Assembly: GCA_010405405.1 (NCBI GenBank)
Contig: MU004231.1
Span: 4,431,204 to 4,495,203 of the forward strand
Reading direction: 5' to 3'
Source: Microthyrium microscopicum
Lineage: Eukaryota; Ascomycota; Dothideomycetes; Microthyriales; Microthyriaceae
Length of the DNA stretch: 64,000 bases
The notes under the pieces were generated by a model. That model made no database searches, was not told the DNA's origin, and saw nothing but the letters and a program-made list of their open reading frames with translations. Below, piece after piece: positions 1 through 64,000 of the stretch. A program made the translations under genes and the position numbers. Within the stretch, counting starts at the first letter, position 1; each line of letters begins with the position of its first letter.

Positions 1-2623
1 ATTCCCAAGATGAGGACAAGGGTCCAAAGAAGCCACCAAAGAAAGACGACTCGGAAGACTTTTTCTCTTATGAGGACGAAATTCAGAACGAAGTCAAAGA
101 GCTTGAAGAACAGGTGTCCACTTTGAAATCGGAGAACACTACGCTGAAGAGTGATTTGGCTGCCGCAAAAGAATCCACTGAACAATTATCTCGAGACCTC
201 GAATCTTCCAAGGCTAGCCTTTCTTCGATAAAAGAGGATAAAGCAATGGTCGAGTCGCAGTTGAAGGACCAGGGCCAAAAGCATGCAGGCATAGTCTCTG
301 AACTAGAGATGAAGCTGAAAATTGCAGACAAATCTCTTGCCGATCAATCTGAAGTATCCAAGAAGCATCGAGAAACCCTCAAGGGTCTAGAGAGTCAATT
401 AGCGAAGGCGCAATCCGGGGATTCCAAACAGTCAAAGGACCTCGAATCCAAGATACAACGTCTAGAAAAGGACATTTTAGAAGCAAAAGAGGTTACTGCG
501 CAACAAGAAAAGAGAAATGAGACTCTCAATGGACTCGTCCAGACTCTAAGGAGTCAACTGCAGCAATTCCAACAATCATCAAATGACTTGGAGTCAAATC
601 AGAATGGCACAAATCCAGATGCGGCAAAACCAGTAGAAGCACCAAAAGCTGAGGCGACTAGCACTGCAGCGAAAAAGAAGAAGAACAAGAAGAAGAAGGG
701 AGGCAAAGCAAACAATGAAGCTTCCGCAGAACCTCAAGCTGCCGAAGAAGAAAATGCAACTGTGTCTACCTCATCAAATCCCCCAGAAGTACCCGCTGGT
801 CAGATAGACCTTCTTCAGAAGGAACTTGAGTCTTTACACGCACTTTGTGAAGACAAGGACGCAACTATTACACGGTTGCAATCCAAACTCAGAGATCAGG
901 ACGGCTTGATTGAAGAGATTGAAACTCTTCGCGATGATATGGTTCACGTAGGCCAAGAGCATGTTGAAGGCAAAGACAAGATCAAGGAATTACAGGCAGA
1001 AAAATCTGCTTTGGAGGAGACCATCTCAAAGCTAGAAAAGGAGGTCACCGAACTCAAAACTCATCATGATACACACTCATCAACTACAGAAGCCTATGAA
1101 TCCCTCACTTCTGACTTTCAAAGGCTCAAGAAAAAAGCAGATGCGCTGGAAACAGATCTCGCGGCTGCTCAAAAGCTTGCAGCTTCTCGATTCAAGGATC
1201 TTACTGATCTGAGGGAAGTGCTTCAGAAAGCACAACCAGAGCTACAATCTCTTCGTTCCGAAGTATCAGAACTACGCAAGTCCAAAGAAGAATTCCTCTC
1301 CAAATCCACTGAAGTGCGCAAACTCGAAGGCCGCGAAAAGGACCTACGCAATGAAATCACGCGCTATAAGAAGCAACTGACGGAACGCGACACCGATATG
1401 CGCACTCTTAATGACAAACTCTCCACAGCCAACAACAGCCGACGCGAAACAGAAGACATCCTTCGCAAGGCACAACGCGATCTCAAAACCGCCACCAACG
1501 AGCGCAAAGACGCTCTCGACACCAAAGACCAACTTACCAAAGATCTTTCCAAATCCCAAGAAGATCTCACATCTACCCGCACTCAACTTTCCAAGTTGGA
1601 ATCCCAGCTTGCCAAACTCACCACAGACTCGTCCGCCCTCCGCGATGATCTTACACTCAAAGCTGCCCAGTATGCTAGTGCCCAAAGCCTCATGACCAGC
1701 ATGCAGGATCAAACCCAAGAACTCTCAGCGCAAATGAAAGAAACGAGAGAACGTGCTGAATCACTCGAAGAAGAGCTTGCCGACGCGCACCGACTACTCG
1801 GAGAACGTGGCCGCGAGGCCGAAACCATGCGCCGTCTACTCGCTGATGTTGATGGACGTGCTGAGCTGCGTGTCAAGGATATGCAGGCGCGTCTTGATGC
1901 GGCTGTGGATGAGCGGGATCGTGCTGAAGAACTAGCTAATAGTATGGGCCGCAAACGCGCTAAAGAGCTCGAGGAGCTGCGCGCTCGTGTGCGTACCGCT
2001 GAGACCGCCCTCAAGACTGCTGAAGCACAGAATGAAGAACTCGAGAGCCAGCGTGCTGAACTTGGACGACAGAAGGCGGAGATTGAAGAGCGATCTAAGC
2101 GTGTAGATGGCGAGGTGGCGGAGGTGCGTGAAGCGATGGGGCAATTGCGCGACGCGCTTGATGAGACTGAGCGGACGGCGCGAGCACTCGAGAAGGAGAA
2201 AGCAGACTTGCGCACAACTCTAGACGAGACGACGGGCAAGCTAGAGAAGCTACAGCGCAGTAGCAAGACGCTCAGTGAGGAATTGAAAGCCTTGCAAGCT
2301 CAACATGGCGTGGTGGGAAATACATCACGCAGTTCTCTCGAATCTACACAGTCAATCAATCGATTGACATCACCACCACCGCGCAATACAGGATCGCCAG
2401 CCGCATCGAGTAAGGTTGATTATGTCTATTTGAAGAATGTGCTGTTGCAATTCATGGAGCAAAGGGATAAAAAGCATCAGGTAGCGCTGGTTCCTGTCCT
2501 GGGGATGTTGTTGCATTTTGACAAGTAAGTTCCCTTGAGTCATTATCTAGAGAAAGCCGAAAGCTAACGATATATGCTAGAGCGGATGAGCAAAAGTGGA
2601 TGGCAGCTATCAAGTCTACTTAG
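1..2623 (+). CDS. IMH1: Golgin with C-terminal GRIP domain (IMH1-like), 5' partial
   Basis: The reading frame is open from base 3, so the start lies upstream of the window. Exon 1 ends at 2524, a 56-nt intron (GTAAGT...TAG) spans 2525-2580, and the last exon ends with TAG at 2621-2623. The visible protein is almost entirely heptad-rich coiled coil (E/K/L/Q/R), broken by a Lys/Ala/Pro-rich low-complexity stretch near the KKKKNKKKKGG run. The C-terminus reads YLKNVLLQFMEQ, then VPVLGMLLHFDK, and after splicing ADEQKWMAA, which matches a GRIP domain. GRIP domains bind Arl1-GTP on trans-Golgi membranes, and the yeast Imh1 family tethers endosome-derived vesicles there. Without the splice the domain would stop early, so the intron is well supported. 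A Ser/Thr-rich linker separates coiled coil and GRIP. Confidence 0.9.
2525..2580 (+). other. Intron that completes the GRIP domain
   Basis: GTAAGT donor, a GCTAACG branch-like motif near the 3' end and a TAG acceptor. Splicing removes an in-frame TAA and restores the last residues of the GRIP domain, which carry the conserved C-terminal helix. Confidence 0.85.
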
Positions 2624-3970
2624 CGGGCATTTTATTGGCATTTATGGTGTCTTTGGGTTCCCAGTATCGCGATTTTCTCATTGATATCAATATTAGACAG
2701 TACAAATCGCCCTTATTGTTGACCTCTGGCTCAACGCGCCAGCTGGGTAATCACTACATGAGAAGAATTTTTGAAGAAGCGCTATGCTGAGCAATGCTTG
2801 CCTCGTTGTGCTCCCCGCCTTGGTTATAAAGATGCATTATGGCATTATTCTTGTGCCAATATTCAACGAGCAACTGCTGTACCTCTTCTCTCGTAACCAT
2901 TCTCGTATGGCTAGCCATGATTGTATAATGACCAACAAGCTCTAATTAAGAAAAAAGATTTGGAGGAGCTACGTTTTTGGGGAATAGCGATTTGCTGTAG
3001 GGGCGATTCGGCAGGTGAAATACATGAAGAGGAGAGCAAGAGGTTCCGCCCCATAATGATTAATCGAGCAGGCGCGATGTCCGATATGCTCCTGGAGTCC
3101 TGGTCGTGGAAGGTGCAAAGTACTGCCCATCGAATGCGGTGGGATTTAGAGCAGCTTTTCTTTAAGAAGTGCGATGGGAGACATGATACTTGATGGGAGC
3201 GCGCTATTTATCTCAGCGCCCGGTTGAAGGTCCACCTCAAAATGCCTAGATGAGAAGGCGCCATGTCCGATATGCTCCTGCCTCCTGGTGGTGCACTGGT
3301 GGAAGATGCTCCTTCTTGGTGTCTTGTTTCATACTATTACACTTTTCCTAGGTAGATAATGTCTCATCTATCAAACGAATATGCGCTGAATCTTGTACCT
3401 CTATATTGTACATCTAAGATACTAAGGACTTGTCTCCTGGAAATACCGACAAGACAAAGCTAACATCAATTTCATGCTTACATCCCTCCAACAAATCCCA
3501 CCACGCGGTCCACGCCCCACTGTTGGTTGCGCTCTCTCTGATCTTCCAGACACCAACACACCCCACCATCGGCTCCTGTCTCCTTCTTTCTTTCTCTTCT
3601 TTTCTTTAGTTTCTGTTTCTCTGTGACTTTTCCTGTCTCTTTGCAGTTTCGCTGCCTTCTTCAGATGGTCTTTCTGTTAAATCCTATGTTCAGCCTCCTC
3701 CGGCCTCCAAAGTAGAGCCCGTGCCGAACCCAACGCTTTCCGGGTAGCCAACCAGTTACCAGCCCAAGCATTGTCTCCAGAGCTCCTGAGTCGACCACCA
3801 GCCGCCCATCTCATCGCCTCACCCAGAGCAACCATCCACGACCCAGAGCCGGCACGCCAACCTCTACTTACTGTAACAGCCTGCGCTTTCTTTCTTTCGC
3901 CTTCTGCTAGACACTGTCTTGCTCTTTTCAACATATACCATACTGCAGTCTCACCTGCTAAATACCTACA
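2624..3970. other. Intergenic region with pyrimidine-rich leader of the SR kinase gene
   Basis: No coding region is convincing here. The part at about 3560-3660 is a dense C/T tract (runs of CTTT and TTCT), as is common just upstream of fungal transcription starts, and it probably belongs to the promoter or 5' UTR of the kinase gene. The 18-base string ATGTCCGATATGCTCCTG occurs twice, at 3077 and 3263, suggesting a small local duplication. Confidence 0.5.
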
Positions 3971-6249
<2,279 letters not shown>

Positions 6250-6969
6250 TTGCGACGATGTCATTCCTTGACGAGGAAGAGATAGATGATGACGATGATG
6301 ATGATGGCAAGACACGTTATAATAGTTGATGAGTAAGGAGGAAGCATATCGTCCTTTCACCACGATTTCAGATGCCGCCAAGCGAAGCAAGCGAAGCTGA
6401 AAAAGGATATGAGAGAAAAAAGAGTTGTCAAATGTCTTTTGTGTACTACCTTCTTCCGCTTCTTGTTCTGGATCTGTTTTTTTGATAGACCACATTACTC
6501 ATGAATGATGCTGTGCATGAACTTCAATCACTTTCTGAACAAACATAAAGATTCTTTTGAGATTAGCACTGATTCAAATGCAATGTTAAATATTTTGTGT
6601 CATTGGTTGCATGTTCTCTAGAGCAATGTTATTATTTCTTGATAACAAATAGTTTCTGATCAGGGATCGTGGACACAGGAGTTACATTTTGCAATTTATG
6701 AAAATCGATTGCGAAGTACGATATGATACATTATACTGAAATGAATAATTGACAAGCCTGGAAAGTAGCTTTCCTTTTCTCTATGCCTGAGATGATACCC
6801 CTTTCCGCGCGCCAGAACCAAAAACTCCGCCATGCAAATAAAAGCTATTCGTTTATATACTCGTCCAACAAAATCCCAAACGCCACATCAACATGACCGC
6901 CTCAACCACCATCCCAAGTCTGCGTGCTCTCGTTCATTCTCCAAGACACTCATCGCCTTCGTAGTCTCA
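6250..6969. other. Convergent 3' intergenic region
   Basis: This lies between the tail ends of the SR kinase and the minus-strand C2 gene, so it is mostly 3' UTRs. It holds a short GAT/GAC microsatellite at about 6285-6306 and then A/T-rich sequence. No RNA gene or ORF is supported. Confidence 0.6.
6285..6306. repeat. Short (GAT)n microsatellite
   Basis: Imperfect GAT/GAC trinucleotide run in the presumed 3' UTR of the SR kinase gene. Confidence 0.7.
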
Positions 6970-9900
6970 TCATCCTCTAAACCCCAACAACCGCCGTCCC
7001 CCAACTCGTCTCGCACCATTCCCATCTCCAAGATCAATACTCTGCATCTCCGCACTAATCCGATCAACATCACCGCCCATCCGCGCTCCATACCTAACCA
7101 CACTGCCCCCATCATCCAACGGGATCTTCGCTGGTAACGGAGGCGCGCTTCCTGCTCCATTACTGCCCCATGGCGAGAACTCGTTCTGCGGCGCATACTC
7201 GTTCTGTGGCACATATCCATTCTGAGGCGAGTATTCATTTGTGGGACTAGCGCCCCATGACCCTCTGCTGCGCTCATCAACAGCCATACTTTGAGGACGC
7301 GCAGGTTTCCGTAAACGATTTCGCGTCGAGCGGGGCTCTTCGTAGGGTTCTGGCGCACTACCGTAGACACTATGTCGGGTAGGACGGACATTGGACGCGT
7401 TGCAGGAGACGTTGACTGCGATACTGCTGCTACTTGCGCCTGGGTCTCTTACACCTGGATCTCGACCGCCTAGAGCGCGGGGTCGAATGGTCGCTAGAAT
7501 ACGACGGGGTTGTTGATCGGAGCGGGAGACTGGCTCGGGTGCCCAGGCGGATGGCGGAAGCGTATCGGATGGGTCTTTGGTTGGTGAGGATTTGGGGACT
7601 GGTTCTGGAGCCCAGGAAGTTTCGGGCAGACGGTCCGAGGGGTCGATAACGTTGCCGTGGAAATCTACTATGGGTCCCTGGGGCGCTGAGGCCTTGGCAG
7701 AGGGAGTTGCGGGGTTGAGGACGGCGAAGGAGTCGGGAGAGTAGGCGGAGAATGCGGGACGGCCGTCTGAGGAGATTGGGCGAGGGGACACGGATTTGCG
7801 TGTTGTGGGTGTTCGCGCGGATGGCCGTGGGAGGCGGTCTGTTGAGCTGGGAGTTGTGGGTTTTCGGGGTGAGATGGCGAGGGGCTTGATGAGTGGTATT
7901 GGGTCGTATGATGAGGCATGCATTGAGTGAGGGTGGGATCGCTGCTGCTGGTAGTTATGGTGGCCATTGGGCGAGCTAGAGAGGTTGTGTTCTTGCGAGA
8001 GTGGATGGGGTTTCGTCGGCGAGCTGTTGAGATTGGTGGTAGAGTTGTTCATAGAGTGCGGCGAATAGGGCGGCGAGCAGCCATATGGTGAGCGCTGGAC
8101 TGGAGGATATGTGGGCGTGTGATGTGGCTGATGGCGCGAGTTTCGAGAGTTGGAGCCAGTGGATGATACCGAGTGGTAAGAATCTCGACGATCAGGCGAC
8201 TGTCCATAACGGTCGAGGCCATCACTCATCGGGGTTCTGGGAACTTCCTTCCGAGCTGGAGTTGAAAAGGACTGTTCCTGGGGATATCCATAGGATCTGT
8301 CTTCAGAGAAACCACGATGCCGCTGCAACGCCATGTGATCTGGCTGCGGGTCATGAGATCTGGTACTCTCCGACTGTCGCTGGAAAGATTGATCATCCCG
8401 AAAACTCATTCTATCATCTTCGGGTTGATGATATCTCGACAACGACAACTCGGATCTAGATGTGAGATGCCCACGGACTTGTTTTCTGTTATCGACTGGG
8501 GAATTGGAGAATGAACCCCCCCTTTGCTGGTCTTGAGCTTGCCAGTCGCTATGGTTCTGTCCGTAAACAGGGGACGAGTTCCAATCGTGGTTTCCTGCCG
8601 CAGACAAGGTGTTCCGGTGAGCAGGTGGGGGTGGTGGTGGTGGCTCTTCATGAGGCATATCCTGAAAGTCATCCTGACCGTCATTATGGTAGTTTGACTC
8701 GTTGCGGTACTCCTGACTAATCTCTTCATAGGATCTCAAGCCCACGGGCTGATCAAGTGGTGGCTCATGGTTTGGGATGTACTGGTCGTGCTGGTCTTCA
8801 TACTGTGGTTCCCAGTCATTGTGCGATTGATGAATATAAGGATCAGTTTCAGCGTGGTGGAGCGGAGGGTGGCCAGACTCCAGAGAGGAATGGCGACCTA
8901 AAGCTGCGGACGCTGACTGGGAGTGATCCATCGGGGGCGGTCGATGAGGCTCTGGATAATCATTCCTGGCTTGACTACGTCTTCCTGGGGTACCATCTCG
9001 AGATCTAGTCATTGGTGGCAGTTGAGGCAGAAAGTCCGCGGGATCATTGGGTATTTGATGACCCGATGCGGAAGACACATAACTAGTGTTTTCGTAAGGA
9101 TCATCATGCTGATGATACTCAGCACCAGGTTCAGCTCCATAGTGTTCAGGGCCTTGATCGTCATTGTAATAATCTGGGTGGTCCTGTACAACAGGATCTT
9201 GTTCCTGGTCGTAAAATTGATTAGGGTCGACTGACGGTTGACGATATCTGTCAGCTGGCTGAGGCATGTTATTATTGTATGCCGTTGACCTATGACCGCT
9301 AGTTGTTTGCTCGATTGCTCGAGGTTGAGGAGGCGCTCCAAGCTCCCGTGGTCCAGATGCAAACACCCGCGGGCGTTCAACGGATCCCGGATTTGACGGC
9401 AAAGGTCTCCGCCGAACAGGTGGTGTATTATTCCTTAAGCTTCCTGCTGGGCTTTGTTCGTCTGATGGCATTCTACCGGGCGATTTCTTTGGTATTGGTT
9501 TCTCGGTCTTGGGGCGTGAATCGTAATAGGTGAGTTCGAGTCTGACTTCTCCAGCATAGCGCCCCTTGCACTTGAGGCCTTGCCAGAGTTCATGTTCACC
9601 ACCACCAGGCACAATGATATCCTTGAGATCAACAAAGGCCTCCCCGATCAGCTCCGTTTTCTTTCCTTCATCGAATACGGAGACTTTTAGGGCATAGTAG
9701 TCGGGCGACTCGCGAACGAGAAATCGAAGTTCTTGGTCCCTATTATGAGGTTAGCTAGGCTGCAGCGACGAATACTCGAAAGGCGAACTTACCATCTCGG
9801 TGTTTGCCCACCCCGTTTATCGGGATTTGTCTTTTGGGCCTCCTTGCCCAAGCGTGCGCTACAGTAGGGATCTTGTTTGCCAATGGTGCGTCGATTGGGC

Positions 9901-10016
9901 AGGTTCTTGCCTTTGTCAACAATGCAGACTAGAGTTCCTATCTGAGGTCCGTCCAAGGCCATATCCGCATAGATGCCGGCGGTATGCACCGGAGCGAGTT
10001 TCGATATGGGCGCCAT
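6970..10016 (-). CDS. fic1: C2-domain cytokinesis protein (ingression protein Inn1/Fic1 family)
   Basis: Two exons: 10016-9793 and 9739-6970, joined through a split TGG codon, give 997 aa. Residues from about 15 to 135 form a C2 domain: GTLVCIVDKGKNLPNR, then KQDPYCSARLG, then after the junction WDQELRFLV and ALKVSVFDEGKK, ending in EVRLELTYYDSRP. The rest is disordered, rich in Pro, Ser, Gln, His and Tyr, with a PPPPPPP run and many PxxP motifs that could bind SH3 proteins. Two short internal repeats are visible: a doubled APEPV block, and QNGY/QNEY/QNEF units near the C-terminus. Yeast Inn1 and fission-yeast Fic1 use the C2 domain for plasma-membrane ingression and bind F-BAR/SH3 proteins at the contractile ring. 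The family call rests on the C2 position and the Pro-rich tail. Confidence 0.85.
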
Positions 10017-11680
10017 GGTATAAATATCGAAGATGAGGAATGCGGACGAGATGTCGGAACCGGGAAGGCTTCAACATATACACTCGTTGGAGGGTGTTTG
10101 TGGTATTATTAGGATCGAAAAAGAGTGAATATTCGGCGATTGCACGCAATCATGTCGAATCGAACGCAGAAGGGGGTTTGCGAAAGAATAACCAGGCAAT
10201 TGGGCGAAAGTGTCGTTTAGGGATCCAGGCGGTAGGATTGCTGCGAGGGATTGTTTTTGTCGATGGACTCGTGAAGGAACTTGGAGGTGGTACACAACAA
10301 TAAGGCTAGAGCTAAAGGTAGCTTAGCCCCTGGCTGCTAGCCTCGTCCTGCGCGTGGCTGGTTTGGACTTTGGAAGGAGCCAACGGTGGCTGGTCGCGCC
10401 TTCCTTCTTACGTCACCAAGTCACGTGCACCAACCGAGATCCAGTCAACATCACATTAATCCGCAGTTTGCAGGCATCTTCCCATCAAAGTTATTCTTGT
10501 AACTTATGGTTTGGTTGTTTACCACTTCACGTTGGCCCAGCCCGGATAGTGCTGATGAACACGTAGCCGCCATCCTTACTACCCGCGTTGCGTGCGTCCC
10601 AGATCCCCAGTTCTCATGGAAAGCTGGCACCCATGTGGCTAGCCGCTGGATCCCATAGTGTATCCGTCTCTGCAGCTCTTGCGTGCATAGAACGTGTCGT
10701 ACAAGATAGGTCCCAAATCCTCATTCTTCTGCAGTATCACCATTGAAGATACTTTGACCGGGAGTTGCCACAGCAAGTCAGCGAAGCCGTTGGTCGTGCG
10801 ACAGCCTTTTGGGTCTGTGCCGGTATAGGTGGACATTGTGGAGTACCCGACGGGTACTTATTATGTATCTTCGTCGTCTGGGAGAAGAGAGGAATACACC
10901 AGCCTCCATGTCTGGTCCCCGAGGTCAGTTCGACGTTGTTGTACCTGTGAAGCTGTGATGGAGGTCGGAAACCAGTCCAGTTTGCAGAGAAGCGGTTGGC
11001 TCTCGACTTCATTCTTTAGTATGGTGTTACAAAAAATGATAAGCAAACCTACAACCTCCCAATGCAATCTCCTCAACTTTGGTACTCATTGTTGTCCTTC
11101 GCAGAGGCAGTAAGTGGAGTTCGAAATATCTGGTCGAAGTGTTACATGTATGCCATTAACTCTTGGATACTCTAGTTGTGTTGGAATATCTTTAATTCAC
11201 CAATCAATCCGTTGACACTGTTGAATAAATTTAAAGTATAACATGTGATTAGATCAAGAGTGCTCTAATGCAACAATTGTTCTATTATTGCTGATATAAA
11301 ATGGGTGGAGGAGACACGGAACAATCCTCATACCGTATCCTGGAATCCACGCAACCTCCAGATTGCCACCATCACCAAACCATCACAGCAACAACCTCAA
11401 CATCATCAACCTCGTCCAAAATATTCCATCTGGGTCGCGCCTACTGTCAGGCAACTTTCCCTCACGTACCAAGAGCCAATATCTTCAACGCGATCGTCTT
11501 CGCCATTATCTCAGACTGACCTTCCCGTGCGAGCATGAATTGTTCGTCGAGTCATCAATTTCAGCCGTCAAGGCTCCACGGCTTGTGAGGATGCTCCAGA
11601 AAAGAGCATGGAGATGATAAGCAAAATCTAACTACGCGAAACCTTGATATCAGCATCTGCATCACTGAATCTGCATCACC
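10017..11680. other. Divergent intergenic region
   Basis: Separates the divergent fic1-like gene and the 11681 gene and must carry both promoters. A GATATAAAATG element near 11291 is TATA-like but lies almost 390 bases before the next start. No ORF here has a domain, an ATG in good context plus splice logic, or consistent coding character. Confidence 0.5.
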
Positions 11681-12818
11681 ATGGCCCCTCCTGTGGTAAG
11701 CAAATAACCTGATATTGCCATGTTTTGTCGGGCTTCCCGTCCACTCAACAATCTGGTGTTTTGTTGTTATATAACGATGCCGTGGATACGTTGATTGACT
11801 ACTAATTTATGCGTTTTTTCAGACGCCGAATCCGCGTCGTTTCTTGCTCAATAACCGTGAAAATGGACGTCCAAAATCTACCCAAAGGACACCTTTCCAA
11901 CCATCAGCTCTACGCAATGCAACCCCAGCAACGCCAATTCAGCCAAGGACTGAGGAGTCTATCAGAACACAGGACCAGACTCGACTCAAACAATTCGCAC
12001 AGACGCCCAAGTTCGTTTCTCAAGCCACTAGGACCGCCGAAAAAGCTCAATCGCATACCATCAAACCTCCACCAGCTTTGCAACGATTGGAATCTCTTGA
12101 TAGTGATGGAGATGCCATCCAAGAGCTTTCACAAGACCAAACCAGTGATCCCTTGCTAGAGTCTCATCGAGCGGATGGCCATGAAGAAGAAATGCTTTTT
12201 GACATTTACCAACCAACAAATCACTTACCACCACAAAGCGACTCTCCAGTAGCCAAACGTCGCCGAATTTCTCACGACTCAATCGAGCCAATGCAAATCG
12301 AGGGCAGGACGACTTCTCCCCCGAGTTCTCCTCCACTACTTGGCGGATTGAACTCTGTCAAAAGATTTCTGCCAAGGACGACTATCAATTCTACGGTTGA
12401 TTCCACTCCCATCTCTCACCGACCATCATTTGTTCTACCCGCAACTTCACCTGATACCAAAGATGTAGATCCTCTTCCATCCCACTTTTCACCACATCGA
12501 AAATCACAGCATCTGATTCAAGGCGGTCTTGCGGATACAATGCGCGCCCATATCATAGACTTGACAGCTGGTAGCGCCCATTCGCATTCTCATCGACCCA
12601 GTACCTGGAAGTTCCATGTATCGGAAGCGAATGCACTGCCATCCATGGCACTTGTCAAAGGAACTATGGAGAATGGCAGGGAGGAGCATCTTCTTTTGGC
12701 CAGTCAAGGCTACTTGGTCAAATCTGGTGATACGATATCCGTAAAAGGAATCAATTGGGAAGTAGAATTACAAGATAGGAAGTGGATCGTGTGTATTGAC
12801 TGGAAGGTTGAGAGATGA
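11681..12818 (+). CDS. Unrecognised 336-aa protein with disordered N-terminus and compact C-terminal domain
   Basis: Exon 1 is only 15 nt (11681-11695, MAPPV), followed by an intron ending at 11822 and exon 2 from 11823 to 12818. The start in a CACCATGG context and the in-frame junction (MAPPV-TPNPRRFLL) support the model. Residues up to about 260 are polar and disordered, rich in Ser, Thr, Pro and Gln, with a basic KRRRIS motif that could be a nuclear localisation signal. The last 70 or so residues alternate hydrophobic and charged residues (WKFHVSEA, MALVKGTM, VSVKGI-like ISVKGINWEVEL, WIVCIDWKVER), as expected of a small beta-rich fold, perhaps OB-like. I recognise no family. The nuclear role is an inference from the basic motif only. 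Confidence 0.72.
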
Positions 12819-13661
12819 AGTCAGACCAGTTGGCATTCCTACAAACGAGGTTGGTAGGCAAAGCCGAACTCTGTCAATCCATCCAATTATCTGCTGAACC
12901 ACAGCTCCATGCTTGTCATCATGGTACCATTTTTGTGAAAGCGTTCCCGGGCTAGGCACGGTGCTCGGTGTTGAGCCTCTGATGTGCCGAAACCGCTCCG
13001 ACGAAAATGCAAGGATACGATACAACAAGCAGCGATCATCCTTAGCAGTTCTTCTTCAAGCAATCTTTATTTTGAACAATGAAGATAATATATCTCTGGT
13101 AGTAATATCAAAATACTTCAGATGGACCTAAAGAAGGACTAGGGGTTGGTAGACAAGCGGTACTATATATCGGAGCAGTAAAGCAGTAAGAGTAACCGGC
13201 GGTGTATCAGGCTGAACCCACATATGCCAACTCCAACATGTCGATCTTTGGGACGAATCCGCATTCAAGAATCTCTAGACCATGCAGCGGAAACCAATCC
13301 ATGGCGCTGCCAGGGTGCAGTTCGCGCTGCCTTTTGAGCTAAGTTCAACAAATTGCCACTATTTGCCATGCATACTACTGCAGGTTGTGGAAACAATGAC
13401 AGCAATTGGACTACAAAAACATGTTATATGAGCATTTGTCTGTCCAGGTGTGGGATTTACAAAGCCCAAAAATACTCTACATACTCGTTCTTTCCTAAAG
13501 TCAAGGTAACTAACGATATAACACCACTCCCACGTTGTGACACCTCAAGGATCCAACTTTCTACTCCGATTCATAATTGAACCCGCCAAAACAAATTATA
13601 CTTCCGGCGGACCTTGTCCACGAGGAATATCAGTACTGGTGTACACCTCACAAATCACACA
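12819..13661. other. Intergenic region before the MFS gene
   Basis: 3' UTR of the upstream gene and promoter of the transporter. The small ORFs here are shadows or chance frames. No RNA gene or repeat was seen. Confidence 0.5.
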
Positions 13662-15556
13662 ATGGCTCGCTTTGGCAAACCAAAGCACCCGCCAGTATCA
13701 TGGTCCGAACTACCTCACAAAGACCAACTCCTCCTCCTCATCCTCGCCCGGTTCTCGGAGCCACTCACAATGTCATCCATTAGATCCTACATGTACTACC
13801 AGCTAAAATCATTTGACCAAACCCAGTCCGATGCCGCCATATCAAGTCAAGCTGGCTACATGACATCGATATTCATGTTTGCACAGTTCTTGACAGCATT
13901 CTGGTGGGGAAGAGCGGCAGACTCGGAGTACTTGGGACGAAAACGGGTGCTCTTGATCGGATTGATTGGCACAGGGATTAGTGCGATTGGCTTTGGGTTC
14001 AGTACTAGCTTCTGGATGGCCATGGGTTTTAGGATGATCGGTGGTATGTTGAATGGGAATGTTGGTGTTATGCGGACTGTAAGTTGATCCTGAACTGTTG
14101 ACATGTTCTTGGGCTAATTGATGGTAGATGGTTTCTGAGATGATCAAGGAGAAGAAGTAAGAATCGTCAGCACGTTTATGCTTGGGAGGATACTAATTCG
14201 CGACAGATATCAATCGAGAGCTTTCATGCTTATGCCGATGACAGGAAACATTGGGCAAATTATAGGGCCAATAATAGGAGGATTTCTGGCTGACCCGGTC
14301 TCCAACTATCCAGGATTGTTCGGCAAGAATTCGTTCTTTGGAGGAGATAATGGAGTTCAATGGATGATCCACTATCCATATGCTCTACCAAACCTACTGA
14401 GCGCATGTTTCCTGATAGGATCGGGATTAATTGTGCTCCTGGCTCTCAAAGAGGTAAGAAGCTCTGCAGAATATTCATAAGCACGTACTGACCGCTTTAG
14501 ACCCATCCTGTTCTCAAGGAGCGACCAGATTGGGGTATCGAACTTCGCAAACTGATCATGAAAAAAGTCTTCAAACGCCAGGAACAGGATATGAAATATA
14601 TGCCAGTCCCAACCGACGAGTCAGCCTTCAACCCATTCACACCCGAGGTAGAGTTACAAGAGACTCCAGTCTCCTCGCCCACAAGGATAGCACCACGACC
14701 ACCAGTAATTCGCAAAAAGACGCCACAGAAGCTTCCCTTCCGCCGTATCTTCACTCGAAATGTTGTGCTCACTCTCTTATCTCGTGGACTACTGGCCATG
14801 CACGTTGGAACATTCAACAACTTGTGGTACATATTCCTTTCTACGCCACGCGATCCTGAATCCAATAGCGGATCTAGTGGCTTCCGCTTCAACGGCGGTC
14901 TCGGACTTCCTCCTAATAGGATCGGAATCGTACTGAGCATCATTGGCGGCCTCGGCATCGCAATGCAGCTGATTATATATCCGTCTACATCACAACGATT
15001 CGGCACTATGATCTGTTATAGAGCGTCTCTGGTATTCTTTCCGGTCGCTTACTTCCTGGCTCCTTTCCTTGTGTTGCTACCAAGCAGTTCTCTCCCACCA
15101 CTTCCTGCGTCAGGCTTCATCATCTGGACTGGCATTCTTTCCGTTCTATTTATATGGATTTTCGCCAAAACATTCGCCATGCCGAGCGCTGTCATCCTCG
15201 TCAACAACTGCTGTCCTCATCCGTCCGTTCTCAGTACCATTCACGGTATCTCGCAATCTGTGGCTTCGGGAATGCGTATGTTGGGTCCGGTGATGGGTGG
15301 CTGGGGTTTCGCATTGGCGTTGCAGATCAGACTAGTCATATTCCCATTTTGGACCATCATGGTCTTATCAGCGCTCGCGGTAGTCTTCAGTCTAGCTCTC
15401 ACTGAAGGTGACGGACATGAGGTCAAACTAGAAGGCGAAGAGGAGGAATTCGAAGAAGCCGAGAAAGATGCCGCAGAAGCCAATGATGTTGAGGTAGCTA
15501 CCGATGAGGCTTCGAAGCGCGATGGTCTGGGCTTGAAGGATGTACATACACCTTAG
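13662..15556 (+). CDS. Major facilitator superfamily transporter (YCR023C / ZIFL-like, DHA1 type)
   Basis: Four exons, 13662-14078, 14128-14156, 14207-14453 and 14501-15556, give 582 aa. The second exon is only 29 nt but keeps the frame (RT-MVSEMIKEKK-YQSRAF). The start is the ATG giving MARFGKPKHPPVSW; the open frame upstream has no ATG. The first transmembrane region carries LILARFSEPLTMSSIRSYMYYQL, the loop after helix 2 the MFS motif A-like WGRAADSEYLGRKRVLLIGL, and a third region RSGxRxxxLMPMTGNIGQIIGPIIGG-like helix is typical of drug:H+ antiporters. A long cytoplasmic loop follows (about 235-320), then six more helices and an acidic tail. Fungal homologues are annotated as vacuolar or plasma-membrane MFS proteins of unknown substrate; plant ZIFL relatives affect zinc tolerance. 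Confidence 0.9.
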
Positions 15557-15676
15557 TGTGTAACCAAAAGGCTTTATAACGCATTTCACGGCGATGATTA
15601 TGAGGATGCATTTCGGGTGTTTAGTTTGAACATTTATCTAGGTTCAATCGGCATCAGCTGTGAATAATACTGCAAA

Positions 15677-17257
15677 TTATTGCATAATCTCTTGATAGTC
15701 TTGGCTTCCTTTGAGACATTTCGATATGTGGATCAAATGTCCTCGTTCTCGTCGGACGTAAGCGGCGAAACATGCTGCTCCTGTTATCACTGCGCCTAGG
15801 CTGATGAAGACTGGTATCAGGAAATCTTTTGGCTGAGGAAATATCACGGTCGATGTGAAGGCGAGAAGTTCAAAGAAGTTCTGAAGAGCTTGTTCGGAGG
15901 TGGAGAACTCGCCACGCTTGTCTTCCGCTGTAGCCTGTAGATCAGATGATTAGCTGATAGAGCAAGTCAAAGGAACGCTCCAACGTACCTCTTGGACAAT
16001 ATCTTGCACTGCCAGATCTACAGCCCAAAGTCCCAATCTGCTCAAGATAATTCCGGCCGTCAATGCCGGGCCAGCTCGCCCTGGTGTGCTCTGCAGCAAG
16101 GCGAATGCAAACACCGCTCCCGTCAGAGACAATACTTGAAAGTTTATTGACCACAGACCAGCTCGGACGTCCCCCAAGTGCTTCATGAGTGGTGGCGCAA
16201 GACAGGTGGCAAGAAGCTCAGAGATGACGGCTGCAAATCGGAAGAGACTGACTGAAACAGCGTCGAATCCATTGGAGAGCATATATGCTTGCCATTGGGA
16301 TGCGGTGGAGAGAACAGTGAGATAGAGCAGTGAAAGTGAGAAGGACGGTAAGAAGGCTGGTGAATGCGTGTAAGTTTTCCAGGCTGATAAGCAGTTGGAT
16401 CTGTGGCTGGTGCCCTTTTGATGCTGCTGTTGTGAGCTTCGAGTTGCTCCTTCAGAAGCTTCCTCGAGTTCTACAGTTTGTCCTAGACTGTCATCTCTTT
16501 GTTGCGCTCTCACTGCCAGTTCTGGAACGGCACTGTAGACGCGAGCAATAGCAATGTATTCTGCAAGTACCGAGCATGTTGTTAGACCCAACAACACTAG
16601 AACCGATATCAGGGTTGAGTATGCCTGGATCAATGAAATAAACACTGGCGCTGCTAGTTTGCAGAATAAGTCGATTCTTCGCATTGCAGCATTTAGCTGT
16701 GCTCTGTCGATGTCCAGGCTTGTAGCTATGACAATTGCCCCTGCCCAAAGTTAGCCATTACATTTTTCTCTAGTACCATGGCACTTACAGTCTCTTTCAA
16801 TGGCTACAGTATTTGCAATAGAAGCGAGTTTCTCAACACAGGCCAACAGCACAGTGATTGAAAAGCATACTCCAAAGAGCAACCTTGGTAACCCATGATC
16901 ATTGTTAGAATTGGTAATCATCAACAAGCCAAAAATTGCACAAGAAGTAGCGACCGGAATCCTCTGCCATATTATCGATGCTCGAATAACAACTAGTCGA
17001 TTTGAGTGATCAATATAGCTTCCGATTTTGGATGAAAGTACTGTGGCCGCAAATGCGCGTACCAATGCATAAACTGAGGAGTAGAAAAGTGTGCCTGGAG
17101 TAATACTGATGATGAACAAAATTGCGCCAAATTCGAAAGCTCTTGAGTTCCAGACGGATAGGAAATGAGAAACATAGAGTCTTCGAGTTGTGGTAGAGAC
17201 TGAATGCTCTCTGTGGGACAAAGCATCGTCATCGAATCGATCTACCATCCCGTCCAT
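15677..17257 (-). CDS. Ferroportin-family metal exporter (SLC40)
   Basis: Three exons: 17257-16789, 16740-15989 and 15934-15677, giving 492 aa. The split codon at the first junction restores VAIERDW, and the motif AMRRIDLFCKLAAPVFISL plus an ERDW element are diagnostic of ferroportins, which export Fe2+ across membranes. The N-terminus has LYVSHFLSVWNSRAFEFG, also conserved. About ten hydrophobic segments are visible, with a Ser/Gln-rich cytoplasmic loop near the middle. The last exon carries RGEFSTSEQALQNFFELL and ends with a basic RRERGHLIH tail, as in fungal and plant members. Localisation to plasma or vacuolar membrane cannot be decided. The gene converges on the MFS gene, with only about 120 bases between stop codons. 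Confidence 0.92.
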
Positions 17258-17689
17258 TTCACTGAAATACAGCTGGGGTTCGTGTTGATCAAACTGCGTC
17301 TTGCTCGGACTAGACCAAGAAGCATTTCGGAGTTAATTTATGTCGATAGTAGAAGGTCTTCGGTTGCAAATACTATGTACATAATGTATGTAGAACTTGA
17401 AGTAGGGTTTAAGCGAAAGCGGCGGATATAATCGTATGGTCAGCACACCATAACTTCGAGTTTACTCAAACTCTTGGTGGTTGAAAAAATAAAAGCAAGA
17501 CTTTCGTTCGAAGAATAATGGGCGAGTTTTAACTTCCAGTAAACGTAGCACGTAAAACTAATTTATTGCATAAAAGAACAAACGCTGCTTCAATTTCGTG
17601 TTTTGCAATCGATGTCAATATTGTTGTCGCTGGTCTAATGAATACATTTAGCTAAGAGCAATGGCTTCCTTCAGAAGTTAAACATCCGT
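17258..17689. other. Intergenic region upstream of the ferroportin gene
   Basis: Holds the promoter of the ferroportin gene and the 3' UTR of the AAA gene, both read leftward. It is A/T-rich. No further feature seen. Confidence 0.5.
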
Positions 17690-19335
17690 TTAATTGCTCG
17701 GGTTGACTCGTGTGGCTGCCATAGAGTATCGAGGAGTCGCCATTGCATGTCCTATCATCATGGGCTTCGTTGGGGGAAGAACCGATGAGCGTTTCGCATC
17801 GTCACCTTTGCCAATTTGTTCTCTCAATATTTTCACCTGCTTCTTGAGCGCAACCCAGAGAGGATACTTGTCCAACTCATCTTCGTCGTCTGGTTTGTCT
17901 TCCTCACTGGCGGAGTCATCATCTGACCCTACAACAAGCTCAAGTAATGATGCAAGGAACGCCTCCTGCATGTAGGCAAAGGAGAAGCTTTCTGTAATTT
18001 TTGCAAACGCAGGGCATAGCTCTGACGGAAATTCGATATCCATGTCACCACCTGGAGCTTCAAGACTGGCCGAATCTTCCAGCTCCTGGTTTTGAAGAAC
18101 TTTGTGTCTCCAGAATTCGGCGTATTGGATTCTCTGCTCCAAATCTGGATTTGGAAAGAGGTACTTCCGGTCAAAGCGACTGTTATTTTATTAGCTTAAT
18201 CGATCAATCAGGATCTAGAAGACTTACCTGGGCCGTTTGCTGATGCCTGGATCTAGTCTTTCAAGATGATTTGTCGAGCCAACCATCAGAATGCCGTCGT
18301 TGGCAGCAATACCATCGACCTGGTTCAAAAAGAAAGATCGCACCGAGTCTGTGACTAGAGAGTCAAGATCTTCGAACACTAGATAGCAAGGCGCCAACGC
18401 GCGAGCTTTTGAGAATATGTCGTTCAAGGCTGCTTCAGGGCCGCGAAAGTTGGCCAAAGTTTTCACATAGAGCGTAGGAACTTCATCCTTGCGTTTGTAC
18501 AGCATGTGCATGGTTGCTTTGATAGAGATCGTTTTCCCATTGCCTGGAGGACCATGAAAGATCACTCCGCGTTTCCAGGGAACACCTAGGCGTTGGTATG
18601 TGGATCGATTGTCGTAGAAACGAGAAATATCATCTATCAGGCTCTTCTTCATTTTCTGGTCTAGGATGACATTTTTCCATTCAGCCTTCTCGATGGAGCG
18701 CCATAGTGCAGCGTCTTTCTGCCAATCTAGTAATCAAGTTAGCCTATTGTCTAGCAGTATTGGTGTGCTTCAGATAACTTACAGCCTTGATCATAGACCC
18801 AAATCTCTTCATGAAGTTGGCTGGTGAATAGACCTGCAGCTAATACGAGTGGGCTAACTTCTTTAGGTGAGTTTCCAATTATGTATTGGTTTGTAACCGG
18901 AAACGTAGAATTGGCACCATCGCGTCCTTCGATGACAAAGACGATGTACTCCAGGCCTTTCCAGGACACGAGATATTTACCAAATAGCGTTTTGGTTGAT
19001 ATATTCCCAAAGCTTCCATCTAGACGAGACGGTGGAGCAACATATTGGTGCCATTCGAGAGGACCCTCAGCTGTGCCATTGGAATTCGGATCAGGTGTGA
19101 CAATAGCTTCTCCTGACTTGCCAAAGCCTACAATGTCACATGTAGCAGGGCTCGGAACAATAGTGACATGCTTTCCAGGATACAAATTCTTCAGTCTTTG
19201 TATGATGACCAAATCGGTGTTGATTCTGATCTCTTGGGCGTTACGAATGTAATCCGCGGCCAGTGGGTCCTGTTGTGGTTCTCGTGGAGGACGGTTAGAC
19301 TCCGCCTTTGTGTCAGTCATTGTCGATTTTGTCAT
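17690..19335 (-). CDS. BCS1-like AAA ATPase
   Basis: Exons 19335-18783, 18726-18228 and 18179-17690 join in frame to 513 aa. Walker A is GPPGNGKT (about residue 243-250), Walker B is LVFEDLDS (about 300), sensor 1 is MVGSTNH, and the second junction restores the arginine-finger region RPSRFDRKYLFPNP. This order, the GVIFHGPPGNGKT context and the RFDRKY motif match the Bcs1/clade of AAA proteins common in filamentous fungi. True mitochondrial Bcs1 inserts the Rieske protein and has an N-terminal membrane helix plus BCS1 domain; here the 200-residue N-terminus lacks an obvious transmembrane helix, so this is one of the fungal paralogues of unknown role. The C-terminal helical part has an acidic Asp/Glu run. 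Confidence 0.88.
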
Positions 19336-21442
19336 TGTGAGATGAGAACTAAATCAATCAGATGGTAGTCTTATATATCAGAATATCGCAGGTTGTGGGA
19401 GAGCAGGCTGCTGTGTAGGCAACAGCACATCAGGAGGTTGCGAGGTTAAGTTGGTGACTTCATTCGCCAGCCAAATCCTTCGAGTGCAGGGTGGTCGTAC
19501 ATTATCATCCTTCGCCACTTCTTCATCAGTAAGTAATGTAGCACAACAATTCTTTGGTGAAACTTTGCTTTTCAGTTCAAATCGCACGGAATGGAAAATA
19601 TTGAAAGTCATATTATTTACTTAGTGAATAATGAAGGTCGAACCAATTCAAATGCCTGTAAAAGGTACATGAACTTTAGGTGTTGATCACCTTGAAGCCC
19701 TGCTGGAGCCTTTGATTGAGAAGTGGAAGACGCCTAATACGCACCTTTCGTATCTATTTTGATAAAAGGTTCTGAAACGATACAGGAGCCAAATTCGACG
19801 AATTGTCATCACAGATTGTGTCAAGAAAATCAATGAAAGGGACATTTTAAGCAGCATTTTGTGACATTATTTTTTGTCATTGAATATCCGTGGGCACGAC
19901 CTAATATAACTTATCCCAAGTATTATGCAATATGAGCAGCATGTTCTTCTGGATTCCTTTTCTCGCGCTTTGACAGCTGTTGTTGTAAGCGATTTATACT
20001 CTATCCCTTGGCTGATATTTAAACAGGTTGAGATGGATAAAACCACAAAGCTGCTTGAAGAATATAGCTACTAGTATTTATTTCACTATTTCCCAATAAC
20101 TTACTCAACGGAAATTCAGTTTTGTGAGCTAATACAATGCTCGAAGCAAAAAGAAAGGTTCAGTGATGCATTAAGGTGTCAATTCACAAGCAAGCCCTAC
20201 AGGTTTTTGTTGGTTGATTCATCACGTTTATGGTAACAGGTCGTCTGATGTAACTCATTGCTTTGCTAGATGATCTAGATCGCAGCCGAGATCCTCTACC
20301 GGGAATACTTCCTTTGGCAGGTGGTTATCCAAGTTCACTGACAGCAAGACCTGGCTCAACTTTCGCCAATCAAAATGTCTAATACTCTGTACAGGCAAGG
20401 AAAAGAATCCAACTCAGTAGCCAGGAGTCGTGTCATTGGCTCTTTATCTTGCTTGTTTGCAGATTACTCCTCATGTACAATGTTCGCGTAGAGCAGACTC
20501 CTATATGCAATTCGCAACTGCACCTCCTTTTCGAGCCAGAAAGCATCTTTGTGTTTGGATCATGTGGACAGTTCCAGCTTTCAGGATATGCCATAAAAGA
20601 TTAACGCCAATCCTGAGGCATATTCTGTTCATCCACGGCCCGTGGCGAAGCCTATTTCACATCATGAGGATTTACTGCGTGCCCAGATCGCCATGATCCT
20701 AACGTCGATCTGGCCCTTGTTCAACAGATTTCACAAGGAACTTCTTTGGTTAGCAAGCTACATAAGTCATGAAGATCAGAGACATTAAGGTTACCCAATG
20801 ATAAGAACTTTTCTAACCGATTCGAAACGCTAAACGACCATTAATTGGACAACACAAATCCTTATCGATCTACGAATCGTAGAATCTACGCGACTGCCAA
20901 GTGTAACTTTTGTCACCTTCCAGGAGCTTGATGTTTTCCGGGAGGTCGGTTAAATTGATCTAGGAACCTATCTGCATCGCCTTGGTTCACAGCCACATTT
21001 GCGGCCGATAAGATGAATCGCGGACGTCAACTCAAGGTCTTGTAGCGGAGGATGTCGTGGGGCATTCTTATGTGACTTCTAACTACAAGACACTGTCAAG
21101 GGCGAGGTATAGACAATATTTGTACTGTGGGATTGAAGGAGCACCTATGTGCAATAGTAAAATATGTCACTGAAGCTCAAGAGGTTGCACGAGTCGGTGA
21201 CTCGACCCCAACGGCCATGATATCGCAAAACGCTGGACGCCTTCTCGACTTGTGCTAGTCGAAGAATTGTGAATACTACTCACCTCTTTCCGATCACTTG
21301 AAGCACCAGAAGCTACTGCAACATGATGGTCCATCCAAGTGATCGTGAAAAGTCTATATAATCGAGGTTATACCAAGATCAAGTCTAGGACATCCAAGTC
21401 AAAGTTCAATCATTCCACCTTTCAGACCAATCCGTTTTCGAG
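19336..21442. other. Long intergenic region, 2.1 kb
   Basis: The frames here are short, lack domain similarity I can recognise and have no signal of coding. It contains the promoter of the AAA gene on the left and of the GH114 gene on the right. It could hold a decayed element but I see no terminal repeats. Confidence 0.45.
21355..21361 (+). promoter_or_regulatory. TATA box of the GH114 gene
   Basis: TATATAA sits 82 bases before the ATG at 21443, a usual distance in moulds with short leaders. Confidence 0.55.
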
Positions 21443-22423
21443 ATGTTTACCAAATTTGCACTTACAGGTCTTTTGGCTTCTGGTGTTGCAACCGCTGCCA
21501 CACTACCCAAAGCAGATGTCTGGCAACCAGAGCTCACTCCTAAATGGCAAATTATTCTGTCCAGTACTTTGAACAGCGCCTCTCGAATTGTCCCTTCCGA
21601 TGCAAAGGTCTGGGATTTGGATGTGTTCGAAACGAGTGCTAGTACCATTAGCAAGCTTCAAGACGCTGGCTCCAAAGTCATTTGCTACTACAGCGCAGGA
21701 ACTTCTGAAGAAGGTCGCAATGACTTGGGTGGTCTAACTAGCAGTGACTACGGAAAAGGTCTACCTGACTGGCCAGGAGAGAAGTACATCAACATCAAGA
21801 GTGATCGAGTTTGGAGTGTCATGAAAGGCCGCATCGATATGGCCAAGGAGAAGGGCTGTGATGCTGTGGACCCCGACAACATGGGTAAGTTGCATTCAGT
21901 AGCTATAAGTGTCGTCAATATCTAACTTACAGCAGATGGCTACTCCAACGACAATGGCCTAGGTCTTACGCAAGCCGATGCTATTGCTTTCGTCAAGAAG
22001 CAATCGTCTTATGCCCACTCTCTAGGCATGTCAATTGGATTGAAGAACGCTGAGGAGATTCTTGATCAGGTTCAGGACTCCATCGAGTTCGCTGTGAACG
22101 AAGAATGCACCAAGACTGGACGATGTGCCTGGTACAATAACCTTCTCGCTGCTCAAAAGCCAGTCTTCCATATCGAGTATGGCTCCAAGAGCGACTCCAA
22201 CACATATTGCCTCAAGTCAATGAGCAATGGTAACCAGTTTGCGACTGTTATCAAGCACCTGTCTCTTGACGGCTGGGTGGTAAGCACTATGAATCGTAAT
22301 CATGAGTTTGATACTGACAGCTCGTTTTAGGTATATTGTGATGGTAGTGAATACACCTCTAGTGTGGCGGACAAGAGTGTTGATAATGGAAATGAGATTG
22401 ACAGCGGGAACGAAGACGCTTAG
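21443..22423 (+). CDS. Secreted GH114 family glycosidase (endo-alpha-1,4-polygalactosaminidase type)
   Basis: Exons 21443-21884, 21936-22279 and 22331-22423 give 292 aa. Residues 1-19 are a signal peptide (MFTKFALTGLLASGVATAA), so the enzyme is secreted. The mature part starts with WQPELTPKWQIIL and shows the GH114 TIM-barrel signatures: VICYYSAGTSEEGRNDL, WPGEKYINIKS, GCDAVDPDNMDGYSNDNGLGL (restored across intron 1), SIGLKNAEE, and FAVNEEC. The acidic residues in the DPDNMDGY and VNEE blocks are probable catalytic residues. GH114 enzymes cut galactosaminogalactan-type polymers, so a role in remodelling the fungus' own extracellular polysaccharide or attacking that of rivals is plausible. The last exon adds a short Ser/Asp/Asn-rich tail. 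Acceptor choice at the second intron has an alternative at 22320. Confidence 0.9.
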
Positions 22424-22715
22424 ATGGGATGCATTCTCTTCGTGTACATATCTCAGCATAACATTGGAGCGCTATTCAACTAATGGTAAATGATTTTTTT
22501 TCAAACTTTGTTCCAAGTTTTTCATGCAATGCGGTATTTCGGATTAAGCATGAATTCACGTTGGGGATAGGTTGGAATGATAGGACGGTGGGGAATTGAT
22601 GACAAACTATGACAGCCGCAAGCTTCAGCAGAGATTGGCACGTGTGGGTAAAATACCGACTGATTTGATAGACATAATCTCGTTACTTGAATGCAATAAT
22701 GGGCAAGAGGCTAGA

Positions 22716-23667
22716 CTAACTAGACACATTTTGTTGTGCCCCATTACCGTTGCCCCAGATGCTCGCAGAGAAATCTCCATACCGAAATACTTCTTTCTTT
22801 CCACCTAGTCCTGAACTGCCTTGACCTTTCTTGAGCACACGCCGTCCAACGAACTCACGTAATACCTCATCAACCTCTTCCTCGGTCATTGGCGAGCCAG
22901 ACTCCGGAAGAGTGGTCAAGAGCGCATCTCGTAGCTCATTCACGTCGATTTGACCGGAGTCGTCATCGTCGAAAGCTCCAAATGCACCCATCAGCTCATC
23001 TTGTCGGCTTAAATGAGCGAGATCACTAGTGAGAAGTCCAAGGTATGCGCCAAGATTGAGAGCAGGAACGCCGGGTGGGAAGTAGGTTGAAAGAGTGGAG
23101 GATGAGTTGTCAAGGCCAAGTTCAGCGAGGGCTACTGCTACGTCTCCCGGAGCAATTTGTCCACTATTTGAGCGATCCAGTACAGAGAACGATTCTCTCA
23201 TGGTATGCAGATGTTGTGGAGGGATAGACGATAATGGATCGGAGTTGTTGCCTTTCAGCGATGTTGATGTGGTACTCCGTACTGGTGCAGATGGTCGCGT
23301 AGTTGCTGCTGGTGGCTGTGGAAGACCTCTAGGCTTCACATCTTCACTTGACGGGAGTCGGAACGGTATCGGGGACTTTGAAGGTGATGGCGCTGGACTC
23401 CCTTGCTTAATCCAGGATCGGTCTGTTGTTGGTGTAGATCGCGTATCGGCAGGCGGAGGATGAGATGGCGTGGCTTGCTTCAGCGGCGAGCCTTGAGGTG
23501 TAGGTGCGCGTACTGTAGAGGGAGATCGTCCCAATGGGGAATCAGGACGTCGGAAAGGCGAGGCGCGTTGTGAGGTAAAGGATAGCGAATGTTTGGAGGG
23601 TGATGATGGATTAGACTAATAATTCTTAGCAGAGTACAAATTGCCTAAGTGGATGTAAACATACCAT
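22716..23667 (-). CDS. rlc1: Myosin regulatory light chain (Rlc1 type), EF-hand protein
   Basis: The coding region is two exons: the bare start codon ATG (23667-23665) followed directly by a GTATGT donor, then 23615-22716, giving 300 aa. Without that one-codon exon the long frame has no ATG. The N-terminal 120 residues are Ser/Pro/Arg-rich (SPSKHSLSF, RASPFRRPDSP) with many possible phosphorylation sites. EF-hand features follow: a degenerate first hand at SFSVLDRSNSGQIAPGDV and a canonical loop DDDDSGQIDVNEL (D-x-D-x-S-G-x-I-x-x-x-E). The pattern, with PPGVPALNLGAYL between the hands, is that of fungal type-II myosin regulatory light chains, which bind the IQ motif of Myo2 in the contractile actomyosin ring. 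Confidence 0.87.
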
Positions 23668-24078
23668 GTCTTCCGAGTTATTCTTGTCAGGTTAATCGTA
23701 TCTGGGGTTTTGGGAGAATATGCTGCTAAGAACTTGAGATAGCTGGTTTCGTAGAAGTTTTGGTGTTGTATGGTAAACAATCAAGATGAAAGCTCCAAAA
23801 CACCATGCCTTTCTGGGCTAGCTCGGGTTGATGGGCTGACGCGCGGCTAATCCTTGCGCCCTGACCCCGTAAGTAAGCGCCATCCACAAGGCCGAGTTTA
23901 CATCTTGTTCCAGTAGAAGGAATAAGGGGGATTTGATTCACACCAACCTCCGCCTCTTACATCTTCGCTGTTGAACGGTATACTGTCGCTGCATAAATAC
24001 AACCCTCTTCCTTATCCAGAATAAAGAGAGCCTGATCTCGATGTCGTATTGCAAGCGAACGTCGTAACCTCTGCCGCA
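23668..24078. promoter_or_regulatory. Divergent promoter region between rlc1-like and AFI1/mesA-like genes
   Basis: Only 411 bases separate the two divergent start codons, so both promoters must lie here. No canonical TATA box or named binding site is clear. Confidence 0.6.
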
Positions 24079-26592
24079 ATGGCTGCCCCCGTGGCCCCGC
24101 AATTATATCGCCAGGCATCTTCAGCCTCCAATGGATCTGGCCTGCGAACGAATGGACAGAGAAACTTTGGAGATCAGGATGGCTCGCCCCAAGCTCTATC
24201 ACAAAGAGGTTCCGCCCGGTCATCAATCGTGACTCCCGCGCCCTACGATGGCCCGCACCTTCGATCGCAATACCCTGCCAACTCGACAGAGAATCATGTC
24301 GAGTATATCCTAGTGGCATCTTTCGATATCGACCGTGGTTCGATCATGGAGCATCAATACCCTGGGCCCATTTCTGGAGATGAGAATATGCTAGCAGAGC
24401 TCATGTTGCCAGATCAGGCACATGTAAGAAGTATGGACTGGACTATCTTCTTCCTTCACAAGGATACGACCGCTGAGGAGGAAGCAAGAGAGGAAAGAAA
24501 ACGCGTTAGAAAGATTAAGAAACGGCGGCGTGAGTTGGAAAAGGCTGGCGAGCCAATACCCGACGACGAAGATCTTGACCTCGAAGGTCTGGATCTTGGA
24601 GACGATGATGATGAAGATATGTACTCGGAGTCTACTGCAGATGATTCCGAAGGGCCTCCATTGATATATGTTCTCAACCTTGTGAATACAAAGCAAGATC
24701 AAACGGTGAAGAGGCGAGTTCTCATCATCATATCACAATCTTCGCTAACGAGAACAGAGGTGCTATTGTCAAAGCGATGGCAATATGTACGAGGCATTCA
24801 TTCCTCCACATATACAAAGTAAGAATGACTATCAAAATGTGTTTTCTCTCACTAATCAGATCAGCCGTTATTACTTCTTGCGCTTGAAGAATATTTCAGA
24901 GCGCCGGTGGTAGAAACATTAGCATCTCTATACAACGCCGTCAACTCCATGGACTTGTCGCTAATGCCTCGACTTTCAAGCCTTGAAAGAAACATATTAC
25001 AGACGAGCGATGTCAAAGACATGTTTGTAGAGAAATTCTCTGTTATGATTCAGCAAAAGATGGCAGATGATGAGCATCGACTCTCGCAGAACTCTGTGCC
25101 CTCGTCCACGGATTCACCAACTCCTAAAGGCAAATATCAACCACCAAGAGATACACACGAATTTGAGTCTCGTGTGCAGTATAATGGGGTGCCGGTACCT
25201 ATCAAAGTGCCAGTCGCTATTACCCCTGAAACTGTTGGCGACTTTTCTCTAGTAAAGCTTATATCGACATTTGCAACACCACACGCTTCTTCTCCACAAC
25301 CATTTACTATTCATCCTCACTTGACCACATCAGGGCCATATACTCATCCAATAATTGTTTTGATCAATGCCCTTCTCACCCAGAAGCGTATCATATTTCT
25401 TGGTCACAATCAGCCCTCCGGAAGCGTTGCTGAAGCGGTACTAGCAGCTTGTGCTCTAGCGTCGGGTGGTATATTAAAGGGGTTTACACGACATGCGTTC
25501 CCTTACACAGATCTCACTAAAATCGATGATCTTCTCAAAGTTCCAGGCTTTATTGCTGGTGTCACAAATCCAGCATTTGCCCACAAACCCGAATGGTGGG
25601 ATGTGCTCTGCGATTTGCCGACTGGCCGGATGAAAATCAGTCCCAAAATTGAAGGCGCACCTGTCACAGAAGGATTACTGTTCTTCCAACAAAATGGACA
25701 CGGAGCACATATTGCAAAAGAACATTCGGTACTGAACGGAGATAGCAAAAGCCATCCATCGAATGATCCTACTGGTGACACTGTTTTCATGGATTCAGTA
25801 ATGAACTCCATTTCAAATCGTCATGGAGAACCGGCTGTGCGAAACAAGTTTAGAGCTTGGGTCCATCGTTTTACACTAATCGCGGCCGCTTTTGAGGAAG
25901 TCGTTTATGGTGCCTCTGCTCTCAATATCGGTGCTGCGGAAACAGATGAAGACATGTACAACTACGGGGTTGGTGGTCACGGCCTGGTCTGGGCAGACGA
26001 ACCCACACGGATGCGAGAGATACAGGCGAATGTCGGAAGAGTTGAAGGTTGGCGCCAAACTCGCTCATATTACTCTCTCATTCGCGATCTGGCTAGAACG
26101 TGGGAAAAAGGAGAATGTGTTAGGGGAATCGACGTGGGCTATCAGGTCGACCGCCTCAGAACATTGCGCGTTGGTGATGCCGGCGCTGCGGATATCTACA
26201 TGGCTTTAGCCAGAGCCGTGGAACGTGCAGGCGTTGATTTTGACGACCCAGATTATGAAAACCCCCTGGACCCTGACGACCCGGATAGTGAAGATTGGCA
26301 ACTAGACCCGGAAACAGAGGTGAGGCTACTCAAACGGGAGAAGGCTCGTCATGAAGTCATCAATCAATTGCTCTGTGTCATGCCTGAGAATAACGGTGGC
26401 TTGTTCTATATAGGGCTGGGCCTGTTCCACAAAGACGTGGCAGTCAGACAGGCAATTGTTGGCCTCCTTGAGCGGATCAATGCCCATGAAGCCGGTAGGC
26501 ATTTCTGGGCCCAACTTGGAAGATTTGCGAAATTGGCTTTCTTTCGAGTTAAACGCGACGGCGAAAATCCTCAGAATAGAGCATCTGGTTGA
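24079..26592 (+). CDS. Afi1/MesA-type cell-polarity protein (Arf3-interacting, SPA domain)
   Basis: Exons 24079-24713, 24758-24818 and 24865-26592 join to 807 aa. The first intron is GC-AG: the donor reads AG|GCGAGT and the in-frame junction is [17 protein letters not shown]. After a polar N-terminus the docking domain begins at [25 protein letters not shown], as in Afi1 and DENN-type proteins; a charged insert ([20 protein letters not shown], then an Asp/Glu run) interrupts it. The SPA (stabilisation of polarity axis) part includes [18 protein letters not shown]-like and [27 protein letters not shown] blocks. Yeast Afi1 binds Arf3 and keeps the polarity axis; Aspergillus MesA stabilises hyphal tip polarity through the formin. 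The rlc1-like gene diverges from its 5' side. Confidence 0.87.
24714..24757 (+). other. GC-AG intron
   Basis: 44-nt intron with donor AG|GCGAGT, branch-like GCTAACG and acceptor CAG. No GT donor nearby preserves the frame, so this is a non-canonical but legitimate GC-AG intron. Confidence 0.8.
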
Positions 26593-27159
26593 AACAAATG
26601 GAGCGGCAATTCTATGCAATTATCCGGACACACAATAGCGGCAATCCGTGCTTTGACGGATTTGTCCATAATCTGGCCCTGTAGATGAGCCTCAATCTAT
26701 TCTAGCGTGAGAACAATGCGTAGATCATCTCATTGCAAAGGAGTTTCTCTTCTCTCGGCCTACTACTCTGCAAAATCAGACTTGGCCAGAAGCAGCTGTC
26801 TGGAACAACACCCGAGACGAAATATAGGTTGGCTCAACCAATGTAAGATTACAGTATTACCATACTCTATTTTGTTGCGATGCTAATATTTGATTAACTC
26901 TGCAGATCACCTATAATACATACTATTCGAAATCAAGTCTCCCAGAATACCTTGATTTGCATAGAACTATCTAAACAACGACTGGCATGCAATGGCCAAG
27001 TCGTCAAATGAATCCAAATTTTGTACAGTTCGCTAAACACTTCCGGTACTTTCTTGCTCATCTTTCAGATGAATGGCAGATGTACACGGTTAATGTAATG
27101 CTCTCCTTCAACTCTTGAGCACATCATCTTCTCCCATCGCTTGCCAATGCATTCGTCGT
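26593..27159. other. Convergent intergenic region
   Basis: 3' flanks of the AFI1-like gene and of the minus-strand repeat-precursor gene. No further copies of the precursor repeat are visible here. Confidence 0.55.
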
Positions 27160-28490
27160 TTACTTTGGGCAAGGTCCGTTACCATCGTGGTTCACGTTTG
27201 TGGGGCAAGCATCTGGGCACGTTAGAATTGGCGCCAGCTTCATCGCTTGAGCAGCGGCTGATGGTCCGCTGATATGCTATTTGATAATGCTTCATCACAA
27301 TAACAATTCAGAAGATAGCAGGCTATGCCAGCGCTGATGACAATCGTGTATAAGATGTCTTACCATGACGTTTTTGGACCATTGCCTTTGGTGGGGGATG
27401 GTCATCGCCATCTGGGCCATGAGCAGCTCTTTTCGCAATCATGACGCAAGGACCATTACCATCGCTGCAGGAGGATTAGTTAGAGTATGTCCCAACACTG
27501 ATCGCAATGGAAGTTGTCAAGCTGCCATGCTGCCAAGCTATTCTGTCTCTTTTGCAGAACAACAATGTAGCATGTCGCAAAAACCAGCGGGATGAGAACT
27601 TACTGTCTCTTCATGTTCGTGGGGCAAGCATCATGTCTCTTCATAATCTGGACGCAAGGCCTAGCACGTTGTCAGAATAAGATCATGAGAAGGAATGACA
27701 CAAGTTGACAAGCTTTGGGGAAACAAGGCAAATGTTACCAAATTGACACGCGCTGGGAAGACCAGGCGGCCAACTCGATACCATAACTTGCTGAAAAATC
27801 ATCCCAAAGTGTTTTGGTATGAGGAGACTTACCCATTACCGTCGTGACGCTTCATGTTTGTGGGGCATGCGTCGTGGCGCTTCATGACCTGGACGCAAGG
27901 CCTAGCACATCGATTAGCAAAGATTCGCCAATGTTCACTGATAAAGTATTGTTGGAAACCAACACGCAAGAAAATGATGTTTTTTTCCTCCCGGTACGAG
28001 ATCTCTCACATGTTGCAGTAGCCATAGAAGTTTCATGGGAGCCGCAACATGCTACAACATATATCAAAAGAAGATAAACTTACCCATTACCGTCGTGACG
28101 CTTCATGTTTGTCGGGCATGCATCGTGACGCCTTGTTAGGGGCACGATATGGGGGCAAGGCCTGGCGGATCCGTTAGCAAAGGTTTACCAATGTTTACGC
28201 AAAGTTCTTCGTTGACAAATGTTCACCGACAAGTGTTGTGTTGCTGCAAGTCAGAATGCAAAGAGAAGACTATTTCTTCCTCTCAGCAAGACTGTTGCGC
28301 TCATAGCGATCACAAAGTGTTGTGAAAGCCGCAAGATGCCATGGTATCGGGACAAGAAGTTCTTGTACGGGGAGACTCACCCATTGCCATCGTGACGCTT
28401 CATGTTTGTTGGGCATGCATCATGAGGAGCGGGAGCGGCGAAGCTGCCAGCAGCGAGAACGAAGAGGACGACTTTTTGGAAGGTGTACAT
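27160..28490 (-). CDS. Kex2-processed repeat secretory peptide precursor, six exons
   Basis: Exons (minus strand) are 28490-28381, 28161-28084, 27901-27833, 27660-27604, 27464-27364 and 27257-27160; all five introns are GT-AG and the joined frame is 170 aa ending in TAA. Residues 1-19 form a signal peptide (MYTFQKVVLFVLAAGSFAA), followed by APAP. The rest is repeats cut by Lys-Arg or Arg-Arg: HDACPTNM four times, each followed by a partner peptide: HDGNGPCPHIVPLT, HDGNGPCVQVM, HDGNGPCVQIM, HDGNGPCVMIA. Then come AAHGPDGDDHPPPKAMVQ and a final uncut unit, CPTNVNHDGNGPC. Introns 1-3 interrupt the same codon (the second Gly of GNG) in phase 2. Kex2-type proteases cut after KR in the late Golgi, as for alpha-factor and dikaritin RiPP precursors. 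No Tyr core and no nearby UstYa-like gene are seen, so it is not an obvious dikaritin. Function is unknown: pheromone-like signal, effector or antimicrobial are all possible. Confidence 0.82.
27465..28380 (-). repeat. Tandemly duplicated exon-intron units in the peptide precursor gene
   Basis: Distances between successive acceptors are about 260, 241 and 196 nt. Exons 2-4 share near-identical DNA (for example GACGCATGCCCCACAAACATG-like stretches). The introns also resemble one another: introns 1 and 2 share GAACATTGG- or AAACATTGG-type sequence and CTTTGCTAA before the acceptor, and introns 1 and 3 share a CACTTTG-GATG segment. Whole exon-plus-intron units have therefore been copied. Confidence 0.7.
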
Positions 28491-28619
28491 TTTGGCTGAT
28501 GTTTGTTGAATAGTTGTATGTTTGGTGAGAGAATGAACGTATGAGTAGGTCTACTAATGAATGAAAACCTTGATTCTTGGTGACTTGAGCATCGACCATT
28601 AGAAGGCGAGGTATGTGGT

Positions 28620-28625
28620 CTTATA
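28620..28625 (-). promoter_or_regulatory. TATA-like element upstream of the peptide precursor
   Basis: TATAAG on the minus strand, 130 nt before the ATG. Position is plausible but the match is weak. Confidence 0.35.
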
Positions 28626-31600
28626 AGTTAGCTCTTCGCGCCTTGGACTTTCCGTCTCGCGCTTTCGATTAATCTACGGACGTACCCCGACTATGACACT
28701 AGCATGGTTTGATTTCATCGATTTGCCTTAATTCGTTAACATATAACTGGAGATGACGGCACCAAGAATTTAGGATTGATTAAAGCTTGGAGAAGAGTAC
28801 GTCGTGGCGTGAGCTTGTTAAGGTATGCGATGGCCATAACGGTCTATGTGACAGGGTTCTTTCTAGGATATCCTAAGAAAAACTTTCATTTATACGCTCG
28901 CTTTGACGACGGGACCGGCTGTCACTGCGCTCGAAAGCTGAACTAGGTATGATAACAGAATCAACCTATGGTATGATTTGCCCCAATATGTATCCTGCAT
29001 AGTGAAAATTGCTCAAAAGCATACGCGTAAGGGAAAAACCTATTTCATCTTTCCACTGGATCTAATCCAAAGTTTATCCTTCATCTTGCAATACTTAGTA
29101 ACTGTTTGTTGAAAAGGCTCAACTGATGAAGGGTGAGAGAAGAGTTTTCTCAGTGACTGCTGAATCAATAATATTTCCGTGTAGTTGATTGGGCTTGAAA
29201 CATCTTGAAACATTCCAGAGCATACAGCTCGACGCGAAAGCAATATTAGAACCTGGGGTTCATACGCAGTACCCACAAAACCCAAACTGGTTGTAGATAA
29301 CAGGGTTAGCGTTTTAATCAACTTCAATCTTTCGTCTAAGCGTGAAGTTAATATACGATCTTCAAATAATGCTTTGACAATAACTCAGCAGTTAAGATAC
29401 AGGGTTTGATTCTCTGACGGCAGTTTGAAAGGCATCAATAACAACCTCCTGGACACCGTACCTGGTTACTATAGCTTTGGTCAGGTACACGCAACAGGGA
29501 CCAGAAACCTTTTATTTTGAGGTATTTGTACTTGAGACGGTTTACCTAGAATTAAATGCAGCTCTTCAATGATATTGATCAAGGATCGAGTAATTAAGAT
29601 ATTCGTGCCTAAACCTATTCATCAAAACGTATGTTGGAAATACCTGCTTGTTTACGGCCTCAACTCTTGTCGTAAACCCACAGAGCTAGGTACATTATAG
29701 ATGTTTATGGGTAGCCACTATGATCTAAAAGGAAATGATAGAAAACCAATGGTCTCTTGCGTCTTTCTGCACCCACAAAACTGCAGTGTGTCCTTGTGGC
29801 AAAGCCGCAATAACGCACGAAGTGGGCATAAATTATTTTGAGATCGCCACTTGAACGGGACACATGTAGATGCAGACTATGTCGCCAGCAATCCCTTGGA
29901 AGGGGGCGAAGTTGTATTCAAATAGCCTGAATAGACATCGTGGCGACAAACGTGGGAGATCTACGTTGCTAGCGAGCAGTCCCAAAACTCGGAAGACATG
30001 TGATATCTATTAAGGACTTGCCATGACCGAGATTCTTTAGATTTATCATTAGGCGCTAGTGTATGGCGCAAAGACCTCGCCACGCGTAAATGAAAATCTG
30101 GGGAACAATATAGGCCGCTTCGCCCTTCAAACTAGCCGAAACCACTGCTTGCAAAAATCTAGGAACCTCATCGTACGTGATGATTCACTTGGTCCAATAG
30201 ACGTCAATGCTAGCTATAGCCCCACAATCTAGTCCGTATTGGCCTTGAGACTGGCGATTCCATGGCTTTGGAAACACCAAGTTCACAACGTACGAATGAT
30301 ATCCCAGATATTCGGGCTCAAGTTTCCAGCCACGTGCTTATGGCTATCGTATTCGTGACAGATGAACAAAGTATGCGTGCGTATTATTCACGCTCGATGA
30401 AATCAACAAGATCACGTAGCTGCTGCCTCTTGCATTGTCCTGGCCCCTCGAAGGGCAATATGGGCAAAAGCTTATACTCGACTAGAACTCAGGGCACGAT
30501 GTCTAGTGCCACCAGTCAATGAGCATAATTGAACTGTATACTGCATTTGATAAGCGCATATCATGCACAAAGATCTAAACTTAGTCACGGGCACGAGATT
30601 CCAGACCGCCATAACAGGGGTTCATTATGGCCACACAAGGGGTAATTTGACAGCTATATTATGGTCTGTCCTGCCTTCGAATCCCCGGTATTATTCTTTC
30701 GTATCTATCGAAGATGGTGTTGTCAAAATATTCATGATCCTATCAGATCAAAGGGTCGTAAATATGCATTAGTGAATAGGCCATGGACTTTACCAACCTT
30801 GCAATGCGCTGAGTTACAATATAAAGTCCAGACTTTATGCTCATACTTATATGCCTTACAGTCACTGAAGAGTCAGGCGGCTGTGTTAGTAGGGAAATAT
30901 ACAGCTATCATATAACCAATCAGACTCGGTTGCGTAGGCTCCAATCTATCGCATTTCTCCTGGCATTTCTGGAGCGCAGGAGTATGTATTGGTGATGGGT
31001 TGGATCATGAAACCACCTCCAAATCTCAAGTTCAGCCTGTCCTGATGGCAAACCTGAATCATTTTCGCTGCTTTGCAAATGAAATAATTATAAACTTTCC
31101 TGGTTCGCAATAGAAGCAAAAGATCTTGCTTATCTATTCACAGTTTTCGAATGTTCTCTTCAGGTCGTGATTAGTGGCTATCAATCAGTGAGCTCGCATT
31201 TATTGTTTACGACTCTCCACTTAAGAGATCTAGGTCACGAAAAGAAAGGGTTATGATAGGATAGAGTGTAATATTCATCCTATAAGGCTATAACTGAAGA
31301 CAAGAAAAACTATTTCCTCTCTGGTAGAGCCTCCAGTCCTCCTCAGTTCGGCCACGAGCACCTCAAGGTCGGCTAGTGCACCACAATATTGACATAATGC
31401 ACATAGTCGATTGAGGATTTCCTCATCCCGACATCTTGAGGAAAGCATGCGATTGACTTCGATTTCAGCTGCTAGGTGTAGCATGCTGAGATCGCCGTGA
31501 ATGGAAGTCTCGTACTGGTTTTGGCACATCACGAATGCTTAATGCTGTGCAATTGGCTGATTGGTTTGTCGTGGAAACTTCCCCGGCTTTGCCAATTAGT

Positions 31601-33341
31601 CAAGGTTCAACATGGATTTGAAAATCTACAGACATGACGATCAGCTTACATACCTCACAAAATAGAGACTTCACCCACTTTGCCAAGTGACCTTTTCGGG
31701 TATCTGTAGATATGTGCTTACAAGAGAGATGATAGCTTTTAGTGACTGAACTCCTAGAGGTAGAAGGTGCTTAAGTCTCTGAGTACTACATTTTGTAGGA
31801 TATACCATTGAAGATTTCAAATACGTGAAATGGTCAGTAAGTGAGAAGGTGTACATAAGTGTATAGTAGTTACTTGTTGTTTACGACATGTATGGTTATC
31901 GCGACCACTAACATGACTTTGCTGCACTGCCATTCTTTTGTTATGATGAAAAAAATAGACCAGTAGCTGATGTCTGTCTAACAAGTCATTTTCTGAGCGC
32001 GCCTCGGAGAACCATTGGAAAAATATTAAGCATTGACTGTTTTCCAATATTCTCATGATTTGGCACTCGTAAGGCAGGCTAAAAGTCATCAGTTACTTCT
32101 GGATCAAGCTCCCACCTCACACTCTGGAATTACCATTGGCTTGGTGAATTGAGCAACACCACAGAGCCGCTTTATTTACAAAAATCCGATGTGCCCGTGA
32201 AGAGGGAAGAGGAAGCGTGGTAGTCCACTATACAAGGCTGAGCTAGCATATGATTGGCTGAACTAATCTAGCTCCCTTAGTTCCCACATTACTCTAATTC
32301 TAAGATTGCAGTAGCCTTTTTTCCGGTATATACTCCGTGATTGTTTTTGATCCGCATAAGATCCTCTATGACCTTTCTAGAAGTCATAAAGAGGAAGAGC
32401 AGACTGGCTTACTTCTGGGTAACCTTCTGACTCCTGAGAAACGACTTTTGAACTTGTAGCAGCGCTGTCGTGGGCGAACTGGGTCTGGAACTCCTACAGC
32501 CTCGCCGGCACGACCAGCTTCCGTACTAGACTAGTTCGATACGCTACTACAAATACATAATTGGTCCTTTATACCATCATTCCTCACGATCGTACATTAT
32601 TGAATTGTCAAGACATATCTCCGATCACTCAAATTTCTGAGAAAAACTATGTTTACTCGCTGTGTCATAAGTGACGTACGCTCGTTGGCAAGAGTTAAAC
32701 ATTCCCGATGTTTCAGTGTATCCGAATGAAAAGTGGAGGCCGTGAAACGCGCAGGTCAGATTCGTTCTTATTTTTAGCCGCCACCACGCCAGTTCGGGAA
32801 GTGGCCTTAACTTTGTTTCCGCATCAGATGGTTGTTGTTTTTCTCACGGAACTTGCCTTCCGTAATTGTTCGTTGTTATCGCAGCTAGATGTCATAGAAC
32901 AGTAATATGTTACACATAATTGGCTAATGGATGTTGAATTACAGACAGGTCACGAAACCCTACAACAACACTAGTATTGCAAAAGTACCTAGGTATTGAT
33001 TGCCGTTACGCGTAGCGATTGATGTTCTGCAGATGCTGAGGTAAGTTTGTAGAAAACAAGTGGAGTTATGTCAGATTTCTATTTTACGAAGCAATGCGAT
33101 TCGGTAACTTCCGTGCCTGGTCCTTGCATATGGCAGGATGGGGAAGGTTATGACGGGTTTTGGTTGTTGAAATCGCTTCGGGTGTTGCTCAGGGGCATCT
33201 TGGAATGGAAAGGATGTGATACTCAGCCACCTACGATTCATTGGTGAGACAAACATCACCCTATTTTCTGACCGAATCCAGTATTTGAAAAGAGCTTAAA
33301 GCTGCTTGTCTGCTGATATTGTTTCGGCGTTTCTGTTTTCG

Positions 33342-33348
33342 TATAAAA
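33342..33348 (+). promoter_or_regulatory. TATA box of the cupredoxin gene
   Basis: TATAAAA 73 bases before the ATG at 33415. Confidence 0.6.
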
Positions 33349-33414
33349 TCTGCTCAAATCATCTCATTATATTCCCTAACTCTAAACCTTTAAACTTGAG
33401 CTTATATCAACATC

Positions 33415-34148
33415 ATGGTTTCTTCAAAGATCTTTGCCGCTGCCGCGCTTGCGAGTATCGCGTCTGCCATTGACCATCAGGTCAAGGTTGGTTCAGGCGG
33501 AAACGTTTATTCTCCTTCAACCATTCCTGGAGTTGCTGTTGGCGATACTGTCAGTTTCCAATTCCAAGGCACCGTTCACAATGTCGTTCAATCGAGTTTC
33601 TCTTCTCCATGTACACCAATGGACAATGGATTCTCTGTTCCATTCCAGTCAAGTTCCGATACCTTCACTGTCAACGTGACAACCACCGACGCGATCTGGT
33701 TCTATTGTTCATACCAAAACCACTGCAACTTGGGTATGGTAGGAGTTATCAATCCGGGGTAAGCACCATCCGAACTATTCATTTCCATTTAGACGCGTCA
33801 TTGACATGATATTAGAACTGGACAAACTCAAGGAGCCTTTGCCTCTGCTGCAAAGGGCGCGACAGTCTCTCAACCAAAGAGTAACAGCGCGGTTGGTGGC
33901 GTTCTTGGTAGCGGTTAGTGCATCTTCTCCAGAAACTTTAAAAAGTATCCACTAAAAATATCACAGGGTCTTCTTCCGGAGCAACAACCTCTTCCGCATC
34001 AGGTTCATCTGCTTCATCCTCAGCCTCTTCATCCATGTCAGCTTCAATGGGAATGGCAAGCTCAACAAGCTCTGGATCTGGTGCTATCTCTACCGCCATG
34101 CCAGCAGCACTCGCGATGGTTGCTGGTCTTGCTGCTGCAGTGCTATAA
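33415..34148 (+). CDS. GPI-anchored cupredoxin (extracellular serine-rich protein)
   Basis: Exons 33415-33758, 33816-33913 and 33967-34148 give 207 aa. Residues 1-18 are a signal peptide (MVSSKIFAAAALASIASA). A single cupredoxin-like domain follows: DHQVKVGSGGNVYSPSTI, VGDTVSFQFQGTVHNVVQSSF, CTPMDNGF, and IWFYCSYQNHCNLGMVGVINPG. The His in VHNV, the Cys in WFYC and the His in NHC form the classic type-1 copper ligand set, with Met in GMV as possible axial ligand. The C-terminal third is a Ser/Ala/Gly linker ending in a hydrophobic helix (AALAMVAGLAAAVL), the pattern of a GPI-anchor signal. Such proteins sit on the fungal wall or membrane; many are induced during host contact or development, but their function is mostly unknown. 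Confidence 0.9.
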
Positions 34149-34729
34149 GAGTTGGAAAGAATACAAACTACAATACTAGCTCGACATGATCCGATGCCAC
34201 AATAGTTGTAGAATTATCGAGTATGAGCGCTTTGGTTACAAATTATAATTTGCGTAGTATTCTCCAATCTCTCGATACATTCTCTCCGCTGTCGGTGATT
34301 GAAATGAACAAAGAAGACATTGGACAAATCCGAGTGATCCGCTGGTCGGAGGTATTTTGGTATACAGACAGATGGTAAGGCCGTGCAAGGAGAAAACTAA
34401 CCAGGTTTTTTTATGCAAGTCATTCAAGTCGTTGCAGGTGCACGCAGTCAGTTTGGTAGGCCGGCCGTCGGAGGCAATGGGAATAGGAATTGATGTTGTC
34501 TGATTGGTTGTTGAGAAAGACCGAAATCGGGGACAAATGCGATCTCGGAGGGGTCAAGATACATTATTTTTGTTGTCAGCCAACATTCAAGTCAACCTTA
34601 AACATCGCCGCTTCGCCCTCATCTATTGAGCTTTTATCAAAGCTGCGGATAACTTTGTCCACAATATATAAGTTCCGCACTGGGAGTCTGCCTTCAACGC
34701 AGTTCATTACATCCTTTTGAGCATTCATC
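34149..34729. other. Intergenic region and LEU1 promoter
   Basis: Contains a GC-rich CCGGCCGTCGG stretch at 34461-34471, loosely like the CCGG-NN-CCGG site of Leu3, the branched-chain regulator, but not an exact match. TATATAA lies at 34665-34671. Confidence 0.45.
34665..34671 (+). promoter_or_regulatory. TATA box of the isopropylmalate isomerase gene
   Basis: TATATAA 65 bases before the ATG at 34730. Confidence 0.6.
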
Positions 34730-37166
34730 ATGCCTGGCATCATCAACAAGCCCCAGACTCTCTATGAGAAGGTCTTCAATGACCATATCGTTGACGAGAG
34801 AGACGATGGCACAATCCTCCTTTATATTGGTAAGCCTTTTCTCATCTTCAATGGCAATGGAACTGATCCTATACAGACAGACATCTTGTGCACGAAGTCA
34901 CGTCGCCACAAGCTTTCGAAGGACTCAAAAATGCGGGGCGCAGAGTTCGAAGACCAGATTGCACCCTAGCTACTGTCGACCACGTATGTTCCTTATGTCC
35001 TTGTCTGTTGAGGTTTTGCTAACGAAGGCTGATTAGAACATCCCTACTTCCTCCCGAAAATCCTACAAGAGTGTCGAAACCTTTGTCGAAGAAGACGATT
35101 CCCGCACTCAATGCGTTACCCTCGAACAGAATGTCAAAGACTTTGGTCTTGTATACTTTGGCCTCGATGACAAGCGACAAGGAATTGTGCATATCATTGG
35201 ACCTGAGCAAGGCTTCACACTACCGGGCACAACTCTAGTCTGCGGCGACAGTCACACATCTACACATGGCGCCTTTGGTGCTCTTGCTTTTGGAATTGGT
35301 ACTTCAGAAGTTGAACATGTTTTGGCCACACAAACACTCATCACACGGCGGAGCAAGAACATGAGAGTGCAGGTCGAAGGTGAACTTGCACCAGGTGTCT
35401 CTAGCAAAGATGTCGTTCTTCATATCATTGGCTTGACTGGTACTGCTGGTGGTACTGGTGCTGTTATTGAATACTGCGGTTCCACCATCAGAGCTTTAAG
35501 CATGGAGGCACGCATGTCTATCTGCAACATGTCCATTGAGGGCGGTGCTCGAGCTGGAATGATTGCTCCCGATGAGACAACATTCGAGTACCTCAAAGGC
35601 AAGCCACTTGCTCCAAAGTACGGCAGCGAGGAGTGGAACAAAGCCGTTGCATATTGGTCAAGTCTGAAAACTGATGAGGGAGCCACCTTTGATATCGACT
35701 ATCAAATCAATGCCAAGGACATTGCACCTACAGTTTCTTGGGGCAACTCTCCACAAGATGTCGTCCCAATCACTGGAGTTGTTCCAGGCCCAGAAGATTT
35801 CACAGATCCCGTGAAGAAGGAGTCGTGCGTTCGCGCCCTTGAGTATATGGGTCTCAAAGCTGGAACTCCAATGCAAGAAATTCCCATCGACAAAGTCTTT
35901 ATTGGTTCCTGCACGAATGCTCGGATGGAAGATCTCCGCATTGCTGCAAAGGTCGTCGAAGGCAAACGTGTTGCTTCAAATGTCAAGCGTGCCATGATCG
36001 TTCCCGGATCTGGTCTTGTGCGAGACCAGGCGGAAGCTGAAGGCCTTGATAAGATCTTCACCGATGCCGGTTTTGAGTGGAGAGAAGCAGGATGTTCCAT
36101 GTGCCTTGGCATGAATCCAGACATCCTGGCTCCACAAGAACGATGCGCAAGCACGTCGAACCGGAATTTCGAGGGTCGCCAAGGTGCTGGTGGACGAACT
36201 CATTTGATGTCGCCCGCAATGGCAGCTGCAGCCGCAATTGTTGGCAACCTAGCAGACGTCCGAAAGGTAGCAAGTGGCCTTCAAATTAGCGCCCATAAGA
36301 GTGGCCCCAAGGTTCAGGTTGACGCTGCTCATGCTGCTGATATCAACTCCGACTCCGACCTTGACCGCATTATGGATGCGCCAGAAGATGCACAGACAAC
36401 ACGCACTGCGACTCCTGGAGCCACCTCATCACCCGCCGCTGCCAGTATTCCCAAATTCACACAACTCAAAGGCTATGCCGCCCCATTTCAGAACGGAAAC
36501 ATTGACACCGATGCCATCATTCCAAAACAATTCCTCAAAACCATCAAGCGCTCAGGTCTTGGTAGCGCTCTTTTCCATGCATGGCGTTACGACGCAAAAA
36601 CCAACAAGGAAACGCCCGAATTTGTTCTAAACAAGGAACCATATCGAAATTCCAAGCTCTTGGTATGCACTGGCCCTAATTTTGGCTGTGGAAGTTCACG
36701 TGAACATGCTCCATGGGCTCTACTTGACTTTGGCATCAAAGCTGTCGTTGCCAGCTCCTTTGGCGACATCTTCTACAACAACATGTCAAAGAATGGCATG
36801 GTCTCTGCTATTGTCACTGATAAGGCTCAACTCCAAGCTGTCTATGACGAGGCCGCAGCTGGAAAAGAGATTGAACTAGATCTCCCAGCACAAACAATCA
36901 AGTCGGCCGACGGTAAAGAGCTTGCCAAGTTTGACATTGAGCCTTTCCTCAAGGAATGCCTTGTCAATGGCTGGGATGATATCGGTCTTACCATGCGCAT
37001 GGATGACAAGATTGGCACCTATGAGAGTCGTCGTGCTCAGGCTTGGCCTTGGCTAGAGGGCAAAGCGTATCTAAAGCGCGATAAGAATGGTAATGTGAGA
37101 ATTGATGCGGCGCCGGTGCCAAAGACAAATCGGGGCGATGTGATTTCGGAACCGCTGGAGTGGTAG
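34730..37166 (+). CDS. LEU1: 3-isopropylmalate dehydratase (isomerase), fused LeuC-LeuD
   Basis: Exons 34730-34829, 34877-34983 and 35037-37166 give 778 aa, the usual length for the fungal single-chain enzyme. It converts 2-isopropylmalate to 3-isopropylmalate in leucine synthesis. The aconitase-like LeuC half shows [30 protein letters not shown] (restored by splicing), [44 protein letters not shown] and the CSMCLGMN pair; these three cysteines (GSC and CxxC) bind the [4Fe-4S] cluster. After a linker of about 80 residues rich in Ala, Thr and Ser, the LeuD swivel half shows [14 protein letters not shown] and [15 protein letters not shown]. No mitochondrial targeting signal is evident (starts MPGIINKPQ), in keeping with a cytosolic enzyme. 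Confidence 0.97.
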
Positions 37167-37572
37167 TGGTACTTCAAAATGGTGTTTGGTTGAGATGCAA
37201 TATGTGCTACGGCCTTTTCTGTAATATGCAATTGCTAATAGCTTCTTGTCTATTAATTTATCCAGTTCTGTTAATGTTCAATAGTTCGAATATGAGACTT
37301 TCAGAATGTACTGTGATATTCATCAGCAGCTTCACATTTATCTACCAATGTTTCTAGTTCGTGAATCTTGACTTTAATGCTGCACTTCCTAGTCAATATA
37401 GAGAGACACACGCGAGACCGCATTGCAACGCCACCGTGTCTCATGTCACTGACCAGTCTGGGTGCTTTTGAGCTTTAGTCATTCGTGGAACTTCTCGTGA
37501 AGGTTGTTGTAGTTGAGTGTGTGCAGCCTAATCGAATAATTACTGACCCGGATTCTGATAGCTTCTTCTTCT
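37167..37572. other. Convergent 3' intergenic region
   Basis: Lies between the stop codons of LEU1 and the hydantoinase gene. A/T-rich, no feature seen. Confidence 0.55.
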
Positions 37573-40500
37573 TTATTCCTCCGCGAATTTCTTAGGTCTA
37601 TATTCTTCAATGACACTCTTCGGCTGAACATACGTTCCTAGAGGCTGATATTCGTTTGCAAAACCAAAAGCTTTTGGGCCGCCAATTTCAACCGCACGTT
37701 CTGTGTCAACCCATCGTGGAGAGCAAGTGATACCAATGACCGTCACCCTGTACCCATATCTGAATTCCGGAACACCAAGAGCCTTTCCAGATCCATTGTC
37801 CAAAACAGCAATTAGATCTGGGACGGAAGCAATGATTTTCACCTCTCCATCGTCAGCTTCGTGTTCTGCAGTAATGATTTCGTTTTTGAATGGTAGTTTA
37901 AGCAGGCCACCATGGGCTACAGCGGCCATAAGAGGTCTTGAAGACTGGTCTTCATCTTCGATATGATCAAAAGATTTGATGTGGACTACGCCGTAGCTAT
38001 GACCTTGAGATAGCTCATTCTCCACTTGAATGATCTTGCCCCTGAAGAGTATCTTTGCTACTCCTGGTCCGCCAGCTTCTTCAATGATCGATTCGGCAAC
38101 AGATGAGATTGTGTTTGAGAAGTTACATCTCGCAATGCTACGACCTATCCGCCAAGCAAGTGAAAAAGTATTGAGAACTGCATATTTCGTCACATCTGCT
38201 TTGTTGGTTGGCCGAGTAGCTGCACCAACTGCAGAACCCATTTCTACACACGCTGCTCTTAGGATTGAATCAACGAGCTTGTCACTTGAAGAAGCTGTCA
38301 TGATAATCGTGCTCCCGTCACCAGAGTCGATTGCACAAGGAACGAGGCGATGACTCTCGTGAGCGGCAAGAGTAGTTTGCCATGCTGTTGGATATGCGCG
38401 ACCCATCCAATCACCATCAACTACTGGTACATTGAAGAAACGCGATGATCCAAGAAGTAAAGGCTCAAGACCATTTCCTCCACCAATCTCAATCGGCATT
38501 ACTGCTTGGAAATTGTCGTGACCAAGATATGCCATAAGTGCTTTCATGGCGGACACATTCTCTGTGGATTGTAGTCGTTCGACTCCAACTGCTGGTGAAC
38601 CCAGTCCACCTCCACTATAGATTATATCGTCCGTCCCCAGGGCCGATGGGTCAATTATGCGCATGATATAGCCTTCGCGAAGCATTCGAGTAAGTTGGAT
38701 TTTGACCGCTGCTGGACTCCCTCCTCCAGCGCAACCGAGCACATAGCAACCATCGGCCAAGTAAGCAACGTCGGTTACACTAACAACCCACTCGAGTCTG
38801 TCGTTTTGATAAACAACTTTCGGAGAGTAAGTGAGCGGATTTACTTCTTCGCTTTTGAGAATCGGGTCGTCTAGTCGTTGGGAGAATCTTTCAGGCTCAT
38901 CATCAATGTCATCGTCGTCTTGATCTTCCTCAAATTGAAATTGAGGGAAGCTCACACGAGTGTCAACGTCTCCAACAGCTCGGGCGATAATTCGTATCCG
39001 TTTTTCAATGTATGAGACCGGCATGGTCTCCACTTCGGTGATATGTATGCTGTTTTCTGAGGCGCCCGATTCTTTGGCTTTCTCGATAGCCAATCGTTTC
39101 GCATGACTGATGGCTTGCTGGACAGATTGCGTGCGGGTGTCTTGTAAGATATCCACGCAACCACTAATTTGAGATATCGCGGCACCAACAGCGTTGGCAA
39201 CGTCGTAGAAAATAGGGCGGGTTAGTGAAGCTGCACCTTGTAAGGACTCTGGAGCGATGATTGCACCACCGCCGACAAGGAGGACCGGTAAGGGATCCGG
39301 TGAAAGTTTCATAACATCCATTGCGGTCTCAAACATCTTTTTCATACTTTTTCGTGCTTCCTCAACCAAGAAGTGATCTAAATGAGAAACTTTGGATGAG
39401 TCACCAATATTGGCCATGCCAGCAGCAACAGCGATGTCAGTCGCAGTAATTGTGGTTCCACCGAATACCAATGCCTCACGTTCCAACTCTTTACCAACGG
39501 AATCTGGTCCTACTGTCACTTTCCCATCAACATGTCTGACGATACATCCTCCCCCGAGACCGATTGAGTGAAGGTGCGGTAGGCTATAATTGACCCGAAC
39601 TCCAGGTACTATCTCAACGTAGGCAAAAGCCTGACGAGGCACGTTGGAAGAAAGAAGCACGCCAACGTCAGTAGTAGTACCTCCTACGTCAATAACAATT
39701 GACTGTAAACCATCCAAGTTCTTTCCCGATAAATATGCTGCTCCGCGCATTGAATTTGTTGCACCAGAGCAAAAGGTGCGAATTGGAGTCTTTGCGGCGG
39801 AAGAAGCGCTCAGTCCTGTGCCATCATTTTGAGTAATAAAGATCGGGCATGTCAAGTACAATTGTCTCATAGCAAGATGAAATGCCTTGACTGTTTTGCG
39901 AGCGTACTTCAGGATCGCAGCATTCAAGATACTCGCGTTCTCCCGCTCCATGAAGCCAACATTGGCAACAGTGTGACTACAGACAACATCTGCACCAGGG
40001 ATTTCATTAAGCAATATGTCGCGAATACGATCTTCTTGCTTAAAGTCTTGGTCAATTGGGGAAAAGACTCCTGCAACCACAATGGTATTCAAGCCAAGCT
40101 CTTTGATCTTCGTGGCTTCTTGAACCACCTGCTCTTCAATGACAGATGCTTCTTCTCGCCCATCTATGTGTATTCCTCCATCGACATAGCCAACGTAACC
40201 TCTAATCAGTCTAGCTAGGTCTGCAGGCCACTCCGCGAACGGTGGAATTTCACGTAGGAAGGACTTGGAGACTCTGATGATTGCTACTGGTCTCAGCCGT
40301 CGGGCATCTCTCTCAATCACAGCGTTCATGAAATGAGTTGTGCCGATGGTCACGGTCGCAACTCGAGATGGGCTGATGCTGGCTGATTCGATAACATGTT
40401 TGACTGCGTCGGTGATACCTGTTGTCGCGTCTGGCGTGGTCGTTGTTTTCTGGTGTGCAAGGACGCCACGATGTGCAGCATTTCCCTTCAATGAGAGATC

Positions 40501-40587
40501 AACAGCCACTGCATCAGTATTCGTACCTGATTGCGTTAGTGAATATTGACATCTGGTAGCCTAACTGATAGACAAAGTAAATGGCAT
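37573..40587 (-). CDS. Hydantoinase/oxoprolinase-family protein with DUF917 domain; 5' end unresolved
   Basis: The long exon runs 40526-37573 and opens with TNTDAVAVDLSLKG, the start of the phosphate-binding N-terminal domain. Next come IGTTHFMNAV, an ASKH-type loop SIVIDVGGTTTDVGVLL, GLGGGCIVR and LLVGGGAIIAPE (hydantoinase A), then from about residue 590 a DUF917 half (GCAGGGSPAAVKIQL, DIIYSGGGLGSPAVGVERL, MPIEIGGGNGLEPLL). Such fusions are thought to open hydantoin-like or 5-oxoproline-like rings; substrate unknown. The first exon is doubtful. An ATG at 40587 can reach the exon through a weak GTTAGG donor (40565) but omits the usual GVxxGG motif. An upstream stretch does encode RVGAIEVG with a possible GTGGGG donor at 40595, but has no in-frame ATG. 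It may be miscalled or damaged. About 990 aa as drawn. Confidence 0.85.
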
Positions 40588-41278
40588 GACCCCACCGACT
40601 TCGATGGCACCTACACGACACACTCTGAGATCGGGTGCTTTATCTACCACATAGGGCGTTCAAGCTTGAAGAAAACCTCCCAGTATTTAAGAGCGTTCGT
40701 GTGAGCCAGCGAAGTTGATGGGAGAACGCTAATTATTTTGTCATCTGGTCATTGTTGTGGCTTTGTTCATTCCAAACCGCACCTCCAACATCAACACCAA
40801 TACGAATGGTTGCGCAATCGACTTCCATATTTGTTTTCCCCTGACAGCTTTTATTTTGATCTGTCAAACACTTTCGTGGAGGTGGTCTCCTCGCATGAAC
40901 ACATTGTCAGTCGAGCCAGTGACCGGTCAAACCGGCGTGTCGTGTACCGTGTGACCGGTGAGCTTAATCCGGAGGGATGCGATGCGCGATTTGGCGGGCG
41001 CCAATCAATTCCAGGAGACCGATTGACTTCTTATCATCATGTCAATATTTCAAATGTGGCCGCACAAGTGTGCCTTTCATTTTCGTTCACCTTGTTCAGG
41101 AGGCTTGTTTAATGTTCTTTCCAACCGGGAAGCATCTAGGCCACATATCAAAATTTCTGGACAAATTCTTGGGAGCATATGCATCGCAAGAGATATTGGC
41201 GAATACAACAATAAAACGTTACGCCATAAAGACTAAGCACCAAACATCCTCTACGTCTTTGGCGAGGTCGCCATCTTC
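40588..41278. other. Divergent intergenic region
   Basis: Contains the promoters of the hydantoinase and HET genes. The frame encoding RVGAIEVG next to the hydantoinase exon (about 40596-40650, minus strand) probably belongs to that gene or its decayed 5' end. Confidence 0.5.
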
Positions 41279-43315
41279 ATGATGAGCCAAGAGCAAAAGA
41301 GTAGAGAAACCAAAGGAAGACGACGCAGCCTGTCTTTCAGTTGGATCCTGTATGGCCATATCAAGATATCATCGGTCCCCGTTCCCCTATCGTTGAAGTC
41401 ATCGCACGAGTCACATTCAATAAATCAGCATCCACCCCAGCGGCCATTCCAGAACGCGCAACATGAAATCCGAATTCTTCACCTGCAGCCAGGCGAATGG
41501 TCAGAACCAATCGTCACCAAACTGGAAACAATATCCTCGCCTTATGACGTGCCTTATGAAGCGCTTTCATATACTTGGGGTAGTGCTACCGATACCAAAC
41601 CAATCACTGTGGACGGATCAGAGTACCACGTTACTAGAAACCTGGAGGCTGCACTTCGTCACCTTCGTTTGACTGATGAGACACGCAAGTTGTGGTGTGA
41701 TTCAGTTTGCATAAATCAGATGGACAATATTGAGAAGAGTATACAGGTGCAGAAGATGGGACACATTTTCTCTGGAGCATCCATGGTTCTCGTTTGGCTT
41801 GGAAAGTCGTATGAAAACCAAGATCAGTGGAGTCTTGACGTTGATGAAGACCTTTTAAAGAAGGCTATAGATCTTGCTTCAAATCTTAGGCAAGCTTACG
41901 ACCAGTCGTTGCATGATGATCCCTTCCAGTGGGCATCTTTACTCAGGCAACGGGTACAAGATCTGCAGCTTTGTCATGCGGAAAGCAATGGTGATGGTCG
42001 TGTAACAGCCTTACTGATCAATCTGTTAGGCCGCCCATAGTGAGTGAAAGTCCTTGAGGATCGTGAACTGTAATAACGAATCAGGTTTTCTAGAGTTTGG
42101 ATGATACAGGAAGCCAATCTTCATTTGAAGCCGACTGAAGTCGTTTTGGGTGGTTATTCCTCCCGTCTAGATAACTTCACACATAGTGCACATTACCTTG
42201 CGATACTGCAAGACTTCTTCGGAGATGAATATGGTCATCCAAGTCCTGATTTTCTATTCCCACCATTCTACTGGCAAGATTTGCAGTTCGTAATCAGACA
42301 CCCATCATTCAAAGCTCTATCGAAAGCATATCGACTACAGGTATTGCTGTCAATGACATCGGCTTCTTTCCATTGCTCAGACCCAAGAGATCGCATTTAC
42401 GCCTTACTAGGACTGTCAAATAACAAGAATAATGGGCAGAGTACAGTCACCGTAGACTATCTCAAAACCTTTCAGACCGTGGCCTTAGACACAGCAATCA
42501 GCTTGATAGAAGGTACTCAATCCTTCGCGTTGCTGTCATTTGCACCTGACACGACGCCAGGCATGCCATCGTGGGTACCAGCTTGGAATCGTCCCGTCAT
42601 CTATACGCGGAAGGAGACATATTTCGATGACTACTTCGCCATTTTGACCTGTTTTCCAGGGCGCCACGCGGCTAGATTTCAACTAAGTCCTGATCGAATG
42701 ACATTGTATGCAAGTGGAGTTATCTTGGGAGCTGTTGCCAGCGTAGTCAAATTACCTGATCTGACCATGCCTGACGATGATACCGTTTCGAACCGAGCGA
42801 CCAAGAATATAGAGCTTATGAAACGATTTGAGGAAAGGTTATTGACAATTCCATCTTTAGCCAAATGCTTCGAATTGTCGAGAGAAGATATAAGTATTCT
42901 AGGTCATGTATTAGAGGGCACTCGATACAATTGGACGTGGGAGGAGGATGTACAAAGGTATGATGCGATCATGGATAGACTGCCTGAAGGCATGAAATCC
43001 ATTTCCGAGCTCGAGATGGGCAAATATCTTGATGCACTGGCATTTGTCGCGAAAGGAGACACTATCTTCAGCACTGCTCAGCAAGACATAGGCCGTACTC
43101 TCTTGGGTCCTGTGGGAGACTCACCTCTAGAAGCCGACTGTATTGCCCTATTCCCTGGATGTCTTCGACCTGTGCTCCTTCGACCAGTGACTGGCGGATA
43201 TAGAAACCTTGGTCAATGCTACCTTCACGGCTACATGGATATGGATGAGCAAGCTGCCGTCTTTGAGAAAGCGTTGGCAGAGCAGGGAAAACTAGCCATG
43301 ATAGCTCTACTATAA
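41279..43315 (+). pseudogene. HET-domain (heterokaryon incompatibility) protein with stop at the intron junction
   Basis: Exon 1 (41279-42039) carries the HET domain: HEIRILHLQPGEW, YEALSYTWGS, LWCDSVCINQ and SGASMVLVWLGKS. A GTGAGT donor at 42040 and CAG acceptor at 42084 lead to exon 2 (42085-43315), which continues FSRVWMIQEANL, CSDPRDRIYALLGLS and ends with GDSPLEADCIALFPGC. HET proteins trigger cell death when unlike hyphae fuse. The codon split by the intron is TA|G, a stop, where the family has a Trp or Tyr (usually RPW/YFSRVW). A G-to-A change of TGG would explain it. A rarer donor (GTTAGG at 42025) would keep the frame but delete LGRPW. The gene is otherwise intact (663 codons), so the break looks recent, or the sequence has one error. 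Confidence 0.82.
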
Positions 43316-43660
43316 TGTAGAAATACTCCAATCATAGTCTTTGTAAGCAACATTGAACTCGGCTCCTTTGGTAATTTCAGTAGAAAGTTCTAATGTATGG
43401 TGAGCCCAGCATGGTCTGCTTCATCCTGGTTTGAAATGTACTCGTCTGCGGCTTCCGCAAGTGAAGCTGGAATTGTTATTAATATCTGATTCACCCTCTT
43501 CTAGTTGCCGCCGAATCCCTTCTGATCCTTCTTGGATCGTTCCTTGACAATTGATGTACTGCTTTATTGCTATCGGAATGCTGCCCGCAGAAAACACTTG
43601 TAATTTGGGATGAGCAAGCAAGTCGAGATGTAATTGCCCAAAAAGTCAAGTAGCTTTCTT
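43316..43660. other. Convergent 3' intergenic region
   Basis: Between the HET gene and the amidase stop codons. No feature seen. Confidence 0.55.
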
Positions 43661-45419
43661 TCAGCTCAAAAGCCTTCCCGCATACTCGGCAATGGCTATC
43701 ATCCTCTCCTCAGTAAATCTGCGGCCCACTATTTGAACTCCAACATGGGCGCCATCATATATCTCTGGATCATAGCCTTCAAATACAGAGTTGTCATCAT
43801 CGCTGAGAGGAGCATATCCTGGCTCATATTGATCCACCGCTTTGTCCACATGAGTAACTGGAACAGTCACGGACGTCAAATCGAGACCATTCACCCACCC
43901 AGTAAATCCATAGTAACGATAATGGCCTGGTCTAGCAGCGGGAAAGGGAGCCACTGGAGCGATGACACCATCTACTGGACGACCTGTTCCAGTCAGAGAC
44001 TCGGTGCTGTTCCAGTAATCCATATATTCTTTCTTGCATTGGCGTATTCCAACATTAACAGCTGCTATCTGAGAGGCAGTGGATTGTTCGGAAAGATCTG
44101 TTCCTAGTAGTAATTGTACTTGTGCGGATGATGGTTCTCCTGACAAGCCAAACGCTTTATCAGCATCTGCTCCACCATCAAATGTCCATGCAGAAAATGT
44201 TAAGGCGAGTATGGCTTTGTGAGATGGTGGCTTCCATTCGATGATTTTATGTCCAGCCTTTTCCAAAACCGCGACTAGCATGTTCACCGCTCGTAGCACC
44301 GGCGGATTTGGGTTGACAACTCCATCGCCTCTCATAACCCCAAATGAGAGTTGCCCTCTCGATTTCGCATCGGTAGTGTTAACCAAGTCAGTGACTGCCT
44401 GCTCTTCAGCATCACGCCAAGGCATTTCTACAACCAAAGGATCGTGGTACCATGGTTTCTGCGATAGAAGCGATTTGACTACCAATCTTAGCGAGCCTGC
44501 TGTGGTAGCTAGGGGCCCTACAACTGATAGCACCGAGTTTTGCCCATCAAAGGAATTTGCCATCCCTTCATATGGCAGCCGCCCAACGGATGGACGGAGA
44601 CTATATAGGCCATTGAAGACTGCGGGAATTCGGATTGATCCGCCAATGTCTGTCCCAAAACCGAGCGGTGATCCTCTCAAACTAATCAATGCCCCTTCAC
44701 CACCCGAGCTACCTCCTGAGGAAAGGTTGCGATTCTTGGGATTCCAAGTATATCCAATGATGTTGTTCACCGTCTCACCACTCATCAAAGTATGAGGAAC
44801 GCTGGTTTTGCAGTAGAGCACTGCTCCAAGGTTACGCAGTTCTCGAACCATTTCACTTTCGTAGATTTTCTGACGGGGATCATTTTTCTTGCCCTCAAAG
44901 GTGTCAATCCATCCTACGTATCCCATAGTAGTTTCGACGTCTTTGACGTGGAACAGATCTTTCAAAGACACAGGAACACCATGTAATGGTCCAATGGGCT
45001 TCCCATGTTCTGCAAGATACTCGTCTAGTACACTGGCATCCCTCAATGCAGCATCGAAGAATGTCTCGTGAAGACAATTGACCTAGTATCCATTAACTTT
45101 GTGGCCAAAATGATCCCCGTCGTTGTCTCACTAATTGGTGTGCTAATGAAGCTCTATGGCAAAACGCTTTAGCAACCTCAACAGCGGACCACTGTCCTGT
45201 AGTTGTCTGCTTTGCAAGGCCAACTGCATCGGTTTCTGTGATCTCGATTTCCCTTGGTGTCAAAAACTGCTGGATATACGAACCTGTAACGTCTCGTTGC
45301 TCTTCGGCGTTAGGAATAGTTGATGTTATTCTCCATTTCTGAGGCAAAGAATCCAGTATGGACCTTTTCTTTGCACTAGCTTTTTCTTTCCAGTCTCGGT
45401 TCGTTTTGAGGTGGATCAA
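43661..45419 (-). CDS. Amidase-signature enzyme, start codon not identified
   Basis: Exons 45419-45132 and 45082-43661 join in phase 0 (AHQL-VNCLHETFFDA). The amidase signature is complete: catalytic Lys in PLHGVPVSLKDLFH, cis-Ser in LSSGGSSGGEGAL and nucleophile Ser in GTDIGGSIRIPA. Fungal relatives hydrolyse small aliphatic or aryl amides (acetamidase type); the exact substrate is unknown. The 5' exon begins with the usual TNRDWKEKASAKKRSIL and LPQKWRI, but there is no ATG in this frame: the first usable codon is TTG and a TAG lies about 50 nt upstream. A short 5' exon, for example from the ATG at 45517 through a weak GTCTAG donor, could supply the start, or the gene has lost it. The catalytic core does not need those residues. 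Confidence 0.87.
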
Positions 45420-46575
45420 TTGAGCTGCGAAGAAACCGGAGAATCGCGAATATGTCTAGATACGTGCGGTTGCAAGGCTGACTGTACCTGTTTCTAGACT
45501 GGTGCCCAACGTTGCATGACTCGGCCAGTACCCCTCGCTTTTGTTCAAGATAAGGACAGCAAGGGTAGAACGTAATAGTGGGTACTTTATCACGAATGAA
45601 AACTTTCCAGGCTTGCCTTGTTATGCTTTCAGCGCTGCAAAGTTGTTGGCGTACTTCAGAAATCGCCTTTTCCTGAGCTCCCATCGAATGTGATGTTTGC
45701 CATAACATTTCTCAAAGAGAAGGTGTGATACTGGCCTGGAGCAACTCACTACCAGCAACAGCGCGCAAGACAAGAGGCTTGCTTTTAGTACCTTCTCAGG
45801 CGGAAATAGGCCTTGCTGATGGCGATTTGAAAGTCGTTAATGCAATTCCGCGGACACTCTCTGGTAAGTTGCTTTCATGCACAACCGACGGACAAGATAA
45901 ATGGCGCGCTCCCATCAGCTTCTTTGGCTTCACTTGCTTCATTTTCTATCGAGTGCGAAGACGCAGTTGCAAAATATTGATTAGGATGGAAACTAGAGAG
46001 CATGATGTTCACAAGGTAGGAGGGAAGGTGGAAGACTTCGCCAATACTGTGTCCAACCATACTACAACCACGTGCCAACCACTAAGCCCGAACTCTTCAA
46101 GACCACTCAGACGTGCTCAACCGGTTGATCATAGTAAAGGCCTGGGGTGCGCGACTGGCTTGCAAAACCGAATCTTTGGACCTCACGGAGCAAATCTACT
46201 TTCTCTCTTCTACTGAGCTGGCAAGGACTTACTATTGGTAGCGCGCCGAGATTCACAGAATACTCCCAACGCACCCAACTGGGAGACATCGCTTTGTATG
46301 GCATAATTTCACTCATTCCAGGATGAGGTTCATGTGCTAGTTTGCTTCATATCGGATTTCAGATGGAAGCCCGGCTGCTAGTCCGCTGTTTGCGGTGGAA
46401 GAAGCAAATCGAACGGGAAGTCGCAGAGCACCCATGAGCAATAGGCCAAGCTACCTCATTGCCAAATGTCACCACCGTCGGTCTACAACAAAATACTTCC
46501 ACTACCTCATCAGTGCTACACAGAACCCTCTCAATCCCATCAAGTTACTCTCAGTCCCATCAAAATACCTTCAAA
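45420..46575. other. Intergenic region, 1.2 kb
   Basis: Separates the amidase from the first orphan gene. A 110-codon frame on the minus strand (45376-45708, with MGAQEKAISEVRQQL) and a 69-codon frame (46107-46316, minus) have no family or splice support. The promoters of both flanking genes are here. Confidence 0.45.
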
Positions 46576-48588
46576 ATGGCTTCAGAGGACGAAGATATGC
46601 AAGATTCTCAAGCCACGCAATCCACTATTCCCGACTCTCCATTTGATCAAACGGCTCCTGGTGCCGACGACGACGAAGATGATAACTCGGAAAGCGATGA
46701 TGAGCCTCGCTCGCCACGCACATATTCAAGATTTTCGTCTTTCCAATCCGGTGCCACTGCGAATGATGAAGAGGAAAATATTCCTTTCCATGTCGAACGA
46801 GTCTGCAATCACATCGACAAGCTCACACCGCCGCAATATATACGGTTCTCGCTTCCTGGTCACGAATACGGCCTACTCCTTGAGAGCAAAGGCCTGGAGG
46901 CTGTTGCGTCGAAGATTCTTGATGATGAGATCAGTTCCGGATATTTCAAACCCGATCCGCAGTTACTGTCCAGCCTCAAATCTCTGACGTTGAGCTTTTT
47001 GACTGGCATCCACCGACCGACCTTGAAAGCGCTGATTGAAGGGGACCTCGCATATCAAGTGTTCCACAACCATGAAGTCAACAAACGTGCGATGGAACTA
47101 CGCGATCAGGTGCCAAAGCAGCTCGCTGGTATCTATCAAATCGCTCTCGTCGACAAATGCGGAGTAAGATTTCCCTTTTCCTTTGACTACATGCCAGAGA
47201 TCAAAATCTGCGATGTCCTCCAGCACATTTGATGGCTCCGATACCATGTGGATCCTCATACTAACAACAATCAGATGAGTCCTACCGCAGCCCACCTGAT
47301 AGAAGCTCATGACGTTGCTTTGCACTATACGGAACGCTCAGACGATCAAGAGCCCGAAAGATACGAGCATTTCGAAGAAATTGACACATACAAGCATGCA
47401 GCTTTTCCGCGGCGCGATTTAAGGTGGCGTCGATATCTCATGCATAAAGTCCAAGGTCGCTGGAAATGGAAGACAAAGCGTGTTGATGCTTTCCGTTTGT
47501 TTCTTCACAATCTTAAGTACCTGCTGGATACTGTCCCTAATTCACACTTGGCCCAGCCATTTCCGTACCCACTGCGAGACATAGGTTATAGCAGTGATTT
47601 GGTAAGACGCGCGAAGGACCATGCAGAACACCAAAGCTCAAATGCCCTCATGTGCCTTCTTGATGCTGTAATCGCCACCACTGTCAATAACCACGTCTCA
47701 GGTTCTTTTGATGGCTCTCCATACAAGCAGATGTTTGTTGTGGTCAGCTTCATTCCTGCCACGATAATGTCTCCCCTGGCCGAAATCGCGCTGACGCGCC
47801 TCGCTTCTGCATATTCGGAGTTCAGCGGTGTTGGTCTCAACACTCATCCAGCAGGGCGATCCGTTCCTCTTCCCAATGATCCTCCGCCAACCGATGCAAT
47901 GTTCCAGCATTCATGGATGTGGGGATTCCAAAACAGCGCGATTATGAAAGAGAATATGGCCGACGACCAAATGAAAGCTAAGGCGAAGATTGACAAGCTC
48001 CAGAAAAAGTTCGCCACCCTGACGCAACAAGTCAAAGACCAAGAGATTGACCTTCTCCAATTCCACTACAACAAGGAGCACGAAGAAGCATTCAAACTCA
48101 TGAAGCAAAGCGCTGGACCCTCGCTAAGACCACTCTACACGATGAGCCGAACTCTGTTTATGGAAGCCTTCCCGGAAGATTACAACCGATACTATCACGA
48201 GGAGGTGGAGCCTGGTTTTTCATCTCCTCCACGCCTCACTCGAGCTCGAGCTCGCTCTCTGGGCTCCTCGAGCCCTACGTCATCCTTTGAGATCATAGGT
48301 CCAGTTCGCGGAGCCCAGACAGGCCTCACACAGCTCAATAGCCAAGACGATTCAGAAGCTCCCGCGCAAGCTGCTCTTCAAGCACTTCCCCAAGCTCTCC
48401 CTCAGCAACAACCCAGTTTGGTGGTTCACCCCGTGGACCAAGTGGCATCTTCCTCTACCGCCAGTCCTTCTGCAGGTACTGCCGGCACGTCCTATCGGAG
48501 TAGAGGAATCATCCCAACACGTCCTACAGGCTGGTTTCGTGGTCGTGGTGCTGGTCGTCCTAGTGGCAGCCGTGCTAGTAGCCGCTAG
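46576..48588 (+). CDS. Orphan 633-aa acidic/coiled-coil protein
   Basis: Exon 1 is 46576-47163 and exon 2 is 47275-48588, joined in phase 0 across a 111-nt intron with a CTAAC branch motif. The ATG has a good AAAATGG context. Residues 1-70 are Asp/Glu/Ser-rich. A folded region follows (IPFHVERVCNHIDKLTPPQY, LPGHEYGLLLESKG, IHRPTLKALIEGDLAYQVF, GIYQIALVDKCG). The second exon begins MSPTAAHLIEAHDVALHYTE and has a long helical part; residues about 430-490 (MADDQMKAKAKIDKLQKKF and on) form a coiled coil. The tail is Ser/Pro/Gln-rich and ends RGRGAGRPSGSRASSR, an RG-rich end that could bind RNA. I recognise no family. Confidence 0.75.
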
Positions 48589-49913
48589 CAATACGACAAG
48601 CTGAACGGCCATGGTGTGATTGCTGGCGTCAAAGCTGTCCGTTGGTACAACTTGAACTGGTAATGGTAGCTACTTGTAGCTACTTGTAGCTAGATCAAAA
48701 AGGCTGCTTTTCCAAACACATCCCTCGTAAGCTCTCTTAATTGAACAATTCAAGTCTTATCGGACTAGCAGGTCTTTTCCACCTTGCTAGTAGCTCTGGG
48801 CTGCCCAATCTGTGCTCTCTGTCATTCGCTTGGGTCGATATTCGCGGATGGGCTCTAGAAGTAACCGAAGAAAAGAACACTTGTACACGGTTTGAATTCA
48901 TGTATCAGCGTTAAATCATGACCTGCCTACCTGCAAGGAGGTCTCAGCACGAGATATATCCCAACCTGCTAGTCCCGTTTGCATTACAGGACTCTTATAC
49001 GATCTAAAGGATAAGAATCGGTTGCCCGAGCCTGCTGAAGTTACAAGGCTATGAGTATTGAAATGTTTGGTTGCTGAGACAGCCCCGTTAGCTTTTATTG
49101 AAGGTATTATCCGAGTAGTGCCAAACGGTTACCTCGCAGTCAACAACCTGTACACCTTTTACTGAATTATATTAGATGGCGCCATGTGCGTAGTTTCAGG
49201 TCCCTAGAGCATGTAGGGAATGTCGAAGCCGTTAGTAGACGTTAGTATCATATGAAGATCCCCCTATGAGCCCGCTGGAATGCCAGATGACGCCAGTAGC
49301 AGTGCCACTGTTGGATGCTTCCATTCCTTCGCCGACTAAGTAATCCTTTTTGATGGAACTGATTTCGTGAGTTATCTACACGAAAAGCATCACCGCATTG
49401 GGAGGGCGTGATCATGTAAGCACTCCGTGTAATGCTCCGGTAACTACGAGCTCTGCCACCACACTTGATAAGAAGAATAGTCCTTCCCGTGCTTGTGAGA
49501 GTTGATATACGTTGCTGCGTGGATCTCAACAACGAGAAAAGTGTATCTTCTTTTGTTTCTGAGTGGCAGTCGCTGGTTTCGTTATTGACGTGTGCCAAAC
49601 AAAACAACTGGCGGACATATAAAGTACTTGGTTCACGCCCAAATCGTGAAACCCATCTGGACGGAAATCGCAGAGTTTGCTTCTGAGTACTCAACTGGGT
49701 CGACCTTGAGGGCCCACTAACACATCCAGCTTGGCCAATAAGCTTGAAATCTGAGGTGAAGTCTTGAAGTGAGGTTTCCCTGGCAATCTCAACACGCCAC
49801 TAGTAGTATATAACGTAGCAAACAACCTCCAGCTCAGTATTTTGGCTTCCAAACTTCTCTACTCTTCCCCAACGAGAAAAACTTGGCTCACTACGGAGTA
49901 CACGCTTGCCACT
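48589..49913. other. Intergenic region, 1.3 kb
   Basis: No gene supported. Near its left end a 10-bp unit, TAGCTACTTG, is repeated 2.6 times. The right end has the promoter of the next small gene. Confidence 0.5.
48667..48692. repeat. Tandem 10-bp repeat
   Basis: TAGCTACTTG repeated 2.6 times, just after the orphan gene. Confidence 0.75.
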
Positions 49914-50463
49914 ATGACGGACCCAAAGGAAGACGCAACCTCTGCCCCAGATCGCAATGTCGTTCCGGTTAGTAATATCTCATGATATATTCAGTGCGCT
50001 AACAGCTTTCCCATAGATCGCGGAAGATCGACAAGCCGCTTTGAGCAGTGCCCTGGAGCAATTCTCGGACACGGTCACTCTGAAAGAACTACTGAAGGCC
50101 ACACTCCCATTTCCAGTTTTCTTTGAGGAGGATGTTGATCCTAGTAGGTGTTTCAGCCTGAAATATGGCAGACTCTAACATTACTATTTAGAAGCTACTG
50201 AGGCCATTCGCAAAGAGCTACAAACTGTCAAATCCGAAAATGGCGGCCTGCACTTCACCAACAAACTGCTTAGCGAATATCTGAATAGTCTTCCTGACAA
50301 AATCAAAGCCGCTTCGGCTGATGAATCGAAAGATATGCGCATTAAGGAGCTGGAGGAGCAGGTGGAATATAAGAATAGGAAACTTGCTTACTATCGTGGA
50401 GATCATGCTCAATCTGAGGGCGAGGAGCGCGGTAGGAGTGGGGCTCGACAAGATGACATCTGA
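49914..50463 (+). CDS. Orphan 150-aa protein
   Basis: Exons 49914-49967, 50017-50143 and 50192-50463 join in frame; the second donor is GTAGGT and the last exon ends with TGA at 50461. The product starts MTDPKEDATSAPDR, has an amphipathic helical middle (ALSSALEQFSDTVTLKELL, KATEAIRKELQTV), and ends with a charged coiled-coil-like stretch (DMRIKELEEQVEYKNRKL) and an Arg/Gly/Ser tail. No signal peptide, membrane segment or known domain. The gene model depends on three short exons, so it is moderately secure; consistent phase and good GT-AG sites support it. Confidence 0.62.
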
Positions 50464-51526
50464 CTGCCTTTTGGTCTGTTAGCATGCTGTCACGCCGTTG
50501 GCTTGTCTTCAAATTAAGATACACGCCCATTAGCAGAGCATGTTGTGCCTCGAATGATTATAACTGTCCATGAATTGTCCTTGACTCGATACTGTGACCA
50601 GGTTCAATAGAACCCATTGATCTTGATGCCTCCCACTATCTCTACGAGCGGCAATTCCTTCATCTGTCAATACAAACAGCGACTTCATTTGAGCTGCAAC
50701 GGGTGATCTTGCTGACTCAGAGGTTCTGGATATCCCGCCTCTTTTTAATGAGGCCACGAGAGCATCAGAATCAATGCGATCCAACACGTCGCGACAAAGA
50801 TCTCGGCAGAGCGTACCAAACGTTGAAAATCAGGCATCACCAGGAAAGAGGGAGAGTTGAAGGTTACGGTCTCATCAGGTTTTATCTTGTTGTTGGGTTT
50901 GACGCGCGGAGCATTGCTTTGCAGGGATCCGATTATCATTATGGTAGCGCGCAGGCTGAGCCGATTGCCGCCGCGTCTATACCCTAGTGTGAGGTTAAAA
51001 AAACTTCCAACTACATACGGACGTAGTACGCTAGACAAACAACCACAAAGTGCATCCCATCGCTCAAAGGCCGATTCATCGTCTCTCCGCTCTTTCTCCT
51101 CGTTCTCCTCATCGTTTAGCGAAGGTTGCCAGTGATTCGACGCGTGGAGAAGCTGGAAACGTCAGTATCATCCTGCGAATATCAGCAATGCTTGGAGGAG
51201 CTCAGAAGTGGATCAAAGGCCAACCTGCCGACTGTTATAGCTTGCCACAATTGATGGGGCAATATTATTTCAGCAGTCATTGTTGACGAGAGTGACCACA
51301 AGATCAGTGGCCACAAGCCAGCTGCGTTCGCAAGACCAGTCTCAGCTACCTTTATACAATCAAGATTTCATTACTACACAAAGCGAGCTGTTCAACATCA
51401 CAAGTCTCTAATAAGCCCATAATACTACGCACTACAAGTACCGCCCTCGGTGACCCTTGAGAGAGGCATCGTAGCAAACGGCAACCGAGGGCGCACTTCC
51501 TATAGTAGTGAGCAGCTCTTGCTGGA
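50464..51526. other. Convergent intergenic region, 1.1 kb
   Basis: Lies between the 150-aa gene and the minus-strand coiled-coil gene. The small frames here lack consistent coding features. Confidence 0.5.
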
Positions 51527-52604
51527 TCACTTCAAGGCATCTTCCCGCATGAGAGCAATGAGTGACTCTCGTGCCGTGAGGGCTTCCTGCAAGAAGGCGA
51601 TATTTGCCAAACAGCGGTCCTTGAAGGCAAGAAGCTCCACGCACTTGTCACTCATAACATCGTGAACGTTAGACATTGTAGTGAAAGCCTGCTCCCATTC
51701 CTTCTGAGCAAGGAAAGAACTCTCCTTTTCCTGCTTCAGTTTTAGCTGCAACTCTGCGATTTCGTTCTTCAGTGCCTCAAGCCGTCCCTGGTAGGCTGCC
51801 TCCGCAGCGGAAATTGCCTTGTTGGTCGACTGGGTCGACTGGGCGTACTGTTGAGAGTTTGAGGCGACCAGATCTTGTAAGGTCTCCAGCAAGCTTTTGC
51901 CTCCCGTCGCGGATAAATCAAAGGACTGCAGACCGCCGGCCTTTAAGGTGGCGACTTCCGTAAGAAGGTCTTGGTTCTGAGCACTTGACTTTTGTAGATC
52001 CTCCTCAAGTTGTTTGATGCGCTCCATGGCGGCATTCAGCTTTACCGCATTAGCGACTGTATCTGGCAGTTGGAGTAGTAGCGAGTCTAAGTTATTCTCC
52101 TTGACTTGCAGCTGCCGAAGTTTGTTGTTGGTCTCTTCGTTTTGACGCTTGAATTCTGTTAGACGGTCAGCACTATCCAAAGTGTAGCAACTATATCAGT
52201 CTGGACTGAGATCGGTGCTTACCTTCTTGATCATCGTCGAAGAATAGGTCAAATGGCATTATCGACTTCAAAAACGGCTTGATGAAGTCGTGAAAACCGG
52301 GCGAGTTTGCGAAGTGTTTCTTGTAGGCTTTGGCAAAAGCCAGGACCTCCAGTTTGAAGTGATGAGCGTCCATAGCGTACTCGCCCTCGTTATCAACCAA
52401 TTTGGCGAATGATTGGAAGCCCGAGGGCTTTCCCGCTTTAGTATCGTAGAGAACTTGCTGCTCCTGAATCGAATCCTCAAGTTTTGACACAATGGATTCG
52501 TTTTGCTGCATCTTGTCGTGATAATCATCGGAAAGTTTGGTTGCAAGAGCATTGTAGCTAGTCGCCGCTCCGAAGTTACGACTGAACGCGGTTGTTGTAG
52601 TCAT
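51527..52604 (-). CDS. Orphan 336-aa coiled-coil protein
   Basis: Exons are 52604-52223 and 52155-51527. The donor is GTAAGC and the acceptor is CTAACAG, restoring DDDQE-EFKRQNEE in frame; other nearby AGs give the wrong frame. The N-terminal part (MTTTTAFSRNFGAATSYN) is followed by a helical region with FDDDQE acidic end; the second exon is nearly all coiled coil (KRQNEETNNKLRQLQ, LNAAMERIKQLEEDLQ, ALKNEIAELQLKLKQEKE) and ends with ALTARESLIALMREDALK. No known domain. It may be a structural or scaffold protein, but that is a guess. Confidence 0.7.
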
Positions 52605-53172
52605 GATGGGCTATACCGAGTGTGCGGAAAGAGAATGTACGACCGAGACGTTGGGTTTGAGGGAACTGAAGTTTGGCGGCCGGATGCTAAGCGCTGGTGA
52701 AGTGATGATGCTGAGTCTTCCAACATGCCTGCTGACGAGTCCCTTTACCATATCGTGCCTGCCGGGCAAAGTTGCTAAAGGTACTGTGGTGTTGGCGGTG
52801 ACTACCTACAAACTTCGCAGGAACACCTCAAGATCAAGACTAGAGGTGCCCAATTGACCGAAAAGGAACGAAGGCGCCTCAGATATCAATAGCTGGTAGT
52901 GTTGGAGTTATATTGGGTCAGTACTCCAGGTGAACTCGTAAACACTTCATGAAGCTCTTTCCGAATCAATATATTGCCCTGTTCCAAACAGTAAGACTTG
53001 CTCCTACCTTCATAGTCAGACCGACTTATCGTTTTCACCACCTTCATTATTGGGGCTGCTTCTTTAGCAAATCCCTTCTCTCCCATTATACCCCTTCCCT
53101 CTCACCAGACCGCTTCAGACCCATCTCTTTCCTTTCACCAGATTTACTCTCTCCATTCGGTTACTTCTTCAA
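52605..53172. promoter_or_regulatory. Divergent promoter region between two orphan genes
   Basis: The coiled-coil gene and the 576-aa gene are divergent, with 568 bases between start codons. The part before 53173 is C/T-rich (runs such as CCCTTCTCTCCC), typical of a fungal 5' leader. Confidence 0.5.
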
Positions 53173-54903
53173 ATGTCGAACAATCCTCCAAACGTAGGTG
53201 ATATCCCTATATCTGGCGGTGGCAATCAACCACGAAACTCCTTGAGTCGATCCAAATCATTACCAATGTCGTTGCCGCCGACAGATCTGCCTGTCCGATC
53301 AAGTAGTAAGCGACCGACAGTGACCTCGCCAACTTTTGACAAGCAAACTCCCGACAAGAAGCGCAAGAGCAATGAGGGAGGCCCGACTCGGCAAGAGATC
53401 CCGCAATTGCTTTTACAGGGCCCGACCAGCCCTGATCGCCCCGGTGTTCCTGCTATCAGCTCCATCGACGCAGTACTTAACCAGAATACCTATTCTCTTC
53501 GCGTTCCTGCGGCCTTTGCCCCTGGAGTTCCGACTACGGGAGCCACAGTTGGGTCACTTGGGGGTTCCTCCACACTAGATGCTCCTTCAACACCAATTCC
53601 TGGTCTTGCTGCCAGTACGTCTGTCTCTATGGATACTGACATGCCACTTGCTCCTTCTATTCCTGAAGCACAAATGAGCATCTCTCGCACTCGAGCGCAA
53701 TTCAAAGCGGAAACTGCAATGGCAAATCTTCGACGTATCTTTCTACCTGACCGAAGCGCAACCAGCAAAGAAAACAAAGTCATACTAGAAGAAGTCGCCA
53801 ATGTGAGCTCTTCGCCGAATATCTTGCCAAATGGACAGGACTTGCGGAGTAAGGCATTACTTGAACTGGAGGTATATCGACAGACACGTAGCGTGAGAGA
53901 ACGTGTCCGTGGAACTGGAGATTTCTTGTCATCGGCACATGCCTCCTCCAGTGACACCTCTTTCGTTACTCGTCAGCACTTTCCTCCCGCCGGTGGACTT
54001 TCCTCATCTGCCAGCGCTCAGAACCAGTATCATCAGCCACAATCAGATGCTTCCACTCGATTGATTGATTTGTTCGCTCCTACTCTAGCTACCACTTCGG
54101 CCACGTCTAATGTCGAATTCGATACAGGCGCAACTCCTTCCAACCGCTCCTTCTTGCAATCGCGAAACACTTTGCGATCGCCAGTGCGTCATTTATCTGT
54201 AGTCGTACCATCTCGTATACCAGCTCCAGATCCGAATTCACCGCTCACTCCTCGGACCCGTAAGTATTCCGTAGCAATCAACTCCTCCTTTACTGACATA
54301 ACTTCAGCATACGGATCTATGCGCGCGATTCAAGGCCTCGCAGCTTCCAAGCTTGGCATCCAATCTTCGGACGATCAAGACGTCGCTGCTCCCCCCGCTG
54401 ACCCCACTCCTCCTATCGTTCTGAATAATCCGGATACTCTGGCTGTTGTTGCTGCTTCTCCTGCTCGTTGGAAGAACCTGCCCGCAATGCCCACACCACC
54501 CATGAACTACCCTCTACCCGTTCGGTTCATCCTTGACGCATACACACTTGCTCTGGATAGAATGGCCATAACGCAAGGAAAGGCCAAAAAGACCAAAGGC
54601 GATTCATCTAGCACCATAGCACCTACTCAAATTCCCGCATGCGCCTTCAGTTACCTGAAGAAGACTAGTCAGCCTGGCTGGGAGACAGCCACTGCCGGTG
54701 AGGAATACATCACTCGGTGTGATTATTGTCGAGGAAATGGGAAGGACCCAAAAGCCAATGCTCTATGCGCGCAGCGATCAGGCAATCAATGGTTCGTTAG
54801 ACGTCACGAGAACAGCACTGGCTCGCCAACAGATGACAGCTACTATATAGGTGACGGAGTGAACAAGTATCCTCCTGCTCCTTCAGGTCTCGGCCGTAGA
54901 TAG
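53173..54903 (+). CDS. Orphan 576-aa disordered protein with C-terminal Cys cluster
   Basis: A single open frame starts at an ATG after a pyrimidine-rich leader. The protein is Ser/Pro/Thr/Ala-rich and looks disordered for about 450 residues, with a basic DKKRKSNEGG motif that could be a nuclear signal. The only compact part is the C-terminus: CAFSYLKKTSQPGWE, then RCDYCRGNGKDPKANALC, then GNQWFVRRHEN. Four cysteines (about 490, 516, 519, 532), including a C-x2-C pair, could bind zinc. I recognise no family. No introns are required. Its neighbours are also orphans. Confidence 0.72.
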   Translation: MSNNPPNVGDIPISGGGNQPRNSLSRSKSLPMSLPPTDLPVRSSSKRPTVTSPTFDKQTPDKKRKSNEGGPTRQEIPQLLLQGPTSPDRPGVPAISSIDAVLNQNTYSLRVPAAFAPGVPTTGATVGSLGGSSTLDAPSTPIPGLAASTSVSMDTDMPLAPSIPEAQMSISRTRAQFKAETAMANLRRIFLPDRSATSKENKVILEEVANVSSSPNILPNGQDLRSKALLELEVYRQTRSVRERVRGTGDFLSSAHASSSDTSFVTRQHFPPAGGLSSSASAQNQYHQPQSDASTRLIDLFAPTLATTSATSNVEFDTGATPSNRSFLQSRNTLRSPVRHLSVVVPSRIPAPDPNSPLTPRTRKYSVAINSSFTDITSAYGSMRAIQGLAASKLGIQSSDDQDVAAPPADPTPPIVLNNPDTLAVVAASPARWKNLPAMPTPPMNYPLPVRFILDAYTLALDRMAITQGKAKKTKGDSSSTIAPTQIPACAFSYLKKTSQPGWETATAGEEYITRCDYCRGNGKDPKANALCAQRSGNQWFVRRHENSTGSPTDDSYYIGDGVNKYPPAPSGLGRR

Positions 54904-57900
54904 AAGGTTGTCTCAACATTTGAGAAGCTTTTGTGGATTGTTGTTGTAGCATATCTGTTGGGGTAGTCAGCTTTGCTCTTGGGGGAGTAGTTGTCACCAT
55001 TACTTGCATCGTTCCCTCTGTAGGCTGTCAGTACTCCTGCCGTTTGGGGCAGTGTCTGTCACGTTAGTGTAACTTCTCTCAGAGAAGTCAAAAGTTTGTT
55101 GATTTCCTAAGTAATAGAGATCTTGTGTTCCAACGACATTTCCCAGTTGAAGCGAAAGCATTGTTCTCCCATCGGCTGCGATGTCCACCATAGCATCAAT
55201 AGGAAACGTCGGCATTCTGCAATTTTATGCTGTGGAGTTTGACTTCTGCTCGATAACCTTTCTTTGGGAAATACGATCAAACCTTATCTGCCATCAAAAA
55301 CGATTGCCATTATAGCAATCAATTCAGACCGCTTGTTTTGGTGCCTATCGAATGTGGCGAGAAGTCACGGTTCCAGGCTGAAAAGGCCGATTGCCGGTTC
55401 ACTGACGTTCCTTGGACAGATTGAAACCACAGAGCGTCGTATTTTACATTGTCGATGATGAAATGGGCCATCGAATGCGATGAGTAGTCTACCCATCTCA
55501 AATATTCTTTGTGACTCAGGATCTAGCCGCGAGGTAATGAGGCGTTCCTGGAGAGGTTTCCTCACCATAGAACCTGCCTGCTTGATCCTTGAATCAATCG
55601 AAATAGTGACTGAAGAGTGTGGATACGCAAGTAAAGAGGCAACATATTGAGTATCGCGTCTTTTGTTTTGCCACAATGCCTTGTACCTTCTGACTTTTGA
55701 GCTGGTAGCTCGAGATTCAATAGGCTCGAGGATGATGGCTAACAATATGGTATCTCTGCAGATCGAGAAATCTCAGACACCCACTCTGTTGCTGTGACCC
55801 GTCAAGAGCGAGGGTCGACTGACTTGGCTCATGTTCACAGCCAAGACGGTAGGACACGGCATCTGCCAGAATGCTGCTTGGATTATCCTGTCAGATAGCG
55901 GCGTTGTAGCCTAGACATTAACTTCTCATACATCAATGCCTGGAGTACGTGATTTTCTTGCCGTTACCCCTTGCACAGTAATGCACGACCTTGGAACAAG
56001 ACTTCCTTGGTGTATTCTGTCGTTTTTCCTGCCAATGGAAACAAGATGCTGCGAACTCAGTATGGTAAGCTCGTGTCCCCCGATAGTGTCGAGCATGATG
56101 CTTCTTCCTCTATCCTTGCATCGCAACGCAATCTGCCGGCATCATGGCCCGTCAGTGATGTTTGTCGGCAGAGCCAAGCGCCGTCTCGTCAAAGCGGACT
56201 TGTCACATCCTGAACATGCGGTGCATTTGTCAAAATTCTACATATATCGACACATTATTCATGCCCATTGCCCTTCTTTCCGCTACCTTCACATCGACCT
56301 AATAATGCAAATTCCTCAGGCAGTTTCCGCTAGCCCCCAATTGGCAGAACGGCTGCTGGCCCCGATACGACATAGTCCTGCAGTACAATGGCGGGCTTTG
56401 CCGGTCCGCTGCCTGGCTCTTTCGTACATCTAGACACTAGCTGTCTATTCTCATTACACTAGCGCATCATGCGAATCTTGAAGTGGTGTGGAGGGTCGTT
56501 CCTGCTGCAAAGCAAGTCTTCAATAGCCTCAGCGACTACAGTCAACAATTTGGTTTTCTCGAATTAGCCAATGTTCCTTCTAGATGGCGTCGCGCGCCAT
56601 CATCATGCAAGGAGTTACCCAGATTGGACTGTTGCTACCAGACAAAAACTAGAAACTTGTTAAGTTGCATGAGACAGTGAGCGCAAGCTTGCGCTACCGG
56701 GTGCATACATGCTGGGAGCTCTGTAGCCTTCGCATATAGCTTGTTTTCGGGGACAAGAAAAGCATGATCCTTTGAAGCTGGCGTTTCATTGATACTGACG
56801 TTCCTCCATTGTTGCGGCGGGCCAATGTAGAAAGTAAGCTGTGATGGTGCCCTGCTTTGTAGAAGAGATATCCGCAGCAGCTTATTTAACTTTCGCGTCC
56901 CACTTTGCAGATGGTTATGTAAGGCAAGGGCGACCAGCAGATATCAATCACTGGCATTGAGTCACGAACGAGGACTTGCCATTCCAGTTGCTTCATTGCA
57001 ATACTGCCTACCAGTACTGACTAACATAATTGGATGCAAATGACTCAACTAGGGGCATTTTAATATAAAGCAGTCATTGGCAAGACGGTATTGTTCAGGC
57101 CACCCCGTTCGACTAATGTGCCTTGACGATATCTGCCAAAACTGAATATGTCAGTCCTCCCAGGACAAATGCAGTGACCGCTCAAGCAGAAGCGATGGAC
57201 AGGAGAGAACAAGATCTATCCCCGAGATGTAGCTCATGTGACAATGTTAGCTGACGGGGTTGCGACTGTGAATGCGGTCGTGCTTCCATTCAGGATGCGC
57301 ATATGACCACATAATCCGGTCATCAAAGTTATCTTCAGCCCGATTCAGCACTATGTTACTCCACCGCCTTGGGATGTATGTTGCCAATTGCTCAGCTCTC
57401 AAGCACTGGTGACTACTCCGCATGTTACTTCGGTTGCAAGACAGCCCACGTTCGAGCGGCACCGCGGGCGGCCGCCATAAATGATAGAAAGGAGTACACT
57501 GCAAAGGCTTTTTACCTAACACAGCCGTATTGAATAGTTTGATGATCTTCTTGTCATACCTGCTGCTACTACAACGCACGATGGGGTGACTTGGGTATCG
57601 GTAGAAGGGTGTATTCCACTTGACTAGGTCTGTACATACAGCCCTGGAAGTAGTCGAGTACTTGAACAGCTGCAAGCTTTATTTTTGCCCGCTATAATCT
57701 ACTAGTAGAGCCGCTAAGCGCACCTCAAATCGCAAGTCAATGGTCGTTTATGTGTCGGACACTATGAGGCGAGAAAGTACGGAAAGTATTTTCAACGAGG
57801 GCCATGAGGCCATGGAATATCGCTTGATATTTCCTATTACTTCTCCGTGGCACTACTCTTGCTTAGAGAAGAGCATTCCTACCTTCCGCAACATAATGAT

Positions 57901-59684
57901 TTGCAATACACAGCAGCGACAAAACGTGCCTTTCATCCCCCTTGGTCGCTCCATCCCATCATGTTCCTCCTGCAGAGCTTCCTTTCTCAAGTACAAGAGT
58001 CCATCAGGAATATCGAAATAGAGGCGTCTCCAAAAAAACAGCTGATACATAGTGTCATCCTGTAGGTATATGATGATCTGACTGAAATGACGTTATCAAT
58101 GCTGCTATATACTAGAAAACGACGTTCATGCTAGCAAACGCACGGTCTTCCGGTTGGAATGAGGTTATCACAGCAACAGCAGCGGTATCCCTTTCAACTG
58201 TCAAATATGAACCGGCACATGATGTCCAACTGACTTTGAGTTCCAATATGCGCCGTTTACTGAAACCTAAGCATGCTATAGGTGTTTTTGGGAGCTGACT
58301 TATGTCACAGATAATGGGCCCTGCATCCTTCGCCAGAAGTTGACATGAGCTGAGTTTAGGATGCCGCCTCTATTTCGGCCAAGCAAAGTAGAAAGCACGT
58401 GTAGGCAACATCGCACTACATCAACGATGTTCCAGTTAGTTCCTCGCGAAACGAGCACTGTGGTGGATAAAAGTACACCTGGAAGTCAAGAACGCTATTT
58501 AGTAACGTGGAATCTGTAGTGGACATGTAGGAAGCCGAAGATGACACCGTACATGTAGCAAGCGCGGAGGATGAATTTGAAAGTGTGACTTGAGTCAATC
58601 TAACTTTCACCGCGAGACGTCGTATTGACGGAAGGCTAGATTGGAGCCCAAGGAATAAGAACTGAAACCATGCCGGGTACATGGCCATTACAACAGTCGG
58701 CAGTTTCTAGATACAGCGACTATATCAGCGTAAGAATTTCACAGAGGCCGCGGTGGTGGGCCAGTACGACGGGCAGAAGTATTTGCAGGCAGGAGCGACA
58801 GAAGAGATTCCCTTCCTTTTATCAAAAGCTTTTACCTGTTCACGTCCCCCGCCCTTGAAGCCAGGAATAAAGATAACATCAGACTCAGCAAAACAAATCA
58901 TAAATGCTGATAGCCAGTGACTGAGACTCGCAAATCAGAGCTCTATTTTTTACTTACAATGTATGAACTCCTTTTTCACCAAGTGTATGAACCTTCGACA
59001 TTGTAGAGCTGCTCCATTCAAGAACAGTAGGCAGGTTTCTTGGCTATTCCGATGTAGGGGATCGAGAGCTAACCGTGACGCAACAGCTTGAACGTACAAA
59101 GATCCTTATGCATTTAGGGATTGGTCGTCTAGTGATACCCACGTGCGATGTGCATTCAAGAGCGTTAGTCTAGGGAAAGTAAGGCGTTGAGAAAGAAAAC
59201 AACTTGGGGTCAAAGACCTAACGGAGAACCGCGGCTGCGAGCCGCGTAAGACATGATAGACTTTCTGTTGTGTCTAGTCCAAAGGATACATGGTGAGGGT
59301 TTCCTCGTTAGCAAACGGCAGTAGTCCTACCATCACTGGCTCGAAAGTCCATCAGTACGTTGGTATGTCCTAGTGGCGAGTCCACTACGTAGCTAACTAC
59401 TTAGTCAGATAAGGTCGTGGACTTTTGCGGGACAGGGGTATCGTCATGGCTGCCATGCTTTGCTTGTAGATACAGATATTCCGTGGTCAGATTGAACAGC
59501 GCCATTATTGCGAACGACTACGATGGTACACGACCAAACAATGGCTGTTCCCGGATAGTGAGTGAATATCCACTACAGGCGATCGACGGCATCTTACCAA
59601 ACCTGGACACATTCCACATCTTTGGCGCGTTGTGTACATCTGTTTATTGCGAAACACTCGATCAATGGTTCCCCCAGCTTCGTA

Positions 59685-59921
59685 CACTGGTTTGCGAAAT
59701 GTGGTGATCTCTGACCCTCCCCCCTAGTGTCTCCAAACATGTGAATTTTGCAGAATCTAACCAATCAGGCTTTGTATAGAGAGACGGAATCTAAACATTG
59801 GGACCTAGGCCAGAGCCTTTACCACAAAGTAATGAGCTGTTCTTGATATGATTGGTTGTATTCTGCAAAAATAAGCCTATTCGGGAGGGGGTCAGAGTTC
59901 ACCACATTTCGCAAACCAGTG
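59685..59921. mobile_element. TA-flanked foldback element (MITE-like, Tc1/mariner-type)
   Basis: The ends are inverted copies: CACTGGTTTGCGAAATGTGG at 59685 and its reverse complement CCACATTTCGCAAACCAGTG ending at 59921, with few mismatches over about 40 bases (GA-T/A-CTCTGACCC follows). Weaker pairing continues inward (TTTTGCAGAATCTAACCAATCA against TGATTGGTTGTATTCTGCAAAA). TA lies directly outside both ends (59683-59684 and 59922-59923), the target duplication of Tc1/mariner/pogo elements. It has no ORF of its own, so it is non-autonomous. Confidence 0.8.
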
Positions 59922-62900
59922 TACCATTGAGTGGGGGGGTGAACTTTAGTCAGATGTAAGAACCCGCCTTCCTAGAGGATGTGGCGGCCTACGAAGAAAA
60001 ACTCTAGGCTAAGGGATTAACTATCTTGAAGGGGTAATTTGCAGCCATTAAGAGAGGTTGTGCATTACTTCATAGCAGTGGCACCTCTCTTGGGGGTGGC
60101 TAGTCTTTTAACGCGTGATTATTCTGGCAATCCAAAGGACTAAATCTCCCAATCCAAACTCTACGGTCACATGCCAGCTAACATGAGTGACTCACGAGAC
60201 AATGACCTCGGAAATTCTAAAGAGACTTCTCTCGGCCGGGGGTGCGTGTTAGCCACGAATAGTTAAGCAAGATGGCCTATGTTGCGCGAGCAAGCCTCCA
60301 GTGAGTATCTCAAGTGGCCAACGCGTTTGCGAGATAGAAGCTGATGGGGATGAGAGAAGAGTTTTGACAAGAGCACCTGGCAAAGACAGCCTACGCTGCT
60401 GATACTGTAGACAAAGCTCAAATTGGACGATACTTCCCTACCACGTCGCAATTTGCTGGGAGGACTTCTTGCAAAGAGGATATTTCAACATTCGGAAGAA
60501 GGGTAAGTGGTTTGAGTTCGGAAATCATTCCATTCTTCCATTCTACTGTACCTGGTGGAATAGCTATCCGGAACAAACCTCGCACTGCTGTTCTAGATAC
60601 TCTTGAGGATCTGCTCGGGCTCTGTAGGTCGATATAAGTTCAGATCAAAGATGAGATGGGCACAAAACACTGGCATATCCAAAGCCAAACACACTCAAAA
60701 GATAGCGCCTAGTAATATACCCATTTTCAGAGCAGCAGGTGGAACTGCACACGCAGGACAATAACTTTGGAGCCGAATAGATAAGATGCCGGCAGAAAGT
60801 TCTTCGCAAATGACAAGAGCATGGACCCAAGAACACAGTCGACAACGCCTCCATGAGTTCTGATCACTCATTCCCACTGCGAACCAAACAGAAGGAGTGC
60901 AATGCCCAATGATGCGTATAAGGCGATTTGAACTGCGGAAACCTGACAAGTCTATAGGTGCCAGGGAGATTAGCTTTAGAGAGCAAGATATCGTGCGTAT
61001 CATCAATGCAGTTCAGAGCCAGGTCCAATGCAAAGTGAGGCAGCATATCCAGCCGTACTTAAGCAGCACTCCGCTGCTATCACATTATGGAAAAAGGTGC
61101 CCATGGCCATCGCAGGGGCACCATACAAAGGTAAGAATAGATTGAACTAGCGGGTGCGGTATCTAATCATTCTCCAACGGGCAATCGACTTACGAGAAAG
61201 ACGCCACAGTATGAGACGATACAACGTTAGTGCTTATGTGAAATGCACTTGACTTCGTCCCATGAAGGATTAACGCCCGACCCTGAGCACGGTAGGCCAA
61301 TGGCATATCAATGAACGGCCCAACTACATAACGCGGCAGATGAAATAGGTGTTGTTTATGAGCAAGCACCACTCGTGTAAACCACAAGCATCCAAAAAAA
61401 CCATCTCGAGGCTAATGGTGGACGAGCAAGACTGACACACATATACGCAATGTATGAACCAATAACACTCAGAGCACAAGAAAGAGCAGGAGTATTCGTG
61501 CCCGGAGTCCGAGTGCCAGCCCAAGCGAGCAGGGAGGGAAAGGAATAGAATCATGTATCTCATTGCTCGCAAGGAGGCTCGTTTTAGCGTATGTGCCAGA
61601 AGAGATACATCAGTGGCCCGTCCCTTTTTTTTTCGAAATGCGTCCACAAGGAAAGCGAACATGTTGGCATTGCAGGATCATCCAAGTTCACCGTCGGTGA
61701 AACCAATCAGACATGAATAGTAGCTAGAATCCAAGGCCGTGACTAAATAAATGGCTATAAATCAACCAGTGCCGTTGATTGATCACCAAGGACTAGTTAC
61801 TGCTGATCTAGCAAGAGCTCATATAGCAGATCCTCGTACATCAAACATTCCAGACTGGTGAAACCTTGGCAAGCAATAAGCTTGAAGGCAATCGCTCGCT
61901 CTTTTCATGGCTTGGCGCCAGAGCAGCAAACCGTAGAATGAAAAACGATTCATGTCAATCGACAATGAAAGGCACAAGCGAGGCAGAAACAGTAAACAGG
62001 GAGTGACAACAAGAAGCCGGTGATGGCATTGACGAAATCTTGACACACAGGTGCTGGAATAAGTCCGGAGCGCAGGTTGAAGAACAGCATGTCAAGCATA
62101 CCAAGTCAAGAGCCAGAGAGCCAATGTTCATTCATGGACGATCGCGCAAGTCGACAAATGGATTGACCAGTGACCCGTCCAAAAAGAGCAAAGACGAACA
62201 GAATTCATGATTGGTGCGAGACGGCGAAGAGGATCCATAGTGCAATAGAAGGCGAACATCGCCGAAAATAGGCGGTATGACATCGCAAATGGCCGAGGAC
62301 ATGTACTACATTTTGGCATATGCGGCGAGAGAGATGCTGTGAACACATTGAGAGATTGTAAGGAGCGGCATCAAGGGGGTGTTAGAAATGGAGTTCGTAA
62401 CCGGCGTGATTTGTAAGAACTTAGTACTATCTACGAAGGTCGGGTATACAGTGACGCCGTATGAGAAGGCTGTTTGTTGACACAAGACAATATTATGCAG
62501 AAGTAAAAAAGAAAATAGCCCGATTCGTAGAAGGTTCACATGAATGTCTAGCTGATAGCTGGTTGCTGGTTGATCAAAGATCATTCAGGGGATCAAGATT
62601 TCGATGTTTTGCACAAGGTTTGGCAATCGAACTCCGCCACAAGGAGGTGGCGGAATCAAAGATGGCTGCGCGCTGCGCTTCAGGCTTCAGCTTCAGCCTT
62701 CCGACCGAACCCAAGAATACGTTCAGGGACGGGCCCAGCTACCTACAGAGCAGACCAAAATCTATCGCGCGGACTGCAAACGGCTGTCTCCTGATCCAAA
62801 GGATACCTATTTCCTTAAATCGAATCTGACACCAGCCGCATCTCATGAAACTTTCCGATGTCTGGCCAAGAGGCGTCTAGCACTCAGAGAGCCTAGTTTA

Positions 62901-63149
62901 TTCCTGCGAGAGCCAAAACCTACCTTCACGATATTGTGTCCCGGTTTTCAACCTCCATATATTGCGTATAAGGCGAACAAAAGAGCAACGTGTAGCCCAT
63001 TTGCTCATACTGAAGTATACGCCTGTCGGACGGTGCCATACATGAATAATGTTCTCTACTGGCGTGAGAGTAGGCATATATGTCGGTAGCCAAGGACAAG
63101 ATTCATATAGTGGCAAGTTCGATACTGTCCAATGGTCCTTCGAAATCTA

Positions 63150-63900
63150 TCGCGGCGCCCCCGTTGCGACGTGATGCTATGACGCAGGACAAAACGCCAT
63201 CAAACCGTTGCAATTTCACGCCAGTTGCGAATTCCCACCCGTCGCGACTTCACATATTCATATTCGTTACGAACTCATACACTCACACCCCTTGTGACTT
63301 CAAAACTGCTGCGAGTCCATGGCTGTTGCGAGTTCACGCCCCTTGCGACTTTAACCCTTTACACCTTCACACCCGCCGCGACTTCATACATCCGCCTCCG
63401 CTACGATTCGATGCCTGGTGCGAGTTCGCCTATTGTGCCTTCAAACCTTCACACCAGCCGCGAGTCCAAGCAAGTCACGATTTCATTGACGCTGGCCGCA
63501 AATTTCACATCCACCACGATATCGCAACCCACCGCGACTTCCACACAGACCCGCCGCGATTTGACACGCATTGCGACTGGACACCCGTTGCCAGCTCAAC
63601 CCCGTTGCGACATGACACGCTCATGCCCGCCGTCGCGAGTCCAGACTGTCCGCGAGTCCAGACTGTCCGCGAGTCCACAAGGTCCGCGAATTTATACCCG
63701 CCGCGAGCTCAGACCGTTCGCGAATTTTTAGACGAGGACTTCGTACATCCACACACGCTGCGAATTCATGGCCGTTGTAACTTCACGCCCGTCGCGACTT
63801 TCATTCGCATTTGCCGTGACTTCACTTTCAACGAGATTTCAAAACCCATTGCGACTTGCACACCGTAACGACTTGCACACCGTAACGACTTAACAGGCAA
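63150..63900. repeat. Subtelomeric degenerate repeat, period about 17 bp
   Basis: A loosely conserved unit, roughly (C)GCGA(C/G)TTCA(C)ACCC, recurs across 750 bases. Some copies are near perfect, such as CCGCGAGTCCAGACTGT twice at about 63640-63675, and CGACTTGCACACCGTAA twice at about 63852-63885. The period of these clear copies is 17 bp. It directly adjoins the telomere. Confidence 0.75.
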
Positions 63901-63906
63901 TTCCAG

Positions 63907-64000
63907 TTAGGGTTAGGGTTAGGGTTAGGGTTAGGGTTAGGGTTAGGGTTAGGGTTAGGGTTAGGGTTAGGGTTAGGGTTAGGGTTAGGGTTAGGGTTAG
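63907..64000. repeat. Telomere, (TTAGGG)n
   Basis: Fifteen perfect TTAGGG units plus a partial unit run to the end of the window, with no variant units. The G-rich strand reads 5'->3' outward, so this is the right end of a chromosome. Confidence 0.98.

Follow-up and report, generated by a model that had tools for sequence, protein, structure and literature searches.

The 64-kb window, by which we mean the whole stretch of DNA analysed here, is the end of contig C2 in a genome of 36.9 Mb and 20 contigs. On its minus strand, six exons join across five GT-AG introns to give an in-frame protein of 170 aa, a precursor with a secretory-looking leader and short peptide repeats (Table 1). The introns measure, in order, 219, 182, 172, 139 and 106 nt; their donors are GTGAGT, GTAAGT (three of five) and GTAAGA, and their acceptors CAG or TAG. 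Exon joining and splice sites thus bear out the coordinates, the six-exon in-frame splicing and the protein length proposed by an earlier, sequence-only reading of this DNA.

Exon 6 has two candidate acceptors, 11 nt apart. Use of the upstream one is predicted from the DNA to give a 147-aa protein ending in KRHADHQPLLKR, in which a KR-HADHQPLL-KR C-terminus replaces the last Cys pair; this may be a splice switch between products. Around 400 nt upstream of the precursor ATG there is a short ORF with a leader-like translation. The TTAGGG repeats that run to the end of the window mark a chromosome end; they lie some 35-36 kb from the precursor gene. Nine ORFs of at least 70 aa lie between the precursor gene and 33.3 kb, and the five of them that were scanned gave no Pfam match.

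Table 1. Positions in the window of the precursor gene, its exons and neighbouring features.
Feature	Positions	Strand	Content
Precursor gene	28490-27160	-	170 aa
Exon 1	28381..28490	-	110 nt; ATG, leader MYTFQKVVLFVLAAGSFA, APAP, unit 1 HDACPTNM-KR-HDGNG
Exon 2	28084..28161	-	78 nt; unit 1 end PCPHIVPLT-RR, unit 2 HDACPTNM-KR-HDGNG
Exon 3	27833..27901	-	69 nt; PCVQVM-KR, unit 3 HDACPTNM-KR-HDGNG
Exon 4	27604..27660	-	57 nt; PCVQIM-KR, unit 4 first half HDACPTNM-KR
Exon 5	27364..27464	-	101 nt; unit 4 second half HDGNGPCVMIA-KR, then AAHGPDGDDHPPP...VQ-KR
Exon 6	27160..27257	-	98 nt including stop TAA 27162-27160; degenerate unit PDACPTNVN-HDGNGPC-PK, no internal KR
Exon 6 candidate acceptors	27258..27271	-	CAG 27271-27269 and CAG 27260-27258
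36-codon ORF	29000-28890	-	leader-like MQDTYWGKSYHRLILLSYLVQLSSAVTAGPVVKASV
Afi1/SPA-domain gene	24025-26592		neighbour of the precursor gene
Cupredoxin-like secreted protein	33415-34150	+	exon 1 PF02298 and PF00127; Ser-rich tail by eye
Aconitase-family gene	35037-37166		two domains, by which it is probably a 3-isopropylmalate dehydratase
Long ORF	37573-40560	-	hydantoinase/oxoprolinase and S-Me-THD domains joined
TTAGGG repeats	63907-64000		to window end

Architecture and constraint of the precursor

The protein begins MYTFQKVVLFVLAAGSFA-APAP-(HDACPTNM KR HDGNGPCPHIVPLT RR)-(HDACPTNM KR HDGNGPCVQVM KR), continues with units 3 and 4, (HDACPTNM KR HDGNGPCVQIM KR)-(HDACPTNM KR HDGNGPCVMIA KR), and closes with AAHGPDGDDHPPPKAMVQ KR-HAAAQAMKLAPILTC-PDACPTNVNHDGNGPCPK. 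The leader is hydrophobic, judged by eye, and similar leaders are found in the three relatives described below. There are nine dibasic [KR]R sites against a mean of 1.31 in shuffled sequences, none of 5000 shuffles having as many, and eight of the nine are directly followed by His. All but one of the 11 Cys lie within HD motifs, the odd one being C152. The dibasic sites, the repeats and the eye-read leader support the earlier proposal of a Kex2-type repeat precursor, with two corrections of detail. The repeat peptides had been described as each bounded by KR or RR; the dibasic-bounded layout stands except at the first HDACPTNM, which comes after APAP. Similarly, the four HDACPTNM and four HDGNGPC peptides are there as four full pairs, but the degenerate fifth pair of exon 6 had gone unmentioned.

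In the definition of one survey, a KEP (KEX2-processed repeat protein) carries a signal peptide and three or more repeats, each 8 aa or longer, lying between Kex2 (dibasic) sites (PMC7329392). HDACPTNM (8 aa) occurs in three copies between dibasic sites, and the HDGNGPC fragment (11-14 aa) in four; by our own count, rather than by the survey pipeline, and with the leader judged by eye, the precursor counts as a KEP under this repeat rule.

Pairwise comparison of the four full repeats gives 40 synonymous and 19 non-synonymous codon differences; counted by sites, these come to 45.2 differences over 82.0 synonymous sites and 35.8 over 332.0 non-synonymous ones, a pN/pS of 0.20, for an alignment of 23 codons per repeat with three codons dropped from the longer first repeat and the fifth unit outside the totals. 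Repeats 2-4, which align without gaps, give 0.15. Neutral simulation with equal numbers of changes produced a mean of 69.2 non-synonymous changes (sd 5.9), and in none of 2000 runs was the number as low as that observed. Given the pN/pS and these simulations, we conclude that the exons are coding and under constraint, and reject the alternative of a non-coding repeat. Over the 17-residue HDACPTNM-KR-HDGNGPC stretch the codon differences are 31 synonymous against 0 non-synonymous (nominal P 1.6e-8), figures that overstate the constraint because the stretch was chosen for its residue identity, so that the full-repeat value is the fair one. Replacements of amino acids fall in the tails (PHIVPLT, VQVM, VQIM and VMIA). 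Comparison of the fifth unit with each of the other four, over 16 codons, shows 3-5 differences that are synonymous and 3 that are not. Introns between the repeat copies have a similarity of 0.40-0.57, against shuffled means of 0.39-0.50, and 56 nt that run from the 3' end of intron 1 or 2 into the next exon still align at 75%. Low intron similarity with such a remnant is what duplication of whole exon-intron units would leave, had only the exons been kept under constraint.

Relatives and the pairing of cysteines

Searching a set of 5.8 billion proteins with the single sequence gave one match at E<=10, P0001 (210 aa; E 0.014, the alignment covering 99% of the query), which aligns with the precursor at E 7e-11 in pairwise BLASTP. 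A two-sequence profile of the precursor and an edited P0001 then matched P0002 (E 1.5e-13) and P0003 (E 1.5e-4), and a third protein search with all four sequences, in which the 8000 best candidates were scored, returned only these members again. Three relatives is a lower bound, because intron-split fungal genes are expected to be poorly covered in the protein set. All three are single JGI proteins, two from contigs of less than 1 kb. Judged by the architecture they share with it, the precursor is not an orphan. Pattern searches for similar proteins in viral and prokaryotic contigs gave 74 and 35 matches, none of which was confirmed. Within the precursor's own genome, a paralogue search with the precursor protein found six matches, all of them its own exons, and one with P0002 found two precursor exons and a match at E 1.4; a search with P0003 found nothing and missed the precursor gene itself, and is thus a weak one.

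All four proteins have two X-P dipeptides after the leader: APAP in the precursor, LPRP in P0001 and P0002, and LPKP in P0003. P0001 ends in KR-HDACPGIVNHDGDGPC. The units of P0002 are HDGCATLT-KR-HDGDGPC and a last one, KR-HDNCSHVVNHDGESGC, which has drifted yet keeps both Cys; those of P0003 are HDACLY-RR-HDGDGPC and HDACLLKT-KR-HDGDGPC, their HDxC halves preceded by AR or VR rather than by a dibasic site. A KR-HGPD in P0001 and P0002 matches AAHGPDGDD of precursor exon 5, and HGPDGDD itself also occurs in P0001. With two units each, the relatives fall short of the three tandem repeats of the KEP rule. A structural model of P0002 has a leader helix (residues 4-18) as its sole element (mean pLDDT 51.8, pTM 0.18); this would fit a processed precursor, and, the alignment being as shallow as three sequences, proves little.

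Across the precursor and its relatives, each of 11 HDxC-type motifs (one reads PDAC) has an HDGx[GS][PG]C partner after it. The Cys of the four proteins lie inside these paired motifs in 22 of 23 cases (12/12 in the relatives, 10/11 in the precursor), whereas 7 of the 11 pairs have a dibasic site between their halves: 4/5 in the precursor, 0/2 in P0001, 1/2 in P0002 and 2/2 in P0003. In the first P0001 pair 16 residues lie between the halves, presumably a read-through intron. Ahead of HDxC there is a dibasic site in 5/11 cases, an X-P dipeptide in 3/11 and neither in 3/11 (the last precursor unit and both P0003 units). On these sequences, HDxC and HDGx[GS][PG]C are best taken as the two halves of a single two-Cys unit. 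It is because pairing is complete, nearly all Cys fall in the motifs and the dibasic site is present in only part of the pairs that the unit is conserved as a Cys pair, with an optional cut inside it. The earlier description of two independent one-Cys cores without kin is, as it stands, not supported by the three relatives and this pattern. A disulfide bond probably joins the two halves ahead of any Kex2 cut between them.

Candidate products

The reading that we favour, although tentatively, is that this Kex2-processed secreted repeat protein gives rise to about four two-chain, disulfide-linked two-Cys peptides that act outside the cell. Signal peptidase would take off the leader, and a Ste13-type dipeptidyl peptidase would trim AP-AP after it. 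In the ER, both Cys of each HDACPTNM-KR-HDGNGPC unit would join as a disulfide, and only thereafter, in the Golgi, would Kex2 and Kex1 cut at and trim the KR and RR sites. The product would be about four copies of HDACPTNM-S-S-HDGNGPC, each carrying a short tail that varies and measuring 19-22 residues as a whole, both chains beginning His-Asp. The middle KR would then mark a cut that is optional and depends on lineage, made in a single-chain unit with two Cys, the uncut form of which would persist at the precursor C-terminus and in the relatives. The genome encodes DPPIV/Ste13-type proteins and a Kex2-type P domain (C1:1728256, in an open frame of 891 aa). The precursor of yeast killer toxin K1, to which we claim no sequence relation, is not known to be a repeat precursor. 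The likeness lies in the order of events, since in the processing described for K1 a disulfide forms in the ER before Kex2/Kex1 act, and a two-chain product results (PMC7021474).

Alternatively, the chains, with one Cys each, might remain unlinked or pair with copies of themselves. One version of this idea, which we regard as unlikely but as the closest competitor, is that Kex2 frees two separate linear peptides with one free Cys each, or later homodimers, which serve as independent signals. The KR between the halves in four of five precursor pairs would suit such an arrangement, and 79 of the 1193 KEPs of one survey carry two or three different motifs (PMC6339444). However, independent signals do not explain why the halves are paired in 11/11 cases, including 4/11 with no dibasic site between them, or why the drifted P0002 unit retains both Cys.

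Somewhat less likely is a role in metal handling, in which copper or another soft metal would be bound extracellularly by the peptides, whose N-terminal part holds His, Asp and Cys, and by the Met-rich peptides of the relatives. Met is enriched in P0001 (13/133, p 8.6e-6), P0002 (13/132, p 7.9e-6) and P0003 (15/198, p 3.9e-5), the p values being nominal against a background of 2.2% that is assumed, not measured. MxMxxM/MxxMxM motifs number 4 in P0001 (shuffled mean 0.17, p <0.0005), 1 in P0002 (0.17, p 0.147) and 2 in P0003 (0.13, p 0.013), and P0002 contains HHMDM; motifs of both kinds, MxMxxM and HH(M), are binding sites for Cu(I)/Ag(I) in a peptide of human Ctr1 (PMC9117721). The precursor itself is rich in His (13/150, p 1.1e-4 against an assumed 2.5%) and lies 4.9 kb from a cupredoxin-like gene. 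Against this, it has no MxMxxM-type motif, its Met excess is modest (9/150, p 0.006), none of the four proteins shows a surplus of [HM]x[HM], Met/Pro-rich stretches may serve merely as spacers, and one cupredoxin neighbour may be chance. A search of the genome with PF00127 gave no match and missed the cupredoxin-like gene of the window too, and so offers no basis for a cupredoxin count. A link between this neighbour and the Met-rich relatives is possible but unproven. Copper binding is therefore a reasonable lead for the family, though for the precursor gene no more than an indirect one. A bolder combination, which we consider doubtful, is a new fungal peptide family resembling miniature insulins (two-chain, disulfide-linked, with His-Asp starts) that would capture or sense extracellular copper with its Met/His-rich partner peptides.

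Marginally less probable still is an alpha-type mating pheromone precursor. The KEP layout and the X-P dipeptides after the leader recall this class, in which Kex2 sites and, in many cases, two Cys per unit are likewise found; the genome has a Ste2-type receptor, and scans for two known-core DNA patterns gave no convincing pheromone gene among the matches examined. These scans returned 20 matches to a two-Cys pheromone pattern (12 for the reversed control) and one to PYGxPxG (control 0); none of the five stretches that were translated (6 of the 21 matches) held a KR-flanked repeat gene, the remaining 15 being seen as matched letters. The patterns are narrow, however, and an ordinary pheromone gene may be missed, since a GQ core does not cover WCYRIGEPCW. 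Moreover, the Cys here lie in separate Kex2 fragments, no X-P or X-A directly follows the sites preceding HD, and the precursor has neither a WCxxGxxCW-like nor a PYGxPxG core, nor any core of the kinds described in the relevant parts of PMC3068285 and PMC6339444. The h-type pheromone precursor HPP1 of Hypocrea jecorina likewise combines one-Cys repeats with Kex2 sites, and is described as having three (LI)GC(TS)VM copies and a C-terminal CAAX (PMC3068285); our precursor differs from that description in its secretory-looking leader and in its C-terminus, NGPCPK, which is no h-type CAAX.

A dikaritin/ustiloxin-type RiPP precursor cyclised by UstYa enzymes is very unlikely, because no UstYa match lies in the window and the cores are free of Tyr. 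Ustiloxin and phomopsin precursors are also secreted and carry KR-bounded repeats, and UstYa genes exist in this genome (22 exon-level matches). None of the 22 falls within the window, as the sequence-only reading had it, and on the same contig they occur only at 0.67 Mb, about 3.8 Mb away; the search proceeded exon by exon and can miss genes. Known dikaritin cores contain Tyr or Phe; HDACPTNM and HDGNGPCVQVM hold neither, the lack of Tyr having been seen earlier as well, and none of eight scanned neighbouring ORFs is a recognisable tailoring gene. Some UstYa matches are clustered (e.g. C8:231785-233706 and C9:1831997-1834222), probably marking dikaritin-type clusters elsewhere. It is important to note that the absence of UstYa is not rare among KEPs generally, because DUF3328 genes lie near just 22% of KEP genes in the figures of one survey (PMC7329392).

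Least probable of all is a folded Cys-rich secreted protein or a non-coding repeat: the precursor does exceed the cut-off for PF25314 (nematode TNF-receptor-like; 35.5 bits against 27), but the best of three matching stretches covers 18 residues, half of the 34-position model, none of the three relatives matches at E<=1, so that we judge the match spurious, P0002 models without a fold, and the pN/pS speaks against the non-coding half. Matches to PDB sequences (cryptophyte phycoerythrin alpha, E 0.39-0.47) were taken as chance.

Place among fungal repeat precursors

Among the core motif strings sought in the literature, only HDACP was found, in papers that by title concern human or mouse cells or computing methods. 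By topic no such core came up, nor does one appear in the consulted parts of the KEP surveys (PMC6339444, PMC7329392), whose supplements may list the type unnamed. No credible described family emerged from the motif and topic literature, Pfam or PDB sequences; the earlier statement that no such family is described holds for these sources.

Our conclusion is that the precursor is real, coding and conserved, and that it brings a new core to a type of precursor already known. It shares with KEPs, as the surveys characterise them, a secretory-looking leader and at least three repeats of at least 8 aa bounded by KR or RR, and it departs from those so characterised in alternating two one-Cys motifs in strict pairs (PMC6339444, PMC7329392). 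By their stated inclusion rules, the two surveys admit a protein only if it is annotated and has at least three repeats. Annotation easily goes wrong for a gene whose exons measure 57-110 nt, and two-unit relatives fail the three-repeat rule, so that between 'KEP' and 'small secreted protein' such a family can go unnoticed. Should the two-chain reading be true, disulfide-linked heterodimers would join the expected products of KEPs, with exact masses to seek. Through the Met-rich relatives, a connection of Kex2 peptides with copper can be tested directly.
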